From NCBI GenBank assembly GCA_017513625.1, contig JAFXEW010000070.1, forward strand, positions 1-57,258: a stretch of DNA of 57,258 nucleotides, given 5' to 3'. The DNA is from Lachnospiraceae bacterium. GTDB taxonomy: Bacteria > Bacillota > Clostridia > Lachnospirales > Lachnospiraceae. Shown here piece by piece: positions 1 to 57,258 of the stretch (position 1 is its first letter; each line of letters starts with the position of its first letter). Position numbers and translations under genes: made by a program. Below the pieces are notes generated by a model. That model did no database searches. It was not told the origin of the DNA and worked only from the letters and a program-made list of their open reading frames with translations.

Positions 1-1125
1 CTGCGTGAGACCGGATTTTGCTCCGGTATCGAGAATTATTCCAGACATTTAAACGGTACACCGGCGGGGATGCCGCCCAAGACCCTGATGGATTATTTCG
101 GAGATGATTTTCTGATTATTATAGACGAGTCCCATATGACGGTGCCGCAGATAGGCGCCATGTATGCAGGAGACAGGTCCAGGAAGACTACCCTGGTGGA
201 CTATGGTTTTCGTCTGCCATCGGCCCTGGATAACCGGCCCCTAAGCTTTGGTGAGTTTGAGGAGCATATTGACCAGATGCTCTTTGTGTCGGCGACACCG
301 GCAGGGTATGAAGAAGAGCACGAGCTCCTGCGTGCGGAGCAGATTATCAGACCTACGGGACTTTTGGATCCTCATGTGGACGTACGTCCCGTGGAAGGGC
401 AGATTGATGACCTTCTTGCAGAGGTCAGGAGAGAGATAGAAAAGAAAAATAAAGTGCTGGTAACTACGCTGACCAAACGTATGGCGGAGGATCTGACGGA
501 CTATATGCGTGAGGTGGGCATACGGGTCAAATACCTGCATTCGGATATAGATACACTGGAACGTGCACAGATTATCAGGGATATGCGACTGGATGTTTTT
601 GATGTACTGGTGGGTATTAACCTGCTTAGGGAGGGTCTGGATATTCCAGAGATTGCCCTGGTGGCAATATTGGATGCGGATAAGGAAGGATTCTTGCGCA
701 GCAGTACATCCCTGATACAGACCATAGGCCGTGCGGCACGAAATGCGGACGGTCATGTAATCATGTATGCGGATGTGATTACGGATTCTATGCGTAGTGC
801 CTTAGAGGAGACCAATCGTCGCCGTGATTTGCAGGAGAAATACAACGAACAGCACGGGATTACGCCTCAGACGGTGCGCAAGGCAGTACGGGATCTGATC
901 AGTATATCCAAGACTATTGCACAGGAAGAGATGCGGTTTGAAAAGGATCCGGAATCCATGAGCAGAAAGGAACTGGAAAAGCTTATTGCAGATGTGCAAA
1001 AGAAGATGCAAAAGGCGGCAGCAGAGCTGAACTTCGAAGCAGCGGCGGAGCTGCGTGACAAGATGCTGGAGTTAAAGACCAGGCTGCAGGAATTGGAAGC
1101 AGAGCAGAGTAAAAAGAAGAAATAG
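1..1125 (+). CDS. uvrB: UvrABC system protein B, C-terminal part (5' end outside window)
   Basis: This is the damage-verification helicase of nucleotide excision repair, acting with UvrA and UvrC. The reading frame is open from base 1, so 374 codons are visible and roughly the first 40% is missing. Visible motifs are the DEAD-like box (IIIDESH, about residues 40-46), the SATPAGYE helicase motif (about 97), the REGLDIPE motif V and QTIGRAARN motif VI of the C-terminal RecA-like domain. A C-terminal UVR domain (ELEKL...[17 protein letters not shown]) normally contacts UvrC. The protein ends in a lysine run. uvrA follows after 54 bp in the same direction, the usual uvrB-uvrA arrangement, so co-transcription is likely. 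The identification is secure; only the start is unseen. Confidence 0.97.
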
Positions 1126-1179
1126 AGCAGGAAAGGCAAAAGGAGCGGTGTTAAGGACCGGTCCCTAAGAGGCAGAAGT

Positions 1180-4029
1180 ATGACTGATACCCAAAAGATG
1201 CGCCCACGGCAATATATCAGAGTGCGCGGAGCGCAGGAACATAATTTGAAAAATTTAGATGTAGATATTCCCAGGAATGAGTTGGTGGTTCTGACAGGCA
1301 TGTCAGGTTCCGGCAAGTCCTCCCTGGCTTTTGATACCATTTATGCAGAAGGACAAAGGAGGTATATGGAGTCTCTTTCTTCTTATGCGAGAATGTTTTT
1401 GGGACAGATGGAAAAGCCCAATGTGGACAAGATAGAGGGACTTTCTCCCGCTATTTCCATAGACCAGAAATCCACCAACAGGAACCCACGTTCCACCGTA
1501 GGAACGGTTACGGAAATCTATGATTATTTCAGACTGTTGTATGCACGTATCGGTATTCCTCATTGCCCGGAATGCGGACGTGAGATTTCCAAGCAGACGG
1601 TGGACCAGATGGTGGACCATATCATGGAATTGGAAGAGGGCAGCCGCATCCAGCTGTTGGCGCCTGTTGTCAGAGGCCGTAAAGGCGAGCATGCAAAGGT
1701 ATTGGACCGCGCCAAGAGAAGCGGTTATGTCCGTGTGCGGATAGACGGCAGCATGTATGAGCTTTCGGAAGAGATTTCCCTGGATAAAAATATTAAACAT
1801 AATATTGATATCATTGTGGACCGTCTGGTGGTAAAAGAGGGGATTGAGCGCCGTCTGGCTGATTCTATCGAAAATGTGCTGGAGTTAGCGGAAGGTTTGC
1901 TTGTGGTGGACGTTATCGGCGGAGAGCCCCTGAACTTCAGCCAGAGCTTTTCATGTCCCGATTGCGGTGTCAGCGTCAGTGAAGTGGAGCCCAGAAGCTT
2001 TTCTTTTAATAATCCCTTCGGTGCCTGTCCTGTTTGTGTGGGTTTGGGATATAAGATGGAGTTTGATGAAGACCTGATGATACCTGATAAAAGGCTGAGT
2101 ATCAATGAAGGTGCTATTACGGTAATCGGGTGGCAGTCCTGTAATGCCAAGGGGAGCTTTTCCAATGCCACATTACAGGCTTTGTGCAAGGAATACGGAT
2201 TTGATTTGGACACACCTTTTCAGGATTACCCCAAGAAGATTCAGGATATTATTTTACGTGGTACCAATGGTAAAACCGTGGATGTGTATTATGAAGGCCA
2301 ACGTGGGAAAGGTGTATACCCCACTGCCTTTGAAGGTCTGATTCAGAATGTACAGCGCAGATACAGGGAGACCTATTCGGAGACTGCCAAGGCTGAATAT
2401 GAAGCATTTATGCGCATTACACCCTGTAATGAATGTAAGGGAATGCGTCTGAAGAAGGAAGCTCTTGCGGTAACCGTATGCGATAAAAATATTTATGAGA
2501 TTACTTCTATGTCTATCGGAAGTCTCCATTCCTACCTTCAAAATATGGAACTGACAAGACAGCAACATCTCATCGGGGACCAGATATTAAAGGAAATTGC
2601 TGCCAGAGTGGGATTTTTGATGAATGTGGGATTGGATTACCTGTCCCTTTCCAGAGCTACCGGTACTTTATCCGGCGGAGAGGCCCAGCGAATCCGACTG
2701 GCTACCCAGATTGGTTCCGGTTTGGTGGGAGTATGCTATATATTGGATGAACCCAGTATCGGTCTCCACCAGAGGGACAATGATAAACTGCTGGATACCT
2801 TAAAGAATCTCAGAGACCTTGGCAATACGCTGATTGTAGTAGAGCATGACGAAGACACCATGCTGGCAGCGGACTATATCGTGGATATCGGTCCCGGTGC
2901 GGGAAGCCATGGCGGAGAAGTTATCGCCTGCGGTACGGCAGAAGAAATCATGCAGGTGGAGGAATCTGTTACCGGTCAGTATCTCAGCGGCAAAAAGAGT
3001 ATACCGGTACCGGACAAACGTCGTCAGCCTACCGGATATCTCCATGTCTTAGGTGCGGCTGAGAATAATCTGAAAAATATTGATGTAGACATTCCGTTAG
3101 GTGTATTTACGTGTGTGACAGGTGTGTCAGGTTCCGGTAAGAGTTCATTGGTGAACGAGATTTTGCATAAGCGTCTGGCAAAGGAACTGAACAGGGCCAG
3201 ATGTATTCCCGGAAAGCATAAAGATATTCAGGGAATGGAGCAGCTTGATAAGGTAATCGATATAGATCAGTCGCCCATCGGCAGAACACCCCGTTCCAAT
3301 CCGGCTACTTATACCGGCGTTTTTGACCAGATACGTGATCTGTTTGCGGCTACGCCGGACGCTAAAGCCAAAGGCTACAGCAAGGGGCGTTTCAGCTTTA
3401 ATGTGAAAGGGGGCAGATGTGAGGCCTGTTCCGGCGACGGTATCCTGAAGATAGAAATGCACTTTTTGCCGGATGTGTACGTGCCCTGTGAAGTCTGCGG
3501 CGGCAAACGTTATAACAGGGAAACACTGGATGTTAAATACAAAGGCAAAAATATATTTGATGTACTGGATATGACTGTGGAGGAGGCGGTAAGCTTTTTT
3601 GAGGCCATTCCTTCCATCCGGAATAAAATGCAGACTATGTATGATGTAGGGTTGTCCTATATTAAGTTGGGACAGCCTTCTACCACACTTTCTGGAGGAG
3701 AAGCCCAGCGTATTAAGCTGGCTACGGAGCTGAGCCGCAGAAGCACGGGACGCACCATTTACATTTTAGATGAACCTACTACAGGTCTTCATTTTGCGGA
3801 TGTGCATAAGCTGGTGGAAATATTGCAGAGACTGGCTGACGGGGGCAATTCCGTGGTGGTCATCGAGCACAATCTGGATGTGATTAAAACAGCGGACTAT
3901 ATCTTGGATATCGGCCCCGAGGGCGGAGACAGAGGCGGTACTGTTATTGCACAGGGCACGCCGGAGGAAGTGGCAGAGAATCCAAAGTCCTATACCGGTA
4001 TTTATGTAAAGAGGATGTTGAATAAATAA
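1180..4029 (+). CDS. uvrA: UvrABC system protein A (excinuclease ATPase)
   Basis: UvrA is the damage-sensing ATPase dimer that loads UvrB onto DNA. The 949-residue length is normal for the family. Two ABC ATPase units are visible: Walker A GMSGSGKS near residue 40 and GVSGSGKS near 648, with signature motifs [12 protein letters not shown] (about 497) and [12 protein letters not shown] (about 838), each followed by ILDEP. Cysteine pairs CPECG (about 129), CPDCG/CPVC (about 260-285) and CEAC/CEVC (about 748-772) are the zinc modules. The ribosome binding site before the ATG is weak, which suggests translation coupled to uvrB. No frameshift or missing key residue was seen. Confidence 0.97.
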
Positions 4030-4071
4030 TTACAGATGCATTGAAGAGACTGTTATACGGAGAGAAAATTT

Positions 4072-4335
4072 ATGCGAAGATCATTTGATACAGGCAAAAT
4101 ACATTATACAGAGGAGCAGCAGAAAGCTCTTTTGGATGCCATTCACAGCTTCTTTTATGAGGAATATGAGGAGGAAACGGGGATTATCAAACAGCAGAGG
4201 ATTCTGGAGTTTTTTACGGAGGAATTGGCAGGAATAGTGTATAATAAGGCCCTGGACGATGCCATGAGGCTGATTAAGAGACAGCAGGACGATTTAGAGG
4301 CTGATTTTTATTCCCTATACAAGGAAGTCAGATAA
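4072..4335 (+). CDS. DUF2164 family small protein
   Basis: An 87-residue, mainly helical and acidic protein. The pattern of hydrophobic residues, with LEFFTEELAGIVYNKALDDA in the middle, matches the DUF2164 family, whose function is unknown. It has no signal peptide or membrane segment, so it should be cytoplasmic. A GGAGAG ribosome binding site lies 8 bases before the ATG. It follows uvrA by 42 bp on the same strand and may share its transcript. A 27-bp perfect palindrome lies 31 bp downstream. I am fairly sure of the family but can give no function. Confidence 0.75.
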   Translation: MRRSFDTGKIHYTEEQQKALLDAIHSFFYEEYEEETGIIKQQRILEFFTEELAGIVYNKALDDAMRLIKRQQDDLEADFYSLYKEVR

Positions 4336-4366
4336 GGACCGGGGCGGCGGAGCCACACATGTTATT

Positions 4367-4431
4367 AAGTCAGTCCCCCGCCTTCCCACGCATCCGGCGG
4401 CAGAATGCGTGGGAAGGCGGGGGACTGACTT
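4367..4431. repeat. 27-bp perfect inverted repeat with 11-base loop
   Basis: Bases 4367-4393 and 4405-4431 are exact reverse complements (arms begin AAGTCAGTCCCCCG and end in the mirror sequence), separated by 11 bases. The stem is GC-rich and sits between the converging DUF2164 and DUF3892 genes. Neither strand has a run of T after the stem, so it is not a classic intrinsic terminator, though such a hairpin could still stop or protect transcripts. It could also be a copy of a dispersed palindromic element. Confidence 0.85.
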
Positions 4432-4489
4432 GCTGATGCCGGTGGTTCACTTCTTGACCAATGCAGTTTGCAAGGGTGATGTCTTTGTC

Positions 4490-4789
4490 TTAACCGCTGA
4501 CGGAAGGGAGATTGCCCAGATTGTTATTTTCCGTGCCGTCAGGAAGGGATTTCAGGTATTCGCTGTCCTTGCGGTGCGCGATACCGACGCCTTTGATATT
4601 GCCTGCTTTAGCCATGGAAACGCCCTCCTCTTTGGATACGGTATTTCCGTCGGAAAGCTGATAGCCGGTGATGCGGCCGCCGGATTTTACCAGTCCGACG
4701 ATTTCTTTGGCATCTGACTTGGCTTCAGGCACATCATCCAGTGCTGCATAGGCCAGTTCGGCTCCTAATTCTTTTTTGTCAGTGTTCAT
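4490..4789 (-). CDS. DUF3892 domain-containing small protein
   Basis: A 99-residue soluble protein on the minus strand. Residues 28-70 carry the pattern of the DUF3892 family: a Lys-Ser-Gly-Gly-Arg-Ile turn, then a polar strand ending in DGNTVSKEEGVSMAKAG, then a short Gly-rich strand. The function of the family is unknown. The AAGGAGC ribosome binding site is 5 bases from the ATG and clearly sets the start. It is convergent with the uvr genes across the large palindrome, and divergent from the mreB-flagellar operon. The acidic C-terminal tail looks disordered. Confidence 0.7.
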   Translation of the reverse strand: MNTDKKELGAELAYAALDDVPEAKSDAKEIVGLVKSGGRITGYQLSDGNTVSKEEGVSMAKAGNIKGVGIAHRKDSEYLKSLPDGTENNNLGNLPSVSG

Positions 4790-4920
4790 ATTAAGCTCCT
4801 TAAGATATGATATATTGTGATATAAAGTTACCTATATAGTATTGGGAACTCTGCCAATTCTATACATGATGAAACCGGAACGTTTGGAAGGATAAATATT
4901 GTAAAAATTACGAAAGGGGC

Positions 4921-4947
4921 TAAAGTATTTCCGGCTTTAGCCGATAT
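4921..4947 (+). promoter_or_regulatory. Sigma-D (FliA-type) flagellar promoter
   Basis: TAAA at 4921-4924, a 15-base spacer, then GCCGATAT at 4940-4947. This equals the Bacillus subtilis sigma-D consensus (TAAA, 14-16 bases, GCCGATAT). It points at the mreB/mbl-flhO-flhP-flgJ genes, and in Bacillus the flhO-flhP genes are sigma-D dependent. The promoter would give a leader of about 220 bases. A short inverted repeat (GGCTAAAG at 4918-4925, CTTTAGCC at 4935-4942) overlaps it. Confidence 0.8.
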
Positions 4948-4979
4948 AAAAGGTAACCCCCTTTTTAATGAGAAGCACG

Positions 4980-5018
4980 GACGCAGATGAGAAACAAGGA
5001 TGTTTCCCGGTCTGCGTC
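4980..5018 (+). other. Nested hairpin in the mreB leader
   Basis: GACGCAGA (4980-4987) pairs with TCTGCGTC (5011-5018), and inside this GAAAC (4991-4995) pairs with GTTTC (5002-5006) around a six-base loop. It would lie in the 5' leader of a transcript from the sigma-D promoter. There is no T run after it, so it is not a terminator. I could not match it to a known riboswitch. Confidence 0.5.
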
Positions 5019-5116
5019 TGCTTGCATATATGGGGAAAGTAAGTGTAGGCATAAAAATTTACAAATTCGTAATAATTTTTTTGAGAAAATAACTATGAAA
5101 TTTCCGCTGTTTCAGT

Positions 5117-5122
5117 TATAAT
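5117..5122 (+). promoter_or_regulatory. Possible vegetative -10 box before the mreB homolog
   Basis: A perfect TATAAT at 5117-5122, 52 bases before the start codon. No convincing -35 box is found 16-18 bases upstream and there is no TG extension, so it is a weak call. It could give the shape gene a basal transcript independent of sigma-D. Confidence 0.4.
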
Positions 5123-5174
5123 GTACTTTGTATGATTTCGCTTATATATACCAGTGGAAAGGGGTATTTGATTT

Positions 5175-6164
5175 ATGCAGTGTACAGATATTGGAATAGA
5201 CTTGGGTACAGCAAGTATTTTGGTTTACATCAGAGGAAAGGGCGTAGTATTAAAAGAGCCCTCTGTAGTGGCTTTTGATAGAGATACGGATAAGATTAAG
5301 GCAATCGGAGAGGATGCGCGTCTGATGCTGGGTAGAACACCCGGTAATATCGTGGCAGTACGTCCCCTTCGTCAGGGTGTTATCTCTGATTATACCGTAA
5401 CTGAAAAGATGATGAAGTATTTCATCCAGAAAGCATTGGGCAGAAGAAGCTTTCGTAAGCCCCGCATCGCTGTGTGCGTGCCCAGTGGAGTAACAGAAGT
5501 AGAGAAAAAGGCTGTAGAGGATGCTACCTATCAGGCAGGTGCCAGAGAAGTGGCTATTATCGAAGAACCCATTGCAGCAGCAATCGGTGCAGGAATTGAT
5601 ATTTCCAAGCCTTGCGGTAATATGATTGTGGATATCGGCGGCGGTACCTCCGATATAGCGGTAATTTCCCTGGGCGGTACGGTTGTCAGCGAATCCATCA
5701 AAGTGGCAGGTGATGACTTTGATGAGGCGATTGTACGTTATATGCGTAAGAAACATAATCTTCTGATTGGTGAGAGAACCGCAGAAGATATGAAGATAAA
5801 GATCGGATGTGCATTCAAGAGACCCGAAGTGGACACCATGGACTGCAGAGGCCGTAATCTGGTAACGGGTCTGCCTAAGACCGTAACCGTGACTTCCGAG
5901 GAAATGGAAGAAGCACTTCGTGAAATCACATCCCAGATTGTGGAAACCATTCACAGCGTATTGGAGAAGACTCCCCCTGAGCTTGCTGCGGATATCGCAG
6001 ACAGAGGTATCGTATTAACAGGCGGCGGCAGTCTCCTGCGCGGACTGGAAGATTTGATTTATGAAAAAACAGGTATTAATACCATGACTGCAGAGGATCC
6101 TATGACTGCAGTAGCAATCGGTACCGGTAAATATGTAGAGTTTCTGGCAGGCAACAGAGACTAG
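5175..6164 (+). CDS. mbl: MreB/Mbl family actin-like cell-shape protein
   Basis: A bacterial actin that organises lateral wall synthesis under the membrane. The 329-residue length is typical. The actin-fold motifs are in place: phosphate-1 loop IDLGTASILVY (about residue 9), phosphate-2 loop IVDIGGGTSDIAV (about 155), and the adenosine motif IVLTGGGSLLRG (about 280). The AAAGGGG ribosome binding site is 10 bases from the ATG. The two flagellar rod genes follow, exactly as in the Bacillus order mbl-flhO-flhP, so I use mbl, though mreB or mreBH cannot be excluded from one copy. Its location behind a sigma-D promoter suggests it is at least partly expressed with flagellar genes. Confidence 0.9.
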   Translation: MQCTDIGIDLGTASILVYIRGKGVVLKEPSVVAFDRDTDKIKAIGEDARLMLGRTPGNIVAVRPLRQGVISDYTVTEKMMKYFIQKALGRRSFRKPRIAVCVPSGVTEVEKKAVEDATYQAGAREVAIIEEPIAAAIGAGIDISKPCGNMIVDIGGGTSDIAVISLGGTVVSESIKVAGDDFDEAIVRYMRKKHNLLIGERTAEDMKIKIGCAFKRPEVDTMDCRGRNLVTGLPKTVTVTSEEMEEALREITSQIVETIHSVLEKTPPELAADIADRGIVLTGGGSLLRGLEDLIYEKTGINTMTAEDPMTAVAIGTGKYVEFLAGNRD

Positions 6165-6229
6165 TCCTTAGTAGAAAGTTTTAAGGTTGCATATGCAGAA
6201 TCCGTAATACACCAAAGAGGAGGAGCCGG

Positions 6230-7009
6230 ATGTTAAAAGGTCTATATACTGCTTATACAGGCATGATTAATGAACAGAACAGAATGGATGTAATGACCAA
6301 CAATCTGGCCAACGCCACCACTGTGGGATATAAAAAGGAAGGTGCGACCAGCCAGTCTTTTGACGATATTCTTACGGTAAAGATTAAGGATGCTTCTGTA
6401 GGTAGCAAGATTGCACAGGCAATCGGCATGAAAAATCCGGGTGTTAAGATAGGTGAGAATTATACCGATTTCACCCAGGGTTCCTTCAGGGTTACGAACA
6501 ATATATATGACCTGGCTTTGGAAGGAGAAGGCTTCTTTGCTGTTGAATTTAAAAACAAAGCAGGGGAGATTTCTACCAAGTACACCAGGGCAGGCCAGTT
6601 TGCACTGAATAAAGAAGGCTATCTGGTGACCCAGGACGGGGATTATGTATTAGATACAAACGGCAGACATATCAGACTGAATACACTGACAGACTCTTCG
6701 ATTTTGCCAGATGGCACTATCCAGCAGGATAAGCAGGCTGTGGCAAAGCTTCAGATTACGGATTTTGAGGATTATGATTATCTGGAAAAATACGGAGAAG
6801 CATATTATGAGCCTGTAGCCGGAGCTAAGACAAAGGAGTCACAGGCTTATGTGCGTTCCGGATATCTGGAGATGTCCAATGTGTCGGTGGTATCGGAGAT
6901 GGTTAATTTAATCAGCATCACCAGAGCATATGAGTCCAATCAAAAGATTTTGAAGACCTATGACAGTTCATTGGAAATTGCAGTGAACCAGTTAGGTAAG
7001 GTTCAGTAA
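6230..7009 (+). CDS. flhO: Flagellar basal-body rod protein, FlgF/FlhO type
   Basis: A 259-residue component of the flagellar rod in the cell envelope. The N-terminus (MLKGLYTAYTGM..., then NNLANATTVGYKK) is the conserved rod/hook N-terminal helix, and the C-terminus (NVSVVSEMVNLISITRAYESNQKI) is the matching C-terminal helix. The middle holds the FlgG-like D1 region (DLALEGEGFFAV). There is no signal peptide, as expected for type III-exported proteins. The AGAGGAGGAG ribosome binding site is strong. It lies between the mbl homolog and the second rod gene, matching Bacillus flhO. Confidence 0.9.
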   Translation: MLKGLYTAYTGMINEQNRMDVMTNNLANATTVGYKKEGATSQSFDDILTVKIKDASVGSKIAQAIGMKNPGVKIGENYTDFTQGSFRVTNNIYDLALEGEGFFAVEFKNKAGEISTKYTRAGQFALNKEGYLVTQDGDYVLDTNGRHIRLNTLTDSSILPDGTIQQDKQAVAKLQITDFEDYDYLEKYGEAYYEPVAGAKTKESQAYVRSGYLEMSNVSVVSEMVNLISITRAYESNQKILKTYDSSLEIAVNQLGKVQ

Positions 7010-7058
7010 CGGGACGTGATATTTACTACAGAGAAATCCAGAGAAAGGTGTGACGGAT

Positions 7059-7874
7059 ATGGTACGTAGCTTATGGACAGCGGCAACCGGAATGATTGCC
7101 CAGCAGACAAATGTAGACACAATAGCCAACAATCTGGCCAATGTGAATACTAACGGATATAAAACACAGGTGAATGAGTTTAAAAACCTGTTGTATCAGA
7201 ATATACAGACTAAGACCACCACGGCAAACGGTGAGCGTAAGCCCAGCAGTGCCCAGGTGGGACTGGGTGTAAGGAATGCTTCCATTACATCCATCTTTTC
7301 ACAGGGTAGTCTTTTGGCTACCGAGAATGACACTGCATTTGCCATTGACGGAAAGGGCTTCTTTTCCGTACAGGGTGAAGACGGGGAGACCTACTATACC
7401 AGAAACGGTAACTTCCAGTTTACATTGGGTACTGACGGCAATATGCTGGCTACCACGGAAGGCTTGCCGGTTTTGGATACAAAAGGACGTGCTATTATGC
7501 TGAGCAAAGAATATGTCATCAGCCAGATAACCGTAACAGAGGATGGTAACCTGTGTTACCCCGATGAGGCGAACAATCCACAGCCCATCGGTATCCAGAT
7601 AGGTGTTTTTCAGTTTAACAATCCTAACGGTCTCGAAAAGCTCAGTGAAAGCAGATACAGAACCACAGATGCCAGCGGTCAGCCTATTAATGAGGCTGAA
7701 AATGTTCATGTAGAGAAGAGCAATATTATCCAGGGTTATTTGGAGGGCTCCAATGTACAGGTAGTGGATGAAATGGTTAATATGATTGTGGCACAGCGTG
7801 CTTATGAATTGAATTCCAAGGCTATTACGGCTTCGGATGAAATGATGCAGCAGGCCAATAATCTGAGAAACTAA
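7059..7874 (+). CDS. flhP: Flagellar basal-body rod protein, FlgG/FlhP type
   Basis: A distal-rod protein of about 271 residues. It has the paired terminal helices of the family (MVRSLWTAATGM..., NNLANVNTNGYKTQ; and SNVQVVDEMVNMIVAQRAYELNSKAI) and a FAIDGKGFFSV strand in the middle. An in-frame GTG at 7050 is only 1 base from the GAGAAAGG ribosome binding site, whereas the ATG at 7059 is 10 bases away and gives the usual MVRSLW start, so I choose 7059. It follows flhO by about 50 bp and is about 70 bp from the rod-binding gene, forming one operon. Confidence 0.9.
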   Translation: MVRSLWTAATGMIAQQTNVDTIANNLANVNTNGYKTQVNEFKNLLYQNIQTKTTTANGERKPSSAQVGLGVRNASITSIFSQGSLLATENDTAFAIDGKGFFSVQGEDGETYYTRNGNFQFTLGTDGNMLATTEGLPVLDTKGRAIMLSKEYVISQITVTEDGNLCYPDEANNPQPIGIQIGVFQFNNPNGLEKLSESRYRTTDASGQPINEAENVHVEKSNIIQGYLEGSNVQVVDEMVNMIVAQRAYELNSKAITASDEMMQQANNLRN

Positions 7875-7943
7875 AAGTAATGTTTTTTGCCCGAAATGAC
7901 GGCTGAAACGTTCCTGCTTTTTGAAGGAAGGACAGTGAGTAGT

Positions 7944-8291
7944 ATGGATATAAACGGTATTTCTTCCATGTATGCTGATATGTATGCAACAGCTGCAGGG
8001 AAAGGCACCTCTAAGCTGGAGAATCAGCTTTCATCAGATTATTCCAAGGCTACTGATGAGGAATTGATGGATGTCTGCAAGGAATTTGAGGCATATTTTT
8101 TGGAACAGATGTTTAAAGAAATGCTGAAGACCATTCCTGAGAATGAAGAAAGTACAGGCTCTATGTCAAATATGATGGACTATTACAAGGACGAGATGGT
8201 TAAGAATATTGCCGCGGAGTCCACGGAAAGTAATGGTCTGGGACTGGCACAGATGTTGTATGAGCAGATGAAACGTAATTACGGAGTATAA
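7944..8291 (+). CDS. flgJ: Rod-binding protein (FlgJ N-terminal domain, no muramidase)
   Basis: A protein of about 115 residues matching the FlgJ N-terminal rod-binding domain: CKEFEAYFLEQMFKEMLKTIPE, then MMDYYKDEMVKNIAAES and GLGLAQMLYEQMKR. It would act as a chaperone or cap for rod assembly in the periplasm-like space. The peptidoglycan-hydrolase domain of the enterobacterial FlgJ is absent, as is usual in Gram-positives. The start is uncertain: ATG 7944 lies about 12 bases after GGAAGG, and an in-frame GTG at 7935 is also possible. It ends the sigma-D operon, with an intrinsic terminator 6 bases after the stop. Confidence 0.8.
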   Translation: MDINGISSMYADMYATAAGKGTSKLENQLSSDYSKATDEELMDVCKEFEAYFLEQMFKEMLKTIPENEESTGSMSNMMDYYKDEMVKNIAAESTESNGLGLAQMLYEQMKRNYGV

Positions 8292-8296
8292 ATTAG

Positions 8297-8321
8297 GGCT
8301 GCCTGAGAGGCAGCCTTTTTA
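8297..8321 (+). terminator. Intrinsic terminator after flgJ
   Basis: GGCTGCCT (8297-8304) pairs with AGGCAGCC (8308-8315) around a 3-base loop, followed by five T. It closes the mbl-flhO-flhP-flgJ operon and separates it from recD2. Confidence 0.9.
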
Positions 8322-8341
8322 TTGCGGGACAGGAAGGGAGT

Positions 8342-10582
8342 ATGGAAATGATAGAAATGCAAGGCTATGTAGATCATATTATTTTCCAGAACAGTAATAA
8401 CGGATATACAGTAATGGAAGTTGTGGCAGATGAAGAAGAGATTACCTGCGTGGGTATGTGCCCGGGGTTGACAGAAGGAGAAAACATCCATGCCACAGGA
8501 GAATATACAGAACATCCGGTGTACGGTAAGCAATTCAAAATCAGCGAATACAGAATAGTAGCGCCTACGGACAGGGACAGTGTGCTCCGTTATCTGGCCT
8601 CCGGTGCGGTAAAAGGAATTGGCGCGGCCCTTGCACTCCGTATCGTAAAAAAGTTTGGGGATGATACTTTCCGTATCGTGGAAGAAGAGCCGGAAAGATT
8701 GGCGGAAATCAAGGGTATCAGTCTGCGCAAGGCAAGGGAAATAGCTGAGCAGATGGAAAGTAAAAAGGATTTACGTGATGCTTTGGTATTTTTACAGCAG
8801 TATGGTATTTCCAATACCCTGGCTATCAGGATTTATGATACCTATGGGCCTGAGATGTATGGTATTTTAAAGGAGAATCCCTACAGGCTGGCTGATGATA
8901 TAAACGGTATAGGATTCCGCCTGGCGGATGAGATCGCATCAAAGGTGGGAATTCATGCGGACTCGGATTTTCGTATCAGAAGCGGTATTATGTATACACT
9001 ATTAAATGCTCTTGGCGAGGGACATTGCTATCTGCCGACAGAACTGCTTAAGGAACGGGCAGCTACCCTACTGGGAGTATCCCGGGAAGCGGTAGGTGTA
9101 CAGATGAATAATCTGGCCATGGATAAAAAGCTGATTGTCCGGGATGATTGCGCTTATGCGGCTGCATTTTTCTACGCGGAAATGAATTGTGCAGGGATGT
9201 TACTTGACAGAAGTATTCCCATGATGTCTGCCTCTTTGTATGCAACCATGGAAAAGGGGCTTCGGGAGCATGTGGAAAATCTGGCGTTGTCCCTGGGAAT
9301 GGAACTGGATGAACTGCAGCTACAGGCAGTGCTCACCTGTATCAGGAATGGTCTTATTATCCTGTCCGGCGGACCCGGAACAGGAAAAACGGCTACCATT
9401 AATCTGATTATCAAGTATTTTGAGGAAGAAAATCTGGATATATGTCTGGCGGCACCTACGGGGCGTGCGGCAAAGCGTATGACGGAGGCAACGGGCTTTG
9501 AAGCCAAAACCATACACCGTCTCCTGGAACTGAACAGTGCGCTTTCAGATGAAACGGCCAGGCGGGTAAGCTTTGAACGTAATGAGGAAAACCCCATTGA
9601 TGCGGATATCATCATCATAGACGAGATGTCCATGGTGGATATCCAGTTATTTCAGGCGCTTTTAAAGGCAGTACAGCCAGGTACCAGGCTGATGCTGGTA
9701 GGAGATGTGGATCAGCTCCCCAGTGTAGGACCGGGACAGGTGCTCAGCGACTTGATTAAGAGTAAGTGTTTCCCTACGGTCATACTGGAGAGGATTTTTC
9801 GCCAGGCAGAAAAAAGTGACATTGTTGTCAATGCCCACAGAATCAATAAGGGACAGCCTATTACTATGGACAATAAATCCCGTGATTTCTTTATGTTGGA
9901 GAGAAGTGACACGAATGTCATATACAAACATATGATACAACTGATTCAGGATAAATTACCTAAATATGTCAATGCTACTTTTATGGATATACAGGTGCTG
10001 ACTCCTATGAGGAAGGGACCTTTGGGCTGTGAGACCCTGAACGGTATCCTGCAAAAATATTTGAATCCGCCCCATGTATCTAAAAAGGAATATGTGGCGG
10101 GAGAAACGGTTTTCCGTCTGGGCGATAAGGTAATGCAGATTAAGAATAACTACCAGCTGGAATGGGAGATTGTGAGTAGGTACGGCATCCCTATTGACAG
10201 GGGGCAGGGCATTTTTAACGGAGATATGGGACGGATAGTGGAAATCAATGAAAGCGCCTCGAATCTGGTGGTGGAATTTGATGAACACAGGAGAGTTACC
10301 TATCCTTACAGTATCCTGGATGAATTAGAACTTTCTTATGCCATAACCATACATAAATCGCAGGGAAGTGAATATCCTGCTGTGATACTTCCTCTCCTGA
10401 CGGGGCCCAGGATGTTGTTTAACAGAAATCTTTTATATACCGCCATTACCAGGGCGAAAGGCTGTGTTACTATATTGGGTAGCAGTAACACGGTACTGGG
10501 TATGATTGACAATGTCAGCGAAAATCAAAGATATACCGGCCTCTGCCGCCGGATTCTTGAAATGTACAGCATGGAAGAATAG
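8342..10582 (+). CDS. recD2: RecD2-type SF1B DNA helicase
   Basis: A 5'-3' DNA helicase of the RecD2 family, found without RecBC and linked to mismatch and replication-fork repair. The 746-residue length fits. The N-terminal region carries an OB-like segment and helix-hairpin-helix repeats (IKGISLRKAREIAEQ, INGIGFRLADEIA). Walker A GGPGTGKT lies near residue 343, Walker B IIIIDEMSM near 423, and the C-terminal motif VI ITIHKSQGSEYPAVI with LYTAITRAK near the end. ATG codons at 8342, 8348 and 8357 are all in frame; GGAAGGG at 8332-8338 gives the best spacing to 8348. It is the first gene after the flgJ terminator. Confidence 0.93.
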   Translation: MEMIEMQGYVDHIIFQNSNNGYTVMEVVADEEEITCVGMCPGLTEGENIHATGEYTEHPVYGKQFKISEYRIVAPTDRDSVLRYLASGAVKGIGAALALRIVKKFGDDTFRIVEEEPERLAEIKGISLRKAREIAEQMESKKDLRDALVFLQQYGISNTLAIRIYDTYGPEMYGILKENPYRLADDINGIGFRLADEIASKVGIHADSDFRIRSGIMYTLLNALGEGHCYLPTELLKERAATLLGVSREAVGVQMNNLAMDKKLIVRDDCAYAAAFFYAEMNCAGMLLDRSIPMMSASLYATMEKGLREHVENLALSLGMELDELQLQAVLTCIRNGLIILSGGPGTGKTATINLIIKYFEEENLDICLAAPTGRAAKRMTEATGFEAKTIHRLLELNSALSDETARRVSFERNEENPIDADIIIIDEMSMVDIQLFQALLKAVQPGTRLMLVGDVDQLPSVGPGQVLSDLIKSKCFPTVILERIFRQAEKSDIVVNAHRINKGQPITMDNKSRDFFMLERSDTNVIYKHMIQLIQDKLPKYVNATFMDIQVLTPMRKGPLGCETLNGILQKYLNPPHVSKKEYVAGETVFRLGDKVMQIKNNYQLEWEIVSRYGIPIDRGQGIFNGDMGRIVEINESASNLVVEFDEHRRVTYPYSILDELELSYAITIHKSQGSEYPAVILPLLTGPRMLFNRNLLYTAITRAKGCVTILGSSNTVLGMIDNVSENQRYTGLCRRILEMYSMEE

Positions 10583-10623
10583 GCAGAGCGGGCAAGCTTT
10601 CCGGAGAAGGTCGGGGAGCATGA

Positions 10624-11370
10624 ATGAAGAAAAAAGATTTTAAGCAAGCTAAGTATAAGGTCACTCATTTATTTAAATTAGTGTTGGGGCTTCTTTATCC
10701 TTTGAGGTGCCCTGTATGTGACGGTATCGTCCTTCCCTTCGGGGAGAAAATATGTACGGAATGTCTGCCGAAGCTGAAACTGATTACACCGCCTTATTGT
10801 ATGAAATGTGGTAAAAAAGTAAAAGAAGGAGACTATTATTGCCCTGATTGTCAGAGATACGAACATCTGTATGTGCGCGGAAGGGCTCTGTATGATTATG
10901 GCAGCGTGGCGACCTGCCTGTATCGTTTCAAGTACGGGGGCCGCAGGGAATACGGCGACTTCCTTGGAGAAGAAATGGCCAGGTATCTGGGACCGTTTAT
11001 CAGGGAGACCGGAGCGGAGGCTCTGATACCCGTGCCGCTTCATCGTAAGCGTGAAAAAAAGCGGGGATATAATCAGGCCAAGGTGCTTGCGGATGCCTTA
11101 GGACGCTATGCCGGACTGCCTGTTTACGGAAAATATCTCCAACGGGTGGGAAGGGGAGGCCCTTTGAAGTATTTATCACCCGAGGAACGGCAAAATAATT
11201 TGAAAAAGGCTTTTATTATAAAGGAAAATGATGTAAAATTAAAGGTGGTAATTATTGTAGATGATATCTATACAACAGGCAGTACCGTGGATGCAGTTGC
11301 GCACGTATTGCTTGAGGCGGGCGTAGAGAAAGTTTTTTTTCTTGCGGTATCCTGCGGAGCGGGAGTTTAG
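10624..11370 (+). CDS. comFC: ComFC family phosphoribosyltransferase-like competence protein
   Basis: A 248-residue ComF family protein, implicated in DNA uptake or processing of incoming DNA. The N-terminus has two cysteine knuckles (CPVC...CTEC and CMKC...CPDC, residues about 29-76). The C-terminus has the phosphoribosyltransferase fold with RGYNQAK and the PRPP-loop VVIIVDDIYTTGST near residue 210. The GGGGAG ribosome binding site is 5 bases upstream. An ATG at 10620 is out of frame and soon stops. It is followed by the yvyF-type gene, as in the Bacillus comF-flg region. No comFA is present. Confidence 0.88.
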   Translation: MKKKDFKQAKYKVTHLFKLVLGLLYPLRCPVCDGIVLPFGEKICTECLPKLKLITPPYCMKCGKKVKEGDYYCPDCQRYEHLYVRGRALYDYGSVATCLYRFKYGGRREYGDFLGEEMARYLGPFIRETGAEALIPVPLHRKREKKRGYNQAKVLADALGRYAGLPVYGKYLQRVGRGGPLKYLSPEERQNNLKKAFIIKENDVKLKVVIIVDDIYTTGSTVDAVAHVLLEAGVEKVFFLAVSCGAGV

Positions 11371-11397
11371 TGTACAAAGAAAAGAGAGGGCCGGATT

Positions 11398-11811
11398 ATG
11401 AATGTAAGAAATTGCAGAAACTGTGGACGTATCTTTAACTATGTGACGGGTAATATCATCTGTCCCGCATGTCGGAGTGAGTTGGAAGAAAAATTTCAGG
11501 AAGTAAAGAAGTATGTGCAGGAACACAGGGGAGTGGGCATTTCCCAGGTGGCTGAAGCATGCGATGTGGAGCCTCAGATTATCCAGCAATGGCTTAGGGA
11601 TGAGCGTCTGGAAGTTACAGAGGACTCAGCTATTTTCCTGAATTGTGAAAAGTGCGGTGCTCCTATCCGGAGCGGCAGATACTGCGATGCATGTCGTGTG
11701 GAAATGACTAATGCATTCCGTTCGGTAACCCGCCGTAATCAGGCAACACAGGACCGGACACAGCCTATCCCGGCAACTGCCAAAAAAGACGCCAAGATGC
11801 GTTATTTGTAA
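11398..11811 (+). CDS. yvyF: YvyF-type flagellar operon zinc-ribbon protein (TIGR03826-like)
   Basis: A 137-residue protein with two zinc knuckles, CRNCG...CPAC at the N-terminus and CEKCG...CDAC near residues 84-100, and between them a helix-turn-helix-like segment (GISQVAEACDVEPQIIQQWLRDERL). This is the layout of YvyF, a protein of unknown biochemical role encoded between comF and flgM in Bacillus. Here flgM is absent and two unknown membrane proteins follow. The C-terminus is basic and low in complexity. The AGAGAGGG ribosome binding site is clear. Confidence 0.8.
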   Translation: MNVRNCRNCGRIFNYVTGNIICPACRSELEEKFQEVKKYVQEHRGVGISQVAEACDVEPQIIQQWLRDERLEVTEDSAIFLNCEKCGAPIRSGRYCDACRVEMTNAFRSVTRRNQATQDRTQPIPATAKKDAKMRYL

Positions 11812-11821
11812 GGAGAGTTTC

Positions 11822-12211
11822 ATGTTAAATGAAGAGAAAGTGATTCTGATGACCAAACTGGCATCCTATGAGGAGACAGAAGGAAAGCAGAATGAAAAAA
11901 TAGGCAATTACTTCCGGGGAGATTATCTTACCGTGGAGGTACTGAAATCCCTTTTGTACGGAACCATTGCGTTTGTACTGGGATTCGGCCTTTATATCCT
12001 GTATGATTTTGATGTATTCATGGAGGATATATACAGGCTGGATATTTTCACATTTGCGCAGAATATTCTGACTTATTATGTGATTGCTCTGATAGTGTAT
12101 GCGGTTATTACTTTTCTGGTATACAGTTTCCGTTATACCGGAACACGTAAGAAATTGAAACGTTATTACCATAATCTTAAAAAGCTGAGCATGCTTTATC
12201 AGAAGAAGTGA
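11822..12211 (+). CDS. Small membrane protein of unknown function
   Basis: A 129-residue protein that I do not recognise. It has a polar N-terminus of about 40 residues, two predicted membrane segments (about 43-62 and 83-103) and a basic C-terminal tail (RYTGTRKKLKRYYHNLKKL). An AAGGAG site is 5 bases from the ATG. It starts 11 bp after yvyF and ends 8 bp before a larger membrane gene, so these three genes are probably co-translated. Its position suggests a link with yvyF or with the downstream c-di-AMP genes, but this is only inference. Confidence 0.7.
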   Translation: MLNEEKVILMTKLASYEETEGKQNEKIGNYFRGDYLTVEVLKSLLYGTIAFVLGFGLYILYDFDVFMEDIYRLDIFTFAQNILTYYVIALIVYAVITFLVYSFRYTGTRKKLKRYYHNLKKLSMLYQKK

Positions 12212-12218
12212 GGAAATT

Positions 12219-13364
12219 ATGACTAAGTTACTGGAAATTAGAGAGCAGATTAAAATAATGTTGAACAGATACGAAGCGTTCATTTTTCCTGTGGGTAAGT
12301 TTTTGCTGGCATTTTTTGCGCTGAGTATGATTAACGGCCGTATGGGATATATGAACCGTTTGGACAATATGGCGCTGGTATTGATTGTAGCGCTGACATG
12401 TTCCTTTCTTCCCATGGGCAGTATGGTGTTTTTCGGGGCTATATTCAGTCTGGCACATATGTATGCCCTTTCGTTGGAAGTACTGTTGGTGGGAGTATGT
12501 GTTTATCTGATTATCTTTGTATTGTTCTTCAGATTCGGACCTAAGGACTCCCTGGTAGTTCTTTTGACACCGTTGCTGTTTTGCATGAAGATACCCTATG
12601 TAATGCCGGTGGCACTGGGGCTGATTGGCGGACCTGCTTCTGCGGTGACCATGGGGTGCGGTATTCTGGTTTATTACCTGAATCATGCAGTGGTTGAAAA
12701 CGGTACACGTATCATTGCATTGGGAAGCGAAGAAGCTGTAGCAAAGATACGGATGGTCTTGGATGCCGGCGTACTTAACAAAGAGATATTTATTGTAATT
12801 GCGGCATTTTCCATTACCATGCTTGTGGTATGGTTCCTGCGCAGGATGTCCATGGAGTATGCATGGACTATTGCTATTGTATCAGGCGCACTTCTGAATA
12901 TTGTTATCCTGATGATGGGAGATTTAATGTTTGACACCAATATATCTGTGCTGGGTACTATACTTGGCAGTATCGTAGCTGTAGGTGTGGGCAAGGTGAT
13001 TGAGTTCTTTAAGTTTTTTGTAGACTACAGACGTACGGAAAAGGTGCAGTTTGAGGATGATGAGTATTATTATTACGTGAAAGCGGTGCCTAAGATTACG
13101 GTGGCTACTCCGGCAAAAACGGTGAAACACATTAATTCTGCGACTGCTGCTTCGCGCAGTGTGACTACGGAGCGTACGGCGCGTTCTGCGTCTTCTGCCG
13201 CCGCTACCCGGAGTTCCGGACGGACGGGCGGATCTTCCGTGCAGGACAGCCGGAGAAGTAATGTTAAGAATCAGCCGGTAAATAAGGGCAAGAGTGTTAC
13301 AATTAACGGGCAGATGACCAGCTCCCGTAAAGAGAGTGAAGTGGATTTTGAAGAAATATTCTAA
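12219..13364 (+). CDS. Polytopic membrane protein of unknown function
   Basis: A 381-residue protein with about seven hydrophobic segments between residues 20 and 270, and a cytoplasmic-looking C-terminal tail of about 100 residues. The tail is rich in Ser, Thr, Ala and Arg and looks disordered. I see no catalytic motif. It starts 8 bp after the small membrane gene with a GAGG site, and lies 38 bp before cdaA, so it may share the cdaA transcript. No family can be named with confidence. The tail could be a target of Ser/Thr phosphorylation, but nothing here proves that. Confidence 0.72.
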   Translation: MTKLLEIREQIKIMLNRYEAFIFPVGKFLLAFFALSMINGRMGYMNRLDNMALVLIVALTCSFLPMGSMVFFGAIFSLAHMYALSLEVLLVGVCVYLIIFVLFFRFGPKDSLVVLLTPLLFCMKIPYVMPVALGLIGGPASAVTMGCGILVYYLNHAVVENGTRIIALGSEEAVAKIRMVLDAGVLNKEIFIVIAAFSITMLVVWFLRRMSMEYAWTIAIVSGALLNIVILMMGDLMFDTNISVLGTILGSIVAVGVGKVIEFFKFFVDYRRTEKVQFEDDEYYYYVKAVPKITVATPAKTVKHINSATAASRSVTTERTARSASSAAATRSSGRTGGSSVQDSRRSNVKNQPVNKGKSVTINGQMTSSRKESEVDFEEIF

Positions 13365-13401
13365 TCTGCGATGACTAAATAGATGAAGTAGGGATGATGA
13401 A

Positions 13402-14274
13402 ATGGGTTTACTTGAGAAGATTAATGAATATCTGAAAAGTATTGAATTGTATAGAGTGCAAATGGATATCGGTGATCTTCTGGAAGTGTTGATTATCGCA
13501 TTCCTGTTGTATTACATTTTGGTGTGGATGAAAACCACCAGAGCATGGCTTTTACTGAAGGGGTTGATAGTAATTGCGATTTTCCTGGCACTGGCTTATT
13601 TCTTTGAAATGACGACGATTATATGGATGGCACAAAATATACTGGGGTTTGCGGTTACCGCCCTTATTATCGTATTACAGCCGGAGCTTCGTAATGCATT
13701 GGAAGAATTAGGTAAGAAGAGCCTGATTACAAATGTGTTGCCTTTTGATGCCATGCGAGGGCCTGAGGGTGGTTTTTCCGAGAAAACCATTGATGAAATC
13801 GTGCGTGCATGTACATCCATGTCCAAGGTGAGGACCGGCGCACTGATTGTAATAGAGCGTGCAGAGTCCCTGAAGGTATACGAGAGCTCGGGTATTGTCA
13901 TAGACGGTTATGTGAGCAGCCAGCTTTTGATCAATATATTTGAGCATAATACGCCCTTGCATGATGGTGCTGTTATCATACGGGGAGACAGAATTACCGC
14001 GGCTACCTGCTACCTGCCTCGGACAGAAAAGCAGAATCTGAGCAAAGAGCTGGGAACCAGGCACCGCGCAGGTGTGGGTATGTCTGAAGTGACGGACTCT
14101 TTCACGATTATAGTATCGGAGGAGACCGGTAAGATCAGCGTGGCTTTTGAAGGTCAGCTGGAGTCCAATTTCAATGCTGACAGTTTGAAACAGAGAATGT
14201 ACAAGGTATTTATCAAGGAGGAAGAAACCGAAAAGAATAAACGTAAGAGAAAAGGAAGGAGCAAGGCGGAGTAA
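13402..14274 (+). CDS. cdaA: Diadenylate cyclase CdaA (c-di-AMP synthase)
   Basis: A membrane enzyme that makes c-di-AMP from two ATP, controlling potassium and osmotic balance and wall stability. The 290-residue length fits. Three membrane segments occupy residues about 22-100. The DAC catalytic domain follows, with the DGA motif at residues 188-190 and RHR at 220-222, both intact. The C-terminus is strongly basic. The stop codon overlaps the start of cdaR by one base, the standard cdaA-cdaR coupling. In many Firmicutes glmM follows cdaR; here glmM is about 18.6 kb away within the glycan cluster. Confidence 0.96.
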   Translation: MGLLEKINEYLKSIELYRVQMDIGDLLEVLIIAFLLYYILVWMKTTRAWLLLKGLIVIAIFLALAYFFEMTTIIWMAQNILGFAVTALIIVLQPELRNALEELGKKSLITNVLPFDAMRGPEGGFSEKTIDEIVRACTSMSKVRTGALIVIERAESLKVYESSGIVIDGYVSSQLLINIFEHNTPLHDGAVIIRGDRITAATCYLPRTEKQNLSKELGTRHRAGVGMSEVTDSFTIIVSEETGKISVAFEGQLESNFNADSLKQRMYKVFIKEEETEKNKRKRKGRSKAE

Positions 14275-15542
14275 TGAAAAAGAAATTATTACACAATTGG
14301 ACTTTAAAGCTTGCATCCCTTATCGTTGCGTTTCTCCTTTGGTTTATGATTATCCAGTTTGAACAGCCCATGGATAAGGTGACTTTCAGTAATGTAAAGG
14401 TAAACCTGATTAATACAGAACTATTGGATAATGGGAACAAGTATTATGAAGTGCTTAATGATACGGATATGGTCCGTGTTACGGTAAAGGCACCGCGTAA
14501 TGTGACGGAAAAGTTAAGCGCATCGGATATCATTGCCGTCGCTGATGTGAATAATCTGACTAATATTAATACCATAGAAATCGATTTGGATGTACCCAAC
14601 GAAGAGGTTTACTCTGTTACTGCTAACCATGATGCAGTGCGTCTGCATGTGGAAAACAGGGCAAGCAAATGGGTGCGTGTTAATTACGGGACTACCGGTG
14701 AGGTGGCAGCAGGCTATATGGTGACGGATGTATCACCGGACCAGACGCTGGTGGAAATCAGCGGTCCAGCATCCGCGGTTGCCCAGGTAAGTTATGCCGG
14801 AGTGCAGTTAAGCGTAGAGGGTGCAACCAACAGTATTTCTGCAAATGTTGATGTGAGTTTGTACAACGAAGCAGGTAATTTACTGCACCTGAATACCCTG
14901 TCTAAAAATGTGGATTTTATTCATATGGATGTAAGAGTGTTGGCTGCAAAAGAGGTGCCCTTGGATGTGCGGACTTCCGGTAAAGTAGCAGAGGGTTATC
15001 TTTTGACCGGAGAGATTGAAACCAGTCCGGAGAAGCTTATGCTTGCAGGATCTGCAGCAACATTAAACGGCATATCTAAGGTGACCATTCCGGGTGAACT
15101 GGTGGATATCAGCGGTGCATCTGCAGATGTGGTTAAAGTGATTGATATCAGGGAATATTTGCCTGAGAATATAGAATTGGCCAGCAAGGTTTATAACGGC
15201 AGGATAAAAGTGACGGTTCACGTAGAAGCAGAAGAAGTCAAGGATTTGCAGATTCCTGTAGGTAATATTGATATCCGCAATGTGCCGGAAGGATTTGCGG
15301 TTATGTATCCTGAAGAGATAACGGAATGTACGGTTAAAATCTCAGGATTAAAGAAAAATGTAGAGGCTTTGCAACCGGTTGAAGTGTCAGGATATGTGGA
15401 TGTGGCAGAATGGATGCGCGAGCAGGAAATTACGGAACTTGTTACCGGCACATATATAATTCCGGTGGTTTTTGAAAAAAAGGAAGGCATAGTCATTGAG
15501 AATGAAGTAAGCGTTACCGTGAATGTGGAAGCGAGATACTAA
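14274..15542 (+). CDS. cdaR: CdaR, YbbR-domain regulator of diadenylate cyclase
   Basis: A 422-residue membrane-anchored extracellular protein that modulates CdaA. One N-terminal membrane segment (residues about 9-25, LKLASLIVAFLLWFMII) is followed by about four YbbR repeats, recognisable by the recurring strand pattern ending VEVSG or KISGL (for example TLVEISGPASAVAQV and KLMLAGSAATLNGI). Its ATG overlaps the cdaA stop codon (TAATG), and an AAGGAG site lies inside the end of cdaA. It is 41 bp from an HPr gene. Confidence 0.92.
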   Translation: MKKKLLHNWTLKLASLIVAFLLWFMIIQFEQPMDKVTFSNVKVNLINTELLDNGNKYYEVLNDTDMVRVTVKAPRNVTEKLSASDIIAVADVNNLTNINTIEIDLDVPNEEVYSVTANHDAVRLHVENRASKWVRVNYGTTGEVAAGYMVTDVSPDQTLVEISGPASAVAQVSYAGVQLSVEGATNSISANVDVSLYNEAGNLLHLNTLSKNVDFIHMDVRVLAAKEVPLDVRTSGKVAEGYLLTGEIETSPEKLMLAGSAATLNGISKVTIPGELVDISGASADVVKVIDIREYLPENIELASKVYNGRIKVTVHVEAEEVKDLQIPVGNIDIRNVPEGFAVMYPEEITECTVKISGLKKNVEALQPVEVSGYVDVAEWMREQEITELVTGTYIIPVVFEKKEGIVIENEVSVTVNVEARY

Positions 15543-15583
15543 ACCATAAAGAAATAGCTTGTAAGATGGGGAAGGAGGTAAAT

Positions 15584-15847
15584 ATGGTTAGTCAAAAGGT
15601 TGTGATTAAAAATCCCACGGGGCTGCATTTGAGACCCGCAGGTATCTTGTGCAAAGAAGCGATGCAGTTTAAGGCCAGGGTGTCCTTTAATTTCAGAGGA
15701 AATTCCGCTAATGCTAAGAGCGTGCTCAGTGTATTGGGGGCTTGTGTTAAAAGTGGAGATGAAATAGAGTTTGTATGCGAAGGGGAAGATGAACAGGCAG
15801 CGTTGACTGCACTTGTGGCGGCAGTGGAAAACGGACTGGGCGAATAA
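15584..15847 (+). CDS. ptsH: HPr family phosphocarrier protein
   Basis: An 87-residue HPr-like protein. With the start at 15584, the phospho-acceptor histidine falls exactly at position 15 (TGLHLRPAG) and the regulatory serine at position 46 (NAKS), matching HPr of Firmicutes. Thus both PTS transfer and HPr kinase control are possible. An upstream in-frame ATG (15566) must be rejected because the AAGGAGG ribosome binding site lies inside that extension. Residue 16 is Leu rather than the usual Ala or Thr. No other PTS gene is near. It ends in a bidirectional terminator. Confidence 0.9.
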   Translation: MVSQKVVIKNPTGLHLRPAGILCKEAMQFKARVSFNFRGNSANAKSVLSVLGACVKSGDEIEFVCEGEDEQAALTALVAAVENGLGE

Positions 15848-15862
15848 ATTAATACATGAAAT

Positions 15863-15899
15863 AAAAAGCAGGAATGTGCTATGCACATTCCTGCTTTTT
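15863..15899. terminator. Bidirectional intrinsic terminator between HPr and DUF3048 genes
   Basis: A perfect 17-bp stem (15863-15879 with 15883-15899) with a 3-base loop. The arms begin with five A and end with five T, so it works as a terminator on both strands. It lies between two convergent genes. Confidence 0.9.
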
Positions 15900-15961
15900 A
15901 TTGATATTATAAGAAATACGTGGTTCTTACTGAGGGTTAAACACACATATACCCTGTAAAA

Positions 15962-17134
15962 CTAGCGGTAACTGAAGGTGTCACCGTCTTCTACGATACA
16001 AATCATGGTCTTGCCGGTGTTTAATACGATTTCATCACCGTTCATATCATAATAACGGGTTGCACCGTAATCCGTACTCTTTTTCCAGTTGATACGGATA
16101 CCCTTTCCTTCTGTAAAATACCAGCCTGAACGGGTGTTGTCATGGCACTTCATTACGAGGTAACCATCGCCTAAATCTTCCTGATAAACATTCTGTATAA
16201 TAATATTTTTGAAAGCAAGCTGTTCACCGGTGGCAGCATCCATATGAGGTCCGTCTTCGGCACCGGAAAGATGCTGGGAACGATAGTAGAGACCGTCCTT
16301 TTCGTTGTAATCAAAGTAACATCTGGTCACGGGATAGCATGCGGACATATCAATGTGAGTGGCATTACGTGCACCGGTACTGTACTGTTCCAAGGTATTG
16401 GGTTCGTTTTTGTTGGTGAATTGGAAATGATCTTCATCTGCCAAGCCGCGATACTTGGTACTGTATCCCAAATCTTTTACTGTCTTAAGCAAATCAGCAC
16501 CATTAGCATACGCATTGTGAGGCGCGGAACGGTCCGTGCTGCGGAAAAAGGCTTTGGAATGTGAGCCGGAATTACCGTTTACGTTCTGGGTAGTGCTTTG
16601 AGCAATCAGGTCATTGATATAATAAGGGCCGCCAAAGTGCACCTGTAATGCGTCCCACTCAAAGGACCAGTAAATATAATAGGTACGCATGGAACGGATA
16701 TTACCAATCTTATCCAAATCGTCCCAGTTTTCATAAAGAGCCATCATACGGGTCATATTGCCTTCTACGGGAGCTTCATAAATAACGGAAGCCTTGGACA
16801 GATTGTAATGGGGTACGGCCTTCTTTTCATTGGGCGTCATAACCGCAATGGGGCGCATTGCAGCCACATCGGCGTCTACCCATTCGTTGGTCAGCTTACT
16901 TCTTACCATGCCTTCTTCAGGGGGGACGGAATCGTCTACAAATACGATTTCTTCCTCACTGCTTTCGGATTCTGTTTCCTGCTCTTGTCCGGAAGGTACT
17001 GTTTGCTCAGGAGTTGGAATCTCGATGGTTTCTTCATCCAGAATAATAGGGCTTTTCAGTGAAGTGGTAGTGCCGCATGCACTGAGTAAAGCAAGTGACA
17101 GTGCCATAACCAGGCACAATTTCATTCTTTTCAT
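15962..17134 (-). CDS. DUF3048 (YerB-like) lipoprotein
   Basis: An exported lipoprotein of about 390 residues. The signal peptide ends in the lipobox LLSAC (Cys at about residue 20), and is followed by an acidic, Ser/Glu-rich linker to about residue 75. The DUF3048 domain follows, with RPIAVMTPN, ASVIYEAPVEGNMTRMMALYE, IGNIRSMRTYYI and a C-terminal strand set ending in CIVEDGDTFSYR. The family (Bacillus YerB) has no proven role. The start at 17134 has AAAGGA 8 bases upstream; ATG at 17140 and 17164 are poorer. It is downstream of the PAP2-like gene and has its own likely promoter. Confidence 0.85.
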   Translation of the reverse strand: MKRMKLCLVMALSLALLSACGTTTSLKSPIILDEETIEIPTPEQTVPSGQEQETESESSEEEIVFVDDSVPPEEGMVRSKLTNEWVDADVAAMRPIAVMTPNEKKAVPHYNLSKASVIYEAPVEGNMTRMMALYENWDDLDKIGNIRSMRTYYIYWSFEWDALQVHFGGPYYINDLIAQSTTQNVNGNSGSHSKAFFRSTDRSAPHNAYANGADLLKTVKDLGYSTKYRGLADEDHFQFTNKNEPNTLEQYSTGARNATHIDMSACYPVTRCYFDYNEKDGLYYRSQHLSGAEDGPHMDAATGEQLAFKNIIIQNVYQEDLGDGYLVMKCHDNTRSGWYFTEGKGIRINWKKSTDYGATRYYDMNGDEIVLNTGKTMICIVEDGDTFSYR

Positions 17135-17201
17135 ATGCATATTCCTTTCTTGTGTATTCTGCAAAACTTTATTTGTTTGGAATCATACAAAATACTGTTG
17201 T

Positions 17202-17240
17202 AGTATATCACAGAAAAATGTCAAATTCAGTATTTCTGTG
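17202..17240 (-). promoter_or_regulatory. Extended -10 promoter with inverted repeat upstream of the DUF3048 gene
   Basis: On the minus strand an extended -10 element (TGATATACT, 17202-17210) precedes the lipoprotein gene. A perfect 8-base inverted repeat (CACAGAAA at 17209-17216, TTTCTGTG at 17233-17240) touches the -10 box and covers the -35 zone, so it could be an operator. A TTGACA (17219-17224) is present but too close to the -10 to be its -35 partner. Confidence 0.4.
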
Positions 17241-17263
17241 TATATTTAAAGAAATATTAATTT

Positions 17264-17725
17264 TTACAGGAAATTATAGGTAATAAGAGCAATAATAACA
17301 CCTAAAATACCGCCTACCAGCACCTGGAGAGGGGTGTGGCCCACAAATTCCTTTAATTTCTCGTGGGCAGACATTTCCTTGTGACCCATTTTGGTAAATA
17401 TTTCTACGATATCATTGATAATTTCGGCCTGGATACCGGTCTCCCGACGCACACCTCTTGCGTCATGCATGACAATAATAGCTAGTATAATGGTAATGGC
17501 AAATTCGAAGCCGCCAACGCCATATTCCATGGCAACGGCAGTGGTCATAGCGCACACCGTGGCTGAGTGGGAACTGGGCATTCCGCCGCTTCCAACCAAT
17601 CTTTCCGGTACAAACTGTTTGGTGAAAATCAGATGAATGATTGTTTTAAGCACCTGTGCCACAAACCATCCGATAACAGCTATAATGAGTATTTTGTTAT
17701 TTATTAATTCTATAAATACATTCAT
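17264..17725 (-). CDS. Divergent PAP2 family membrane protein (YuiD/DUF212 type)
   Basis: A 153-residue membrane protein with four or five hydrophobic segments. It has the family motifs: VPERLVGSGGMPSSHSATVCAM (residues about 38-60), VMHDARGVRRETGIQA and GHTPLQVLVGGILG. The family is related to PAP2 phosphatases, and some members may dephosphorylate lipid or polyprenyl phosphates, but activity is not proven. It is upstream of the DUF3048 gene on the minus strand, and divergent from the glycan cluster. The GGAG ribosome binding site is clear. Confidence 0.88.
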   Translation of the reverse strand: MNVFIELINNKILIIAVIGWFVAQVLKTIIHLIFTKQFVPERLVGSGGMPSSHSATVCAMTTAVAMEYGVGGFEFAITIILAIIVMHDARGVRRETGIQAEIINDIVEIFTKMGHKEMSAHEKLKEFVGHTPLQVLVGGILGVIIALITYNFL

Positions 17726-17756
17726 GAGACACTCCGATATAAAAATTAACGGATAT

Positions 17757-17785
17757 ATTATACTACTTATACCAAGAAAAGTCCA
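17757..17785 (-). promoter_or_regulatory. Promoter of the divergent PAP2 gene
   Basis: On the minus strand a TATAAT box (17757-17762) lies 17 bases from TGGACT (17780-17785), which matches four of six bases of the -35 consensus. It is about 30 bases upstream of the start codon. Confidence 0.55.
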
Positions 17786-17835
17786 TGCAAAAGCACAAAT
17801 AAGAAGAGGGTGTTATAGTGGGAAAGTATCAAAAC

Positions 17836-17864
17836 TTGATAAAAAAACCAAAAGCATGTATACT
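17836..17864 (+). promoter_or_regulatory. Vegetative promoter at the head of the glycan cluster
   Basis: TTGATA (17836-17841), a 17-base spacer and TATACT (17859-17864): a strong sigma-A type promoter about 55 bases before the first glycosyltransferase gene. Confidence 0.75.
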
Positions 17865-17919
17865 ATAAAAATATGAATACGGCATATGGCGTATGATAAC
17901 GCCGGAATGGGGAGATAGG

Positions 17920-18852
17920 ATGAGGTTATTAAGTGTTGTGGTGCCCTGTTATAATGAAGAAGAAAATATTGGCTTGTTTTACGATGAATTAATGAAAAAT
18001 CAGGAGTTCTTCACAGAGACGGATACTGAAATAGAGATTCTGTATATAGATGACGGCTCCGGGGACAAGACCCTGGAGAGAATTAAGGAACTTAAGGAAA
18101 AGGATGCCAGAGTCCGTTATATTTCTTTTTCAAGAAATTTCGGGAAAGAGGCGGCTATGTTTGCCGGTCTGGAGAAGTCTAAGGGAGATTATGTGGTGCT
18201 TATGGATGTGGATTTGCAGGATCCGCCGTCACTCCTCCCGGAGATGTTGGCTGCGGTAAAGGAAGAGGGATATGATTCTGTGGCCACCCGACGTGTGAGC
18301 AGGAAGGGCGAGCCGCCCATCCGTAGTTTTTTTGCCCGGATTTTTTATAAATTAATGCGTAAAATCTCCCGGACTGAGATGATGGACGGTGCCAGGGATT
18401 ACCGCCTGATGACCAGACAGATGGTTAATGCCATACTGGAAATGAGGGAATATAATCGCTTTACCAAAGGTATATTCGGCTGGGTAGGATTCCGTACCAA
18501 GTGGCTGGAATATGAAAATGTGGAGCGTGTAAAAGGTGAGACCAAGTGGAGTTTCTGGAAGTTGTTTATATACTCTCTGGAAGGTATTACGGCGTTTTCT
18601 ACCATGCCGCTGATGCTTGCGTCCCTGATTGGTGTGTGTTTCTGTATTTTTGCCTTTATCATGATTATATTTATTATTGTGCGTAAACTGATTTTTGGTG
18701 ATCCTGTGTCCGGATGGCCCTCTTTGGTGTGTATCATTTTGATGGTCAGCGGCGTCCAGTGTTTCTGTGTGGGCATCGTGGGACAGTATCTGGCCAAGAC
18801 CTATATGGAGGTAAAAAAGCGTCCCATATATCTTGTTCGGGAAGAATGTTGA
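17920..18852 (+). CDS. GtrB/CsbB-like family 2 glycosyltransferase with two C-terminal membrane segments
   Basis: A 310-residue enzyme of the polyprenyl-phosphate glycosyltransferase type, which moves a sugar from a nucleotide sugar to undecaprenyl phosphate on the inner face of the membrane. The GT-A domain has VVPCYNEEENI (residue 7), IDDGSGD (about 44), SRNFGKEAA (about 75) and DVDLQDPP (about 96). Two membrane helices lie at about 230-300. The start at 17920 has GGGGAG 6 bases upstream; an ATG at 17893 places that site inside the coding region. It is the first of three GtrB-like genes in the cluster and has its own promoter. The sugar cannot be told from sequence. Confidence 0.88.
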   Translation: MRLLSVVVPCYNEEENIGLFYDELMKNQEFFTETDTEIEILYIDDGSGDKTLERIKELKEKDARVRYISFSRNFGKEAAMFAGLEKSKGDYVVLMDVDLQDPPSLLPEMLAAVKEEGYDSVATRRVSRKGEPPIRSFFARIFYKLMRKISRTEMMDGARDYRLMTRQMVNAILEMREYNRFTKGIFGWVGFRTKWLEYENVERVKGETKWSFWKLFIYSLEGITAFSTMPLMLASLIGVCFCIFAFIMIIFIIVRKLIFGDPVSGWPSLVCIILMVSGVQCFCVGIVGQYLAKTYMEVKKRPIYLVREEC

Positions 18853-18901
18853 TAATTGACGATATGTGCGATGAAAAATGCTTTTATTTTTTGCGAACTT
18901 A

Positions 18902-18910
18902 TGTTAGAAT
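18902..18910 (+). promoter_or_regulatory. Extended -10 promoter before the Spo0A-domain gene
   Basis: TG-T-TAGAAT at 18902-18910 with only a poor -35 region (TTTTAT). A Spo0A-box-like site, TGTCGAG on the minus strand (18940-18946), lies just downstream between promoter and start codon. Confidence 0.4.
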
Positions 18911-18965
18911 TTGTTAGATGGTTGTGAGAACGGGCGATACTCGACATATGAAAGGGGAATTCATA

Positions 18966-19352
18966 ATGGAGATTGCTGCAGTAAAAGACTATGAATTGGA
19001 ACGTTATATTACAAACATCATGTTGGATGTGGGAGTGCCCGCTCATTTAAAGGGATATCATTATCTGAGGGATGCGATTTTGCTTTCCGGAAGAGATATG
19101 GAGGTAGTGAGCAGTGTGACGAAGTTGCTGTATCCTACCATTGCAAAAAGGTTCAAGACCACTGACCAGAAGGTAGAACGGGCTATCCGTAATGCCATTG
19201 AGGTTTCGTGGGTTCGCGGAAATGCGGATACTTTCGAGGAAATGTTCGGATATTCCGCAGTATCAGGTAAGACCAGACCAACCAACAGTGAATATATTGC
19301 AAGAGTTGCAGATAAAGTCCGCCTGGATTTTAAGTGTATGGATGAACTGTAA
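18966..19352 (+). CDS. Stand-alone Spo0A C-terminal DNA-binding domain protein
   Basis: A 128-residue protein that consists only of the Spo0A effector domain. The signature segment VERAIRNAIEVSWVRGN (about residues 72-88) is the Spo0A recognition-helix region, and LDVGVPAHLKGYHYLRDAI (about 19-37) is its first helices. The N-terminal phospho-acceptor receiver domain is completely absent. It would bind DNA without phosphorylation control, or act by competing with true Spo0A at 0A boxes. The AAAGGGG ribosome binding site is 8 bases upstream of the ATG; a longer in-frame start at 18918 lacks one. It is monocistronic, with its own promoter and terminator, inside the glycan cluster. Confidence 0.85.
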   Translation: MEIAAVKDYELERYITNIMLDVGVPAHLKGYHYLRDAILLSGRDMEVVSSVTKLLYPTIAKRFKTTDQKVERAIRNAIEVSWVRGNADTFEEMFGYSAVSGKTRPTNSEYIARVADKVRLDFKCMDEL

Positions 19353-19430
19353 GCAGTTCGCTTTGGTTGAAAACATAAATTTGCATCAAAACATAAACAC
19401 AATAAAGAGCGTCCGTTCCAACGACCATTT

Positions 19431-19460
19431 AAAAAGCCGTACTTTTAAGTGCGGCTTTTT
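19431..19460 (+). terminator. Intrinsic terminator after the Spo0A-domain gene
   Basis: A 14-bp stem with one G-T pair (19431-19444 with 19447-19460), a 2-base loop and five T at the end. The left arm begins with five A, so it may also work on the other strand. Confidence 0.8.
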
Positions 19461-19530
19461 GTATTGCGTGGGGAAGAGAACTGCTTTTTGTCAACGGGCG
19501 GTTGGGATATAATCTTCAGTTTTTCTTAAG

Positions 19531-19559
19531 TTGTTTCTTATAGGTGCATATGTTAAAAT
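19531..19559 (+). promoter_or_regulatory. Promoter of the split GT-C gene pair
   Basis: TTGTTT (19531-19536), 17-base spacer, TAAAAT (19554-19559) with a TG two bases before the -10. It lies 34 bases before the ATG at 19593. Confidence 0.55.
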
Positions 19560-19592
19560 GTAGGCAGATTGGCAGATAGGAGCATAAAATAT

Positions 19593-20606
19593 ATGGTTCT
19601 TCTGATATTGTGTCTTGCGTGTGCACCGGTATTGCCGGGAGCATGTGCAACGAAAATATTATACGGAAGACGTCCGGCAGATACGTTGCATCCTGTAAGT
19701 GCTTATATTATGGGATGGTTATTGTGTGTGTGCATGGCAGGGGCGGCCAATGCGGTGACTGTGATAGGCGGACAGTCTCTTTTGTGGTGTACAAAATTAT
19801 TTGTGGGATTATTGCTTGGAATGGAAGGGATTTCTGCCATAATCCTTGGTATACTTGGGGCAGTTCAGGGTAGAGAGAGGCATGAAGCATTTCAGAAAGC
19901 ATCGGAACATAGGAAAGTAAGCGGTACTGTCCGTGGATTACAGGTGGTGTTTATGATGCTTGTTTTGATACAAATTGTAAGTATTTTACGTAAAGGATAT
20001 GTGTTCCTTAACGGGGACATGACCTTGGAAACGGTGCAGAGCTTTTTGGATACAAATGCTTTGTATGAAATGAATCCGCTGACAGGGCAGATGTATGAAG
20101 CGGGTGTGCCTCTGCGTATCCGGATATTGTGCCTGCCCACATTATATGCCATGTTGTGTACTTTATTTGATGTTTCCGCACAGATAGTGGTCTGGACCGT
20201 AATGCCGGTGTATCACCTGTTATGTGCGTATTTGGTATATTATCTTCTGGGGAGCCGTTTGTTTCCGGATAAGCAGGTGCAGAGAGTAACTTTCCTGATT
20301 CTGGCCGCGCTTGTACTGGCGCAAGGCACTTATGCATACGGAGCGGACGGACTGGGGCTGATGTACAGAGGTTTCAGAGGAGAATCCGTGCGAAGTGTGG
20401 TACTTCTGCCCTATGTGATTTGGGCTCTGCTGGAGCGTAAATGGTTTTGTATTATCCCGGCTGTTATGGCGGAAGCGTGTATTGTATGGACACTGTACGG
20501 TATGGGTGTATCTGTGATGGTGGCAGCGATTTTTGCTTTGGTACTCTGTGGATGTGCATTCTTTGATAAGAAGCACGGAAAGGGGGACCGGACATGTGGG
20601 AATTAA
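19593..20606 (+). CDS. DUF6077-like membrane protein, first half of a split GT-C-type pair (copy 1)
   Basis: A 337-residue polytopic protein (about eight or nine membrane segments). After the fourth segment an outside loop contains FLNGDMTLETVQSFLDTNALYEMNPLTG, which resembles the acidic catalytic loop of GT-C glycosyltransferases and of DUF6077 proteins of Lachnospiraceae. I chose ATG 19593 because AGGAG is 9-10 bases upstream; a TTG at 19569 lies before that site. Its end overlaps the next gene by 13 bases, suggesting coupled translation. The 50305 gene is a paralog. The DUF name is from memory and should be treated as tentative. Confidence 0.75.
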   Translation: MVLLILCLACAPVLPGACATKILYGRRPADTLHPVSAYIMGWLLCVCMAGAANAVTVIGGQSLLWCTKLFVGLLLGMEGISAIILGILGAVQGRERHEAFQKASEHRKVSGTVRGLQVVFMMLVLIQIVSILRKGYVFLNGDMTLETVQSFLDTNALYEMNPLTGQMYEAGVPLRIRILCLPTLYAMLCTLFDVSAQIVVWTVMPVYHLLCAYLVYYLLGSRLFPDKQVQRVTFLILAALVLAQGTYAYGADGLGLMYRGFRGESVRSVVLLPYVIWALLERKWFCIIPAVMAEACIVWTLYGMGVSVMVAAIFALVLCGCAFFDKKHGKGDRTCGN

Positions 20607-21484
20607 TAAATAATGCCAGGGAAGGTTTTCTTTCCATGCATACCGGCGGTAAATATACAGGTCTTTTATTGGTGATTCTGGTGTATTTGTGGTGCAGGAA
20701 ATGCGGTCATACATTAAGCGGTAAGAAATATGCCGGGCCGGAAAAGGGGCTGATGGTTTATACCACTCTGATGGCTGTAATTTGCAGCATTCCCGTAACG
20801 GCGGTTCTGTTAATGAAATACCAGACGGCCTTTTATGATTATACCTGGGTATGGGCAGTGGTACCCGCGACCATAATGCTGGCCTACGGTGGGACTTTGC
20901 TGTTAGAAGATGCTATGGATTCAGAAGCTTTGAAAACGACAAGATCCAAGGTTTTGTTTGCGGCAGCATTTATAGCGGTATTTATACTGGCAGGCGGCAT
21001 GGGCGGCCGGGAACAGGAAATGGCACTGAAAAAGGCTGAATATCAGACCACGGAAAGATTGCTTAATGTTCTGATACAGGAAAGTGATTTGAAGGGTGAC
21101 GATGTGTCGGCAGATGCAGAAAGAGAAGCAGCCGGTCTGTGCATCTGGGGGCCTACCATGGTTATGGAATATGTGCGGATGATTGAACCTGACATGCAGG
21201 TGGCATACGGCAGAAATATGTGGGACATTTCGCTAAATGCTTTTTCTTATGATGTGTACGGAGAAGAAGAGATGCGGTTGTACGAAGCGATGTCCGAAGC
21301 ACAAAACCGCGCACGGTTTAGCGATATAGAGATGCTTAAACTGGCTGTAGACAGAGGGATTAGCCATGTGGTACTGCCCGGTTATGTCTTACAGGCGGAT
21401 GTGGAAGCGGCGGCAGACTATGCAGGCAGCAGTATCCGTCAGGTAGAAGGTTATTATGTGTTGGCACTGCCGGATAAAAACTGA
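20594..21484 (+). CDS. Second half of the split GT-C-type pair (copy 1), membrane plus extracellular domain
   Basis: A 296-residue protein with about four or five membrane segments (residues 15-135) and a soluble C-terminal domain outside the cell. That domain has VAYGRNMWDISLNAF, ISHVVLPG and a final GYYVLALPD strand, matching the layout of the 51377 protein (PYGRDGIIYQGNPF, CHYIVLQ, GYVIYED). It begins with a short leader, then GGKYTGLLLVILVYLW, like the start of the 51377 protein. An AGGGGG site is 7 bases before the ATG. The two ORFs probably form one enzyme. Function is inferred only from fold pattern and context. Confidence 0.72.
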   Translation: MWELINNAREGFLSMHTGGKYTGLLLVILVYLWCRKCGHTLSGKKYAGPEKGLMVYTTLMAVICSIPVTAVLLMKYQTAFYDYTWVWAVVPATIMLAYGGTLLLEDAMDSEALKTTRSKVLFAAAFIAVFILAGGMGGREQEMALKKAEYQTTERLLNVLIQESDLKGDDVSADAEREAAGLCIWGPTMVMEYVRMIEPDMQVAYGRNMWDISLNAFSYDVYGEEEMRLYEAMSEAQNRARFSDIEMLKLAVDRGISHVVLPGYVLQADVEAAADYAGSSIRQVEGYYVLALPDKN

Positions 21485-21590
21485 AGTTAGTGCCGTGAGA
21501 GGCACTGAAATGGGACGGCTGACGAGGCACGGATGTACCTGCGGCAGGAACGATAAGAGAAGAAACGGACCCTAAAGGATAACGAGTTAA

Positions 21591-22346
21591 ATGAATGGAT
21601 TAGTAAGTATTATTGTACCGGTGTACAATGTGGAAAAATATATATTGGAAACCATAGACAGCGTGAGAAAGCAGACCTATACGGACTGGGAGATGCTGCT
21701 TGTGGAGGACGGTTCCCGGGATAATACGGTGGCTGTGGTGGAAGAATTCCTACGGGAAAGCAGCGAAGAGCGGGTTAGATTAATCAGACTGCCGGAAAAT
21801 GTAGGAGCCGCCAAGGCACGTAATCATGGAGTACAGCAGTCCAGGGGACGTTATGTGGCCTATCTGGATGCGGATGATTTATGGCGGCCGGAAAAACTGG
21901 AAAAGGAATTGGCATACTTAAAGTCCAAAGAAGCGGCCTTTGTTTTTACGGGATATGAGTTCGGAGATGAAAATGGCGTGGGAACAGGTAAAATCGTCCG
22001 TGTGCCGGAGATGCTGGATTACAAAAAGGCCCTGGGGAATACCACTATTTTTACTTCCACTGTGATGTTTGATACAACCCGGATTCCCAGAGAGCAGATA
22101 ATGATGCCGGATGTAAAAAGTGAGGATACTGCCCTGTGGTGGGATATACTGCGAAGCGGTCAGGCGGCATATGGTCTGGATGAGAATCTGGTGATTTACA
22201 GAAGACCGGGTAAGAGCCTTTCTTCTAACAAGCTGGAAGCAATCAGGCGTATCTGGAAATTGTACCGCAGAGAACGGCTGCCTCTGTGGAAATGTGTGCT
22301 GTTGATGGTGAAGTGGGGAGTTCTGGCTACATTGCGGCGGGTTTAA
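21591..22346 (+). CDS. Family 2 glycosyltransferase
   Basis: A 251-residue cytoplasmic GT-A enzyme. The N-terminus SIIVPVYNVEKYI, then LVEDGSRDNT (about residue 38), AKARNHGVQQSRGRYVAYLDADDLW (about 75-100) give the nucleotide-binding and DXD motifs. It would add one sugar to the growing lipid-linked unit. It follows a 106-base purine-rich spacer. The ribosome binding site (AAGGAT) is modest. A promoter follows the gene and drives the next block. Confidence 0.88.
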   Translation: MNGLVSIIVPVYNVEKYILETIDSVRKQTYTDWEMLLVEDGSRDNTVAVVEEFLRESSEERVRLIRLPENVGAAKARNHGVQQSRGRYVAYLDADDLWRPEKLEKELAYLKSKEAAFVFTGYEFGDENGVGTGKIVRVPEMLDYKKALGNTTIFTSTVMFDTTRIPREQIMMPDVKSEDTALWWDILRSGQAAYGLDENLVIYRRPGKSLSSNKLEAIRRIWKLYRRERLPLWKCVLLMVKWGVLATLRRV

Positions 22347-22361
22347 AAGAATTCCCCGTTG

Positions 22362-22391
22362 TTGTACAGAAGAGGTAAAATGTGGTATACT
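22362..22391 (+). promoter_or_regulatory. Promoter of the polymer-assembly block
   Basis: TTGTAC (22362-22367), 18-base spacer, TATACT (22386-22391), about 40 bases before the initiating transferase gene. Confidence 0.7.
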
Positions 22392-22428
22392 ATAATGTAA
22401 TGCTTAATCCGAAGCGGAGGAACAGAAT

Positions 22429-23862
22429 TTGCGTACAAGTACCAATGAAATAAAGCTCAGAAGAGCGGAATCATTTAAGAGATTAATTAATTTGAGTCTG
22501 ATTACGGTTTGTCTTTTGATAGAGACAGGCATATTTGCATACAACTGGATTTTTCACTTTTCTCAGAGTGTAGTAGAGCCGCTGCAGAATTTCTGGTTTA
22601 AGGGACATTTGTTGGAAATTGCCATATACGGCGTAATCCTGCTTTTGTTTTCCAAGACCTACGGCGGTGTGAGACTGGGATATATGAAGAATGTGGAACT
22701 GATTTTTTCGCAGTTCTTTGCAACACTGATGGCTAACGTGCTGATTTATGCGGAGTTGTCCGTTATGGCTTTCCAGCTGTTTGTGCCCCAGATGTTTATC
22801 GCCATGACGGTGGAACAGACCCTGGCGATTATTATATATTACACTATTGCCAGCTGGATATTTGCGAAAGTATTTCCGCCCCGTAAACTGCTTCTGATTC
22901 ACGGGGACAGGCCTGTGGATGAGATTCTGTTTAAATTCGGCACCAGAAAAGATAAGTACAAGGTGGAAAGATGTGTTCATATCAATTTGGGTTATGAAAA
23001 GCTTTGTGAAGAGATTCAGAAGGCTTATGACAGCGGAGAAATCAATGCGGTAGTGGTATGGGATATTTCCAGTGTACTGCAGAGGGAACTCCTGAAATAC
23101 TGTTACGGCAAATCCATCCGTATTTACCGGATGCCCAAGATTACAGATATCATTACTTTGGGTGCGGAGGAGCTTCATGTATTTGATTCCCCCATGCTGC
23201 TTACCAGAGAATATCATCTGACCATGGAACAGCGGGTAATTAAAAGAACCATTGACGTGGTATGTGCGGCGCTGCTTCTTGTTGTGGCGTCTCCTGTTAT
23301 GCTGATTACATCCATTGCAATAAAGCTTTACGACGGCGGTCCCGTGTTGTATAAACAGGTCAGATGCACCATCAGCCAGAGAGAGTTTCATATTTTGAAA
23401 TTCCGCAGTATGATAACGGATGCGGAAAAAGACGGTGTGGCCAGACTTGCCCAGAAAAATGACAGTCGTATTACTCCCGTGGGTAAATTTATCCGTAAAT
23501 GCAGAATAGATGAATTACCCCAGCTGATTAATATATTAAAGGGAGACATGTCCTTTATCGGTCCCAGACCGGAGAGGCCGGAGATTATTAAACAGTATTT
23601 GGAGATTATGCCGGAATTTGCTTATCGTATGAAGGTAAAGGCGGGGCTTGCGGGATTTGCCCAGGTGTACGGTAAATATAACACTTCACCCTATGATAAA
23701 CTGAAGCTGGATCTGACCTATATTGAGCAGTATTCTGTCTGGCTGGATTTTAAACTGATGCTGTTGACCTTAAAGATACTGTTTCTGCCCGATAGTACGG
23801 AGGGCGTGGAAAGTGATCAGATTACCGCACTGAAGCAGGAGCGTGCAAACAGAGAAGAGTAG
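22429..23862 (+). CDS. Polyprenyl glycosylphosphotransferase (WcaJ/CpsE-like initiating enzyme)
   Basis: The enzyme that starts repeat-unit synthesis by moving a sugar-1-phosphate onto undecaprenyl phosphate. It has 477 residues. Four or five membrane segments are in the first 150 residues, a Rossmann-like region follows, and the catalytic bacterial sugar transferase domain lies at about 265-455. The latter begins with KRTIDVVCAALLLVVASPVML, and has GPVLYKQVR, ILKFRSM and RIDELPQLINILKGDMSFIGPRPERPE. The start is TTG with GCGGAGG about 9 bases upstream; no ATG fits the alignment. It has its own promoter and is followed 9 bp later by the chain-length protein. This marks the core of the polymer pathway. 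Confidence 0.93.
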   Translation: MRTSTNEIKLRRAESFKRLINLSLITVCLLIETGIFAYNWIFHFSQSVVEPLQNFWFKGHLLEIAIYGVILLLFSKTYGGVRLGYMKNVELIFSQFFATLMANVLIYAELSVMAFQLFVPQMFIAMTVEQTLAIIIYYTIASWIFAKVFPPRKLLLIHGDRPVDEILFKFGTRKDKYKVERCVHINLGYEKLCEEIQKAYDSGEINAVVVWDISSVLQRELLKYCYGKSIRIYRMPKITDIITLGAEELHVFDSPMLLTREYHLTMEQRVIKRTIDVVCAALLLVVASPVMLITSIAIKLYDGGPVLYKQVRCTISQREFHILKFRSMITDAEKDGVARLAQKNDSRITPVGKFIRKCRIDELPQLINILKGDMSFIGPRPERPEIIKQYLEIMPEFAYRMKVKAGLAGFAQVYGKYNTSPYDKLKLDLTYIEQYSVWLDFKLMLLTLKILFLPDSTEGVESDQITALKQERANREE

Positions 23863-23871
23863 AGGTATTTT

Positions 23872-24957
23872 ATGAAAGAATGTGCTTACGGCAGGGAGTC
23901 TGTCAATGCAAAGCTGATGTTTTTGCTTTTTCTCAAAAAAACAGGAGTGTTCCTCTCAGCAGCTGCCATCGGGGCGCTGCTGGTGGGAGGCTATTATTTC
24001 GTGACCGAAATCCTGATGGGAGAGGGTGTGACTTACAGTGCCACCTCTACTTACTACGTGCAGTACGGAACGGATCCGCAGACCGGCAATGAATATACCT
24101 ATATCAACGGTGTCACCTGGGACAGTACCTGGGTAAAGTCCGATGCATTTTTGCAGGATGTACAGACATTTATAAGAGAAGAGAATAACAGCGAATTGTC
24201 CGTAGAGAGTCTGAAAAGATATATATCGGCGGATCTGCCTTCAGACCTTCGGATGCCGGTGACTACGGTAAAGACGGAGAAGGAAGAGCTGACCATGCTG
24301 GTGGCCGGAGCGGTGGAAAAGGCTATGGTGCAGCTGGGAGCAAATCCCGATTACAGGGAGATAGAAGAGATTTCGATAGTTATCGCGGCAAAGGAAGCAG
24401 AGATTACGCCTATAGACGACAGGACGGTATCAGCTGTGATACTGGGGGCATTGCTGGGATTATTTACGGCAGTGGTGATTTGGTGTATCAGATATTTTAT
24501 GGATGATTCCGTGTATGTGCCGGATACCTTCGAGACCCGTTATGGTATTCCTATGCTGGGAACCTTGGAGTCGCCATATCTGGCAGAGAATTTTAAATAT
24601 TTGTTTGCGGGTAAAAAAAGTATCGCCTTGCTGGGAACGGACAGTGACGGGGATATGACTGAGATAAAGAACAGACTCAGTGAACTACTTCAGGATGTGA
24701 TGGCCGGAGAAGACGGAGTGCAGTTGATTCCCATGCCGGGAGCTGAGCAGTGTCCGGAGGTGTTTGGTGCTATCAGACAGCTGGACGGACTGCTTTTATG
24801 TGTGGAGGCGGGAGCCCGCGACGGTAAGCGGACCGAGGAGCTGCTTGCTACCTTTGAAAAGCAGGATATTACAGTGGATGCGGCGCTATTGATACATGAG
24901 GACGAAGCATTACAGAGGGTGTACTATTTACGAAAGGGAAAGAAACCTGAAATGTAG
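23872..24957 (+). CDS. Wzz/CapA-like polysaccharide co-polymerase fused to a degenerate kinase-like domain
   Basis: A 361-residue chain-length regulator. Membrane segments lie at about 23-45 and 183-205, enclosing a Wzz-type outside domain that contains VQYGTDPQTGNEY. After the second membrane helix comes a cytoplasmic domain of about 150 residues. Its order (NFKYLFAGKKSIALLGTD, then LDGLLLCVEAGARDGKRTEELLATF, then a final strand and YYLRKG) looks like a BY-kinase/CpsD fold. However, the Walker A loop is replaced by GTDSDGDM, with no GKS/T, and the Walker B Asp pattern is weak. So it is probably not an active tyrosine kinase. No separate BY-kinase or phosphatase gene is visible nearby. Confidence 0.8.
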   Translation: MKECAYGRESVNAKLMFLLFLKKTGVFLSAAAIGALLVGGYYFVTEILMGEGVTYSATSTYYVQYGTDPQTGNEYTYINGVTWDSTWVKSDAFLQDVQTFIREENNSELSVESLKRYISADLPSDLRMPVTTVKTEKEELTMLVAGAVEKAMVQLGANPDYREIEEISIVIAAKEAEITPIDDRTVSAVILGALLGLFTAVVIWCIRYFMDDSVYVPDTFETRYGIPMLGTLESPYLAENFKYLFAGKKSIALLGTDSDGDMTEIKNRLSELLQDVMAGEDGVQLIPMPGAEQCPEVFGAIRQLDGLLLCVEAGARDGKRTEELLATFEKQDITVDAALLIHEDEALQRVYYLRKGKKPEM

Positions 24958-24972
24958 ACGGTGGGAGGAATC

Positions 24973-25791
24973 ATGAGCGTACAATTACTGGTTTCGGCTG
25001 TGAATGCACAGCCTGCAGAACTGGCAGAGGCCATGAATATCAGCAGTGATGCCATTGTGGTGAATCAGTGCAGCAAATATGATTATACAGAGCTGGAGAG
25101 AAAAGGATATAAAATCCGTTTTTTCTCCATGAATGAGCGTGGGGTAGGCCTTAGCCGCAACCATGCTCTTTTGCGTGCAGACCATGAAATCAGTCTGTTT
25201 GCGGATGAAGATATTGTTTATGTGGACAATTATAAAGAATTGGTGGAAAAGGCTTTCCGGGAGCATCCCGAAGCGGATATGCTTCTTTTTTATGTGAAAG
25301 CGGCGCCCGGTCGTGAGACCTATACCATTGAAAAGGAAGGCAGGGTGAGATGGTATAACTGCGGCCGCTATCCCACCTATAGTTTTGCGGTGCGTACAGA
25401 AAGGGTGCGAGCCCTGAATATTACTTTCCACCTGCTATTTGGAGGCGGCGCGCCTTACAGTAACGGAGAGGATTCCCTGTTTATCAGCGAATGTCTGAAA
25501 AAAGGCATGAAAGTGCTGAAGGTGCCTGTGACACTGGGGGCGGAAAACGGCAGGGAATCCACCTGGTTTAAGGGATATAATGAGAAGTTTTTCTATGACA
25601 GGGGGGTGTTGTTTCACTTCCTGTATGGCAGGCTGAAAAGGCTGATGGCACTGAGGTTCCTGCTGGCTCACAGGGGAGAAATGTGTGTTGACATTCCTTT
25701 TGCCCATGCCTTGGCATTGATGAAGAAGGGAATGAAGGAAGCTACATTTATCGGAAGGGAGAAGGAACAAAACCATGAAGCCAATGTTTAG
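24973..25791 (+). CDS. Family 2-like glycosyltransferase
   Basis: A 272-residue GT-A type enzyme of a less typical subgroup. It starts with QLLVSAVNAQPAEL rather than the usual VPxYN. Then come VVNQCSKYDY, VGLSRNHALLRADHEISLFADEDIVYV (about 55-80), giving the donor-site D-E-D motif, and YSNGEDSLFISECLKKG. The start at 24973 has GGGAGG 4 bases upstream; a GTG at 24961 lies before that site. The gene overlaps the next glycosyltransferase by 17 bases, implying tight coupling. Confidence 0.82.
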   Translation: MSVQLLVSAVNAQPAELAEAMNISSDAIVVNQCSKYDYTELERKGYKIRFFSMNERGVGLSRNHALLRADHEISLFADEDIVYVDNYKELVEKAFREHPEADMLLFYVKAAPGRETYTIEKEGRVRWYNCGRYPTYSFAVRTERVRALNITFHLLFGGGAPYSNGEDSLFISECLKKGMKVLKVPVTLGAENGRESTWFKGYNEKFFYDRGVLFHFLYGRLKRLMALRFLLAHRGEMCVDIPFAHALALMKKGMKEATFIGREKEQNHEANV

Positions 25792-26632
25792 CATTATTAC
25801 GGTATCCTTAAACCCGGGTGAGAAGTTGTTTGAGACCTTGGAAAGCATCAGGAAGCAGACCTGTACAGATTATGAGATTGTGATTAAGGACGGTGGTTCC
25901 CGCGACGGCAGTATGGAAAAACTGCAAAGCTACCTGGAACAGCCGGAGAATACAGAGTTTGCCGGACGGATCAGGGTGTTCAGGGAGCCGGATAAAAGTA
26001 TTTACGAGGGCATGAACCAGGCAGTGGTCTATGCAGAGGGAAACTACTATTATTTCCTGAATTGCGGAGACTCTTTTTACGATGAAAAGGTACTTGAGCA
26101 GCTGAAGGCGGCAATTACGGAGAATGTGTCCTGTGATGGCCGGACGGATGAGGCTGATACGGGAAAGGGACGGATATTCTACGGCGATCAGTATGATATG
26201 CTACAGCATACTGTGGTGGCTTCTAACCCTCATATGGATGCCTTTGCCTGCTATCGTAATGTGCCCTGTCACCAGGTGTGCATCTATGGCGCGGAGCTCT
26301 TTGCAGAGCGCGGCTACAATCCTGTGTATAAAGTGAGGGGGGATTATGAACATTTCCTCTGGTGCTTTTTTGAAAAGAAGGTACAGCCTGTATATGTGCC
26401 TGTGGTAATGGCTAATTATGAGGGCGGCGGTTTCTCTGAAACGCCTGCAAACCGTAGACGTTCCGCAGCAGAGCATAAGGAGATTACGGCGCTGTATATG
26501 AGCAGGGGGCAGCGGTTTAAATACCGTATGATTCTGTGGATGACATTGGCGCCCCTTCGTACTTTTATGGCCCACAATCCGGTTTTTTCCGGTGTATATA
26601 ATAAATGTAAAAGTCTACTGTACCGTCACTAA
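25775..26632 (+). CDS. Family 2 glycosyltransferase (WcaA/colanic-acid type)
   Basis: A 285-residue enzyme. The GT-A motifs are FSIITVSLNPGEKL, IVIKDGGSRDGS (about residue 37), DKSIYEGMNQAV, and YYFLNCGDSFY (about 95), where CGD replaces the common DxD, as in this subgroup. The GAAGGAGAAGG ribosome binding site lies within the end of the previous gene. It is followed by a 171-base purine-rich spacer. Confidence 0.86.
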   Translation: MKPMFSIITVSLNPGEKLFETLESIRKQTCTDYEIVIKDGGSRDGSMEKLQSYLEQPENTEFAGRIRVFREPDKSIYEGMNQAVVYAEGNYYYFLNCGDSFYDEKVLEQLKAAITENVSCDGRTDEADTGKGRIFYGDQYDMLQHTVVASNPHMDAFACYRNVPCHQVCIYGAELFAERGYNPVYKVRGDYEHFLWCFFEKKVQPVYVPVVMANYEGGGFSETPANRRRSAAEHKEITALYMSRGQRFKYRMILWMTLAPLRTFMAHNPVFSGVYNKCKSLLYRH

Positions 26633-26803
26633 GGGCAGGAGCGTAAGTAAGGAACCGGCTATCGGAAGCGGAAAGACCGGAAGAAGGTAGCGTGCTGGAT
26701 CGGAAGAGAATAATGCTTAAGGAGTACGGAGCAGAGCTTCCGAGGGAAGGCGGTTAAGATATAGAGAGCAGGAATCAAAAAGGTTGTCTGCGGAAAGGGA
26801 AAC
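26633..26803 (+). other. Purine-rich spacer before the polymerase gene
   Basis: A 171-base gap with a marked bias to A and G on the plus strand and several GGAAG/GGAAAG runs. I find no ORF, terminator, promoter or known RNA in it. It may be an untranslated leader. Confidence 0.5.
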
Positions 26804-27913
26804 ATGGCAGTATATCTGACTTTGACGGTGGTAACGCTGTTACTGGCGTCCTTTATCCGAAACAGGGATTATGTACAACTGAATAGTGAACATCTGCGCC
26901 CTGCATATATGGAGCGTCAAAGGGCTTTGAATATTTGTATGGCAGTTGCGATTTTTCTGCTCCTTACGGGGGTGTCCGCCTGTCGGATTGCAGTAGGAAA
27001 TGACTACTGGGTATACCGTTTCCAGTTCAATCTGATTATGCAGGAACGCCATGTGTCCTATGAGTTTGGTTTTAATCTGGTGGTGTGGCTGATACAGACA
27101 TTATTGGGATATGATAATTATATACCCGTGTTTGCTTTTTTCTCTGTTGCTACCTGTTATTTTTTTGTAAAAGCCATGTATGACAGAGCGGAGGATTTTG
27201 CTTTTACCCTGTTTTTGCTGTTGACCGGGGGTTATTATTTTAACAGTCTGAACTCTGTACGTTATTATCTGGTGCTTGCCATTGCCCTTTATGCCATGAA
27301 GTATGTGCTGCGGCGGGAGTACATCCGGTTTGTTTTGTGGATTATTCTGGCCAGTCTGTTTCATAAATCCGTGTTGCTGGTGATTCCGGCCTATTTGGCG
27401 GCAGTTTATCTGGCAGACCATAAGCTGAAGAAGTGGCATTATATACTGGGAGGTCTTTTGATTGCCAGTCTGATATTCGGTCAGGGCTTTTACCGGGAGA
27501 TTATTTTTACTTTTTATCCCTATTACAGGGATTCTGTGTTTGATGTATCCCAGTTATCCTGGGTAAATATCGGCAAGTGTGCTGCGGTACTTGCACTATG
27601 TCTGGTCAATTGGAGGACCGGCTTGGCAGTAAACAGGGAAATCCGCTTCGGATTTTATCTGAATCTGGCTGCCTTGGTGGGATTTTTTTGCGGAAGCTTT
27701 ATCCCGGAGGTGTCCAGAGTATGTTATTACCTGATTATCTCCCAGATATTCCTGATTCCTGCAGTAATAAGCAGGATGAAGGACAGCTGGTTTAAGAAGT
27801 TGTGCCGTATAGGCGTGATTGCGGCATTTACATTTTATTTTGCAATGCTGCTGAAGGGGATGTATGCGGTCAATATAAGACTGCTTCCCTATTTGAACTG
27901 GATATTTAACTAG
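26804..27913 (+). CDS. EpsG/Wzy-like polysaccharide polymerase
   Basis: A 369-residue polytopic protein with about ten membrane segments. The segment GNDYWVYRFQFN, followed by SYEFGFNLVVWLIQTL (residues about 64-100), and LNSVRYYLVLAIALYAMKY with FHKSVLLVIPAY, are typical of the EpsG/Wzy family. The GNDY-W and later Arg-Tyr and His-Lys-Ser are the conserved polar positions. It would join repeat units on the outer face of the membrane. It is the only clear polymerase in the window. The GGAAAGGGAAAC ribosome binding site precedes the ATG. Confidence 0.85.
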   Translation: MAVYLTLTVVTLLLASFIRNRDYVQLNSEHLRPAYMERQRALNICMAVAIFLLLTGVSACRIAVGNDYWVYRFQFNLIMQERHVSYEFGFNLVVWLIQTLLGYDNYIPVFAFFSVATCYFFVKAMYDRAEDFAFTLFLLLTGGYYFNSLNSVRYYLVLAIALYAMKYVLRREYIRFVLWIILASLFHKSVLLVIPAYLAAVYLADHKLKKWHYILGGLLIASLIFGQGFYREIIFTFYPYYRDSVFDVSQLSWVNIGKCAAVLALCLVNWRTGLAVNREIRFGFYLNLAALVGFFCGSFIPEVSRVCYYLIISQIFLIPAVISRMKDSWFKKLCRIGVIAAFTFYFAMLLKGMYAVNIRLLPYLNWIFN

Positions 27914-27925
27914 AGGTGAAGGCGG

Positions 27926-29275
27926 ATGAAGGTACTTTGGCTTTGCAATATGATGCTGCCCGCAGTAGGAGAACATCTGGGTCTGGAGACCAGCCCCAAG
28001 GAGGGTTGGCTCAGCGGATTGTTTCAGATGGCAGTATCTGATGACCAAAACAGAATAGAGAGCTTTATACTGGCGTTTCCGGTGGACAGGACATTGTTGT
28101 CTGTTGGGGAACAGCTTCTCCACGGCAGTATGGAATGTCAGGGTAAAGTTGTGGAATATTACGGATTTTACGAAGATACATCTAAGCCGGAATGTTATGA
28201 CCCGGCGATGGAGAATGTTTTGAAGGAACTAATCCGCAGATGTGAACCGGATCTGGTGCACATCTTTGGAACCTAGTATCCTCACACTCTGGCTATGACC
28301 AGAGCATTTAACAGGCCGGAACGTACGGTTATCGGTGTGCAGGGGCTTTGTACCCTGTGTGCCACGGCTTATATGGCTGCGTTACCGGGAGAGGTAGTGC
28401 GCAGCAAAACCTTCCGTGATGTACTGAAGCAGGACAGCATGCTACAGCAACAGGAAAAGTTTGTAAAAAGGGGCATTCATGAGCAGGAAGCCCTGCGGAA
28501 TGTGAAGCATATCATGGGACGTACTGCTTGGGATGCTTACTGGACGGGGCAATGGAATCCGGATGCTGCGTATTATGTGGTAAATGAGTCCTTACGAAAT
28601 GAGTTCTACACAGGCCGGTGGGAGGCGGAAAAAGCAGAGCCCGGAGCCATCTTTTTAAGCCAGGGAGATTATCCCCTGAAAGGACTTCATCATATGCTGA
28701 TGGCAATGCCTGAGATTTTGGATAAATATCCGGAGGCTAAGGTATATGTGGCAGGGAATTCCCTTGTTAAAGACGGAACTTTGAAAGACAGGATTAAAAT
28801 ATCGGGTTACGGCTGTTATTTAAAGAGGCTGATAAAAGAATTGCAACTGGAAGATAAGGTGGTATTTTTGGGCAGATTAAGCGCAGCACAGATGAAAGAG
28901 CAGTACCTCCGATGTAGCGCTTATGTATGCTGTTCCTCCCTGGAGAATTCCCCTAATTCACTGGGTGAAGCCATGATACTGGGCGCGCCCTGCGTGGCGG
29001 CAGAGGTGGGTGGTATTCCCAGCCTGATGACGGACGGCAGGGACGGCGTGATGTATAAAGGCTTTTCTGAAAAAGAAACCCGGAGCGGGGAGCAAATTGC
29101 TGGAAATCTGGCAAAAGCTCTTTTGAAGCTGTGGGGAAACAGGGAGACTATGGTCGGATATTGCGAAAATGCAAGAAACCATGCAAAAATAACCCATGAC
29201 CGTCATGCTAATTATGAAAAGCTTATGGAAGTCTATGCCGCGATTTTGGCTTCAGATGACGGTGGGAAGGAATAA
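27926..29275 (+). pseudogene. Family 4 glycosyltransferase interrupted by an in-frame TAG
   Basis: One GT-B/GT4 gene of 450 codons. Its N-terminal part (MKVLWLCNMMLPAVGEHLG... PDLVHIFGT) ends at TAG 28274-28276. Without any frame change the code continues with YPHTLAMTRAFNRPE and then the standard C-terminal domain: GAIFLSQGDYPLKGLHHM, VAGNS, CSSLENSPNSLGEAMILGAP with the EX7E motif (about 340), and VGGIP. In the family the stop position is normally Glu (GTEYPHT), so a single G-to-T change of GAG explains it. A second start at 28295 could express the C-terminal part, but this lacks the acceptor domain. It may be a true pseudogene, a sequence error or read-through. Confidence 0.88.
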
Positions 29276-29277
29276 AA

Positions 29278-30483
29278 ATGCAAATAACATTTGTTTCTAA
29301 TTATATCAATCATCATCAGATTCCTTTCAGCAATGCATTGTATAAACTTACCGGCGGGAATTATACCTTTGTGCAGACAGAGCCCATGGAGCAGGAACGT
29401 GTGCAGATGGGCTGGCAGACCGGAGACAGGCCCTATGTAAAGCTTTTTTATGAAGAACCTGAATATTGCAGGGAATTGCTGATAAAGAGTGATGTGGTCA
29501 TCTTTGGCGGAGTAAATGACGATAGTCTGGCTGATGAACGTCTGGAGGCAGGGAAAATGACCTTCCGTTACAGCGAGCGTCTTTACCGCACGGGACAGTG
29601 GAAGGCGGTGTCCCCCAGAGGGCTGAAGAAAAAATACCATGATCATACCAGGCACCGTAATAAACCGGTGTATCTGCTTTGCGCCGGAGCCTATGTGCCT
29701 TCGGATTATCATATTATCAGAGCATACAAGAATAAGATGTACTGCTTCGGGTATTTCCCGGAAACCAGGCATTACGATATAGATGAGTTAATGGCCGGAA
29801 AGGCGGGGGATGTCCCCAGATTATTGTGGGTGGGGCGTTTTTTGAAGTTGAAACACCCCGAACTTGCTATAGAAAACGCTCGTTATTTAAAAGAAAAGGG
29901 AATCGCTTTTCATCTGGATATGGTGGGTGCAGGAGAAATGGAAGAGGAAATTAAGGCATCCATTCAGCGTTACGGATTGGAAGAATGTGTCAGTCTGCAC
30001 GGTTTTGTCAGTCCGGGGGCGGTGCGTACCTATATGGAGCGCGCTAATATATTTCTGTTTACCAGCAATCGGTTGGAGGGCTGGGGGGCAGTGGTGAATG
30101 AAGCCATGAACAGCGGTTGCGCCGTGGTGGCGGGGCATATGATAGGCTCGGTGCCGTATCTTCTCAGAACCGGGGAGAACGGTTTTGTATATCGGGACGG
30201 TGATGTGGGGATGCTGCTGGAAACGGTAGAGAAACTGGTGCGTGACCCTAGGCTGTGCGATAAAACCGGCCGGGCAGCTTATGAGACCATTGTAAGTACC
30301 TGGAATGCGGAAAATGCGGCCCGCAGTCTGTATGAACTGATAGAAAAGCTACAGAAAAGTCCCGATGTATCCGAGGTAAATGAATGCCCTGTCGGGGGCG
30401 GATTTGCTCCCTGCATGCCTGCTCCTGTCATCAGTGAACGCAGGATGTTTGGGTATCTGATGAAAAAGGTAAGAAAGTCTTAG
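29278..30483 (+). CDS. Family 4 glycosyltransferase
   Basis: A 401-residue GT-B enzyme. The N-terminal acceptor domain starts with ITFVSNYINHHQIPFSNAL. The C-terminal donor domain has RLLWVGRFLKLKHPELAI (about residue 182), LDMVGAGEMEEEI, VSLHGFVSP, and FTSNRLEGWGAVVNEAMNSG with Glu residues of the EX7E motif (about 262-270). The last 35 residues form an extra Pro/Cys-rich tail. The AAGGAAT site overlaps the end of the preceding broken gene, 2 bases away. The enzyme is intact. Confidence 0.88.
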   Translation: MQITFVSNYINHHQIPFSNALYKLTGGNYTFVQTEPMEQERVQMGWQTGDRPYVKLFYEEPEYCRELLIKSDVVIFGGVNDDSLADERLEAGKMTFRYSERLYRTGQWKAVSPRGLKKKYHDHTRHRNKPVYLLCAGAYVPSDYHIIRAYKNKMYCFGYFPETRHYDIDELMAGKAGDVPRLLWVGRFLKLKHPELAIENARYLKEKGIAFHLDMVGAGEMEEEIKASIQRYGLEECVSLHGFVSPGAVRTYMERANIFLFTSNRLEGWGAVVNEAMNSGCAVVAGHMIGSVPYLLRTGENGFVYRDGDVGMLLETVEKLVRDPRLCDKTGRAAYETIVSTWNAENAARSLYELIEKLQKSPDVSEVNECPVGGGFAPCMPAPVISERRMFGYLMKKVRKS

Positions 30484-30510
30484 GAAATACTTAAAATGGC
30501 CCGAGACATA

Positions 30511-30539
30511 TTGCGGCAGACAAAAAGTTTATTTATAAT
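30511..30539 (+). promoter_or_regulatory. Possible promoter before the 30603 glycosyltransferase
   Basis: TTGCGG (30511-30516), 17-base spacer, TATAAT (30534-30539) inside a 119-base gap. Confidence 0.55.
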
Positions 30540-30602
30540 GCAGACAGTGGCCATTGTAAAGACGCAGGATGAGGCTGCGCGGAAAGTAAAGAGATAGTGT
30601 AA

Positions 30603-31613
30603 ATGACAGCAAAACAAGAGAAACCATTAATCAGTATTATCGTTCCCGTATACAATATTATGGAGTATCTGCCCAGATGCGTGAAATCAGTGTGTGCACA
30701 GACCTATACCAATTTGGAGATTTTGCTGGTGGATGACGGTTCTACCGACGGTACCGGCAGATTGTGTGATGAATTGGCTCTGGAGGATGAGCGTATCCGT
30801 GTATTTCACAGAGAGAACGGAGGCTCCTCGGCGGCCAGAAATCTAGGTCTTGCCAATGCAATCGGACGGTATGTGGGATTTGTGGACAGCGATGATTACA
30901 TTTCTCCGGATATGTATGAACGCCTGTATGAGGGAATTCTTGCAGGACAGCCACAGGGAGTTAAAATTGCCCAGATCGGGCGGGACGAAACGGATGAGCA
31001 GGGCAAACGGTTGTCCGACATCTGTGAAGTGCCTGAGCGGGATCAAATCATAGGCAGCGAGGAATTTTTGAAAGAGCTTTTGATGCACAGGGGAGATTGT
31101 TCCTTCTGCACCAAGCTGGTGGACAGGGAGCTTTTTAAAGAGATGAATTTTCCCGAAGGAGTACTTAATGAAGATTTCCATCTGCTGGTTCGGATGCTGG
31201 AGCATACGAAGGGGATTATTTCCCTGCCGGGGCGTGCCTACCATGTTTTTTACAGGATAGGAAGTAATTCCCGCAAGGCGGATAAGGAAAGCTTTTCCAG
31301 AGTATACGGAGACTGCGTGGATAATGCGGACATGGTGGCAGAACTGACAAAACGCAGATACCCGGGACTTTGCAGTGTGGCACTGCGCTTTGGTGTATTT
31401 CAGAGGCTGGAGTATCTGCTGCATATACCCATCAGTCAGATGCGCAGCGAGAACGGGCAGTATGCGGATATCGTAAGGTGGATGCGTAAGAATACGGTGA
31501 GAGCTCTCTTTAACAGACAGCTTACCGTGAAAAATAAGATATATATGGTTTTGTTTGCTCTGGCTCCCAGAGGAATCCGGGTACTCCATAAAAAAATAAA
31601 AAATATTCCCTGA
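30603..31613 (+). CDS. Family 2 glycosyltransferase (EpsH/CpsJ-like)
   Basis: A 336-residue GT-A enzyme, very typical of capsule clusters: ISIIVPVYNIMEYLPRCVKSV, ILLVDDGSTDGTGRLCDELA (about 40), ENGGSSAARNLGL, and GRYVGFVDSDDYISPDMY (about 92) with the DSDD donor-site motif. The C-terminus is a basic helical region that probably contacts the membrane. An AAAGAG site precedes the ATG. It is followed by a promoter and the pseB gene. Confidence 0.9.
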   Translation: MTAKQEKPLISIIVPVYNIMEYLPRCVKSVCAQTYTNLEILLVDDGSTDGTGRLCDELALEDERIRVFHRENGGSSAARNLGLANAIGRYVGFVDSDDYISPDMYERLYEGILAGQPQGVKIAQIGRDETDEQGKRLSDICEVPERDQIIGSEEFLKELLMHRGDCSFCTKLVDRELFKEMNFPEGVLNEDFHLLVRMLEHTKGIISLPGRAYHVFYRIGSNSRKADKESFSRVYGDCVDNADMVAELTKRRYPGLCSVALRFGVFQRLEYLLHIPISQMRSENGQYADIVRWMRKNTVRALFNRQLTVKNKIYMVLFALAPRGIRVLHKKIKNIP

Positions 31614-31637
31614 TGCGGGATAAAAGAAGGGAAAGAT

Positions 31638-31666
31638 TTGTATTTTTTATATGGGTGTGATATGAT
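31638..31666 (+). promoter_or_regulatory. Promoter of pseB
   Basis: TTGTAT (31638-31643), 17-base spacer, TATGAT (31661-31666), about 50 bases before the pseB start. Confidence 0.65.
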
Positions 31667-31716
31667 AGAGCAGATATTTGCAAAGACAGATATTACAGAA
31701 ACAAGGAGACGGAATT

Positions 31717-32712
31717 ATGTTAAATGATAAAGTGATACTGATTACCGGTGGTACGGGCAGCTTTGGTAAGGCATTTACCAAATATGTGCTGACCCATTAT
31801 AATCCCAAGAAGATTATTATATATTCCAGAGATGAGTTCAAACAGTTTATGATGCAGAACGAATTCAAAGAGTATTTGAGCAAGCTTCGTTTCTTTATCG
31901 GAGATGTGCGTGATAAAGAGAGAATGACCCGGGCTTTTGAAGGAGTGGACTATGTGGTTCATGCGGCAGCCTTAAAGCAGGTGCCTGCCTGCGAGTACAA
32001 TCCGGCAGAAGCAATTAAAACCAATATCCACGGTGCCCAGAATGTAATCGATGCGGCCTTGGATACCGGAGTTAAGAAGGTAGTGGCACTTTCCACTGAC
32101 AAGGCGGTAAATCCCGTAAATCTTTACGGTGGTACTAAATTGGTATCAGACAAATTATTTATTGCGGCTAATGCATATGTGGGCAATAAGGATATCTCCT
32201 TCTCCATCGTGCGTTACGGTAATGTGGCAGGCAGCCGGGGCTCCGTTATTCCATTCTTCCAGAATCTGATTAATAACGGGGAAACCAAGCTTCCCATTAC
32301 GGATTATCGTATGACTCGTTTCTGGATTTCCCTGCAGCAGGGTGTGGAGCTGGTAATCAAGGCATTAGAGGAGGCAAAGGGCGGTGAAACCTTTATTTCC
32401 AAGATTCCCTCCTTTACCGTTACCGACTTGGCAGAGGCTATGCTTCCCGGATGTGAGAAGCCTGAAGTGGGTATCCGTGAGGGTGAAAAGCTGCATGAGA
32501 TTATGGTAACAGCTGAAGATGCTCCTTACACCTATGAATACGACAAGCATTTCATTATTTACCCCCAGATGGTATGGAGCGAAAGCCGCAGAGCTGTTCC
32601 CACCGGCAAGAAGGTGGAGGAAGGCTTTTCCTACAGCTCCGGTAACAACACCTGGTGGCTCACAGTGGAAGAAATAAGGGAATTGATAAAAACCGTTGAT
32701 TTAAACAAATAG
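31717..32712 (+). CDS. pseB: UDP-N-acetylglucosamine 4,6-dehydratase (inverting), PseB type
   Basis: A 331-residue SDR enzyme that makes UDP-2-acetamido-2,6-dideoxy-L-arabino-hexos-4-ulose from UDP-GlcNAc, the first step to L-altro sugars. The NAD(P) motif is TGGTGSFGKAF (about residues 9-19). FIGDVRD and VHAAALKQVP follow; the active site is STDKAVNPVNLYGGTK (about 125-140), where Lys replaces the SDR Tyr partner in the usual PseB way. The start at 31717 has AAGGAGA 7 bases upstream. A terminator follows, but pseC lies just beyond with its own promoter. Confidence 0.92.
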   Translation: MLNDKVILITGGTGSFGKAFTKYVLTHYNPKKIIIYSRDEFKQFMMQNEFKEYLSKLRFFIGDVRDKERMTRAFEGVDYVVHAAALKQVPACEYNPAEAIKTNIHGAQNVIDAALDTGVKKVVALSTDKAVNPVNLYGGTKLVSDKLFIAANAYVGNKDISFSIVRYGNVAGSRGSVIPFFQNLINNGETKLPITDYRMTRFWISLQQGVELVIKALEEAKGGETFISKIPSFTVTDLAEAMLPGCEKPEVGIREGEKLHEIMVTAEDAPYTYEYDKHFIIYPQMVWSESRRAVPTGKKVEEGFSYSSGNNTWWLTVEEIRELIKTVDLNK

Positions 32713-32748
32713 AAGGCTGCGGAATTAAGAAAAGCTTAAGGATAAGTT

Positions 32749-32784
32749 AAGGAAAGAGCACCTATATGTGCTCTTTCCTTTTTT
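32749..32784 (+). terminator. Intrinsic terminator between pseB and pseC
   Basis: A 13-bp stem (32749-32761 with 32768-32780), six-base loop, then T run to 32784. An extended -10 element follows at once. Confidence 0.85.
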
Positions 32785-32793
32785 GGTTAAAAG

Positions 32794-32802
32794 TGGTATA
32801 AT
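32794..32802 (+). promoter_or_regulatory. Extended -10 promoter of pseC
   Basis: TG-G-TATAAT at 32794-32802, a perfect extended -10 box, 36 bases before the start codon. The -35 region is poor. Confidence 0.6.
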
Positions 32803-32837
32803 AATATGGATTATGTTTATCTAAAAGGAGCAGTTCA

Positions 32838-34037
32838 ATGGAAGAATTGGCAATTTTGGGCGGACGCCCCGTAAGGGAGACTCCCCTGTCCTATGGGAAA
32901 CAATATATAGACCAAGATGATGTGGATGCGGTGACCCGTACCCTCACAAGTCCTTACCTGACTTGCGGACCGAAGATTACGGAGCTGGAGCAGGAACTTT
33001 GCCGAATTACCGGGGCCCACTACGCGGTAGCGGTAAGCAACGGAACGGCTGCATTGCATCTGGCAGCCATGGCAGCAGGTATCGGCGAGGGGGACGAAGT
33101 GATTGTGAGTGCCATTACTTTTGCGGCATCTGCTAATTGCGTAAGGTATTGCGGAGGTACTCCAGTATTTGCCGATATCGATCCGGAGACATACAATATC
33201 AGTCCCGCGGCCATACGCAGTCTGATTACTGACAGGACCAAGGCTGTAATTGCGGTGGATTTTACCGGACAGGCAGTGGAATTGGATGAAATACGCTGTA
33301 TTTGTGCTGAGCATAATCTGGTGCTCATAGAAGACGGAGCACATTCCATCGGTACTGTATATAACGGACAGCCGGTGGGCAGTATTGCTGATATGACCTG
33401 CTTTAGCTTCCATCCCGTTAAAACGGTAACAGGAGGAGAAGGCGGTGCTATTACCACCAATGATGAAGGGTTGTACAGAAAGCTGAGTCTTTTCAGGACA
33501 CACGGTATCACCCGTACTATGGAGGAAATGGTTCATCCTACGGATGCAGGCTGGTATAATGAGCAGATCACGCTGGGTTACAATTACCGCATGACGGACA
33601 TTCAGGCAGCACTGTTAATCAGCCAGTTAAATAAGCTGTCCCTGTTCTCAAAGCGCAGGAAAGAAATCGTGGCCATGTATGATGAGGCTTTCCGTGATAT
33701 ACCGGAGATTCAGGTACAAAAGGAAATCCCTGAGTCCGATACTACCAGACATCTGTATATACTGCGCCTGAGAACCGAGCTTTTAGATTGCGACCGTAGA
33801 CAGTTCTTTGATGCGCTGGCAGCGGAAAATATCAGGGCGCAGGTGCATTATCTGCCCGTATATTGGCATTCTTATTATGAGAAGCTGGGGTATGCAAGAG
33901 GGCTTTGTCCTGAAGCGGAGGCATATTATGAGTCCTCCATGAGTCTGCCCCTGTACTATGCACTCACTGATGAAGAGGTGCAGGATGTAATCCGGGCAGT
34001 GAAAAAGCTCATTGCCTATTACAAAAAGAACAAATGA
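32838..34037 (+). CDS. pseC: UDP-4-amino-4,6-dideoxy-L-AltNAc aminotransferase, PseC type
   Basis: A 399-residue PLP enzyme that aminates C4 of the PseB product. The motifs fit PseC: ILGGRPVRETPLSYGKQYID at the N-terminus, AVSNGTAALHLAAMA (about 62), SAITFAASANCVRYCGGTPVFADID (about 93), EDGAHS (about 165) and the PLP-lysine motif SFHPVKTVTGGEGGAI (about 190, Lys195). The AAGGAG site is 7 bases from the ATG. It forms a functional pair with pseB although a terminator and promoter lie between them, so the two may be controlled separately. Confidence 0.9.
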   Translation: MEELAILGGRPVRETPLSYGKQYIDQDDVDAVTRTLTSPYLTCGPKITELEQELCRITGAHYAVAVSNGTAALHLAAMAAGIGEGDEVIVSAITFAASANCVRYCGGTPVFADIDPETYNISPAAIRSLITDRTKAVIAVDFTGQAVELDEIRCICAEHNLVLIEDGAHSIGTVYNGQPVGSIADMTCFSFHPVKTVTGGEGGAITTNDEGLYRKLSLFRTHGITRTMEEMVHPTDAGWYNEQITLGYNYRMTDIQAALLISQLNKLSLFSKRRKEIVAMYDEAFRDIPEIQVQKEIPESDTTRHLYILRLRTELLDCDRRQFFDALAAENIRAQVHYLPVYWHSYYEKLGYARGLCPEAEAYYESSMSLPLYYALTDEEVQDVIRAVKKLIAYYKKNK

Positions 34038-34105
34038 GAAAAAACAGAGCTGCAAAAGCATAAAATAGAGTGACTGGAAAATTAAATCGGAAAGTGAGAA
34101 AAACA

Positions 34106-35461
34106 ATGGGTAAATATTTTGGTACAGATGGTTTCAGAGGAGAAGCAAACATTAATCTGACGGCAGATCATGCATATAAAATCGGCCGTTTCCTGGGCTG
34201 GTATTTCCAGCAGCAGAAAAAAGATGAAAAGAGCAAGGTGGTAATCGGCAAGGATACCAGACGTTCCTCCTACATGTTTGAATATGCACTGGTTGCAGGA
34301 CTTACCGCATCGGGTGCAGATGCATACCTGTTACATGTAACTACCACTCCTTCGGTTTCCTATGTGACCCGTACAGAGGATTTTGATTGCGGTATCATGA
34401 TTTCCGCAAGTCACAATCCTTTCTATGACAACGGTATCAAGCTGCTTAACAGTAACGGTGAAAAGATGGAGGAAGAAACACTTCTGAAAATCGAAGACTA
34501 TCTGGATGGTGTAACGGAAGAAGTTCCTTATGCACATAAGGAGAATATCGGTACTACCGTGGATTATACTGCAGGAAGAAACCGTTATGTAGGTTATCTG
34601 ATTTCCCTGGCCACACGTTCTTACTCCGGTAAAAAGGTGGGACTGGACTGTGCAAACGGCAGTTCCTGGATGATTGCCAAGAGTGTTTTTGATGCGCTGG
34701 GTGCCAAAACCTATGTTATCAATAATGAACCCAACGGCCTGAATATCAACACCGGCTGCGGTTCCACCCATATCGAGGGTCTGCAGAAGTATGTGGTTGA
34801 GAATGGGCTGGATGTAGGCTTTGCCTTTGACGGCGATGCGGACAGATGCCTTTGTGTGGATGAAAAGGGTAATCTGGTGGACGGTGATGCCATCATGTAT
34901 ATCTACGGCAGATACATGAAGGAAAGAGGCAAGCTCATCGGTAATAAGGTGGTAACCACGGTTATGTCTAACTTCGGTCTCTACAAGGCATTTGATGCCA
35001 TCGGTATTGAGTACGAGAAAACGGCGGTTGGAGATAAGTATGTATACGAAAATATGATTCAGAACGGTTACCGTATCGGCGGTGAGCAGTCCGGACATAT
35101 TATTTTTAAGAAATACGCAACTACGGGAGACGGTATCCTGACAGCCATCAAGATGATGGAAGTTATACTGGAAAAGAAGAGCACCTTAAGCGAGCTGGCA
35201 GCACCTTTTAAGGTATATCCCCAGGTGCTGAAAAACATCCGTGTACGTGATAAGAGAGAGGTTCAGCAGGATGCAGAGGTGCAGGCTAATGTGGCAGATA
35301 TCGGTGCGGAGCTGGGGGATGACGGACGTATTCTGGTACGTGAAAGCGGTACGGAGCCTCTGATCAGAGTAATGGTAGAAGCGGGAGATATGGAAACCTG
35401 TCAGAAATATGTGGACAGAGTGATTGATTTGATAAAAGCCAAAGGTTATGAACAGAACTAA
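34106..35461 (+). CDS. glmM: Phosphoglucosamine mutase
   Basis: A 451-residue alpha-D-phosphohexomutase, most like GlmM, which makes GlcN-1-P for UDP-GlcNAc. Motifs: MGKYFGTDGFRGEAN at the start, GKDTRRSS, the phosphoserine loop MISASHNPFYDNGIK (about 98), the metal loop FAFDGDADRCL (about 240), the sugar loop GGEQSGHI (about 325) and RESGTEPLIRVMVE (about 420). An ATG at 34070 would add 12 residues without a ribosome binding site, so I choose 34106. In many Firmicutes this gene follows cdaR; here it supplies the UDP-GlcNAc branch used by PseB. Confidence 0.88.
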   Translation: MGKYFGTDGFRGEANINLTADHAYKIGRFLGWYFQQQKKDEKSKVVIGKDTRRSSYMFEYALVAGLTASGADAYLLHVTTTPSVSYVTRTEDFDCGIMISASHNPFYDNGIKLLNSNGEKMEEETLLKIEDYLDGVTEEVPYAHKENIGTTVDYTAGRNRYVGYLISLATRSYSGKKVGLDCANGSSWMIAKSVFDALGAKTYVINNEPNGLNINTGCGSTHIEGLQKYVVENGLDVGFAFDGDADRCLCVDEKGNLVDGDAIMYIYGRYMKERGKLIGNKVVTTVMSNFGLYKAFDAIGIEYEKTAVGDKYVYENMIQNGYRIGGEQSGHIIFKKYATTGDGILTAIKMMEVILEKKSTLSELAAPFKVYPQVLKNIRVRDKREVQQDAEVQANVADIGAELGDDGRILVRESGTEPLIRVMVEAGDMETCQKYVDRVIDLIKAKGYEQN

Positions 35462-35478
35462 CCGGAAGTGAGGAAGAT

Positions 35479-36762
35479 TTGGAAAAACAGGTACAGTTAA
35501 GAAAGGAAAAGTGCATAGACAGAATCTTTTTTCTGGCAGTATTGGTGTTCTTTTCCGGACTGATGCTGTACTTGTTTTACAGACAGTGTACGGGAAGTGA
35601 ACAGCGTTATCACTCGGATATGATGGCCTACATCAAAGAGATGCAGGGGATTGACAGCGGTTACAGCTTCCCCTATCCCATTTTATTTAAATTGGGAGCC
35701 TTTTTCAATTTGTTTACCACACCGCCCATGGCCATGGCGTTGTCTACTATGACATTAAACAGTCTGGCGTTAGCGGCAGTTAAGTATGTACTAAACTGTG
35801 TGGGACTGGAGTCTTTAAAAGAGGCTTTGGGAAAAAGGAGCTGTCTGGCCGGTGTGATTTTGTCACTGATTGCATTGTCACTGTTTTTTACCTCTATGGT
35901 GTATCCGCCGGGAGAAATATATCTGCCCGGTATCCTAAGAGATTATTTGGGAGTGTTCTCAGGAAACCCCTATTACAATGCCACCTATATGGCGGCCAGA
36001 CCCTTTGCGGTAATTGCCTTTTTCTGCTTTGCCCGGTTGCTGGACAAGTATGAAATGGGATATGAAAAGCGGGGCGGAGTTACTTTAAAAGAGTATATTG
36101 CTTTTGCACTAAGTCTGCTTCTTGCCACACTGGCCAAACCCAGTTTTACCCTGGTGCTGGTGGGGGCTGCCGGATTGATTATGTTATTCAGACTGATTAA
36201 AAGCCGGTTTACCAACCTGGTGCCCACGGTGCAGCTGGGACTGTGCTTTATACCTACCTTTGCGGATTTGTTATATCAGTACAGCGGTGTGTTTGTGTCC
36301 ACAGGCACGGAAGAAGGCGGCATCGGATTTTCTTTGGGAGAGGTCTGGGGCAGATATTGTGAAAATATTCCTCTTGCCATAGGACTGGCTGTAGGTTTTC
36401 CGATTCTGGTGCTTATACTGAACTTCAGGGAACTGAAAAAGAATTCCCTGTACCGTTTTTCCTGGCAGCTTTACTGGATGGGGTTTGCCATGGCATTTTT
36501 CCTGTATGAAAAGGGCTTCCGTAAATTTGATTTTAATTTCTGTTGGGGATATATGTACGGTATTTTCTTTGCGTTTATAGGCGCATTGATAGTGCTCCTT
36601 AAAGCCACGGTTTCTCTGAAAAGCTCCGGGGAAAAGGCCGGCAGGGGCCAAGTGATTTTGATAGTATTACAATGGCTGGCTTACGGCTGGCATCTGATTT
36701 GCGGCATCTACTATTTTGCACTGATATATGGCGGAGCCATGTATTACAGTGTGAGATGGTAA
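35479..36762 (+). CDS. GT-C-like polytopic membrane protein
   Basis: A 427-residue protein with about ten membrane segments. After the first one the outside loop has EQRYHSDMMAYIKEMQG, an acidic-histidine pattern like that of GT-C glycosyltransferases that use polyprenyl-phosphate sugars. I do not recognise a named family. The start is TTG with GAGGAAG just upstream; no ATG is available before the first membrane helix. It follows glmM by 17 bp and precedes a family 2 glycosyltransferase with C-terminal membrane helices, a likely donor partner. Confidence 0.65.
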   Translation: MEKQVQLRKEKCIDRIFFLAVLVFFSGLMLYLFYRQCTGSEQRYHSDMMAYIKEMQGIDSGYSFPYPILFKLGAFFNLFTTPPMAMALSTMTLNSLALAAVKYVLNCVGLESLKEALGKRSCLAGVILSLIALSLFFTSMVYPPGEIYLPGILRDYLGVFSGNPYYNATYMAARPFAVIAFFCFARLLDKYEMGYEKRGGVTLKEYIAFALSLLLATLAKPSFTLVLVGAAGLIMLFRLIKSRFTNLVPTVQLGLCFIPTFADLLYQYSGVFVSTGTEEGGIGFSLGEVWGRYCENIPLAIGLAVGFPILVLILNFRELKKNSLYRFSWQLYWMGFAMAFFLYEKGFRKFDFNFCWGYMYGIFFAFIGALIVLLKATVSLKSSGEKAGRGQVILIVLQWLAYGWHLICGIYYFALIYGGAMYYSVRW

Positions 36763-36792
36763 CAGATATATGAGAAGAGAAAGGATTAGCAG

Positions 36793-37725
36793 ATGATGGA
36801 GAAAGATAAGATTGCGGTACTTGTACCCTGTTATAACGAGGAAAAAACCATAGGCAAGGTGGTAAGAGATGTAAAGGCCGCTTTGCCGGAGGCAGTGGTA
36901 TATGTATATGACAATAATTCCACGGACCGTACGGTGGAACTGGCTACGGAGGCCGGTGCAGTGGTACGTCATGAATATAAGCAGGGAAAGGGTAATGTAA
37001 TCCGTAGAATGTTCCGTGAAATTCATGCAGAATGTTATCTGATGATAGACGGTGATGATACCTATCCTCTGGAATCTGCGGCCGAGATGGTGGAGAGAGT
37101 GTTACATTACAATGCGGATATGGTGGTGGGAGACAGACTTTCCTCCACGTATTATACGGAAAATAAGCGTCCTTTCCACAATTTCGGAAATACCCTGATG
37201 AGAGTTTGTATAAACAAATTATTCCGTACGGATATCAAGGATATCATGACGGGTTACAGAGCATTCAGCTATGAATTTGTAAAGACCTTCCCTGTTTTTT
37301 CCAAGGGATTTGAGATAGAGACGGAGATGACCATCCATGCTGTGAACTACAACATGCAGGTGGAAAATGTAGTGGTGGAATACCGTGACAGACCTGAGGG
37401 CAGTGTATCCAAGTTAAATACCTACAGTGACGGTATGAAGGTTATCATGAAAATGATTCAGCTCTACAAGAATTATAAGCCACTGAAATTCTTCGGTGCT
37501 TTGGCAGCAGTACTGGCAATTGCGGCAGCAGTTCTGATGATCCCCGTATTTGCGGAGTATTTTAGGACAGGCCTGGTGCCCAGATTCCCCACCCTGATTG
37601 TGGGATGCTTTATCCTTCTTGCGGCCCTGCAGGCATTTTTCTCCGGAATGATTCTGGAGGTAATGGCTGCAAAGGACAGAAGAGACTTTGAGTATCGTCT
37701 GAAAAAGGTACAGGCTGGCAAATAA
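36793..37725 (+). CDS. Family 2 glycosyltransferase, dolichol-phosphate-mannose-synthase-like, membrane anchored
   Basis: A 310-residue enzyme. The N-terminal GT-A domain has AVLVPCYNEEKTIGKVV, VYDNNSTDRT (about 42), GKGNVIRRMF and LMIDGDDTYPLE (about 82-93), giving the DGDD motif. TGYRAFSYEFVK is the conserved acceptor-site segment. Two membrane segments lie at about 232-255 and 266-290. It probably makes a polyprenyl-phosphate sugar for an outside GT-C enzyme. The AAAGGA site is 8 bases from the first of two ATG codons. Confidence 0.87.
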   Translation: MMEKDKIAVLVPCYNEEKTIGKVVRDVKAALPEAVVYVYDNNSTDRTVELATEAGAVVRHEYKQGKGNVIRRMFREIHAECYLMIDGDDTYPLESAAEMVERVLHYNADMVVGDRLSSTYYTENKRPFHNFGNTLMRVCINKLFRTDIKDIMTGYRAFSYEFVKTFPVFSKGFEIETEMTIHAVNYNMQVENVVVEYRDRPEGSVSKLNTYSDGMKVIMKMIQLYKNYKPLKFFGALAAVLAIAAAVLMIPVFAEYFRTGLVPRFPTLIVGCFILLAALQAFFSGMILEVMAAKDRRDFEYRLKKVQAGK

Positions 37726-37754
37726 TTCTAATGATGTGATAAAGGCGGTAAACA

Positions 37755-38282
37755 ATGGACGGAAGTTACAGAGATGCAAAGGCAGGAATTTATCTGCGGC
37801 CCATGACACATGGGGATACGGATTTGATTGTTAAGTGGCGAAATAATGATGCCGTGCGGAAAAACTTCATCTATCAGGAGCTTTTTACCCCACAGGGCCA
37901 TGAGCGATGGATAGAAACCATGATTAATACCGGTAAGGCAGTGCAGTTTATTATCTGTGAGGAGGGGAGTGATACCCCCCTGGGTTCTGTTTATATCCGT
38001 GATATAGACAGACAGCATAATAAAGGAGAATACGGTATTTTTATCGGCGAGGACAGTGCCAGAGGCAGGGGCATCGGTACTGCAGCGGCAGAGCTGATGC
38101 TACGATATTGCTTTGAAGAAATGCAGCTCCATAAGGTATTTCTGCGGGCTTTTGCAGATAATAAACAGGCAGTGAGAAGTTATGAAAAGGCTGGATTTGT
38201 CCGGGAGGCCTATTTAAAGGACGACGTGTGCATTGATGGTGTGTACCGTGATATGGTGCTGATGGCAGCATTTCAAAAGTAA
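37755..38282 (+). CDS. GNAT family sugar N-acetyltransferase, PseH/RimJ-like
   Basis: A 175-residue GNAT enzyme. The motifs are LRPMTHGDTDLIVKWRNN at the N-terminus, GSVYIRDID, the acetyl-CoA loop DSARGRGIGTAAAE (about 98-112) and NKQAVRSYEKAGFVREAYLKDDVCIDGVYRDMVLM. This layout is that of PseH and WecD-type nucleotide-sugar acetyltransferases as well as RimJ/RimL. Because PseB, PseC and WecE in the same cluster all give 4-amino sugars, a 4-N-acetylation of one of them is the likely job. An AAAGGCGG site precedes the ATG. Confidence 0.8.
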   Translation: MDGSYRDAKAGIYLRPMTHGDTDLIVKWRNNDAVRKNFIYQELFTPQGHERWIETMINTGKAVQFIICEEGSDTPLGSVYIRDIDRQHNKGEYGIFIGEDSARGRGIGTAAAELMLRYCFEEMQLHKVFLRAFADNKQAVRSYEKAGFVREAYLKDDVCIDGVYRDMVLMAAFQK

Positions 38283-38307
38283 GGCGCGGTACGAAAAGGA
38301 GAATAGG

Positions 38308-39246
38308 ATGAAAAAGGTAAGCTTTGTAATTCCCTGTTATCGTTCCGAACTGACCTTGGAAAAGGTTGTGGCGGAGATCGATGCTAAAATGACAGAAATG
38401 TCACAATACACATATGAGATTATATTAGTGAATGACTGCTCGCCTGACGGTACTCTGGCGGTAATCCGCAGATTATGTCAGGAGAAGCCCTATGTAAAGG
38501 GCATCAGTTTTGCTAAGAATTTCGGCCAGCATGCAGGGTTGATGGCAGGACTGAGAGCCAGCAGCGGTGATTATGTGATTTGTCTGGATGATGACGGGCA
38601 GACTCCTGCAGACGAGGTCCATAAGCTTCTTGAAAAGCTGGAAGAGGGATTTGATGCGGTATACGCCAGATACGGACAGAAGCAGCATTCCGGATTCCGT
38701 AACCTGGGCAGTAAGGTAAATGAGCTGATGACCCGGGTTATGTTGAATAAGCCTGCGGATTTGTATATATCTTCTTATTTCGGCGTACAGCGGTTTGTGG
38801 TCGAGGATATGATTAAGTATGAGAACTCCTATCCCTATGTAATCGGATTGGTGCTTCGTGCCACCAGATGTATTACCAATGTGGATGTAAAACACAGAGA
38901 GCGTGAGGAAGGTGCCTCCGGCTATACTTTGAAGAAGCTGCTGGGACTGTGGTTTAACGGTTTTACGGCCTTTTCCGTAAAGCCTCTGAGAATAGCCACG
39001 GCTATCGGAGGTACATTTGCAGGGTTGGGATTTTTATATGGGGTATTTACCGTTATTAAGAAATTTGTAAACCCGGACGTGCCCCTGGGCTTTAGTTCCC
39101 TGATGGCGGCAGTGGTGTTCTTTGGCGGAATGATTATGCTTATGCTGGGACTGATTGGTGAGTATATCGGGCGTATCTACATCAGCCTGAACAATTCACC
39201 CCAGTACGTGATTAAGGAGCGCTTTAATGTAGAGGAAAAGAATTAG
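38308..39246 (+). CDS. GtrB/ArnC-like family 2 glycosyltransferase with two C-terminal membrane segments
   Basis: A 312-residue polyprenyl-phosphate glycosyltransferase. It has SFVIPCYRSELTLEKVV, ILVNDCSPDGT (about 39), SFAKNFGQHAGLMAGL (about 68) and LDDDGQTPADE (about 93). Two membrane segments lie at about 225-250 and 263-290, ending in the conserved LIGEYIGRIY. The AAAAGGAG site is strong. The next gene, a large GT-C-like protein, starts 23 bp later, so this is a GtrB-GtrC type pair. Confidence 0.88.
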   Translation: MKKVSFVIPCYRSELTLEKVVAEIDAKMTEMSQYTYEIILVNDCSPDGTLAVIRRLCQEKPYVKGISFAKNFGQHAGLMAGLRASSGDYVICLDDDGQTPADEVHKLLEKLEEGFDAVYARYGQKQHSGFRNLGSKVNELMTRVMLNKPADLYISSYFGVQRFVVEDMIKYENSYPYVIGLVLRATRCITNVDVKHREREEGASGYTLKKLLGLWFNGFTAFSVKPLRIATAIGGTFAGLGFLYGVFTVIKKFVNPDVPLGFSSLMAAVVFFGGMIMLMLGLIGEYIGRIYISLNNSPQYVIKERFNVEEKN

Positions 39247-39269
39247 GACCGGAACGAAGGAACTGTTCA

Positions 39270-40838
39270 ATGAAGGATTTTTTTGCTTGGTGGAAAGAAG
39301 AAAAAAGATATATGCGGCTTATAAAGGCCGGTGTGGCGGCACTTCTGCCCATACTGTGCTGCCTGGTGTACTGCGCAGTACAGGGACGGGGAATTATGCA
39401 GGTATATCTCCCTGCATCTCCCTGGAATGATGAGCTCTTTTACTTTAAACAGGTGGAAGCCATCGTAGACCACGGATATCCCCTGGGATATTACGGCTTT
39501 AATGAAAGTCATGCCCTGAAGCTTTCCTTTGCGGCATGGAGCCCGGTGCTGGTATTTCCCTGGATTATTTGGGGTAAGCTGTTCGGTTGGGGCCTTTTAT
39601 CACCTGTGATTTGTAATATTCTGCTGCTGACCCTGGCCTGCTTTTTATTTGTGTGGCTTACGGAGGCGGATTGGAAGCAGATTGGGGTACTGGCACTTCT
39701 CTTTGCATTGTTTCCCCTTTTTGTCAGATATATGTTGTCCGGTATGCCGGAGATTATCTGCATGAGTATGTTAATCATTTTTTACGGTCTTAGTGTGAAT
39801 TATCTGCGTAGGGACAAGGGATATAAGCTGGCCATCCTTTTGCTCATGGCATCTCTTATGGTGCTTATGCGGCCTTATATGTTGCTGTTTTTATTACTTC
39901 CCATGGTACTTTGGATAAAAAGGAGCGGCAAAAAGGGAGTGGCAGGTTCTGTAATTTTGATGGCAGTGGTACTGGGTGCTTATGCGGCCATCAAGCATTA
40001 CCTGAGTGCGGAGTATTTTGCGCCCCTGTTTTTTACGGACTGGATTACTACCTTCTTTACCGAAGGTCTGGCAGCAGGGATAAAGAATTTCTTCGGGACC
40101 CTGTATTATATGGGCAGGAATTTCTGCGCCTACACGTTGGAAGGCTTTAAGACGGGCTGGACTGCAGGGGCATTCTTCGGAGGTTATCTGCTGATACTGG
40201 CGGTATTGCTGGTGCACTCCGTACGTAATTATCGTAAAAAAGAATATAAACAGCTGGTTATAAACGGCCATCTGGCATTCAGCTTTGTGGGCATGTTTTT
40301 TGCACTTCTGCTGATGTATAAGCTGATAGAGGGCAGTAAGCATCTGCTCACTTTTATGGCGGCCGGTATTTTTGTAATCAGTCTGATGGAAACTAAATTT
40401 TATAAAAAAGCGGTGCTGCTGGGGGCGGTATTTGCTTATCTCTATACTTATCAGGCAAATGATCCTTATGATTATCAGGTGCCCTTTGCACAGGAAGAGC
40501 AGGTGGCACAGGTGAATTATTGGGAAGAGGTATTTGCAGAGCAGTTAGTGCCGGATAAAGAAGCCAGGCCTGATTTCAGGAATTCCGTTATCTGGGATTT
40601 CCAGGCTAAGTGCGAAGGTGAGGCATATACAAATCTGAAGTGGCAGCTGCTGTATGCATTACCTTCCGGCATGGGCATCAGTTGTTGCAGACCGGATTAT
40701 GTAGAAACGCATCTGGAGGAAATGAATTGCCGTTACATTGCAACGGTGTCAGGAGGAACCACGGATATAAGGTGCAGGGAGCTGGGATATGCAGAGCTCG
40801 GCAGAGATGCTGATATGGTAGTGTACAGGCGTTATTAA
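39270..40838 (+). CDS. GT-C-like polytopic membrane protein
   Basis: A 522-residue protein with about eleven membrane segments and a C-terminal soluble part of about 120 residues. After the first membrane segment the outside loop reads LPASPWNDELFYFKQVEA, with the Asp-Glu pair expected of a GT-C active site. The tail ends in short strands (CRYIATVSGG, ADMVVYRRY) like those of the split GT-C proteins. It directly follows a GtrB-like gene. The GAAGGA site is clear. No named family could be assigned. Confidence 0.7.
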   Translation: MKDFFAWWKEEKRYMRLIKAGVAALLPILCCLVYCAVQGRGIMQVYLPASPWNDELFYFKQVEAIVDHGYPLGYYGFNESHALKLSFAAWSPVLVFPWIIWGKLFGWGLLSPVICNILLLTLACFLFVWLTEADWKQIGVLALLFALFPLFVRYMLSGMPEIICMSMLIIFYGLSVNYLRRDKGYKLAILLLMASLMVLMRPYMLLFLLLPMVLWIKRSGKKGVAGSVILMAVVLGAYAAIKHYLSAEYFAPLFFTDWITTFFTEGLAAGIKNFFGTLYYMGRNFCAYTLEGFKTGWTAGAFFGGYLLILAVLLVHSVRNYRKKEYKQLVINGHLAFSFVGMFFALLLMYKLIEGSKHLLTFMAAGIFVISLMETKFYKKAVLLGAVFAYLYTYQANDPYDYQVPFAQEEQVAQVNYWEEVFAEQLVPDKEARPDFRNSVIWDFQAKCEGEAYTNLKWQLLYALPSGMGISCCRPDYVETHLEEMNCRYIATVSGGTTDIRCRELGYAELGRDADMVVYRRY

Positions 40839-40853
40839 TCCGGGTAAGAACGG

Positions 40854-42653
40854 ATGGAAATGCAGGGGCGGCGGCTGATAGCGTCCGGTGAAAATAATGG
40901 TCTGATGATTGACGATATTGATGACGTTGATGATAAAGAGTTGATGATAAGGAAAGGAACGGTCACAAGGATGAAGAGGTGGCGGGATACAATATCCATA
41001 TTTGTAAAAAACAAATTTTATATGGTTACCTTAAGTCTGATTGCCCTGTGCAGCTACGGCTTTTTTGTGACCCATCCTACGGTGGGTATAGATGACACTC
41101 CCTACAATTATTATTTTGAAGAAGGGTTGATTGCCATTGTAGGACGATGGTGTCTGTATCTTTTGAACAAAGTAGTGGATATAGCGGAGTTTACTCCCTT
41201 TTTACCGGATTTGGCTGCAGTACTGCTGTTAATGGCAGCTGCAGTGGTCTGGAGTGCGTTGTTTTACTCTGTGCTTAAGGATAAAGTACCTGCGTGGGGG
41301 TATCTGGTATTTGCCGGACTGTTTTTGTCTAATTCCCTTCACAGTGAGGTAATGACATATTATCTGCATAACGGTATGGCCATCGGCTATCTGTTTACCG
41401 GAGTCAGTTTGGTGTGTCTGAAGACGGCACTGGACAGAATCGGTGAAACAGGACTGAGGCCGGATACTGGCAAGGTGACCGCTCTTACAGGGGCTGTTCT
41501 TGCCATGGTGACAGCAATCGGCTGTTACGAGTCCTTTATGATTGTATGGCTGGTGGGCGTATTGCTTCTGCTTCTGGCAGAGCGCTTTGCAGGAAGTGAT
41601 TGCAAGGTATTCAGGGCCTTATGTGTGGCTGCAGTGACAGCGCTGGCAGCCATGATACTGCGTAGCCTGATAATTTCTGCAGTAATCGGTATTTTTGATC
41701 TGGGCTATATGCGTGATGAGGCGGAACTTCGTTCCATTACGGAAATGCTTTCCTGGATTTCCGAGGAAAACGGTCCGGCCTATTTTGCCATGGTTTTAAA
41801 GCAGACCATAGTGATGTACTCTGTGTTTGGCTATGCTTATTTCCCTATCAGGATATACGTGTATGCGGCAGTGGTACTGATGGTTGTGTCCCTGGTAAGA
41901 GGAATTATGAAAAAGGACTTTTGGCTGCCTGTTCTTACTCTGGGTACTTTTATTGCAAGTTATTTGTTGGTGCTTTTGGAGTGTAAGGCCACTTACTACC
42001 GCTCTGCCCAGTTTTTGCCGCTGGTGTGTGCTTTTGCCGGACTTATACTGATTTACCACATCCGGCTTGTGATGGCGAAATCGGCAGTCAAGAAAGCGAA
42101 GCTGTACGGCTGTTGCAATGCTTTCCTGGGAATCTGCTTCGGTATACTGATGTTTAATCAGTGCAGTGATATGAATAAATGGTTTTATGTGGATTATCTG
42201 AAGTATGAGGATGCCAAGACTACCATGAACCGTATCGCTTATGAATTGGAATGCAATTACGATATTGAGAAGCCTGTGATATTTACAGGTGCCTATGTGG
42301 CTCCTACAGGTATTCTGCGCAATACTTATGTGCCCTATGATTCTGAGCTTTTTGCTAAGATAGATAGGGCGGCGGCTCTTATAGACGATACGGTGCTTCG
42401 GAACTTTTACCAGGCTCAGGGAGTTTGGGTGGCCCAGACTCCGGCCTTGTCTGTGCTTGATTGGGGACGTTATGCCTTTGGTGATGATAAGGAAATGGCA
42501 CGTTTTTATGAAATACACGGTCAGAAACTGGTGCCGGAAACGGACCTTGCTAAATATGAGGAGGCAACCTCTTATGCCGCGCAGCATATGACCCACTTCC
42601 CGGCGAAAGGCTCCATTGCTGATATGGGGGAATACATCATTGTGAATTATTAA
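40854..42653 (+). CDS. GtrII-like glucosyltransferase-domain membrane protein
   Basis: A 599-residue protein. A cytoplasmic, Asp-rich N-terminal stretch (residues about 18-30) precedes about eleven membrane segments. The outside loop after the first has TVGIDDTPYNYYFEEGLIAIVGRW, which matches the first loop of GtrII-type glucosyltransferases, and YYLHNGMAIGYLF follows. The C-terminal 170 residues are soluble. The start is not certain: ATG 40854 has only a weak site, and internal ATG codons (for example 40971) are possible. It resembles the 45343 protein, so this family is present twice. Confidence 0.72.
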   Translation: MEMQGRRLIASGENNGLMIDDIDDVDDKELMIRKGTVTRMKRWRDTISIFVKNKFYMVTLSLIALCSYGFFVTHPTVGIDDTPYNYYFEEGLIAIVGRWCLYLLNKVVDIAEFTPFLPDLAAVLLLMAAAVVWSALFYSVLKDKVPAWGYLVFAGLFLSNSLHSEVMTYYLHNGMAIGYLFTGVSLVCLKTALDRIGETGLRPDTGKVTALTGAVLAMVTAIGCYESFMIVWLVGVLLLLLAERFAGSDCKVFRALCVAAVTALAAMILRSLIISAVIGIFDLGYMRDEAELRSITEMLSWISEENGPAYFAMVLKQTIVMYSVFGYAYFPIRIYVYAAVVLMVVSLVRGIMKKDFWLPVLTLGTFIASYLLVLLECKATYYRSAQFLPLVCAFAGLILIYHIRLVMAKSAVKKAKLYGCCNAFLGICFGILMFNQCSDMNKWFYVDYLKYEDAKTTMNRIAYELECNYDIEKPVIFTGAYVAPTGILRNTYVPYDSELFAKIDRAAALIDDTVLRNFYQAQGVWVAQTPALSVLDWGRYAFGDDKEMARFYEIHGQKLVPETDLAKYEEATSYAAQHMTHFPAKGSIADMGEYIIVNY

Positions 42654-42689
42654 GCCGGACAGAAAGAGAATGGCCAGAGAGGATAAAAG

Positions 42690-44432
42690 ATGTTACAGAT
42701 ATTAAAAAAGCTTCGTAAATTGCTGGATAAGAAACAAAAGAGAGCCATGGTGGGACTGGTGTTTCTCATGATTATCAGTGCGGTATTGCAGACACTGGGT
42801 GTAGGTTTGCTGGTAAAGACAGCAGATGTAATTATCGACCCCGAAACGGTGGCAGCAGGGAAGCTTACCGGTGCATTGTACCGTATGCTGGGTTGTGAGA
42901 GCAATGAAAGCTTTGCTTTGATTGTTATGGCGGCACTGATTCTTGTATTTATTGTGAAAAATCTTTTCTTATATGTGCAGCAGAAGATAACCTTTGCTTT
43001 CGTATATACGAACCAGTTCCGTACTTCGGAGCGCATGATGCGTAATTATCTGCGGAGGAATTATGAGTTCTTTTTGAACGCGGATACGGCAGTAGTACAG
43101 CGCAGTATCACTTCGGATGTAAACAATATGTACGCATTGATTTTGAACCTGTTGCAGCTTCTCAGTGACGTGTTTATCTCCGTATTTGTCATTGGATACA
43201 GTTTTATCACAAACGGTGAAATGACTCTGCTGCTGACAGTGGCCATGCTGGCTTTGATGCTGGTAATTAAAGTGGTATTAAAACCTATTATGTACAAAGC
43301 AGGTAAGGAAAATCAGGATTATTACAGCGGCCTGTTTAAATGGATTTCCCAGATTGTACAGGGAATCAAGGAAGTGAAGGTGACCTGTACAGAGCAGTAT
43401 TTTGTGGATGCTTACCGTACCTGCGGTAAGGGTTATGTAAATGCAGTGCAGAGATATTCCCTGCTGAACAGTATCCCCAAGCTTCTCATTGAAACGGTGT
43501 GTGTGGGAACCATGGTAGGCTATATGATTGTGCAGGTGTGTATGGGCGCGTCCCTGGCAGAAATGGGTACGGCCATGACCGCCATGGCAGCGGCGGCTGT
43601 GGTACTTCTTCCCAGTGTGAGCAGAATTAACAATCAGATTAACAATATAGCATATTTTGAGCCCTTCTTTATGGGCGTAAGCGATAATTTACAGGATGAA
43701 ATCGACGGGGTAAATGTGGATATGTCTTTTGCGGCAGAAGCTGAGAAGCAGCCCATTACCACTCAGATAGAATTAAGCAATATTACCTATGCCTATCCCA
43801 ATACGGAAAAATTGATATTAGACGATGCAGACATGACCATTCCTGTAGGAGCATCCGTGGGTATTGTGGGTACTTCCGGCTCCGGTAAGAGTACGGCAGT
43901 GGACATTTTGTTAGGACTGTTAAAAACAAAGAGCGGCAGTATCCTCAGTGACGGTAAAGCCGTGGAAGAGAATTACCGGGGCTGGCTTAAAAATGTGGGT
44001 TATATTCCCCAGATGATATTTATGCTGGATGACAGTATTTTAAAGAATGTGGCTTTCGGTATTCCCGAGGACAAGATAGATGTGGACAGAGTCTGGGAGG
44101 TGCTTAAGGAAGCCCAGTTGGATGAGTTTATCCGCACATTGCCGGAGGGGCTGGATACCGGCATCGGTGAGAGGGGTATCCGTTTATCCGGCGGGCAAAG
44201 ACAGCGAATCGGTATTGCCAGAGCATTATATCATAATCCTGAAGTATTGATTCTGGATGAGGCTACTTCGGCACTGGACAATGATACGGAAGCTGCCATT
44301 ATGGATTCCATTAACCGTTTCCAGGGTAAAAAGACCTTAATTATTATTGCACACAGATTACAGACCATTGAGAACTGTGACATGGTTTACCGTGTGGAAA
44401 ACGGCGTCATCACATTGGAAAAGAGGAAGTAA
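42690..44432 (+). CDS. PglK-like ABC oligosaccharide flippase (fused permease-ATPase)
   Basis: A 580-residue half-transporter. Six membrane segments lie in residues 1-320. The ATPase domain has Walker A GTSGSGKST (about 394), IPQMIFMLDDSILKN (Q-loop), signature LSGGQRQRIGIARAL (about 495) and Walker B VLILDEATSALD (about 516). Layout and motif spacing resemble Campylobacter PglK, which flips lipid-linked oligosaccharides. No Wzx-type flippase is visible, so this is the best candidate for moving lipid-linked repeat units outward. Its stop codon overlaps the start of the SGNH gene by one base. Confidence 0.83.
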   Translation: MLQILKKLRKLLDKKQKRAMVGLVFLMIISAVLQTLGVGLLVKTADVIIDPETVAAGKLTGALYRMLGCESNESFALIVMAALILVFIVKNLFLYVQQKITFAFVYTNQFRTSERMMRNYLRRNYEFFLNADTAVVQRSITSDVNNMYALILNLLQLLSDVFISVFVIGYSFITNGEMTLLLTVAMLALMLVIKVVLKPIMYKAGKENQDYYSGLFKWISQIVQGIKEVKVTCTEQYFVDAYRTCGKGYVNAVQRYSLLNSIPKLLIETVCVGTMVGYMIVQVCMGASLAEMGTAMTAMAAAAVVLLPSVSRINNQINNIAYFEPFFMGVSDNLQDEIDGVNVDMSFAAEAEKQPITTQIELSNITYAYPNTEKLILDDADMTIPVGASVGIVGTSGSGKSTAVDILLGLLKTKSGSILSDGKAVEENYRGWLKNVGYIPQMIFMLDDSILKNVAFGIPEDKIDVDRVWEVLKEAQLDEFIRTLPEGLDTGIGERGIRLSGGQRQRIGIARALYHNPEVLILDEATSALDNDTEAAIMDSINRFQGKKTLIIIAHRLQTIENCDMVYRVENGVITLEKRK

Positions 44433-45310
44433 TGAAGTTGAAGGACACAAAAAAGGTGTCAATTGCATATGGGTTGATTGCACTGCTTTTGTTTGGGCTT
44501 ACAGTATGTGGGTGCTATGGGATATATACGAAAAACAAGCCCGCAGGAGAGGCAGAAGTGGTCTTTTTGGGAGACAGTGTTATAGCCCAGTCCAGGGATG
44601 ATTCGGCCATACCCAGACAGGTGGAGCAGCTTACGGGGCGCAGTGTGGTAAACTGCGCATTGGGAGGAACATCTTTAAGCAGAGGCAAAGCAAAACGGCC
44701 CGGAGAACAGGGAGATTCCATGGAGGATGCCAACGGAGTGCTCAGTATGGAGGCTCTCAGCAGAGCTATGATACACGGTGATTTCGGCGGACAGCAGGCG
44801 GTGCAGAGTAAGGAACAGGCACTGTATTACCTGCCGTATACGGTGGATACCCTGGCAAGTATTGATTTTGCAAAGGTAAAGGTATTGGTTTTTAACCATG
44901 GTGTAAATGATTATCATCAGGGTGTGGAGTTATTTAATGACCAAGACCCCTATGATGTGCATACTTTTTCCGGAGCTATGAGAAGCGTGTTGGAACGTTT
45001 GAGAAAGGAATATCCGGACCTTAAAATAATATATGTGACTCCTACCTATACATGGTACCATGGACCGGCCAAGTCCTGTGAGGAATACCATACAGGCAGT
45101 GGGATATTAAAGGATTATGTGGATGAGGCAATCCGTATTTGTGAAGAATATCAGGTGCCTTATGTGGATGTTTACAGCAGTTTGTATGAACGCTACGGTA
45201 TGGACGGCTATGTGAGAAAGATTGCGGAGCAGTACACCTTAGACGGTGTACATCCCAATGAGTACGGACGGGGATTAATCGCAGAGGCTATTGCAGAGGC
45301 ACTGAAATAA
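44432..45310 (+). CDS. Membrane-anchored SGNH/GDSL hydrolase
   Basis: A 292-residue protein with an N-terminal membrane anchor (about 10-30) and an outside SGNH domain. Block I is VVFLGDSVIAQ (Ser at about 49), the Gly block is NCALGGTSLSRG, block III is VFNHGVNDYHQG, and block V is LDGVHPNEYG with the Asp and His of the triad. It may remove or transfer O-acyl groups on the glycan. Its ATG overlaps the flippase stop (TAATG), indicating coupling of export and modification. Confidence 0.83.
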   Translation: MKLKDTKKVSIAYGLIALLLFGLTVCGCYGIYTKNKPAGEAEVVFLGDSVIAQSRDDSAIPRQVEQLTGRSVVNCALGGTSLSRGKAKRPGEQGDSMEDANGVLSMEALSRAMIHGDFGGQQAVQSKEQALYYLPYTVDTLASIDFAKVKVLVFNHGVNDYHQGVELFNDQDPYDVHTFSGAMRSVLERLRKEYPDLKIIYVTPTYTWYHGPAKSCEEYHTGSGILKDYVDEAIRICEEYQVPYVDVYSSLYERYGMDGYVRKIAEQYTLDGVHPNEYGRGLIAEAIAEALK

Positions 45311-45342
45311 AAGATTGGGACAACCGAAAGGTGGATAAGAAT

Positions 45343-46890
45343 ATGAAAACACCCCAAGAGATGTGGATACTCATAAAAAACAAAATAAAGAAACAGTGGA
45401 AGACGGCATTTCTGGCGGCTTTTGTTTTGGGACTATGTATTCATATGCCGGTGATGGTGTCGGACATTCCCAATCACGATGGCTTGGACAGTATTTATTT
45501 CGACCAAAATATGATTACCTCCGGGAGGTGGTTTCTCAGTGTAGCCTGTGGATTTTCATCCTATTACAGCCTGCCCTGGGTGATCGGCCTTTTAGGAATG
45601 GTTTTTCTGGGAATTACGGCAGCGCTGCTTACGGAATATCTGGAGCTTGAGAATACTCTCACTGTTGTCATGGTGTCCGGGCTTTTGGTGGCATTTCCCG
45701 CTTTGGCGTCCACCTTTGCCTATGTGTTTACGTTGGATGGATATATGCTGGGATTACTACTGGCGGTTAGCGCCTGCCTGTGTGTAAAAAAGCACAAATA
45801 TGGTTTTGTCACCGGCGGCATTTGCCTGGCCTTCAGTATGGGTACTTATCAGGCTTATCTGCCCGTGGCCATGTTGCTTTGTGTATACGCCCTGATTGAT
45901 ATTTTTATGGAGGAAGGCAGTGTACCCTCCAAGATAAAGGCAGGGTTGCACTATCTGTATATGGGTATCATTGGCGTTGGCCTGTATTACGGTATTCTGC
46001 AAGTGCTTTTAAAGATACAGGGTAAGGAACTGGCAGACTATCAGGGAATCAGCGGTATGACAGCCGGAGCCGGTAAGGGCCTGGGAAGTACTTTGATAGA
46101 GATGTATCGGAACTTTGGTGCATTTACCCTGAAGGGAAATGTATTTTGGAACAATTTGTTCAGCGGCGCTGCATTGTGCCTGCTGGTGATTGCTGTGCTG
46201 GTGGTGTTAACGGGGCTGATAAAAGAGAGAAAATGGTGGAAGAGTCCCCTGTTTTTCGTTATAATTGCACTGATGGTATTACTGGTGCCTTTGGTGTGTA
46301 ATGTGATTCTGGTGATTTCACCAGATGTGAACTATCATCTTATGATGCGTTATCAATGGGTGCTTTTACTGATATTGCCTATTGCTTTTGTGGATAAATA
46401 TGCACCCCGTACGGCGTCGGGTGTGGGAGCAGGGTGGTGTATCCTTTTTGCCGCTGCAGTGCTTTTGCTGAATTATGCCGTGACGGACAATATTGCATAT
46501 TCCAATTTGCAAAAGAAATACGAAAAAACATACGCATATTGCCTGCGTATTTTAGACCGGATAGAAAGTACGCCGGGATATTACCCGGGGATTCCCGTAG
46601 CTCTCATGGGAATGGTATCCGATGAGCAGTATCCCATAACAGATGTTACGGAGGATGTAACTTCGGGAATGATTGGTATGGGAGGAGATACCCTCTTATA
46701 CACAGGAGCCAATTACCATGCTTTTATAAAGCATTATCTGGGAGCTACACTGAATCTGCTTCCCACCTCGGATATGGCAGAGATTTATTTTACTGAAGAA
46801 TATACCAATATGGAAAGCTTTCCCGGAGCAGAAGGAGTAAAACTGGTGGACGGGATTATCTATGTAAAGACGGAGAATTTTAACAGATAG
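45343..46890 (+). CDS. GtrII-like glucosyltransferase-domain membrane protein
   Basis: A 515-residue polytopic protein. The loop after the first membrane segment, DIPNHDGLDSIYFDQNMITSGRWFLSV, is typical of the GtrII family (PF14264-like), in which the Asp and the later Gly-Arg-Trp are conserved. About ten membrane segments follow, and a soluble C-terminal part of about 120 residues. The start at 45343 has GAAAGG upstream; a GTG at 45331 lies inside that site. The next gene is a GtrB-like enzyme with a perfect ribosome binding site, so these two form a donor-transferase pair. Confidence 0.8.
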   Translation: MKTPQEMWILIKNKIKKQWKTAFLAAFVLGLCIHMPVMVSDIPNHDGLDSIYFDQNMITSGRWFLSVACGFSSYYSLPWVIGLLGMVFLGITAALLTEYLELENTLTVVMVSGLLVAFPALASTFAYVFTLDGYMLGLLLAVSACLCVKKHKYGFVTGGICLAFSMGTYQAYLPVAMLLCVYALIDIFMEEGSVPSKIKAGLHYLYMGIIGVGLYYGILQVLLKIQGKELADYQGISGMTAGAGKGLGSTLIEMYRNFGAFTLKGNVFWNNLFSGAALCLLVIAVLVVLTGLIKERKWWKSPLFFVIIALMVLLVPLVCNVILVISPDVNYHLMMRYQWVLLLILPIAFVDKYAPRTASGVGAGWCILFAAAVLLLNYAVTDNIAYSNLQKKYEKTYAYCLRILDRIESTPGYYPGIPVALMGMVSDEQYPITDVTEDVTSGMIGMGGDTLLYTGANYHAFIKHYLGATLNLLPTSDMAEIYFTEEYTNMESFPGAEGVKLVDGIIYVKTENFNR

Positions 46891-46913
46891 TCCGTTTACA
46901 AAAGGAGGAAACC

Positions 46914-47873
46914 ATGTCACTGTTATCCATTGTATTACCGGCATATAACGAAGAGCAGAATATCGCCAATACGGCAAAGGTGCTTTCTGAAATGCTGGAG
47001 GAAAATCAAATTGATTATGAACTGATATTTATCAGTGACGGTTCCAAGGACGGAACCTTTGAGGAGATTAAAAAAGTATCGGCAGCCAATTCCCGCATTA
47101 AGGGAGCCCAGTTCAGCCGTAATTTCGGTAAGGAAGCAGGTATATTTGCAGGACTGGAGCTTACCACGGGTGATGCTGTGGTGGTGATGGATTGCGATTT
47201 ACAGCATCCTCCGCAGGTGGTATTGCAGATGTGGGAGCTTTGGCAGGAAGGGGCTGAAGTGGTGGAAGGAATCAAGTCCAAACGCGGCAAAGAAAGTTTG
47301 GGATACAAGCTTTCCGCGGGCCTTTTTTATAAAATCATGAGTGCACTGATTAAAATGGATATGAATTCCTCCTCTGATTTTAAATTGTTGGACCGTAAGG
47401 TGGTAAATGTGATGTTAAATCTGCCTGAGCGGAATACCTTTTTCCGGGCGCTGAGCTTTTGGGCAGGTTTTGAAACCAGGACAGTGGAGTATGAAGTGCA
47501 GGAGCGTCAGTTCGGAGAAAGCAAATGGTCTCTTTTCAGCCTGATGAAATATGCAGTGGCCAACGCTACATCTTTTAGTACACTGCCCCTGCAGATGGTG
47601 ACTCTGATGGGTGTGATTGCAATACTGTTCAGCATAGTGCTGGCGGTGCAGACCCTGGTAAGATATCTGATGGGAACGTCGGTGGAAGGCTTCACCACGG
47701 TAATTCTGCTGATTCTGATTATCGGCGGTTTCATCATGCTGAGCCTGGGCATCATCGGACATTATATAGCGCGGATATATGAAGAAGTAAAGGGAAGACC
47801 CAAGTATATCATCAGTAAAGTGACGGACAACGTAACGGGTAATGTACTGGGTGAATGGAAGAGTAATAAGTAA
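46914..47873 (+). CDS. GtrB-like family 2 glycosyltransferase with two C-terminal membrane segments
   Basis: A 319-residue bactoprenol-glycosyltransferase type enzyme: SIVLPAYNEEQNIAN, FISDGSKDGT (about 39), SRNFGKEAGIFAGLEL (about 70), MDCDLQHPPQVV (about 92). Two membrane helices lie at about 230-255 and 263-285, ending with GIIGHYIARIYEEVKGRPKYI. The AAAGGAGG ribosome binding site is 7 bases upstream. It closely resembles the 17920 protein. Together with the GtrII-like gene just upstream it makes a GtrAB-C-like module without a GtrA flippase. Confidence 0.9.
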   Translation: MSLLSIVLPAYNEEQNIANTAKVLSEMLEENQIDYELIFISDGSKDGTFEEIKKVSAANSRIKGAQFSRNFGKEAGIFAGLELTTGDAVVVMDCDLQHPPQVVLQMWELWQEGAEVVEGIKSKRGKESLGYKLSAGLFYKIMSALIKMDMNSSSDFKLLDRKVVNVMLNLPERNTFFRALSFWAGFETRTVEYEVQERQFGESKWSLFSLMKYAVANATSFSTLPLQMVTLMGVIAILFSIVLAVQTLVRYLMGTSVEGFTTVILLILIIGGFIMLSLGIIGHYIARIYEEVKGRPKYIISKVTDNVTGNVLGEWKSNK

Positions 47874-47896
47874 AACATTACGGACTGGAGCAGATT

Positions 47897-49024
47897 ATGA
47901 TTAATTTTAATGTACCTCCCTATGTGGAAAACGCAATGACCTATATCGGGGAATGTGTAAAAAATCAAAAAATATGCGGTGACGGAAGCTACACCAAAAA
48001 GTGTAACGAATGGATTGAGGAAAGGACCGGAACGGCCAAGTGCCTGCTGACCACCTCCTGTACCCATGCAACGGAGATGGCAGCTCTGTTGGCAGATATC
48101 AAGCCCGGAGACGAGGTGATAATGCCTGCTTATACCTTTGTGTCCACGGCGGATGCATTTGTACTGCGCGGTGCGGTTCCTGTGTTTGTGGATATCCGTC
48201 CGGATACCATGAATATAGACGAAACATTGATAGAAGCAGCGATTACGGAAAAGACCAAGGCTATCGTTCCCGTTCATTATGCAGGAGTGTCCTGTGAGAT
48301 GGATGTGATTATGGATATTGCCCGCAGACATCATCTGATTGTGATAGAGGATGCGGCCCAGGGTATCATGTCCACCTATAAAGGGAAGGCACTGGGTACC
48401 ATCGGTGATTACGGTTGTTTCAGCTTTCATGAGACCAAGAATTACAGCATGGGAGAAGGCGGCGCACTGCTGATTCAGGATCCTGCGCATATTGAAGCGG
48501 CGGAAATCATCCGTGAAAAGGGAACCAACCGCAGTAAATTTTTCAGAGGTCAGGTGGATAAATACACCTGGGTGAATTTCGGCTCCTCCTATCTGCCCAG
48601 TGATATGAATGCGGCTTATCTGTATGCCCAGCTGGAAAAGGCTGAGGAGATTAATGAAGCCAGATTAGCCTGCTACAACAGATATTATGAGAACTTAAAG
48701 GAACTTGCAGACAAAGGACTGATAGAGCTTCCTGTGGTGCCTGAGGGCTGTGTGCACAATGCCCACATGTTCTTTGTAAAGGCGAAAGATATAGAAGAAA
48801 GAACGGCACTAATCAGTTATATAAAAGAGAATGGGGTGATGGCGGTATTTCATTACATTCCTCTTCATACAGCACCTGCAGGTCTTAAATTCGGACGTTT
48901 CCATGGGGAAGACAAATATACCACCAAGGAAAGTGAAAGGTTATTACGTTTACCCATGTATTATGGTCTGACATTGGAGCAGGTGGATAAGATCAGCGGT
49001 CTGGTGAAAAGCTTTTATGCGTAG
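47897..49024 (+). CDS. wecE: dTDP-4-amino-4,6-dideoxy-D-galactose transaminase
   Basis: A 375-residue PLP aminotransferase that makes dTDP-Fuc4N from dTDP-4-keto-6-deoxyglucose. The sequence is close to WecE/RffA: CGDGSYTKKCNEWIEE, LLTTSCTHATEMAALL (about 50), MPAYTFVSTADAFVLRGAVPVFVDIRPD (about 75), VHYAGVSCEMD, EDAAQG, and SFHETKNYSMGEGGAL with the PLP lysine (about 180). TNRSKFFRGQVDKYTW and GSSYLPSDMNAAYL are also typical. The dTDP-glucose genes rmlA and rmlB are not in the window, so the substrate must come from elsewhere. It follows the GtrB-like gene by 23 bp. Confidence 0.9.
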   Translation: MINFNVPPYVENAMTYIGECVKNQKICGDGSYTKKCNEWIEERTGTAKCLLTTSCTHATEMAALLADIKPGDEVIMPAYTFVSTADAFVLRGAVPVFVDIRPDTMNIDETLIEAAITEKTKAIVPVHYAGVSCEMDVIMDIARRHHLIVIEDAAQGIMSTYKGKALGTIGDYGCFSFHETKNYSMGEGGALLIQDPAHIEAAEIIREKGTNRSKFFRGQVDKYTWVNFGSSYLPSDMNAAYLYAQLEKAEEINEARLACYNRYYENLKELADKGLIELPVVPEGCVHNAHMFFVKAKDIEERTALISYIKENGVMAVFHYIPLHTAPAGLKFGRFHGEDKYTTKESERLLRLPMYYGLTLEQVDKISGLVKSFYA

Positions 49025-49062
49025 AAGCAAAGGACAGACCAGGACGAATGGAGCATAGCTAT

Positions 49063-50304
49063 ATGCAAAATATTTGGAAGCATATCTCGCAGGTACTGTA
49101 TAGGGTTCTGCTAATGGGAATCCTTCTACAGATTGTTTTGGGACTGTGTTGGGGACTTGTGGGATTAATCAATAGCGGATGGTATAGTGTGATTTATATA
49201 TTACAGCTGGCGGCAACTTTTGCCGGCGGCTGTATGTTGTTGTCCGGATGCGGCATCAGCAGCAGACTGCAGAAGATAACGGGTGCGGGATGGCTTATGA
49301 CCTCGCCTGTGATATTGCAAAGTCATGTGGCGGCGGACGGGATTGCACCGGCCGTAGCCTTGCTTATGTTTGAGGCTGCTTTTTGCATCCGTTTTTTCAA
49401 AAAGGAAAATGCGGGCTGGAAGGATATGATATTGCCTTTGGCATTTTGGCTCGTCAGCGGGATTTTCAGACCGGAATATTTGTTGTTTGGGCTGGTACCC
49501 GTGCTTGCGGTAATGCTGAGGTATCTGTGGATATGCCAGAATAAGGCGGCTAAAACAGGGACACTGGGAGTAGTAGCATTGCTGATTCTGTTTTCTGCAC
49601 TCGAAGTAACCGGAGCGGTGGAAGCCAAAACGGATATGACCTTCAGGGAAGCGCTTGTGACCAGATGTGTATGGAGCAGTATTCCTCATGTATATGACAG
49701 CTGGCCGGCGGAGATTAGAGAGGTTCTCCCCAAGACTATGGCCATGGAGGCTTATTACAGGCCGGAACAGTCGGAAGAAGTGTTTCTGGAAGGATTTCGC
49801 AGCTTGCCGAAGGATGAACAGACAGCCTGTTTTAAAATCATGACAGAGAGCTCTCTGGCCTGCAGAAAGGGCGCTGTATTCAAGGAGACAGCATATGATC
49901 TGCTGGGATACGTAATTCCCGGAATTATAGTAAATATGCAACTGGGCGGAAAAGGATATTTTTCCGCGACGGCCGTTAATTATCAGGAATGGATGGATGG
50001 CAGGGAAGTCTTTGCAGGATTTTATATGACCTTTTACGGATATTGGTTTGTGATATCCGGTGTGATATTGCTGTGCCTCTTAATCGGAAATAAAAATGCC
50101 CGGAAAGAAGAGGGAAAACAAAAGGTGGAAACACTGCACCTGTGGATATGCGTGTGTGCAATTCTAATGGCTATTTCACAGGCCGGTTATTATACGCTGT
50201 ACATGGTTGGAAGGTATGATTACAGATTGGCCACCTGTGCGGCTTTGATGTGGGGATTGGTAACCCTTTTGGTGATGAATGATAGGAAAGGTCCGGTTGA
50301 GTAA
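49063..50304 (+). CDS. Polytopic membrane protein of unknown function
   Basis: A protein of about 413 residues with about nine membrane segments and one larger outside loop (about 190-300) that contains several cysteines and many charged residues. I do not recognise the family; the acidic loop of GT-C enzymes is not obvious. The start could be ATG 49063 (GGAGC 8 bases upstream) or 49048. It ends immediately before the ATG of the DUF6077-like gene, so the three genes 49063-52129 are one transcription unit. Confidence 0.65.
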   Translation: MQNIWKHISQVLYRVLLMGILLQIVLGLCWGLVGLINSGWYSVIYILQLAATFAGGCMLLSGCGISSRLQKITGAGWLMTSPVILQSHVAADGIAPAVALLMFEAAFCIRFFKKENAGWKDMILPLAFWLVSGIFRPEYLLFGLVPVLAVMLRYLWICQNKAAKTGTLGVVALLILFSALEVTGAVEAKTDMTFREALVTRCVWSSIPHVYDSWPAEIREVLPKTMAMEAYYRPEQSEEVFLEGFRSLPKDEQTACFKIMTESSLACRKGAVFKETAYDLLGYVIPGIIVNMQLGGKGYFSATAVNYQEWMDGREVFAGFYMTFYGYWFVISGVILLCLLIGNKNARKEEGKQKVETLHLWICVCAILMAISQAGYYTLYMVGRYDYRLATCAALMWGLVTLLVMNDRKGPVE

Positions 50305-51360
50305 ATGACAGTTGTGTCAATTCTTTTGTTTGCCCTGTGGCAATTCCTGATACCGGTAGCGGTAGGGACTCTTTTTGCAAAAGTAAACAGAAGCAGGTTG
50401 TTTGGATGGGTCTGTGGTCAGATGGTTATCTGGGCAGGCTTTCAGGTGCTGGCAACAGGCTTTATTGTGATGGGACAATCTTTTTCCTATGTGGTGTACG
50501 CTACGGTGAGTTATGTGATGGTGCTGCTTACGACTGCTGTGATATACGGTATCAAAAGAGGCAGAGCATTACGGGAAAACACTGCCGCATGGCAGGTGCC
50601 TGCGGATGCACGCGGACGCATGGTGGTGCTGGGGATACTGGCGGGAGCACTGCTTTTGTTCCAGCTGATTATGACTGTTTGCATGGCTTACGAAGAGGGG
50701 GACGATGCGTACTATCTGGCGCTGAGTACCACTACGGCCAATGACAATACCATGTACTATAAAAATGCATATACAGGATACTATACGGAATTAGACATAC
50801 GTCACGGTCTTGCACCCTTTCCCATGTGGATTGCTTTTTTGAGTAGAATGACCGGAATGGTGCCCATTACCATGGCCCAGGCGGTACTTCCCATAGGACT
50901 TATTTTGATGGCCTACGGTATTTATTATTTGTTAGGACAGAGATTGTTTGCAGGGCAGAAGGAAAAGGCGCTGGTTTTTCTGTGTTTGACAGAGCTGCTG
51001 GTTATCTGCGGCGGCTATTCCCTGTATTCCGCTGAGAATTTTCTGCTGGTGCGCATTAGTCAGGGTAAGGCGGTACTGGCCAATATGATATTACCTTTAA
51101 TGGTGTATTTATATCTGCTACTTCTGGAACGGCTGCAGGAGGAACGAAGTATTCCCAAGAGATATTGGATCCTGCTTGGCACAGTGACTTTGTCAGGATG
51201 TCTTTGCAGTACCCAGGGAGGACTCATCGTATGCCTGTCCCTGGCATTGATGGGTATATGCGTAGCGGTAGGTTACAAGAAGTGGAAGGTTCTGATTCCA
51301 CTGGGGTTGGCAGGATGTTTTCCGGTGGTGTATATGTTGCTTTATTTGATTATGGGTTAA
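50305..51360 (+). CDS. DUF6077-like membrane protein, first half of a split GT-C-type pair (copy 2)
   Basis: A 351-residue protein with about nine membrane segments. After the fourth, the outside loop is EEGDDAYYLALSTTTANDNTMYYKNAYTG, the acidic loop expected of a GT-C-type enzyme. It is paralogous to the 19593 protein: both share the loop, the following YYLLGxRLF segment and the order of membrane helices. The ATG immediately follows the previous stop codon. The ORF ends in a membrane helix and the next ORF, in another frame, continues the architecture after 16 bp with its own ribosome binding site. Confidence 0.78.
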   Translation: MTVVSILLFALWQFLIPVAVGTLFAKVNRSRLFGWVCGQMVIWAGFQVLATGFIVMGQSFSYVVYATVSYVMVLLTTAVIYGIKRGRALRENTAAWQVPADARGRMVVLGILAGALLLFQLIMTVCMAYEEGDDAYYLALSTTTANDNTMYYKNAYTGYYTELDIRHGLAPFPMWIAFLSRMTGMVPITMAQAVLPIGLILMAYGIYYLLGQRLFAGQKEKALVFLCLTELLVICGGYSLYSAENFLLVRISQGKAVLANMILPLMVYLYLLLLERLQEERSIPKRYWILLGTVTLSGCLCSTQGGLIVCLSLALMGICVAVGYKKWKVLIPLGLAGCFPVVYMLLYLIMG

Positions 51361-51376
51361 AGGGGAGGTAACAGAT

Positions 51377-52129
51377 ATGCGGACGGAATATATGGATATT
51401 TTTCAAAAATATATGGGTAGCGGCCTGATAGTGATTTTGTTTCTGGCGGCCCTTGTTTATCTTTTCTTTACGGAAAAAAGAAAACCGGTGCGGATTCTCT
51501 TGATTTATATACCGGCACTGGTGCTTCTGGTGTACTTTAATCCCTTGTTTTACGGTATTTTCTATCGGGTGGCGGGGAGTGAGATTTATTTCAGGATTTT
51601 GTGGCTACTGCCGGTGGTGCCTGTGCTGGCATATACGGGTGTGACCATCTATGATAAGGCAAGAGACAGAGCCAAATTGCCGGTTCTGGCGGCATGTATG
51701 GCGGTGATTCTCCTTTGCGGCAAAACGGTATATGCGAACCCTTTATTCACACCGGCGCAGAATCTCTACCATGTGCCGGATTATGTGGTACATGTGTGTG
51801 ATGCCATTGAGGTGGAAGGGCGTGAAGTCAAGGCGGTATTTCCCAAGGAATTCCTGCTGTATGTACGCCAGTATTCACCGGTGGTGTGTATGCCCTACGG
51901 AAGGGACGGTATTATTTATCAGGGAAATCCCTTTTACAATCTGATGGAAAGTGAAACAATTGATGCGGCACTTTTGGCAGAATATGCAAAAGGGACACAG
52001 TGCCATTATATCGTGCTGCAGGAAGAAAAAGCCCTGGAGGGTGACCTGGCTGATTATGATTACAAAGTGTTTGGCCGGATGGACGGTTATGTGATTTATG
52101 AGGATTTGACTATTTATAAAGGGTTGTAA
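51377..52129 (+). CDS. Second half of the split GT-C-type pair (copy 2), membrane plus extracellular domain
   Basis: A 250-residue protein with about four membrane segments (residues 15-125) and a soluble outside domain. Its start (GSGLIVILFLAALVYLFF) matches the start of the 20594 protein, and the soluble part has the same order of motifs: MPYGRDGIIYQGNPF, CHYIVLQ and GYVIYED. A GGGGAGG site is 8 bases from the ATG. It is the last gene of the glycan cluster; a 348-base regulatory gap follows. Confidence 0.75.
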   Translation: MRTEYMDIFQKYMGSGLIVILFLAALVYLFFTEKRKPVRILLIYIPALVLLVYFNPLFYGIFYRVAGSEIYFRILWLLPVVPVLAYTGVTIYDKARDRAKLPVLAACMAVILLCGKTVYANPLFTPAQNLYHVPDYVVHVCDAIEVEGREVKAVFPKEFLLYVRQYSPVVCMPYGRDGIIYQGNPFYNLMESETIDAALLAEYAKGTQCHYIVLQEEKALEGDLADYDYKVFGRMDGYVIYEDLTIYKGL

Positions 52130-52224
52130 TTCTTTTATTTATTTCTCTGTAAGAGCCTGTTCCGACCCTGTCCGCTTTTTCTCAACAGAATTCTGCAATT
52201 TTAAAGATTTATCATAATAAAGTA

Positions 52225-52253
52225 TTGCATTATGTCCATGTTTGTTATATATT
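52225..52253 (+). promoter_or_regulatory. Promoter of the riboswitch-controlled operon
   Basis: TTGCAT (52225-52230), 17-base spacer, TATATT (52248-52253). The predicted start of transcription near 52260 falls exactly at the beginning of the aptamer core. Confidence 0.7.
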
Positions 52254-52255
52254 GT

Positions 52256-52333
52256 TAAATTGGGCAAACATTTAGTGATGAATGGACGCAAAGCATGAAG
52301 TCATAAGATGATTATGATGGTTCGGCTGCATAA
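52256..52333 (+). promoter_or_regulatory. c-di-GMP class I (GEMM-I) riboswitch
   Basis: The conserved core is present: GGGCAAAC (52262-52269), stem P2 (CATTTA 52269-52274 with TGAATG 52279-52284) capped by a GTGA tetraloop, the diagnostic GGACGCAAAGC (52284-52294), stem P3 (TCATAA 52301-52306 with TTATGA 52312-52317), and the 3' element GGCTGC (52324-52329). A GNRA loop on P2 is the known tertiary contact of this class. P1 is not obvious. The element lies directly after a promoter and upstream of a secreted-protein operon, as is common for this riboswitch in Clostridia. Confidence 0.85.
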
Positions 52334-52362
52334 ACTACGCTGGTAGTGTATGCAGTCTTTTT
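52324..52362 (+). terminator. Riboswitch expression-platform terminator
   Basis: GGCTGCATAAACTAC (52324-52338) pairs with 52343-52357 (one G-T pair and one mismatch) around a 4-base loop, then five T. Its left arm contains the GGCTGC element that the aptamer needs, so folding of the aptamer and of the terminator should exclude each other. This predicts that c-di-GMP turns expression on. Confidence 0.75.
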
Positions 52363-52477
52363 ATTTTCAACAAAATAAATGGGGAAATACATTGTCAGGT
52401 GCCTGGGGAGCCGCATGACAGATGAACAATGACAGAGGAAAATTTTATATATATCATCAAATTGAGGAGGAAACCAT

Positions 52478-53008
52478 ATGAAGAGATGGAGCAGAATGCT
52501 ACTGATAATAGTAGCAGTATGCATTTTAAACGTAAACAACGTTATCTCTGTACAGGCAGAAGAATACCTGTATGACGAATTGAACCGGGTGACTAAGGTC
52601 ACTTACGAAGACGGCAGTTGGATGAAATATACCTATGATGCCAACGGAAATATTACGGACGTGGAGGTCTATAATGCCACGCCGGGACCGTCTGATGAAA
52701 GTACGGAATCTACGGAAGAGTCCGGAGCGGACGAAAGCAGCGAGGCTACAGGAGAGACCGAAACGGATGAAAGCAGCGAGGCTATAGGAGAGGCCGGAAC
52801 GGATGAAAGCAGCGAGGCTACAGGGGAGACCGGAACGGATGAAAGTACCGAGGCTACAGGGGAGACCGGAACGGATGAAAGTACCGAGGCGACAGATGGC
52901 ACGGATACACCTGAACAGGAGGAATCTCCTATAGTGACGGTGATAAAGGACGTGGTAGAAGTGATACGTACCCTTGTGGACGTTATAAAAAATTGGCTGG
53001 GTATATAG
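52478..53008 (+). CDS. Small secreted protein with one YD/RHS-type motif and acidic 12-residue repeats
   Basis: A 176-residue protein. A signal peptide (residues 1-27, ending VQA-EE) is followed by YLYDELNRVTKVTYEDGSWMK and YTYDANGNI, which is one unit of the YD repeat found in RHS proteins. Then come about four and a half acidic repeats (SSEATGETGTDE type, residues about 86-143) and a hydrophobic, amphipathic C-terminus (VIKDVVEVIRTLVDVIKNWLGI). There is no sortase motif. A GAGGAGG site precedes the ATG. It is the first gene behind the c-di-GMP riboswitch and lies 53 bp before the giant repeat protein. Its role is unknown. Confidence 0.8.
   Translation: MKRWSRMLLIIVAVCILNVNNVISVQAEEYLYDELNRVTKVTYEDGSWMKYTYDANGNITDVEVYNATPGPSDESTESTEESGADESSEATGETETDESSEAIGEAGTDESSEATGETGTDESTEATGETGTDESTEATDGTDTPEQEESPIVTVIKDVVEVIRTLVDVIKNWLGI
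52733..52906 (+). repeat. 36-bp in-frame tandem repeat
   Basis: Four 36-bp units (52733, 52769, 52805, 52841) and a shortened fifth (52877-52906). Each encodes 12 residues. Units 3 and 4 are almost identical, suggesting recent expansion. There are no spacers. Confidence 0.85.
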
Positions 53009-53061
53009 TATACAAGTATATTGTTGTAAGGGTGTAAACAAGAGGGAATAGGTAAGGAGAA

Positions 53062-56000
53062 ATGCTAAAGATGCGTAGAAAGATAGCAAGAATCAAACAG
53101 ATAATAGCAATGTTTTTGATAGTGGCATTACTTCCGCTGGAGAGCTTGGAAGGATGCTTTGCGGAAAGAGTATATGCGGCTACGAATACTGTGACTAATG
53201 TAACAGAAAATGTGGAGAGCTCAGTTGCGGAAAATGAGCAGACGGAAAATAGTGGTGCATCAGAAGAAGATGAATACAGTGCACAGAAAAACTCTGAGTC
53301 AGAGGAATTGGAGAGTGAGAGTGACTCGTTAGAAGAAAATACAGAAAATATTGAGGATACGTCTGCTGATCAGATGGACAGTGTTTCTGCAGAAGAGTCT
53401 TCAGTGATAGAAGAGACAGAAGATTCAGAAGAAATATCCGAGGCAACAGAAGAAATACAGGAATCAGAAGAAGAGTCTGTATTAGAAAATTTATTAATTA
53501 CAGAGAATTATACACTTACAGGTGATCTGGAAGTTGCTGATATGCAGATTTCCGGGGGCACCTTTGATTTGAATGGATATAGATTGATTGTACACGGTGA
53601 ATTAGTGCAGTCGGCAGGTGTGATGGAGATAAACGGTGGTAGCCTGATTGTAGAGGGTGACTATCGCATCCAGACTCGAAACGGCGAAGAGGGTGCTTAT
53701 ACCTATGGAAAAAGCAGTGGCCAGCTCTGGATGGGAAATAAAGCAGATTATGTGCATGTGTATGGTGATGTAGTCAACGATTCAGAATATTCGAGCCCCT
53801 TACAATATGGCATTTTTGAGATTGATGGAAACTTAACGTCTACTCAAGGAATCATCTGTTCTGAGAGTCATAAGTTTGTATTTTCCGGAGATGCTAGACA
53901 GATTATTGATATTTCTGAAAGTGAATTTTTCGGAATAATAGAATTAAGAAATCAAAGCGAAGAGGGAATCTATTCAGCATATCCCTTTGCAAAGCGTGCT
54001 CTGATTCGAAACGGATGTAAGATTGATTATGCAGGTGTAAAAGGAACATACGGCTGGGTATTAGAAGAAGATACAGTATATGAAGGAGATTTGGTATTAA
54101 TTGACGATACCCTGGATTTAAACGGTCATAGTCTGACCGTAACCGGAGATTTGATACAGTTGTCCGGAATTGTAAATGTACACAGCGGAAGCCTGACAGT
54201 AGAGGGGGATTATCGTATTCAGGTTAGAACAGGTAAAGAAGGAGCCTATTCGTACAGTGCAAGTGCCGGCCTGCTTTATATGACCAATAAGAATGATTAT
54301 GTGTTAGTAAAAAGGAACTTTATATTCGAGGATATAGGTTGGTTTTCCAGTGAGTTAAGCACAGGAATCCTAGAAGTGCAGGGAGATGTGAATATAATAG
54401 AATCCAACCGATCTTGCGGATTAAGGTTAAAAGGAAATCATACCCTACTGTTAAGCGGTCAAGATGAACAGACTATTGGGGGAAATGGTGTCTTAGAGAT
54501 TCAGAACATAGAGATTACCAATGAGAGTGAAGGGGGGGTAATATTTTCTGATAAGCCTTATGTAGCAGGACGTATAAAGGATCAAGGCAAAAAGGTGAGC
54601 GGATATATATCAATCGGTTCGAGTACTACCTTTGAGCAAGGATACTTCGGGGGAAGCATATATATAGGCAAAAAAATAGACTGGGACGATGTTGTATGCA
54701 TAGGAGGGGATGTAGAAATTGTTTCAAATACGACTATATCTGGAAGTATTATAGTAAAGGGAAGTCTGAACCATACGAGTGGAGAGCTGATTCTAAACAG
54801 TGGAATCTTGGAGATATTAGGTAATTACACGGCTGAATATGCGTATAGAGGCACCAATAGTATATATATGACTCACGAGGAAGACTATGTTCATGTACAT
54901 GGAGATGTGGAGTACAGCCCTCATTCATCAGGGACGTTAAGTGCAGGCACATTTGAGATTGGCGGTAACTTAACTTCCACTCAGGGGATACAAGCAAGTG
55001 GTAGTCATAAGTTTCTGTTCTCCGGTAATTCACTACAAACCATAGATATATCGATTGATGCAATTTTTGCTACGCTGGAGCTTCAAAATTATAGTGAAGA
55101 AGGGATTAATCTTGTCCGTTTCTTTCGGATAAATGCGTTGATTCATAATAATTGTACATTGACCAGCGGAGAGCAGAAATTTTGGTACGGTTGGATATTA
55201 GAAGAAGATACGGTACATGAAGGAGATATGGTATTAATAGGGGATACCTTGGATTTAAATGGTTATAGTCTAACTGTAACAGGTGATTTAGTACAGCTTT
55301 CGGGTATTGTAAAAGTAAATGGTGGAAGTCTGATCGTAGAGAAAAATTACCGAATTCAAACTAGAAATGGTAAAGAGGGATGCTATACTTATAATGCGAG
55401 TTGTGGACAGCTTCAGATGACAAATGAAGATGATTATGTGTTGGTAAAGGGAAGTTTTATATCAGAAACATCAGCTAACACAATCGGTTATCTGACAGCA
55501 GGCATCCTGGAAGTAAAGAGTAATGTATACGTAAGTAACAGCTATTCGAACGCAAGCTTTGTGGGAATGGAAAGTCATACGCTGTTATTGAGCGGAGAGA
55601 ACAGACAGAGCATCTATTCCGATATCGTTGGAATCAGTCGCATGCGTCTTCAGAACTTGGAGATTACGAATGAGAGCGAAGAAGGAGTGGTAATTAGTAA
55701 CAAACCTTATGTGTCTGGTCATGTAAAGGATTATGGAAACAGAATAAGCGGCTACATAGCCATCGGAACTGATACTACCTTTGAGGAAGGATACTTCGGA
55801 GGAAGCATATATATCAACGAGGATGTGACTCTGGATGATGTGCTAACTATAGGTGGAGATGTGTATATGACACATAACGTTACCATATCCGGAAGCATAC
55901 ATGTAAAAGGAAATTTCGAACAGCATGGAAGCTGGATAAATTCAAACTTATGTATGGATAAGGGGAGGCTGGAAATAGATGGTAATTATTATATAGCTAA

Positions 56001-57258
56001 CGAAAGTTATACAAGAGTATATATGACCCATGTAGAAGACCATATCCATGTGCACGGAAATGTAACATATGAGCCCTATAGTAGTGGAAGCTTGAGTGCT
56101 GGAACATTTGAAATAGGAGGAGCCCTAAGTTCAAGCGGAAACATGCATGCTACGGGTTCTCATAAATTCGTTTTCTCAGGTGATAGCAAGCAGGTTATCA
56201 ATATAACTACGGATGAATACTTCGCAACCGTAGAACTTCGTAATTACAGTGAAGAGGGAGTATATTCACCCATTACTTTTAAGAAGAGTACCCTTATCCG
56301 AAATGGCTGTCGTCTGACCTACGGAGACTTAGAAGGTGAATATGGTTGGACTTTAGAAGAAGATACAGTCTATGAAGGAGATATGGTATTAATTGAAGAC
56401 ACCCTTGACCTAAATGGCCATAGTCTGACTGTAACCGGAGACCTGGTACAGCTTTCCGGTATTGTAAAGGTAAACGGAGGAAGTCTGACGGTAGAAGGTG
56501 ACTATCGTATCCAAACCAGGAGCGGCGCAGACGGTTCCTACACCTATGGTGAAAGCAGCGGTCAGTTGCAGATGATAGATGAGGATGATTATGTACTGGT
56601 AAAAGGAAGCTTTATCTCCGGTACATCAGCCAATGCAACAGGTTATCTGACAGCGGGTATCCTGGAAGTAAGGGGAGATGTAAATGTAAGCAGCAGTTAT
56701 TCATCCACAGGTTTTGTGGGAACAGGAAGCCATACGCTGTTATTAAGCGGAGTGGCAAAGCAGACCTTCAGCTTCGGTACCTTTGGAAGCGACAGCATGC
56801 GTCTGCAGAATCTGGAGATTACCAATGAAAGTGAAGACGGAGTGGTATTCAGCAGTAAGCCCTGTGTATTCGGCCATGTAAAGGATCATGGAAATAAAGT
56901 AAGCGGTCTGATAGCCATCGGAACCGATACCACCTTTGAGGAAGGATACTTCGGAGGGGGTATATATATCAGCCAGGGAGCGACACTGGATGATGTATTA
57001 ATCATAGGAGGAGATCTGGAGCTTCGAGGTGGAACCACAACAGTAACAGGAAGCATAAAGGTGGAAGGTAACTGTATCCACAGCGGAGATACTTACCTTA
57101 CCATGAATAAGGGAAGCCTGGAGGTGCGGGGTAATTATACAGTAGCATATCAGAGGGATTATTATAATTATATAAGCATGACCCATACGGAGGATTATAT
57201 CCACGTGCACGGAGATGTGGTATACAGCCCATGTTCATCAGGAACCTTAAGTGCGGGA
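53062..57258 (+). CDS. Giant secreted repeat protein, probable beta-solenoid adhesin (3' end outside window)
   Basis: The frame is open from ATG 53062 to the last base, 1399 codons, without a stop. AAGGAG lies just before the ATG. A signal peptide (basic start, hydrophobic core IIAMFLIVALLPLE, likely cleavage after VYA near residue 39) is followed by a Glu/Ser-rich acidic stretch (about 45-145). The rest is made of repeats. A unit of about 380 residues starts with LEEDTVYEGD at residues 334, 713 and 1098. It contains two related halves with GDLVQLSGIVKVNGGSL, EGDYRIQ and short Gly-Asn turns every 8-12 residues, as in beta-solenoids. No sortase or anchoring signal is visible yet. Cysteines are few. 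It shares the c-di-GMP controlled transcript with the upstream YD-motif gene. Confidence 0.85.
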   Translation, partial: MLKMRRKIARIKQIIAMFLIVALLPLESLEGCFAERVYAATNTVTNVTENVESSVAENEQTENSGASEEDEYSAQKNSESEELESESDSLEENTENIEDTSADQMDSVSAEESSVIEETEDSEEISEATEEIQESEEESVLENLLITENYTLTGDLEVADMQISGGTFDLNGYRLIVHGELVQSAGVMEINGGSLIVEGDYRIQTRNGEEGAYTYGKSSGQLWMGNKADYVHVYGDVVNDSEYSSPLQYGIFEIDGNLTSTQGIICSESHKFVFSGDARQIIDISESEFFGIIELRNQSEEGIYSAYPFAKRALIRNGCKIDYAGVKGTYGWVLEEDTVYEGDLVLIDDTLDLNGHSLTVTGDLIQLSGIVNVHSGSLTVEGDYRIQVRTGKEGAYSYSASAGLLYMTNKNDYVLVKRNFIFEDIGWFSSELSTGILEVQGDVNIIESNRSCGLRLKGNHTLLLSGQDEQTIGGNGVLEIQNIEITNESEGGVIFSDKPYVAGRIKDQGKKVSGYISIGSSTTFEQGYFGGSIYIGKKIDWDDVVCIGGDVEIVSNTTISGSIIVKGSLNHTSGELILNSGILEILGNYTAEYAYRGTNSIYMTHEEDYVHVHGDVEYSPHSSGTLSAGTFEIGGNLTSTQGIQASGSHKFLFSGNSLQTIDISIDAIFATLELQNYSEEGINLVRFFRINALIHNNCTLTSGEQKFWYGWILEEDTVHEGDMVLIGDTLDLNGYSLTVTGDLVQLSGIVKVNGGSLIVEKNYRIQTRNGKEGCYTYNASCGQLQMTNEDDYVLVKGSFISETSANTIGYLTAGILEVKSNVYVSNSYSNASFVGMESHTLLLSGENRQSIYSDIVGISRMRLQNLEITNESEEGVVISNKPYVSGHVKDYGNRISGYIAIGTDTTFEEGYFGGSIYINEDVTLDDVLTIGGDVYMTHNVTISGSIHVKGNFEQHGSWINSNLCMDKGRLEIDGNYYIANESYTRVYMTHVEDHIHVHGNVTYEPYSSGSLSAGTFEIGGALSSSGNMHATGSHKFVFSGDSKQVINITTDEYFATVELRNYSEEGVYSPITFKKSTLIRNGCRLTYGDLEGEYGWTLEEDTVYEGDMVLIEDTLDLNGHSLTVTGDLVQLSGIVKVNGGSLTVEGDYRIQTRSGADGSYTYGESSGQLQMIDEDDYVLVKGSFISGTSANATGYLTAGILEVRGDVNVSSSYSSTGFVGTGSHTLLLSGVAKQTFSFGTFGSDSMRLQNLEITNESEDGVVFSSKPCVFGHVKDHGNKVSGLIAIGTDTTFEEGYFGGGIYISQGATLDDVLIIGGDLELRGGTTTVTGSIKVEGNCIHSGDTYLTMNKGSLEVRGNYTVAYQRDYYNYISMTHTEDYIHVHGDVVYSPCSSGTLSAG
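54061..57258 (+). repeat. Long tandem repeats of about 1.14-1.16 kb in the giant gene
   Basis: Unit starts (TTAGAAGAAGATA) are at 54061, 55198 and 56353, so the periods are 1137 and 1155 bases. A second landmark (GGATACTTCGG) at 54640, 55789 and 56944 gives 1149 and 1155. The third unit is cut by the window end. A shorter hybrid unit precedes them (about 53512-54060). Confidence 0.85.

Follow-up and report, generated by a model that had tools for sequence, protein, structure and literature searches.

This contig of a gut bacterium very probably carries a c-di-GMP-I riboswitch that turns transcription on, ahead of a small YD gene and a giant gene, with a ligand response predicted from the DNA. 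The window (the whole stretch of 57,258 nucleotides that was analysed) comprises all of contig C63 of genome G000, which is 81.8% complete. We infer the identity of the ligand, the dependence on it, the direction of control, the points at which transcription starts and stops, and the co-transcription of the giant gene from the evidence laid out below; feature coordinates are collected in Table 1.

Table 1. Predicted features of the switch region and of the two genes behind it, in window coordinates.
Feature	Coordinates	Strand	Evidence or detail
Candidate promoter, TTGCAT (52225-52230)-17-TATATT (52248-52253)	52225..52253	+	8/12 consensus
c-di-GMP-I (GEMM-I) aptamer, RF01051	52253..52333	+	53.0 bits (gathering 35), E 1.4e-7
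P2 hairpin, GUGA tetraloop at 52275-52278	52269..52284	+	52269-52274 pairs with 52279-52284
P3 helix	52292..52327	+	UCAU/AUGA continuous helix replaces the model's UAAG receptor
Intrinsic terminator	52324..52367	+	-20.2 kcal/mol, z -6.0; T run 52358-52367
RBS GAGGAGG of small gene	52464..52470	+	Sequence
Small gene, 176-aa protein	52478..53008	+	PF05593 30.1 bits (cut-off 22); TIGR01643 23.4 (15.8)
Giant ORF, 1399 codons, open at contig end	53062..57258	+	choice_anch_A 31.5 bits (cut-off 29)

The class of the RNA was established by a covariance search of the window, in which RF01051 was matched over the full model (1-87) and no other Rfam family scored above its cut-off anywhere in the window. 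The c-di-GMP class I switch, conserved core and GTGA-capped P2 that the sequence-only reading had described were all recovered. The junction is conserved, with GGCAAAC, the core GGACGCAAAGC (52284-52294), a G at position 20 and a C after the P3 base, and P2 is capped by a GNRA tetraloop, GUGA. P3 has no UAAG-type tetraloop receptor, which is deleted in the alignment and replaced by continuous helix; the RF01051 score does not need this receptor, and some GAAA-capped copies also lack the receptor string under a crude pattern. Because that string is crude, and because the tetraloop/receptor table counts some loci twice and includes chance hits, no ratio was drawn from it; one locus flagged as receptor-bearing by the string (L225) has a continuous helix by eye. 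With both the GAAA tetraloop and the UAAG receptor replaced, ligand affinity could differ. A G at the third tetraloop position is infrequent but known in the c-di-GMP-I class (PMC3764141, available part), and the GUGA loop itself is therefore not new. A P1 helix, which would be short if present, was absent from the predicted folds of the window RNA, and the aptamer fold alone was not unusually stable (z -1.4; 17 of 200 shuffles equally stable).

Behind the aptamer lies a strong intrinsic terminator, as well folded as which none of 200 shuffles was found. Its left arm, GGCTGCATA (52324-52332), begins within the aptamer 3' end, where it reuses GGCUGC (52324-52329), and pairs with TATGCAGTC (52349-52357); after one A/G mismatch there is an inner stem of ACTAC/GTAGT (5 bp), and TTTTTATTTT follows. 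A simple terminator scan misses this element because of the A/G mismatch, and a scan tolerating one mismatch finds it; the latter scan found no further terminator at 52368-52480. In minimum-energy folds of the growing transcript, which was advanced in steps of 2-4 bases, the aptamer was present until the RNA end reached 52355 and the full terminator was present at 52359. Formation of the terminator breaks only the three basal P3 pairs (52292-52294 with 52325-52327) and also takes the conserved GC after P3. The terminator and the complete aptamer are thus mutually exclusive, so ligand should prevent termination. The reuse of GGCTGC by the terminator, read earlier from the letters, accordingly holds on position, stability and folding, and we infer, as that reading had proposed, that ligand binding keeps GGCTGC from the terminator and turns the downstream genes on, given the covariance search, the folding, the 66 other RF01051 loci and the arrangement in G008 described below.

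The proposed sequence of events is as follows. RNA polymerase would start only a few bases from the core of the aptamer, which would leave no room for a long 5' P1 strand, and the nascent RNA would fold first as the aptamer. Once c-di-GMP is bound, the base of P3 and the GC next to it (52325-52329) would stay engaged and GGCUGC would be kept from the terminator, allowing read-through into the small YD protein gene and then into the putative giant RHS/YD surface protein gene. With no ligand, the 14-bp terminator would displace the C that presumably pairs with the ligand, along with the three pairs at the base of P3, and transcription would stop at about 52360-52366.

Copies of the aptamer with the same tetraloop were collected by a pattern search of 138 genomes of the genus, which yielded nine GUGA-capped copies in six genomes, the window included (G000, G008 with four, G045, G043, G210 and G217). 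An overlapping terminator was present in 9/9 of these (by reading, and by the scans for those scanned). All carry the continuous helix in place of the UAAG receptor; its 5' strand is always UCAU and its 3' strand is AUGA or GUGA. The junction letters are intact in all but the G045 copy, in which the A of GGAC is a G. The alignment held eight distinct aptamers, L226 being omitted as its aptamer letters are those of L222; 99.4% of cells were paired and slid versions reached at most 50.6%, with a consensus structure derived from the first row, which favours that structure. The covariation score was 0.203 versus 0.107 for shuffled alignments, with 0/500 as high, and four pairs were changed on both sides, a number reached by 67 of 500 shuffles; in P2, two of six pairs were changed on both sides among the eight homologues. 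The 397 family genomes outside the genus held three more GUGA hairpins (G138, G515 and G347); below each of them, by eye, the helix is continuous and includes a CU:AG step. CU:AG is the step that GUGA prefers. Pattern matches in G013, which lies inside a coding frame, and in G263 and G439, where the hairpin scan found no GUGA hairpin, were rejected. A search of the available literature found no report of a GUGA subtype in this genus, and the nine copies offer a natural set for studying how the tetraloop contact tunes ligand affinity. An ordinary FMN riboswitch (L178:1249-1417) lies near one of the G008 GUGA copies.

The promoter named in the sequence-only reading was found, though it is weak and falls under the scan threshold. 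Its end is separated by 9 bases from the GG of the aptamer core, as against 14-16 bases in the six further GUGA copies that have a comparable promoter. A TTGC hexamer, 17 bases and a -10-like hexamer were present in 7/9 GUGA copies including the window, six being identified by the scorer and L228 by eye (the scorer picked another hexamer pair there); L223 and L224 (G043 and G210), at which the site is ambiguous, lie outside this count. The usual -10-to-start spacing puts the start in the window at about 52259-52262. This predicted start agrees, to within a few bases, with the earlier proposal that transcription begins at the first base of the aptamer.

A second promoter-like site, ATGACA-17-TATCAT (10/12), lies downstream of the terminator at 52429-52457 on the + strand and could bypass the switch; four such sites were found in the region versus a shuffled mean of 1.8 (both strands), and chance is a fair explanation. 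This site, together with the altered receptor and tetraloop, bears on the possibility that the aptamer is decayed or insensitive, so that attenuation is constitutive or the operon is driven from the downstream promoter. A precedent for insensitivity is Bc1 of B. thuringiensis, which binds ligand with no effect on expression, there because of a second terminator (PMC11218506, available part). We consider such a reading unlikely for the window, where the scan to 52480 revealed no second terminator; moreover, the junction is intact in the nine GUGA copies save for the single A/G change in G045, their pairs covary, and the G008 5' UTR contains no copy of the downstream site by eye.

The overlap of aptamer and terminator was then compared across 67 RF01051 loci of the genus and family, which are mostly the best-scoring matches rather than all and which include neighbours in tandem runs. 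The terminator scan classed 19 as overlapping, 22 as separate, 3 as partial and 23 as having none. Among the 65 loci with enough downstream DNA, these 19 overlaps compare with a shuffled mean of 1.5 and maximum of 3 (20 rounds), and 18 of the 19 have at least nine pairs, against a shuffled mean of 0.25. Terminator arms were extracted automatically from 20 overlap loci (18 of the 19 scanned plus L223 and L225, L180 being left out for a doubtful six-pair overlap) and reduced to 14 distinct arm pairs, in which 138/140 positions pair. For the four columns outside the core, 54/56 were paired versus a shuffled mean of 36.2, with 0/5000 as high; in the six core columns 84/84 were paired, a result equalled by 266 of 5000 shuffles, as expected from the conserved letters. 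Within the genome of the window, seven RF01051 aptamers scored above the cut-off. In five of them (L003-L007) the terminator left arm is the aptamer's last GGYUGC, L001 has a separate terminator, and L002 is at a contig end. Downstream of the remaining four overlap switches in the genome are genes whose products look exported in three cases and cytoplasmic in one (by eye).

These comparisons bear on whether the element could instead be an OFF switch like Cd1 of C. difficile, in which ligand favours termination. The class I switches of C. difficile are OFF switches (PMC11477304, available part), and both logics occur within this aptamer family (PMC9262584, available part). In the window, however, 52324-52329 belongs to both the aptamer and the terminator; with no spacer between them and no other terminator to 52480, an OFF arrangement would be left without an antiterminator segment, which makes this logic less likely, and homologues preserve this overlap, with changes that compensate one another. 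OFF control is accordingly judged highly improbable.

Ligand choice was considered at the position homologous to G20 of Vc2, which we take to be the site that sets it. The window copy has a G there, and two other copies of its genome (L001 on C79 and L007 on C19) have an A. The genome encodes 10 GGDEF domains, eight of which have a GGDEF/GGEEF motif by eye. GHxxGS/T is the signature of hybrid cyclases, and it was found in none of the 10 domains, eight of which have GD at that site and two GN. A ligand of 3',3'-cGAMP in place of c-di-GMP has very little to recommend it on these two counts, even though riboswitches for cGAMP were initially annotated as switches for c-di-GMP (PMC9262584, available part) and two sister copies carry the A. 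A crystal structure of a G20A class I aptamer bound to cGAMP is mentioned in the available part of PMC6274999. Elsewhere, runs of three neighbouring c-di-GMP-I aptamers were observed at G018:C86:6478-6790, G025:C16:84543-84900 and G040:C81:3278-3590; among the seven members fetched, one per run has a G at position 20 and the rest an A.

The ON logic favoured for the window has precedents, all cited here from the available parts of the sources. In Bc3, Bc4 and Bc5 of B. thuringiensis CT-43, class I ON switches like that of the window, the terminator incorporates the C that binds the ligand, together with P1 and part of P3, and a surface-protein operon follows (PMC4759541); unlike the window, the three are in tandem, have a P1 stem and precede cspABCDE rather than YD/RHS genes. 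The pilM switch of Geobacter metallireducens belongs to the same RNA family and is likewise an ON switch with mutually exclusive aptamer and terminator, but its ligand is cGAMP, a 5' strand pairs with the aptamer-stabilizing strand, and the gene is pilus-related (PMC9262584). Vc2 needs P1 to bind, whereas Cd1, a class I aptamer, binds with no P1 helix detected (PMC9262584); Cd1 differs from the window in being an OFF switch with a separate antiterminator (PMC9262584, PMC11477304). Given Bc3-5 and pilM, the switching mechanism is already known and is ordinary for its class. The target operon is unusual for this riboswitch class: a literature search for c-di-GMP riboswitches with RHS/YD genes found none in the text available, where rhsD of E. 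coli, listed in a table, and the title of a cited work were the only mentions.

Both genes had been anticipated, as a small secreted YD-motif protein and a giant repeat protein, and both descriptions are supported. The small protein has one YD/RHS repeat (aa 32-60) and acidic S/T/E/D-rich repeats; read by eye, it also shows a signal peptide, an acidic linker and a C-terminal tail that is amphipathic. The giant frame runs to the contig end and contains four DLNG-type repeats; the portion before the contig end has no RHS_repeat match and no Y.YD motif. By homology, it is probably the N-terminal part of an RHS/YD giant, since RHS/YD repeats form the end of homologous giants. An RHS_repeat search of the whole genome returned nothing at E 0.001 and so located no YD array for the giant in this assembly; the one repeat in the small protein escaped this search as well. 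Translation of the giant could begin at ATG 53062 or at ATG 53071, the latter at a more usual distance from AAGGAG. Another contig, G000:C90:1-4276 (L162), holds a 1425-codon frame that is open at both ends and ends in fn3; stretches of it are up to 85% identical to the window giant, the two are not joined, and it may perhaps be a further part of that giant or of a paralogue.

The same arrangement occurs at a different place in G008, where an aptamer of 48.3 bits is followed by a 190-aa YD protein and a giant, and where the upstream gene differs from that of the window by eye. The G008 giant has at least 4049 residues to the contig end, an RHS_repeat score of 254 bits over 13 stretches, and DUF6531, fn3 and PKD domains. 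This homologue resembles known RHS/YD giants (PF05593, PF20148) in its 13 RHS_repeat stretches and DUF6531, whereas the window copy ends before any YD region. A small YD gene lies directly before a giant frame in G048, G187, G002, G021, G129, G069, G141, G113 and G165, a small gene precedes a YD frame ending at the contig end in G171, and G231 has an incomplete small gene and a giant. In all, 13 pairs of an exported-looking small YD protein and a giant were counted including the window (L135-L140, L156-L161 and window 52478-57258). Most giants end at a contig or fetch end, and the two followed as far as a stop codon are 3110 (G165) and 5135 (G129) residues long; the part of the G021 giant that was read has a single Y.YD, and in G069 a 342-aa protein carries the YD repeat at its C-terminus. 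By eye, a membrane-like helix closes the small proteins of G129 and G165, and several others finish in an amphipathic stretch.

The switch is present at two of the 12 assessable modules (G000 and G008), G231 lying outside this set as its upstream region is not assessable. Searches of the DNA upstream of the remaining ten, which covered 718-821 bases at nine of them and the whole of L160, gave no RF01051 match even at E values up to 5, and the idea that YD modules in general carry the switch was rejected. Conversely, a YD motif within up to 1.5 kb downstream was found at only two of the 67 RF01051 loci, L006 and L156. The closest homologues of the window giant are in G048 (without the switch) and G231 (not assessable), at 48-49% identity; that of G008, with the switch, is at 41%.

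A wider reading is offered tentatively: in this genus a GUGA-capped switch subtype may have been captured by a conserved two-gene surface module. The small protein would then consist of a single YD hairpin carried on an acidic linker, plus a tail that binds the membrane, and would act as a dedicated tether or assembly partner of a YD-shell giant; c-di-GMP would turn on both and so place an RHS-type machine in the sessile programme. If the regulation is as predicted, RHS/YD giant surface proteins would join the kinds of genes under c-di-GMP riboswitches, and the small YD protein would be pointed to as a conserved partner of these giants. Upstream of the switch, on the same strand at 47897-52129, are genes for a DegT/DnrJ/EryC1 aminotransferase and membrane-looking proteins (by eye), which are perhaps involved in surface polysaccharide synthesis.
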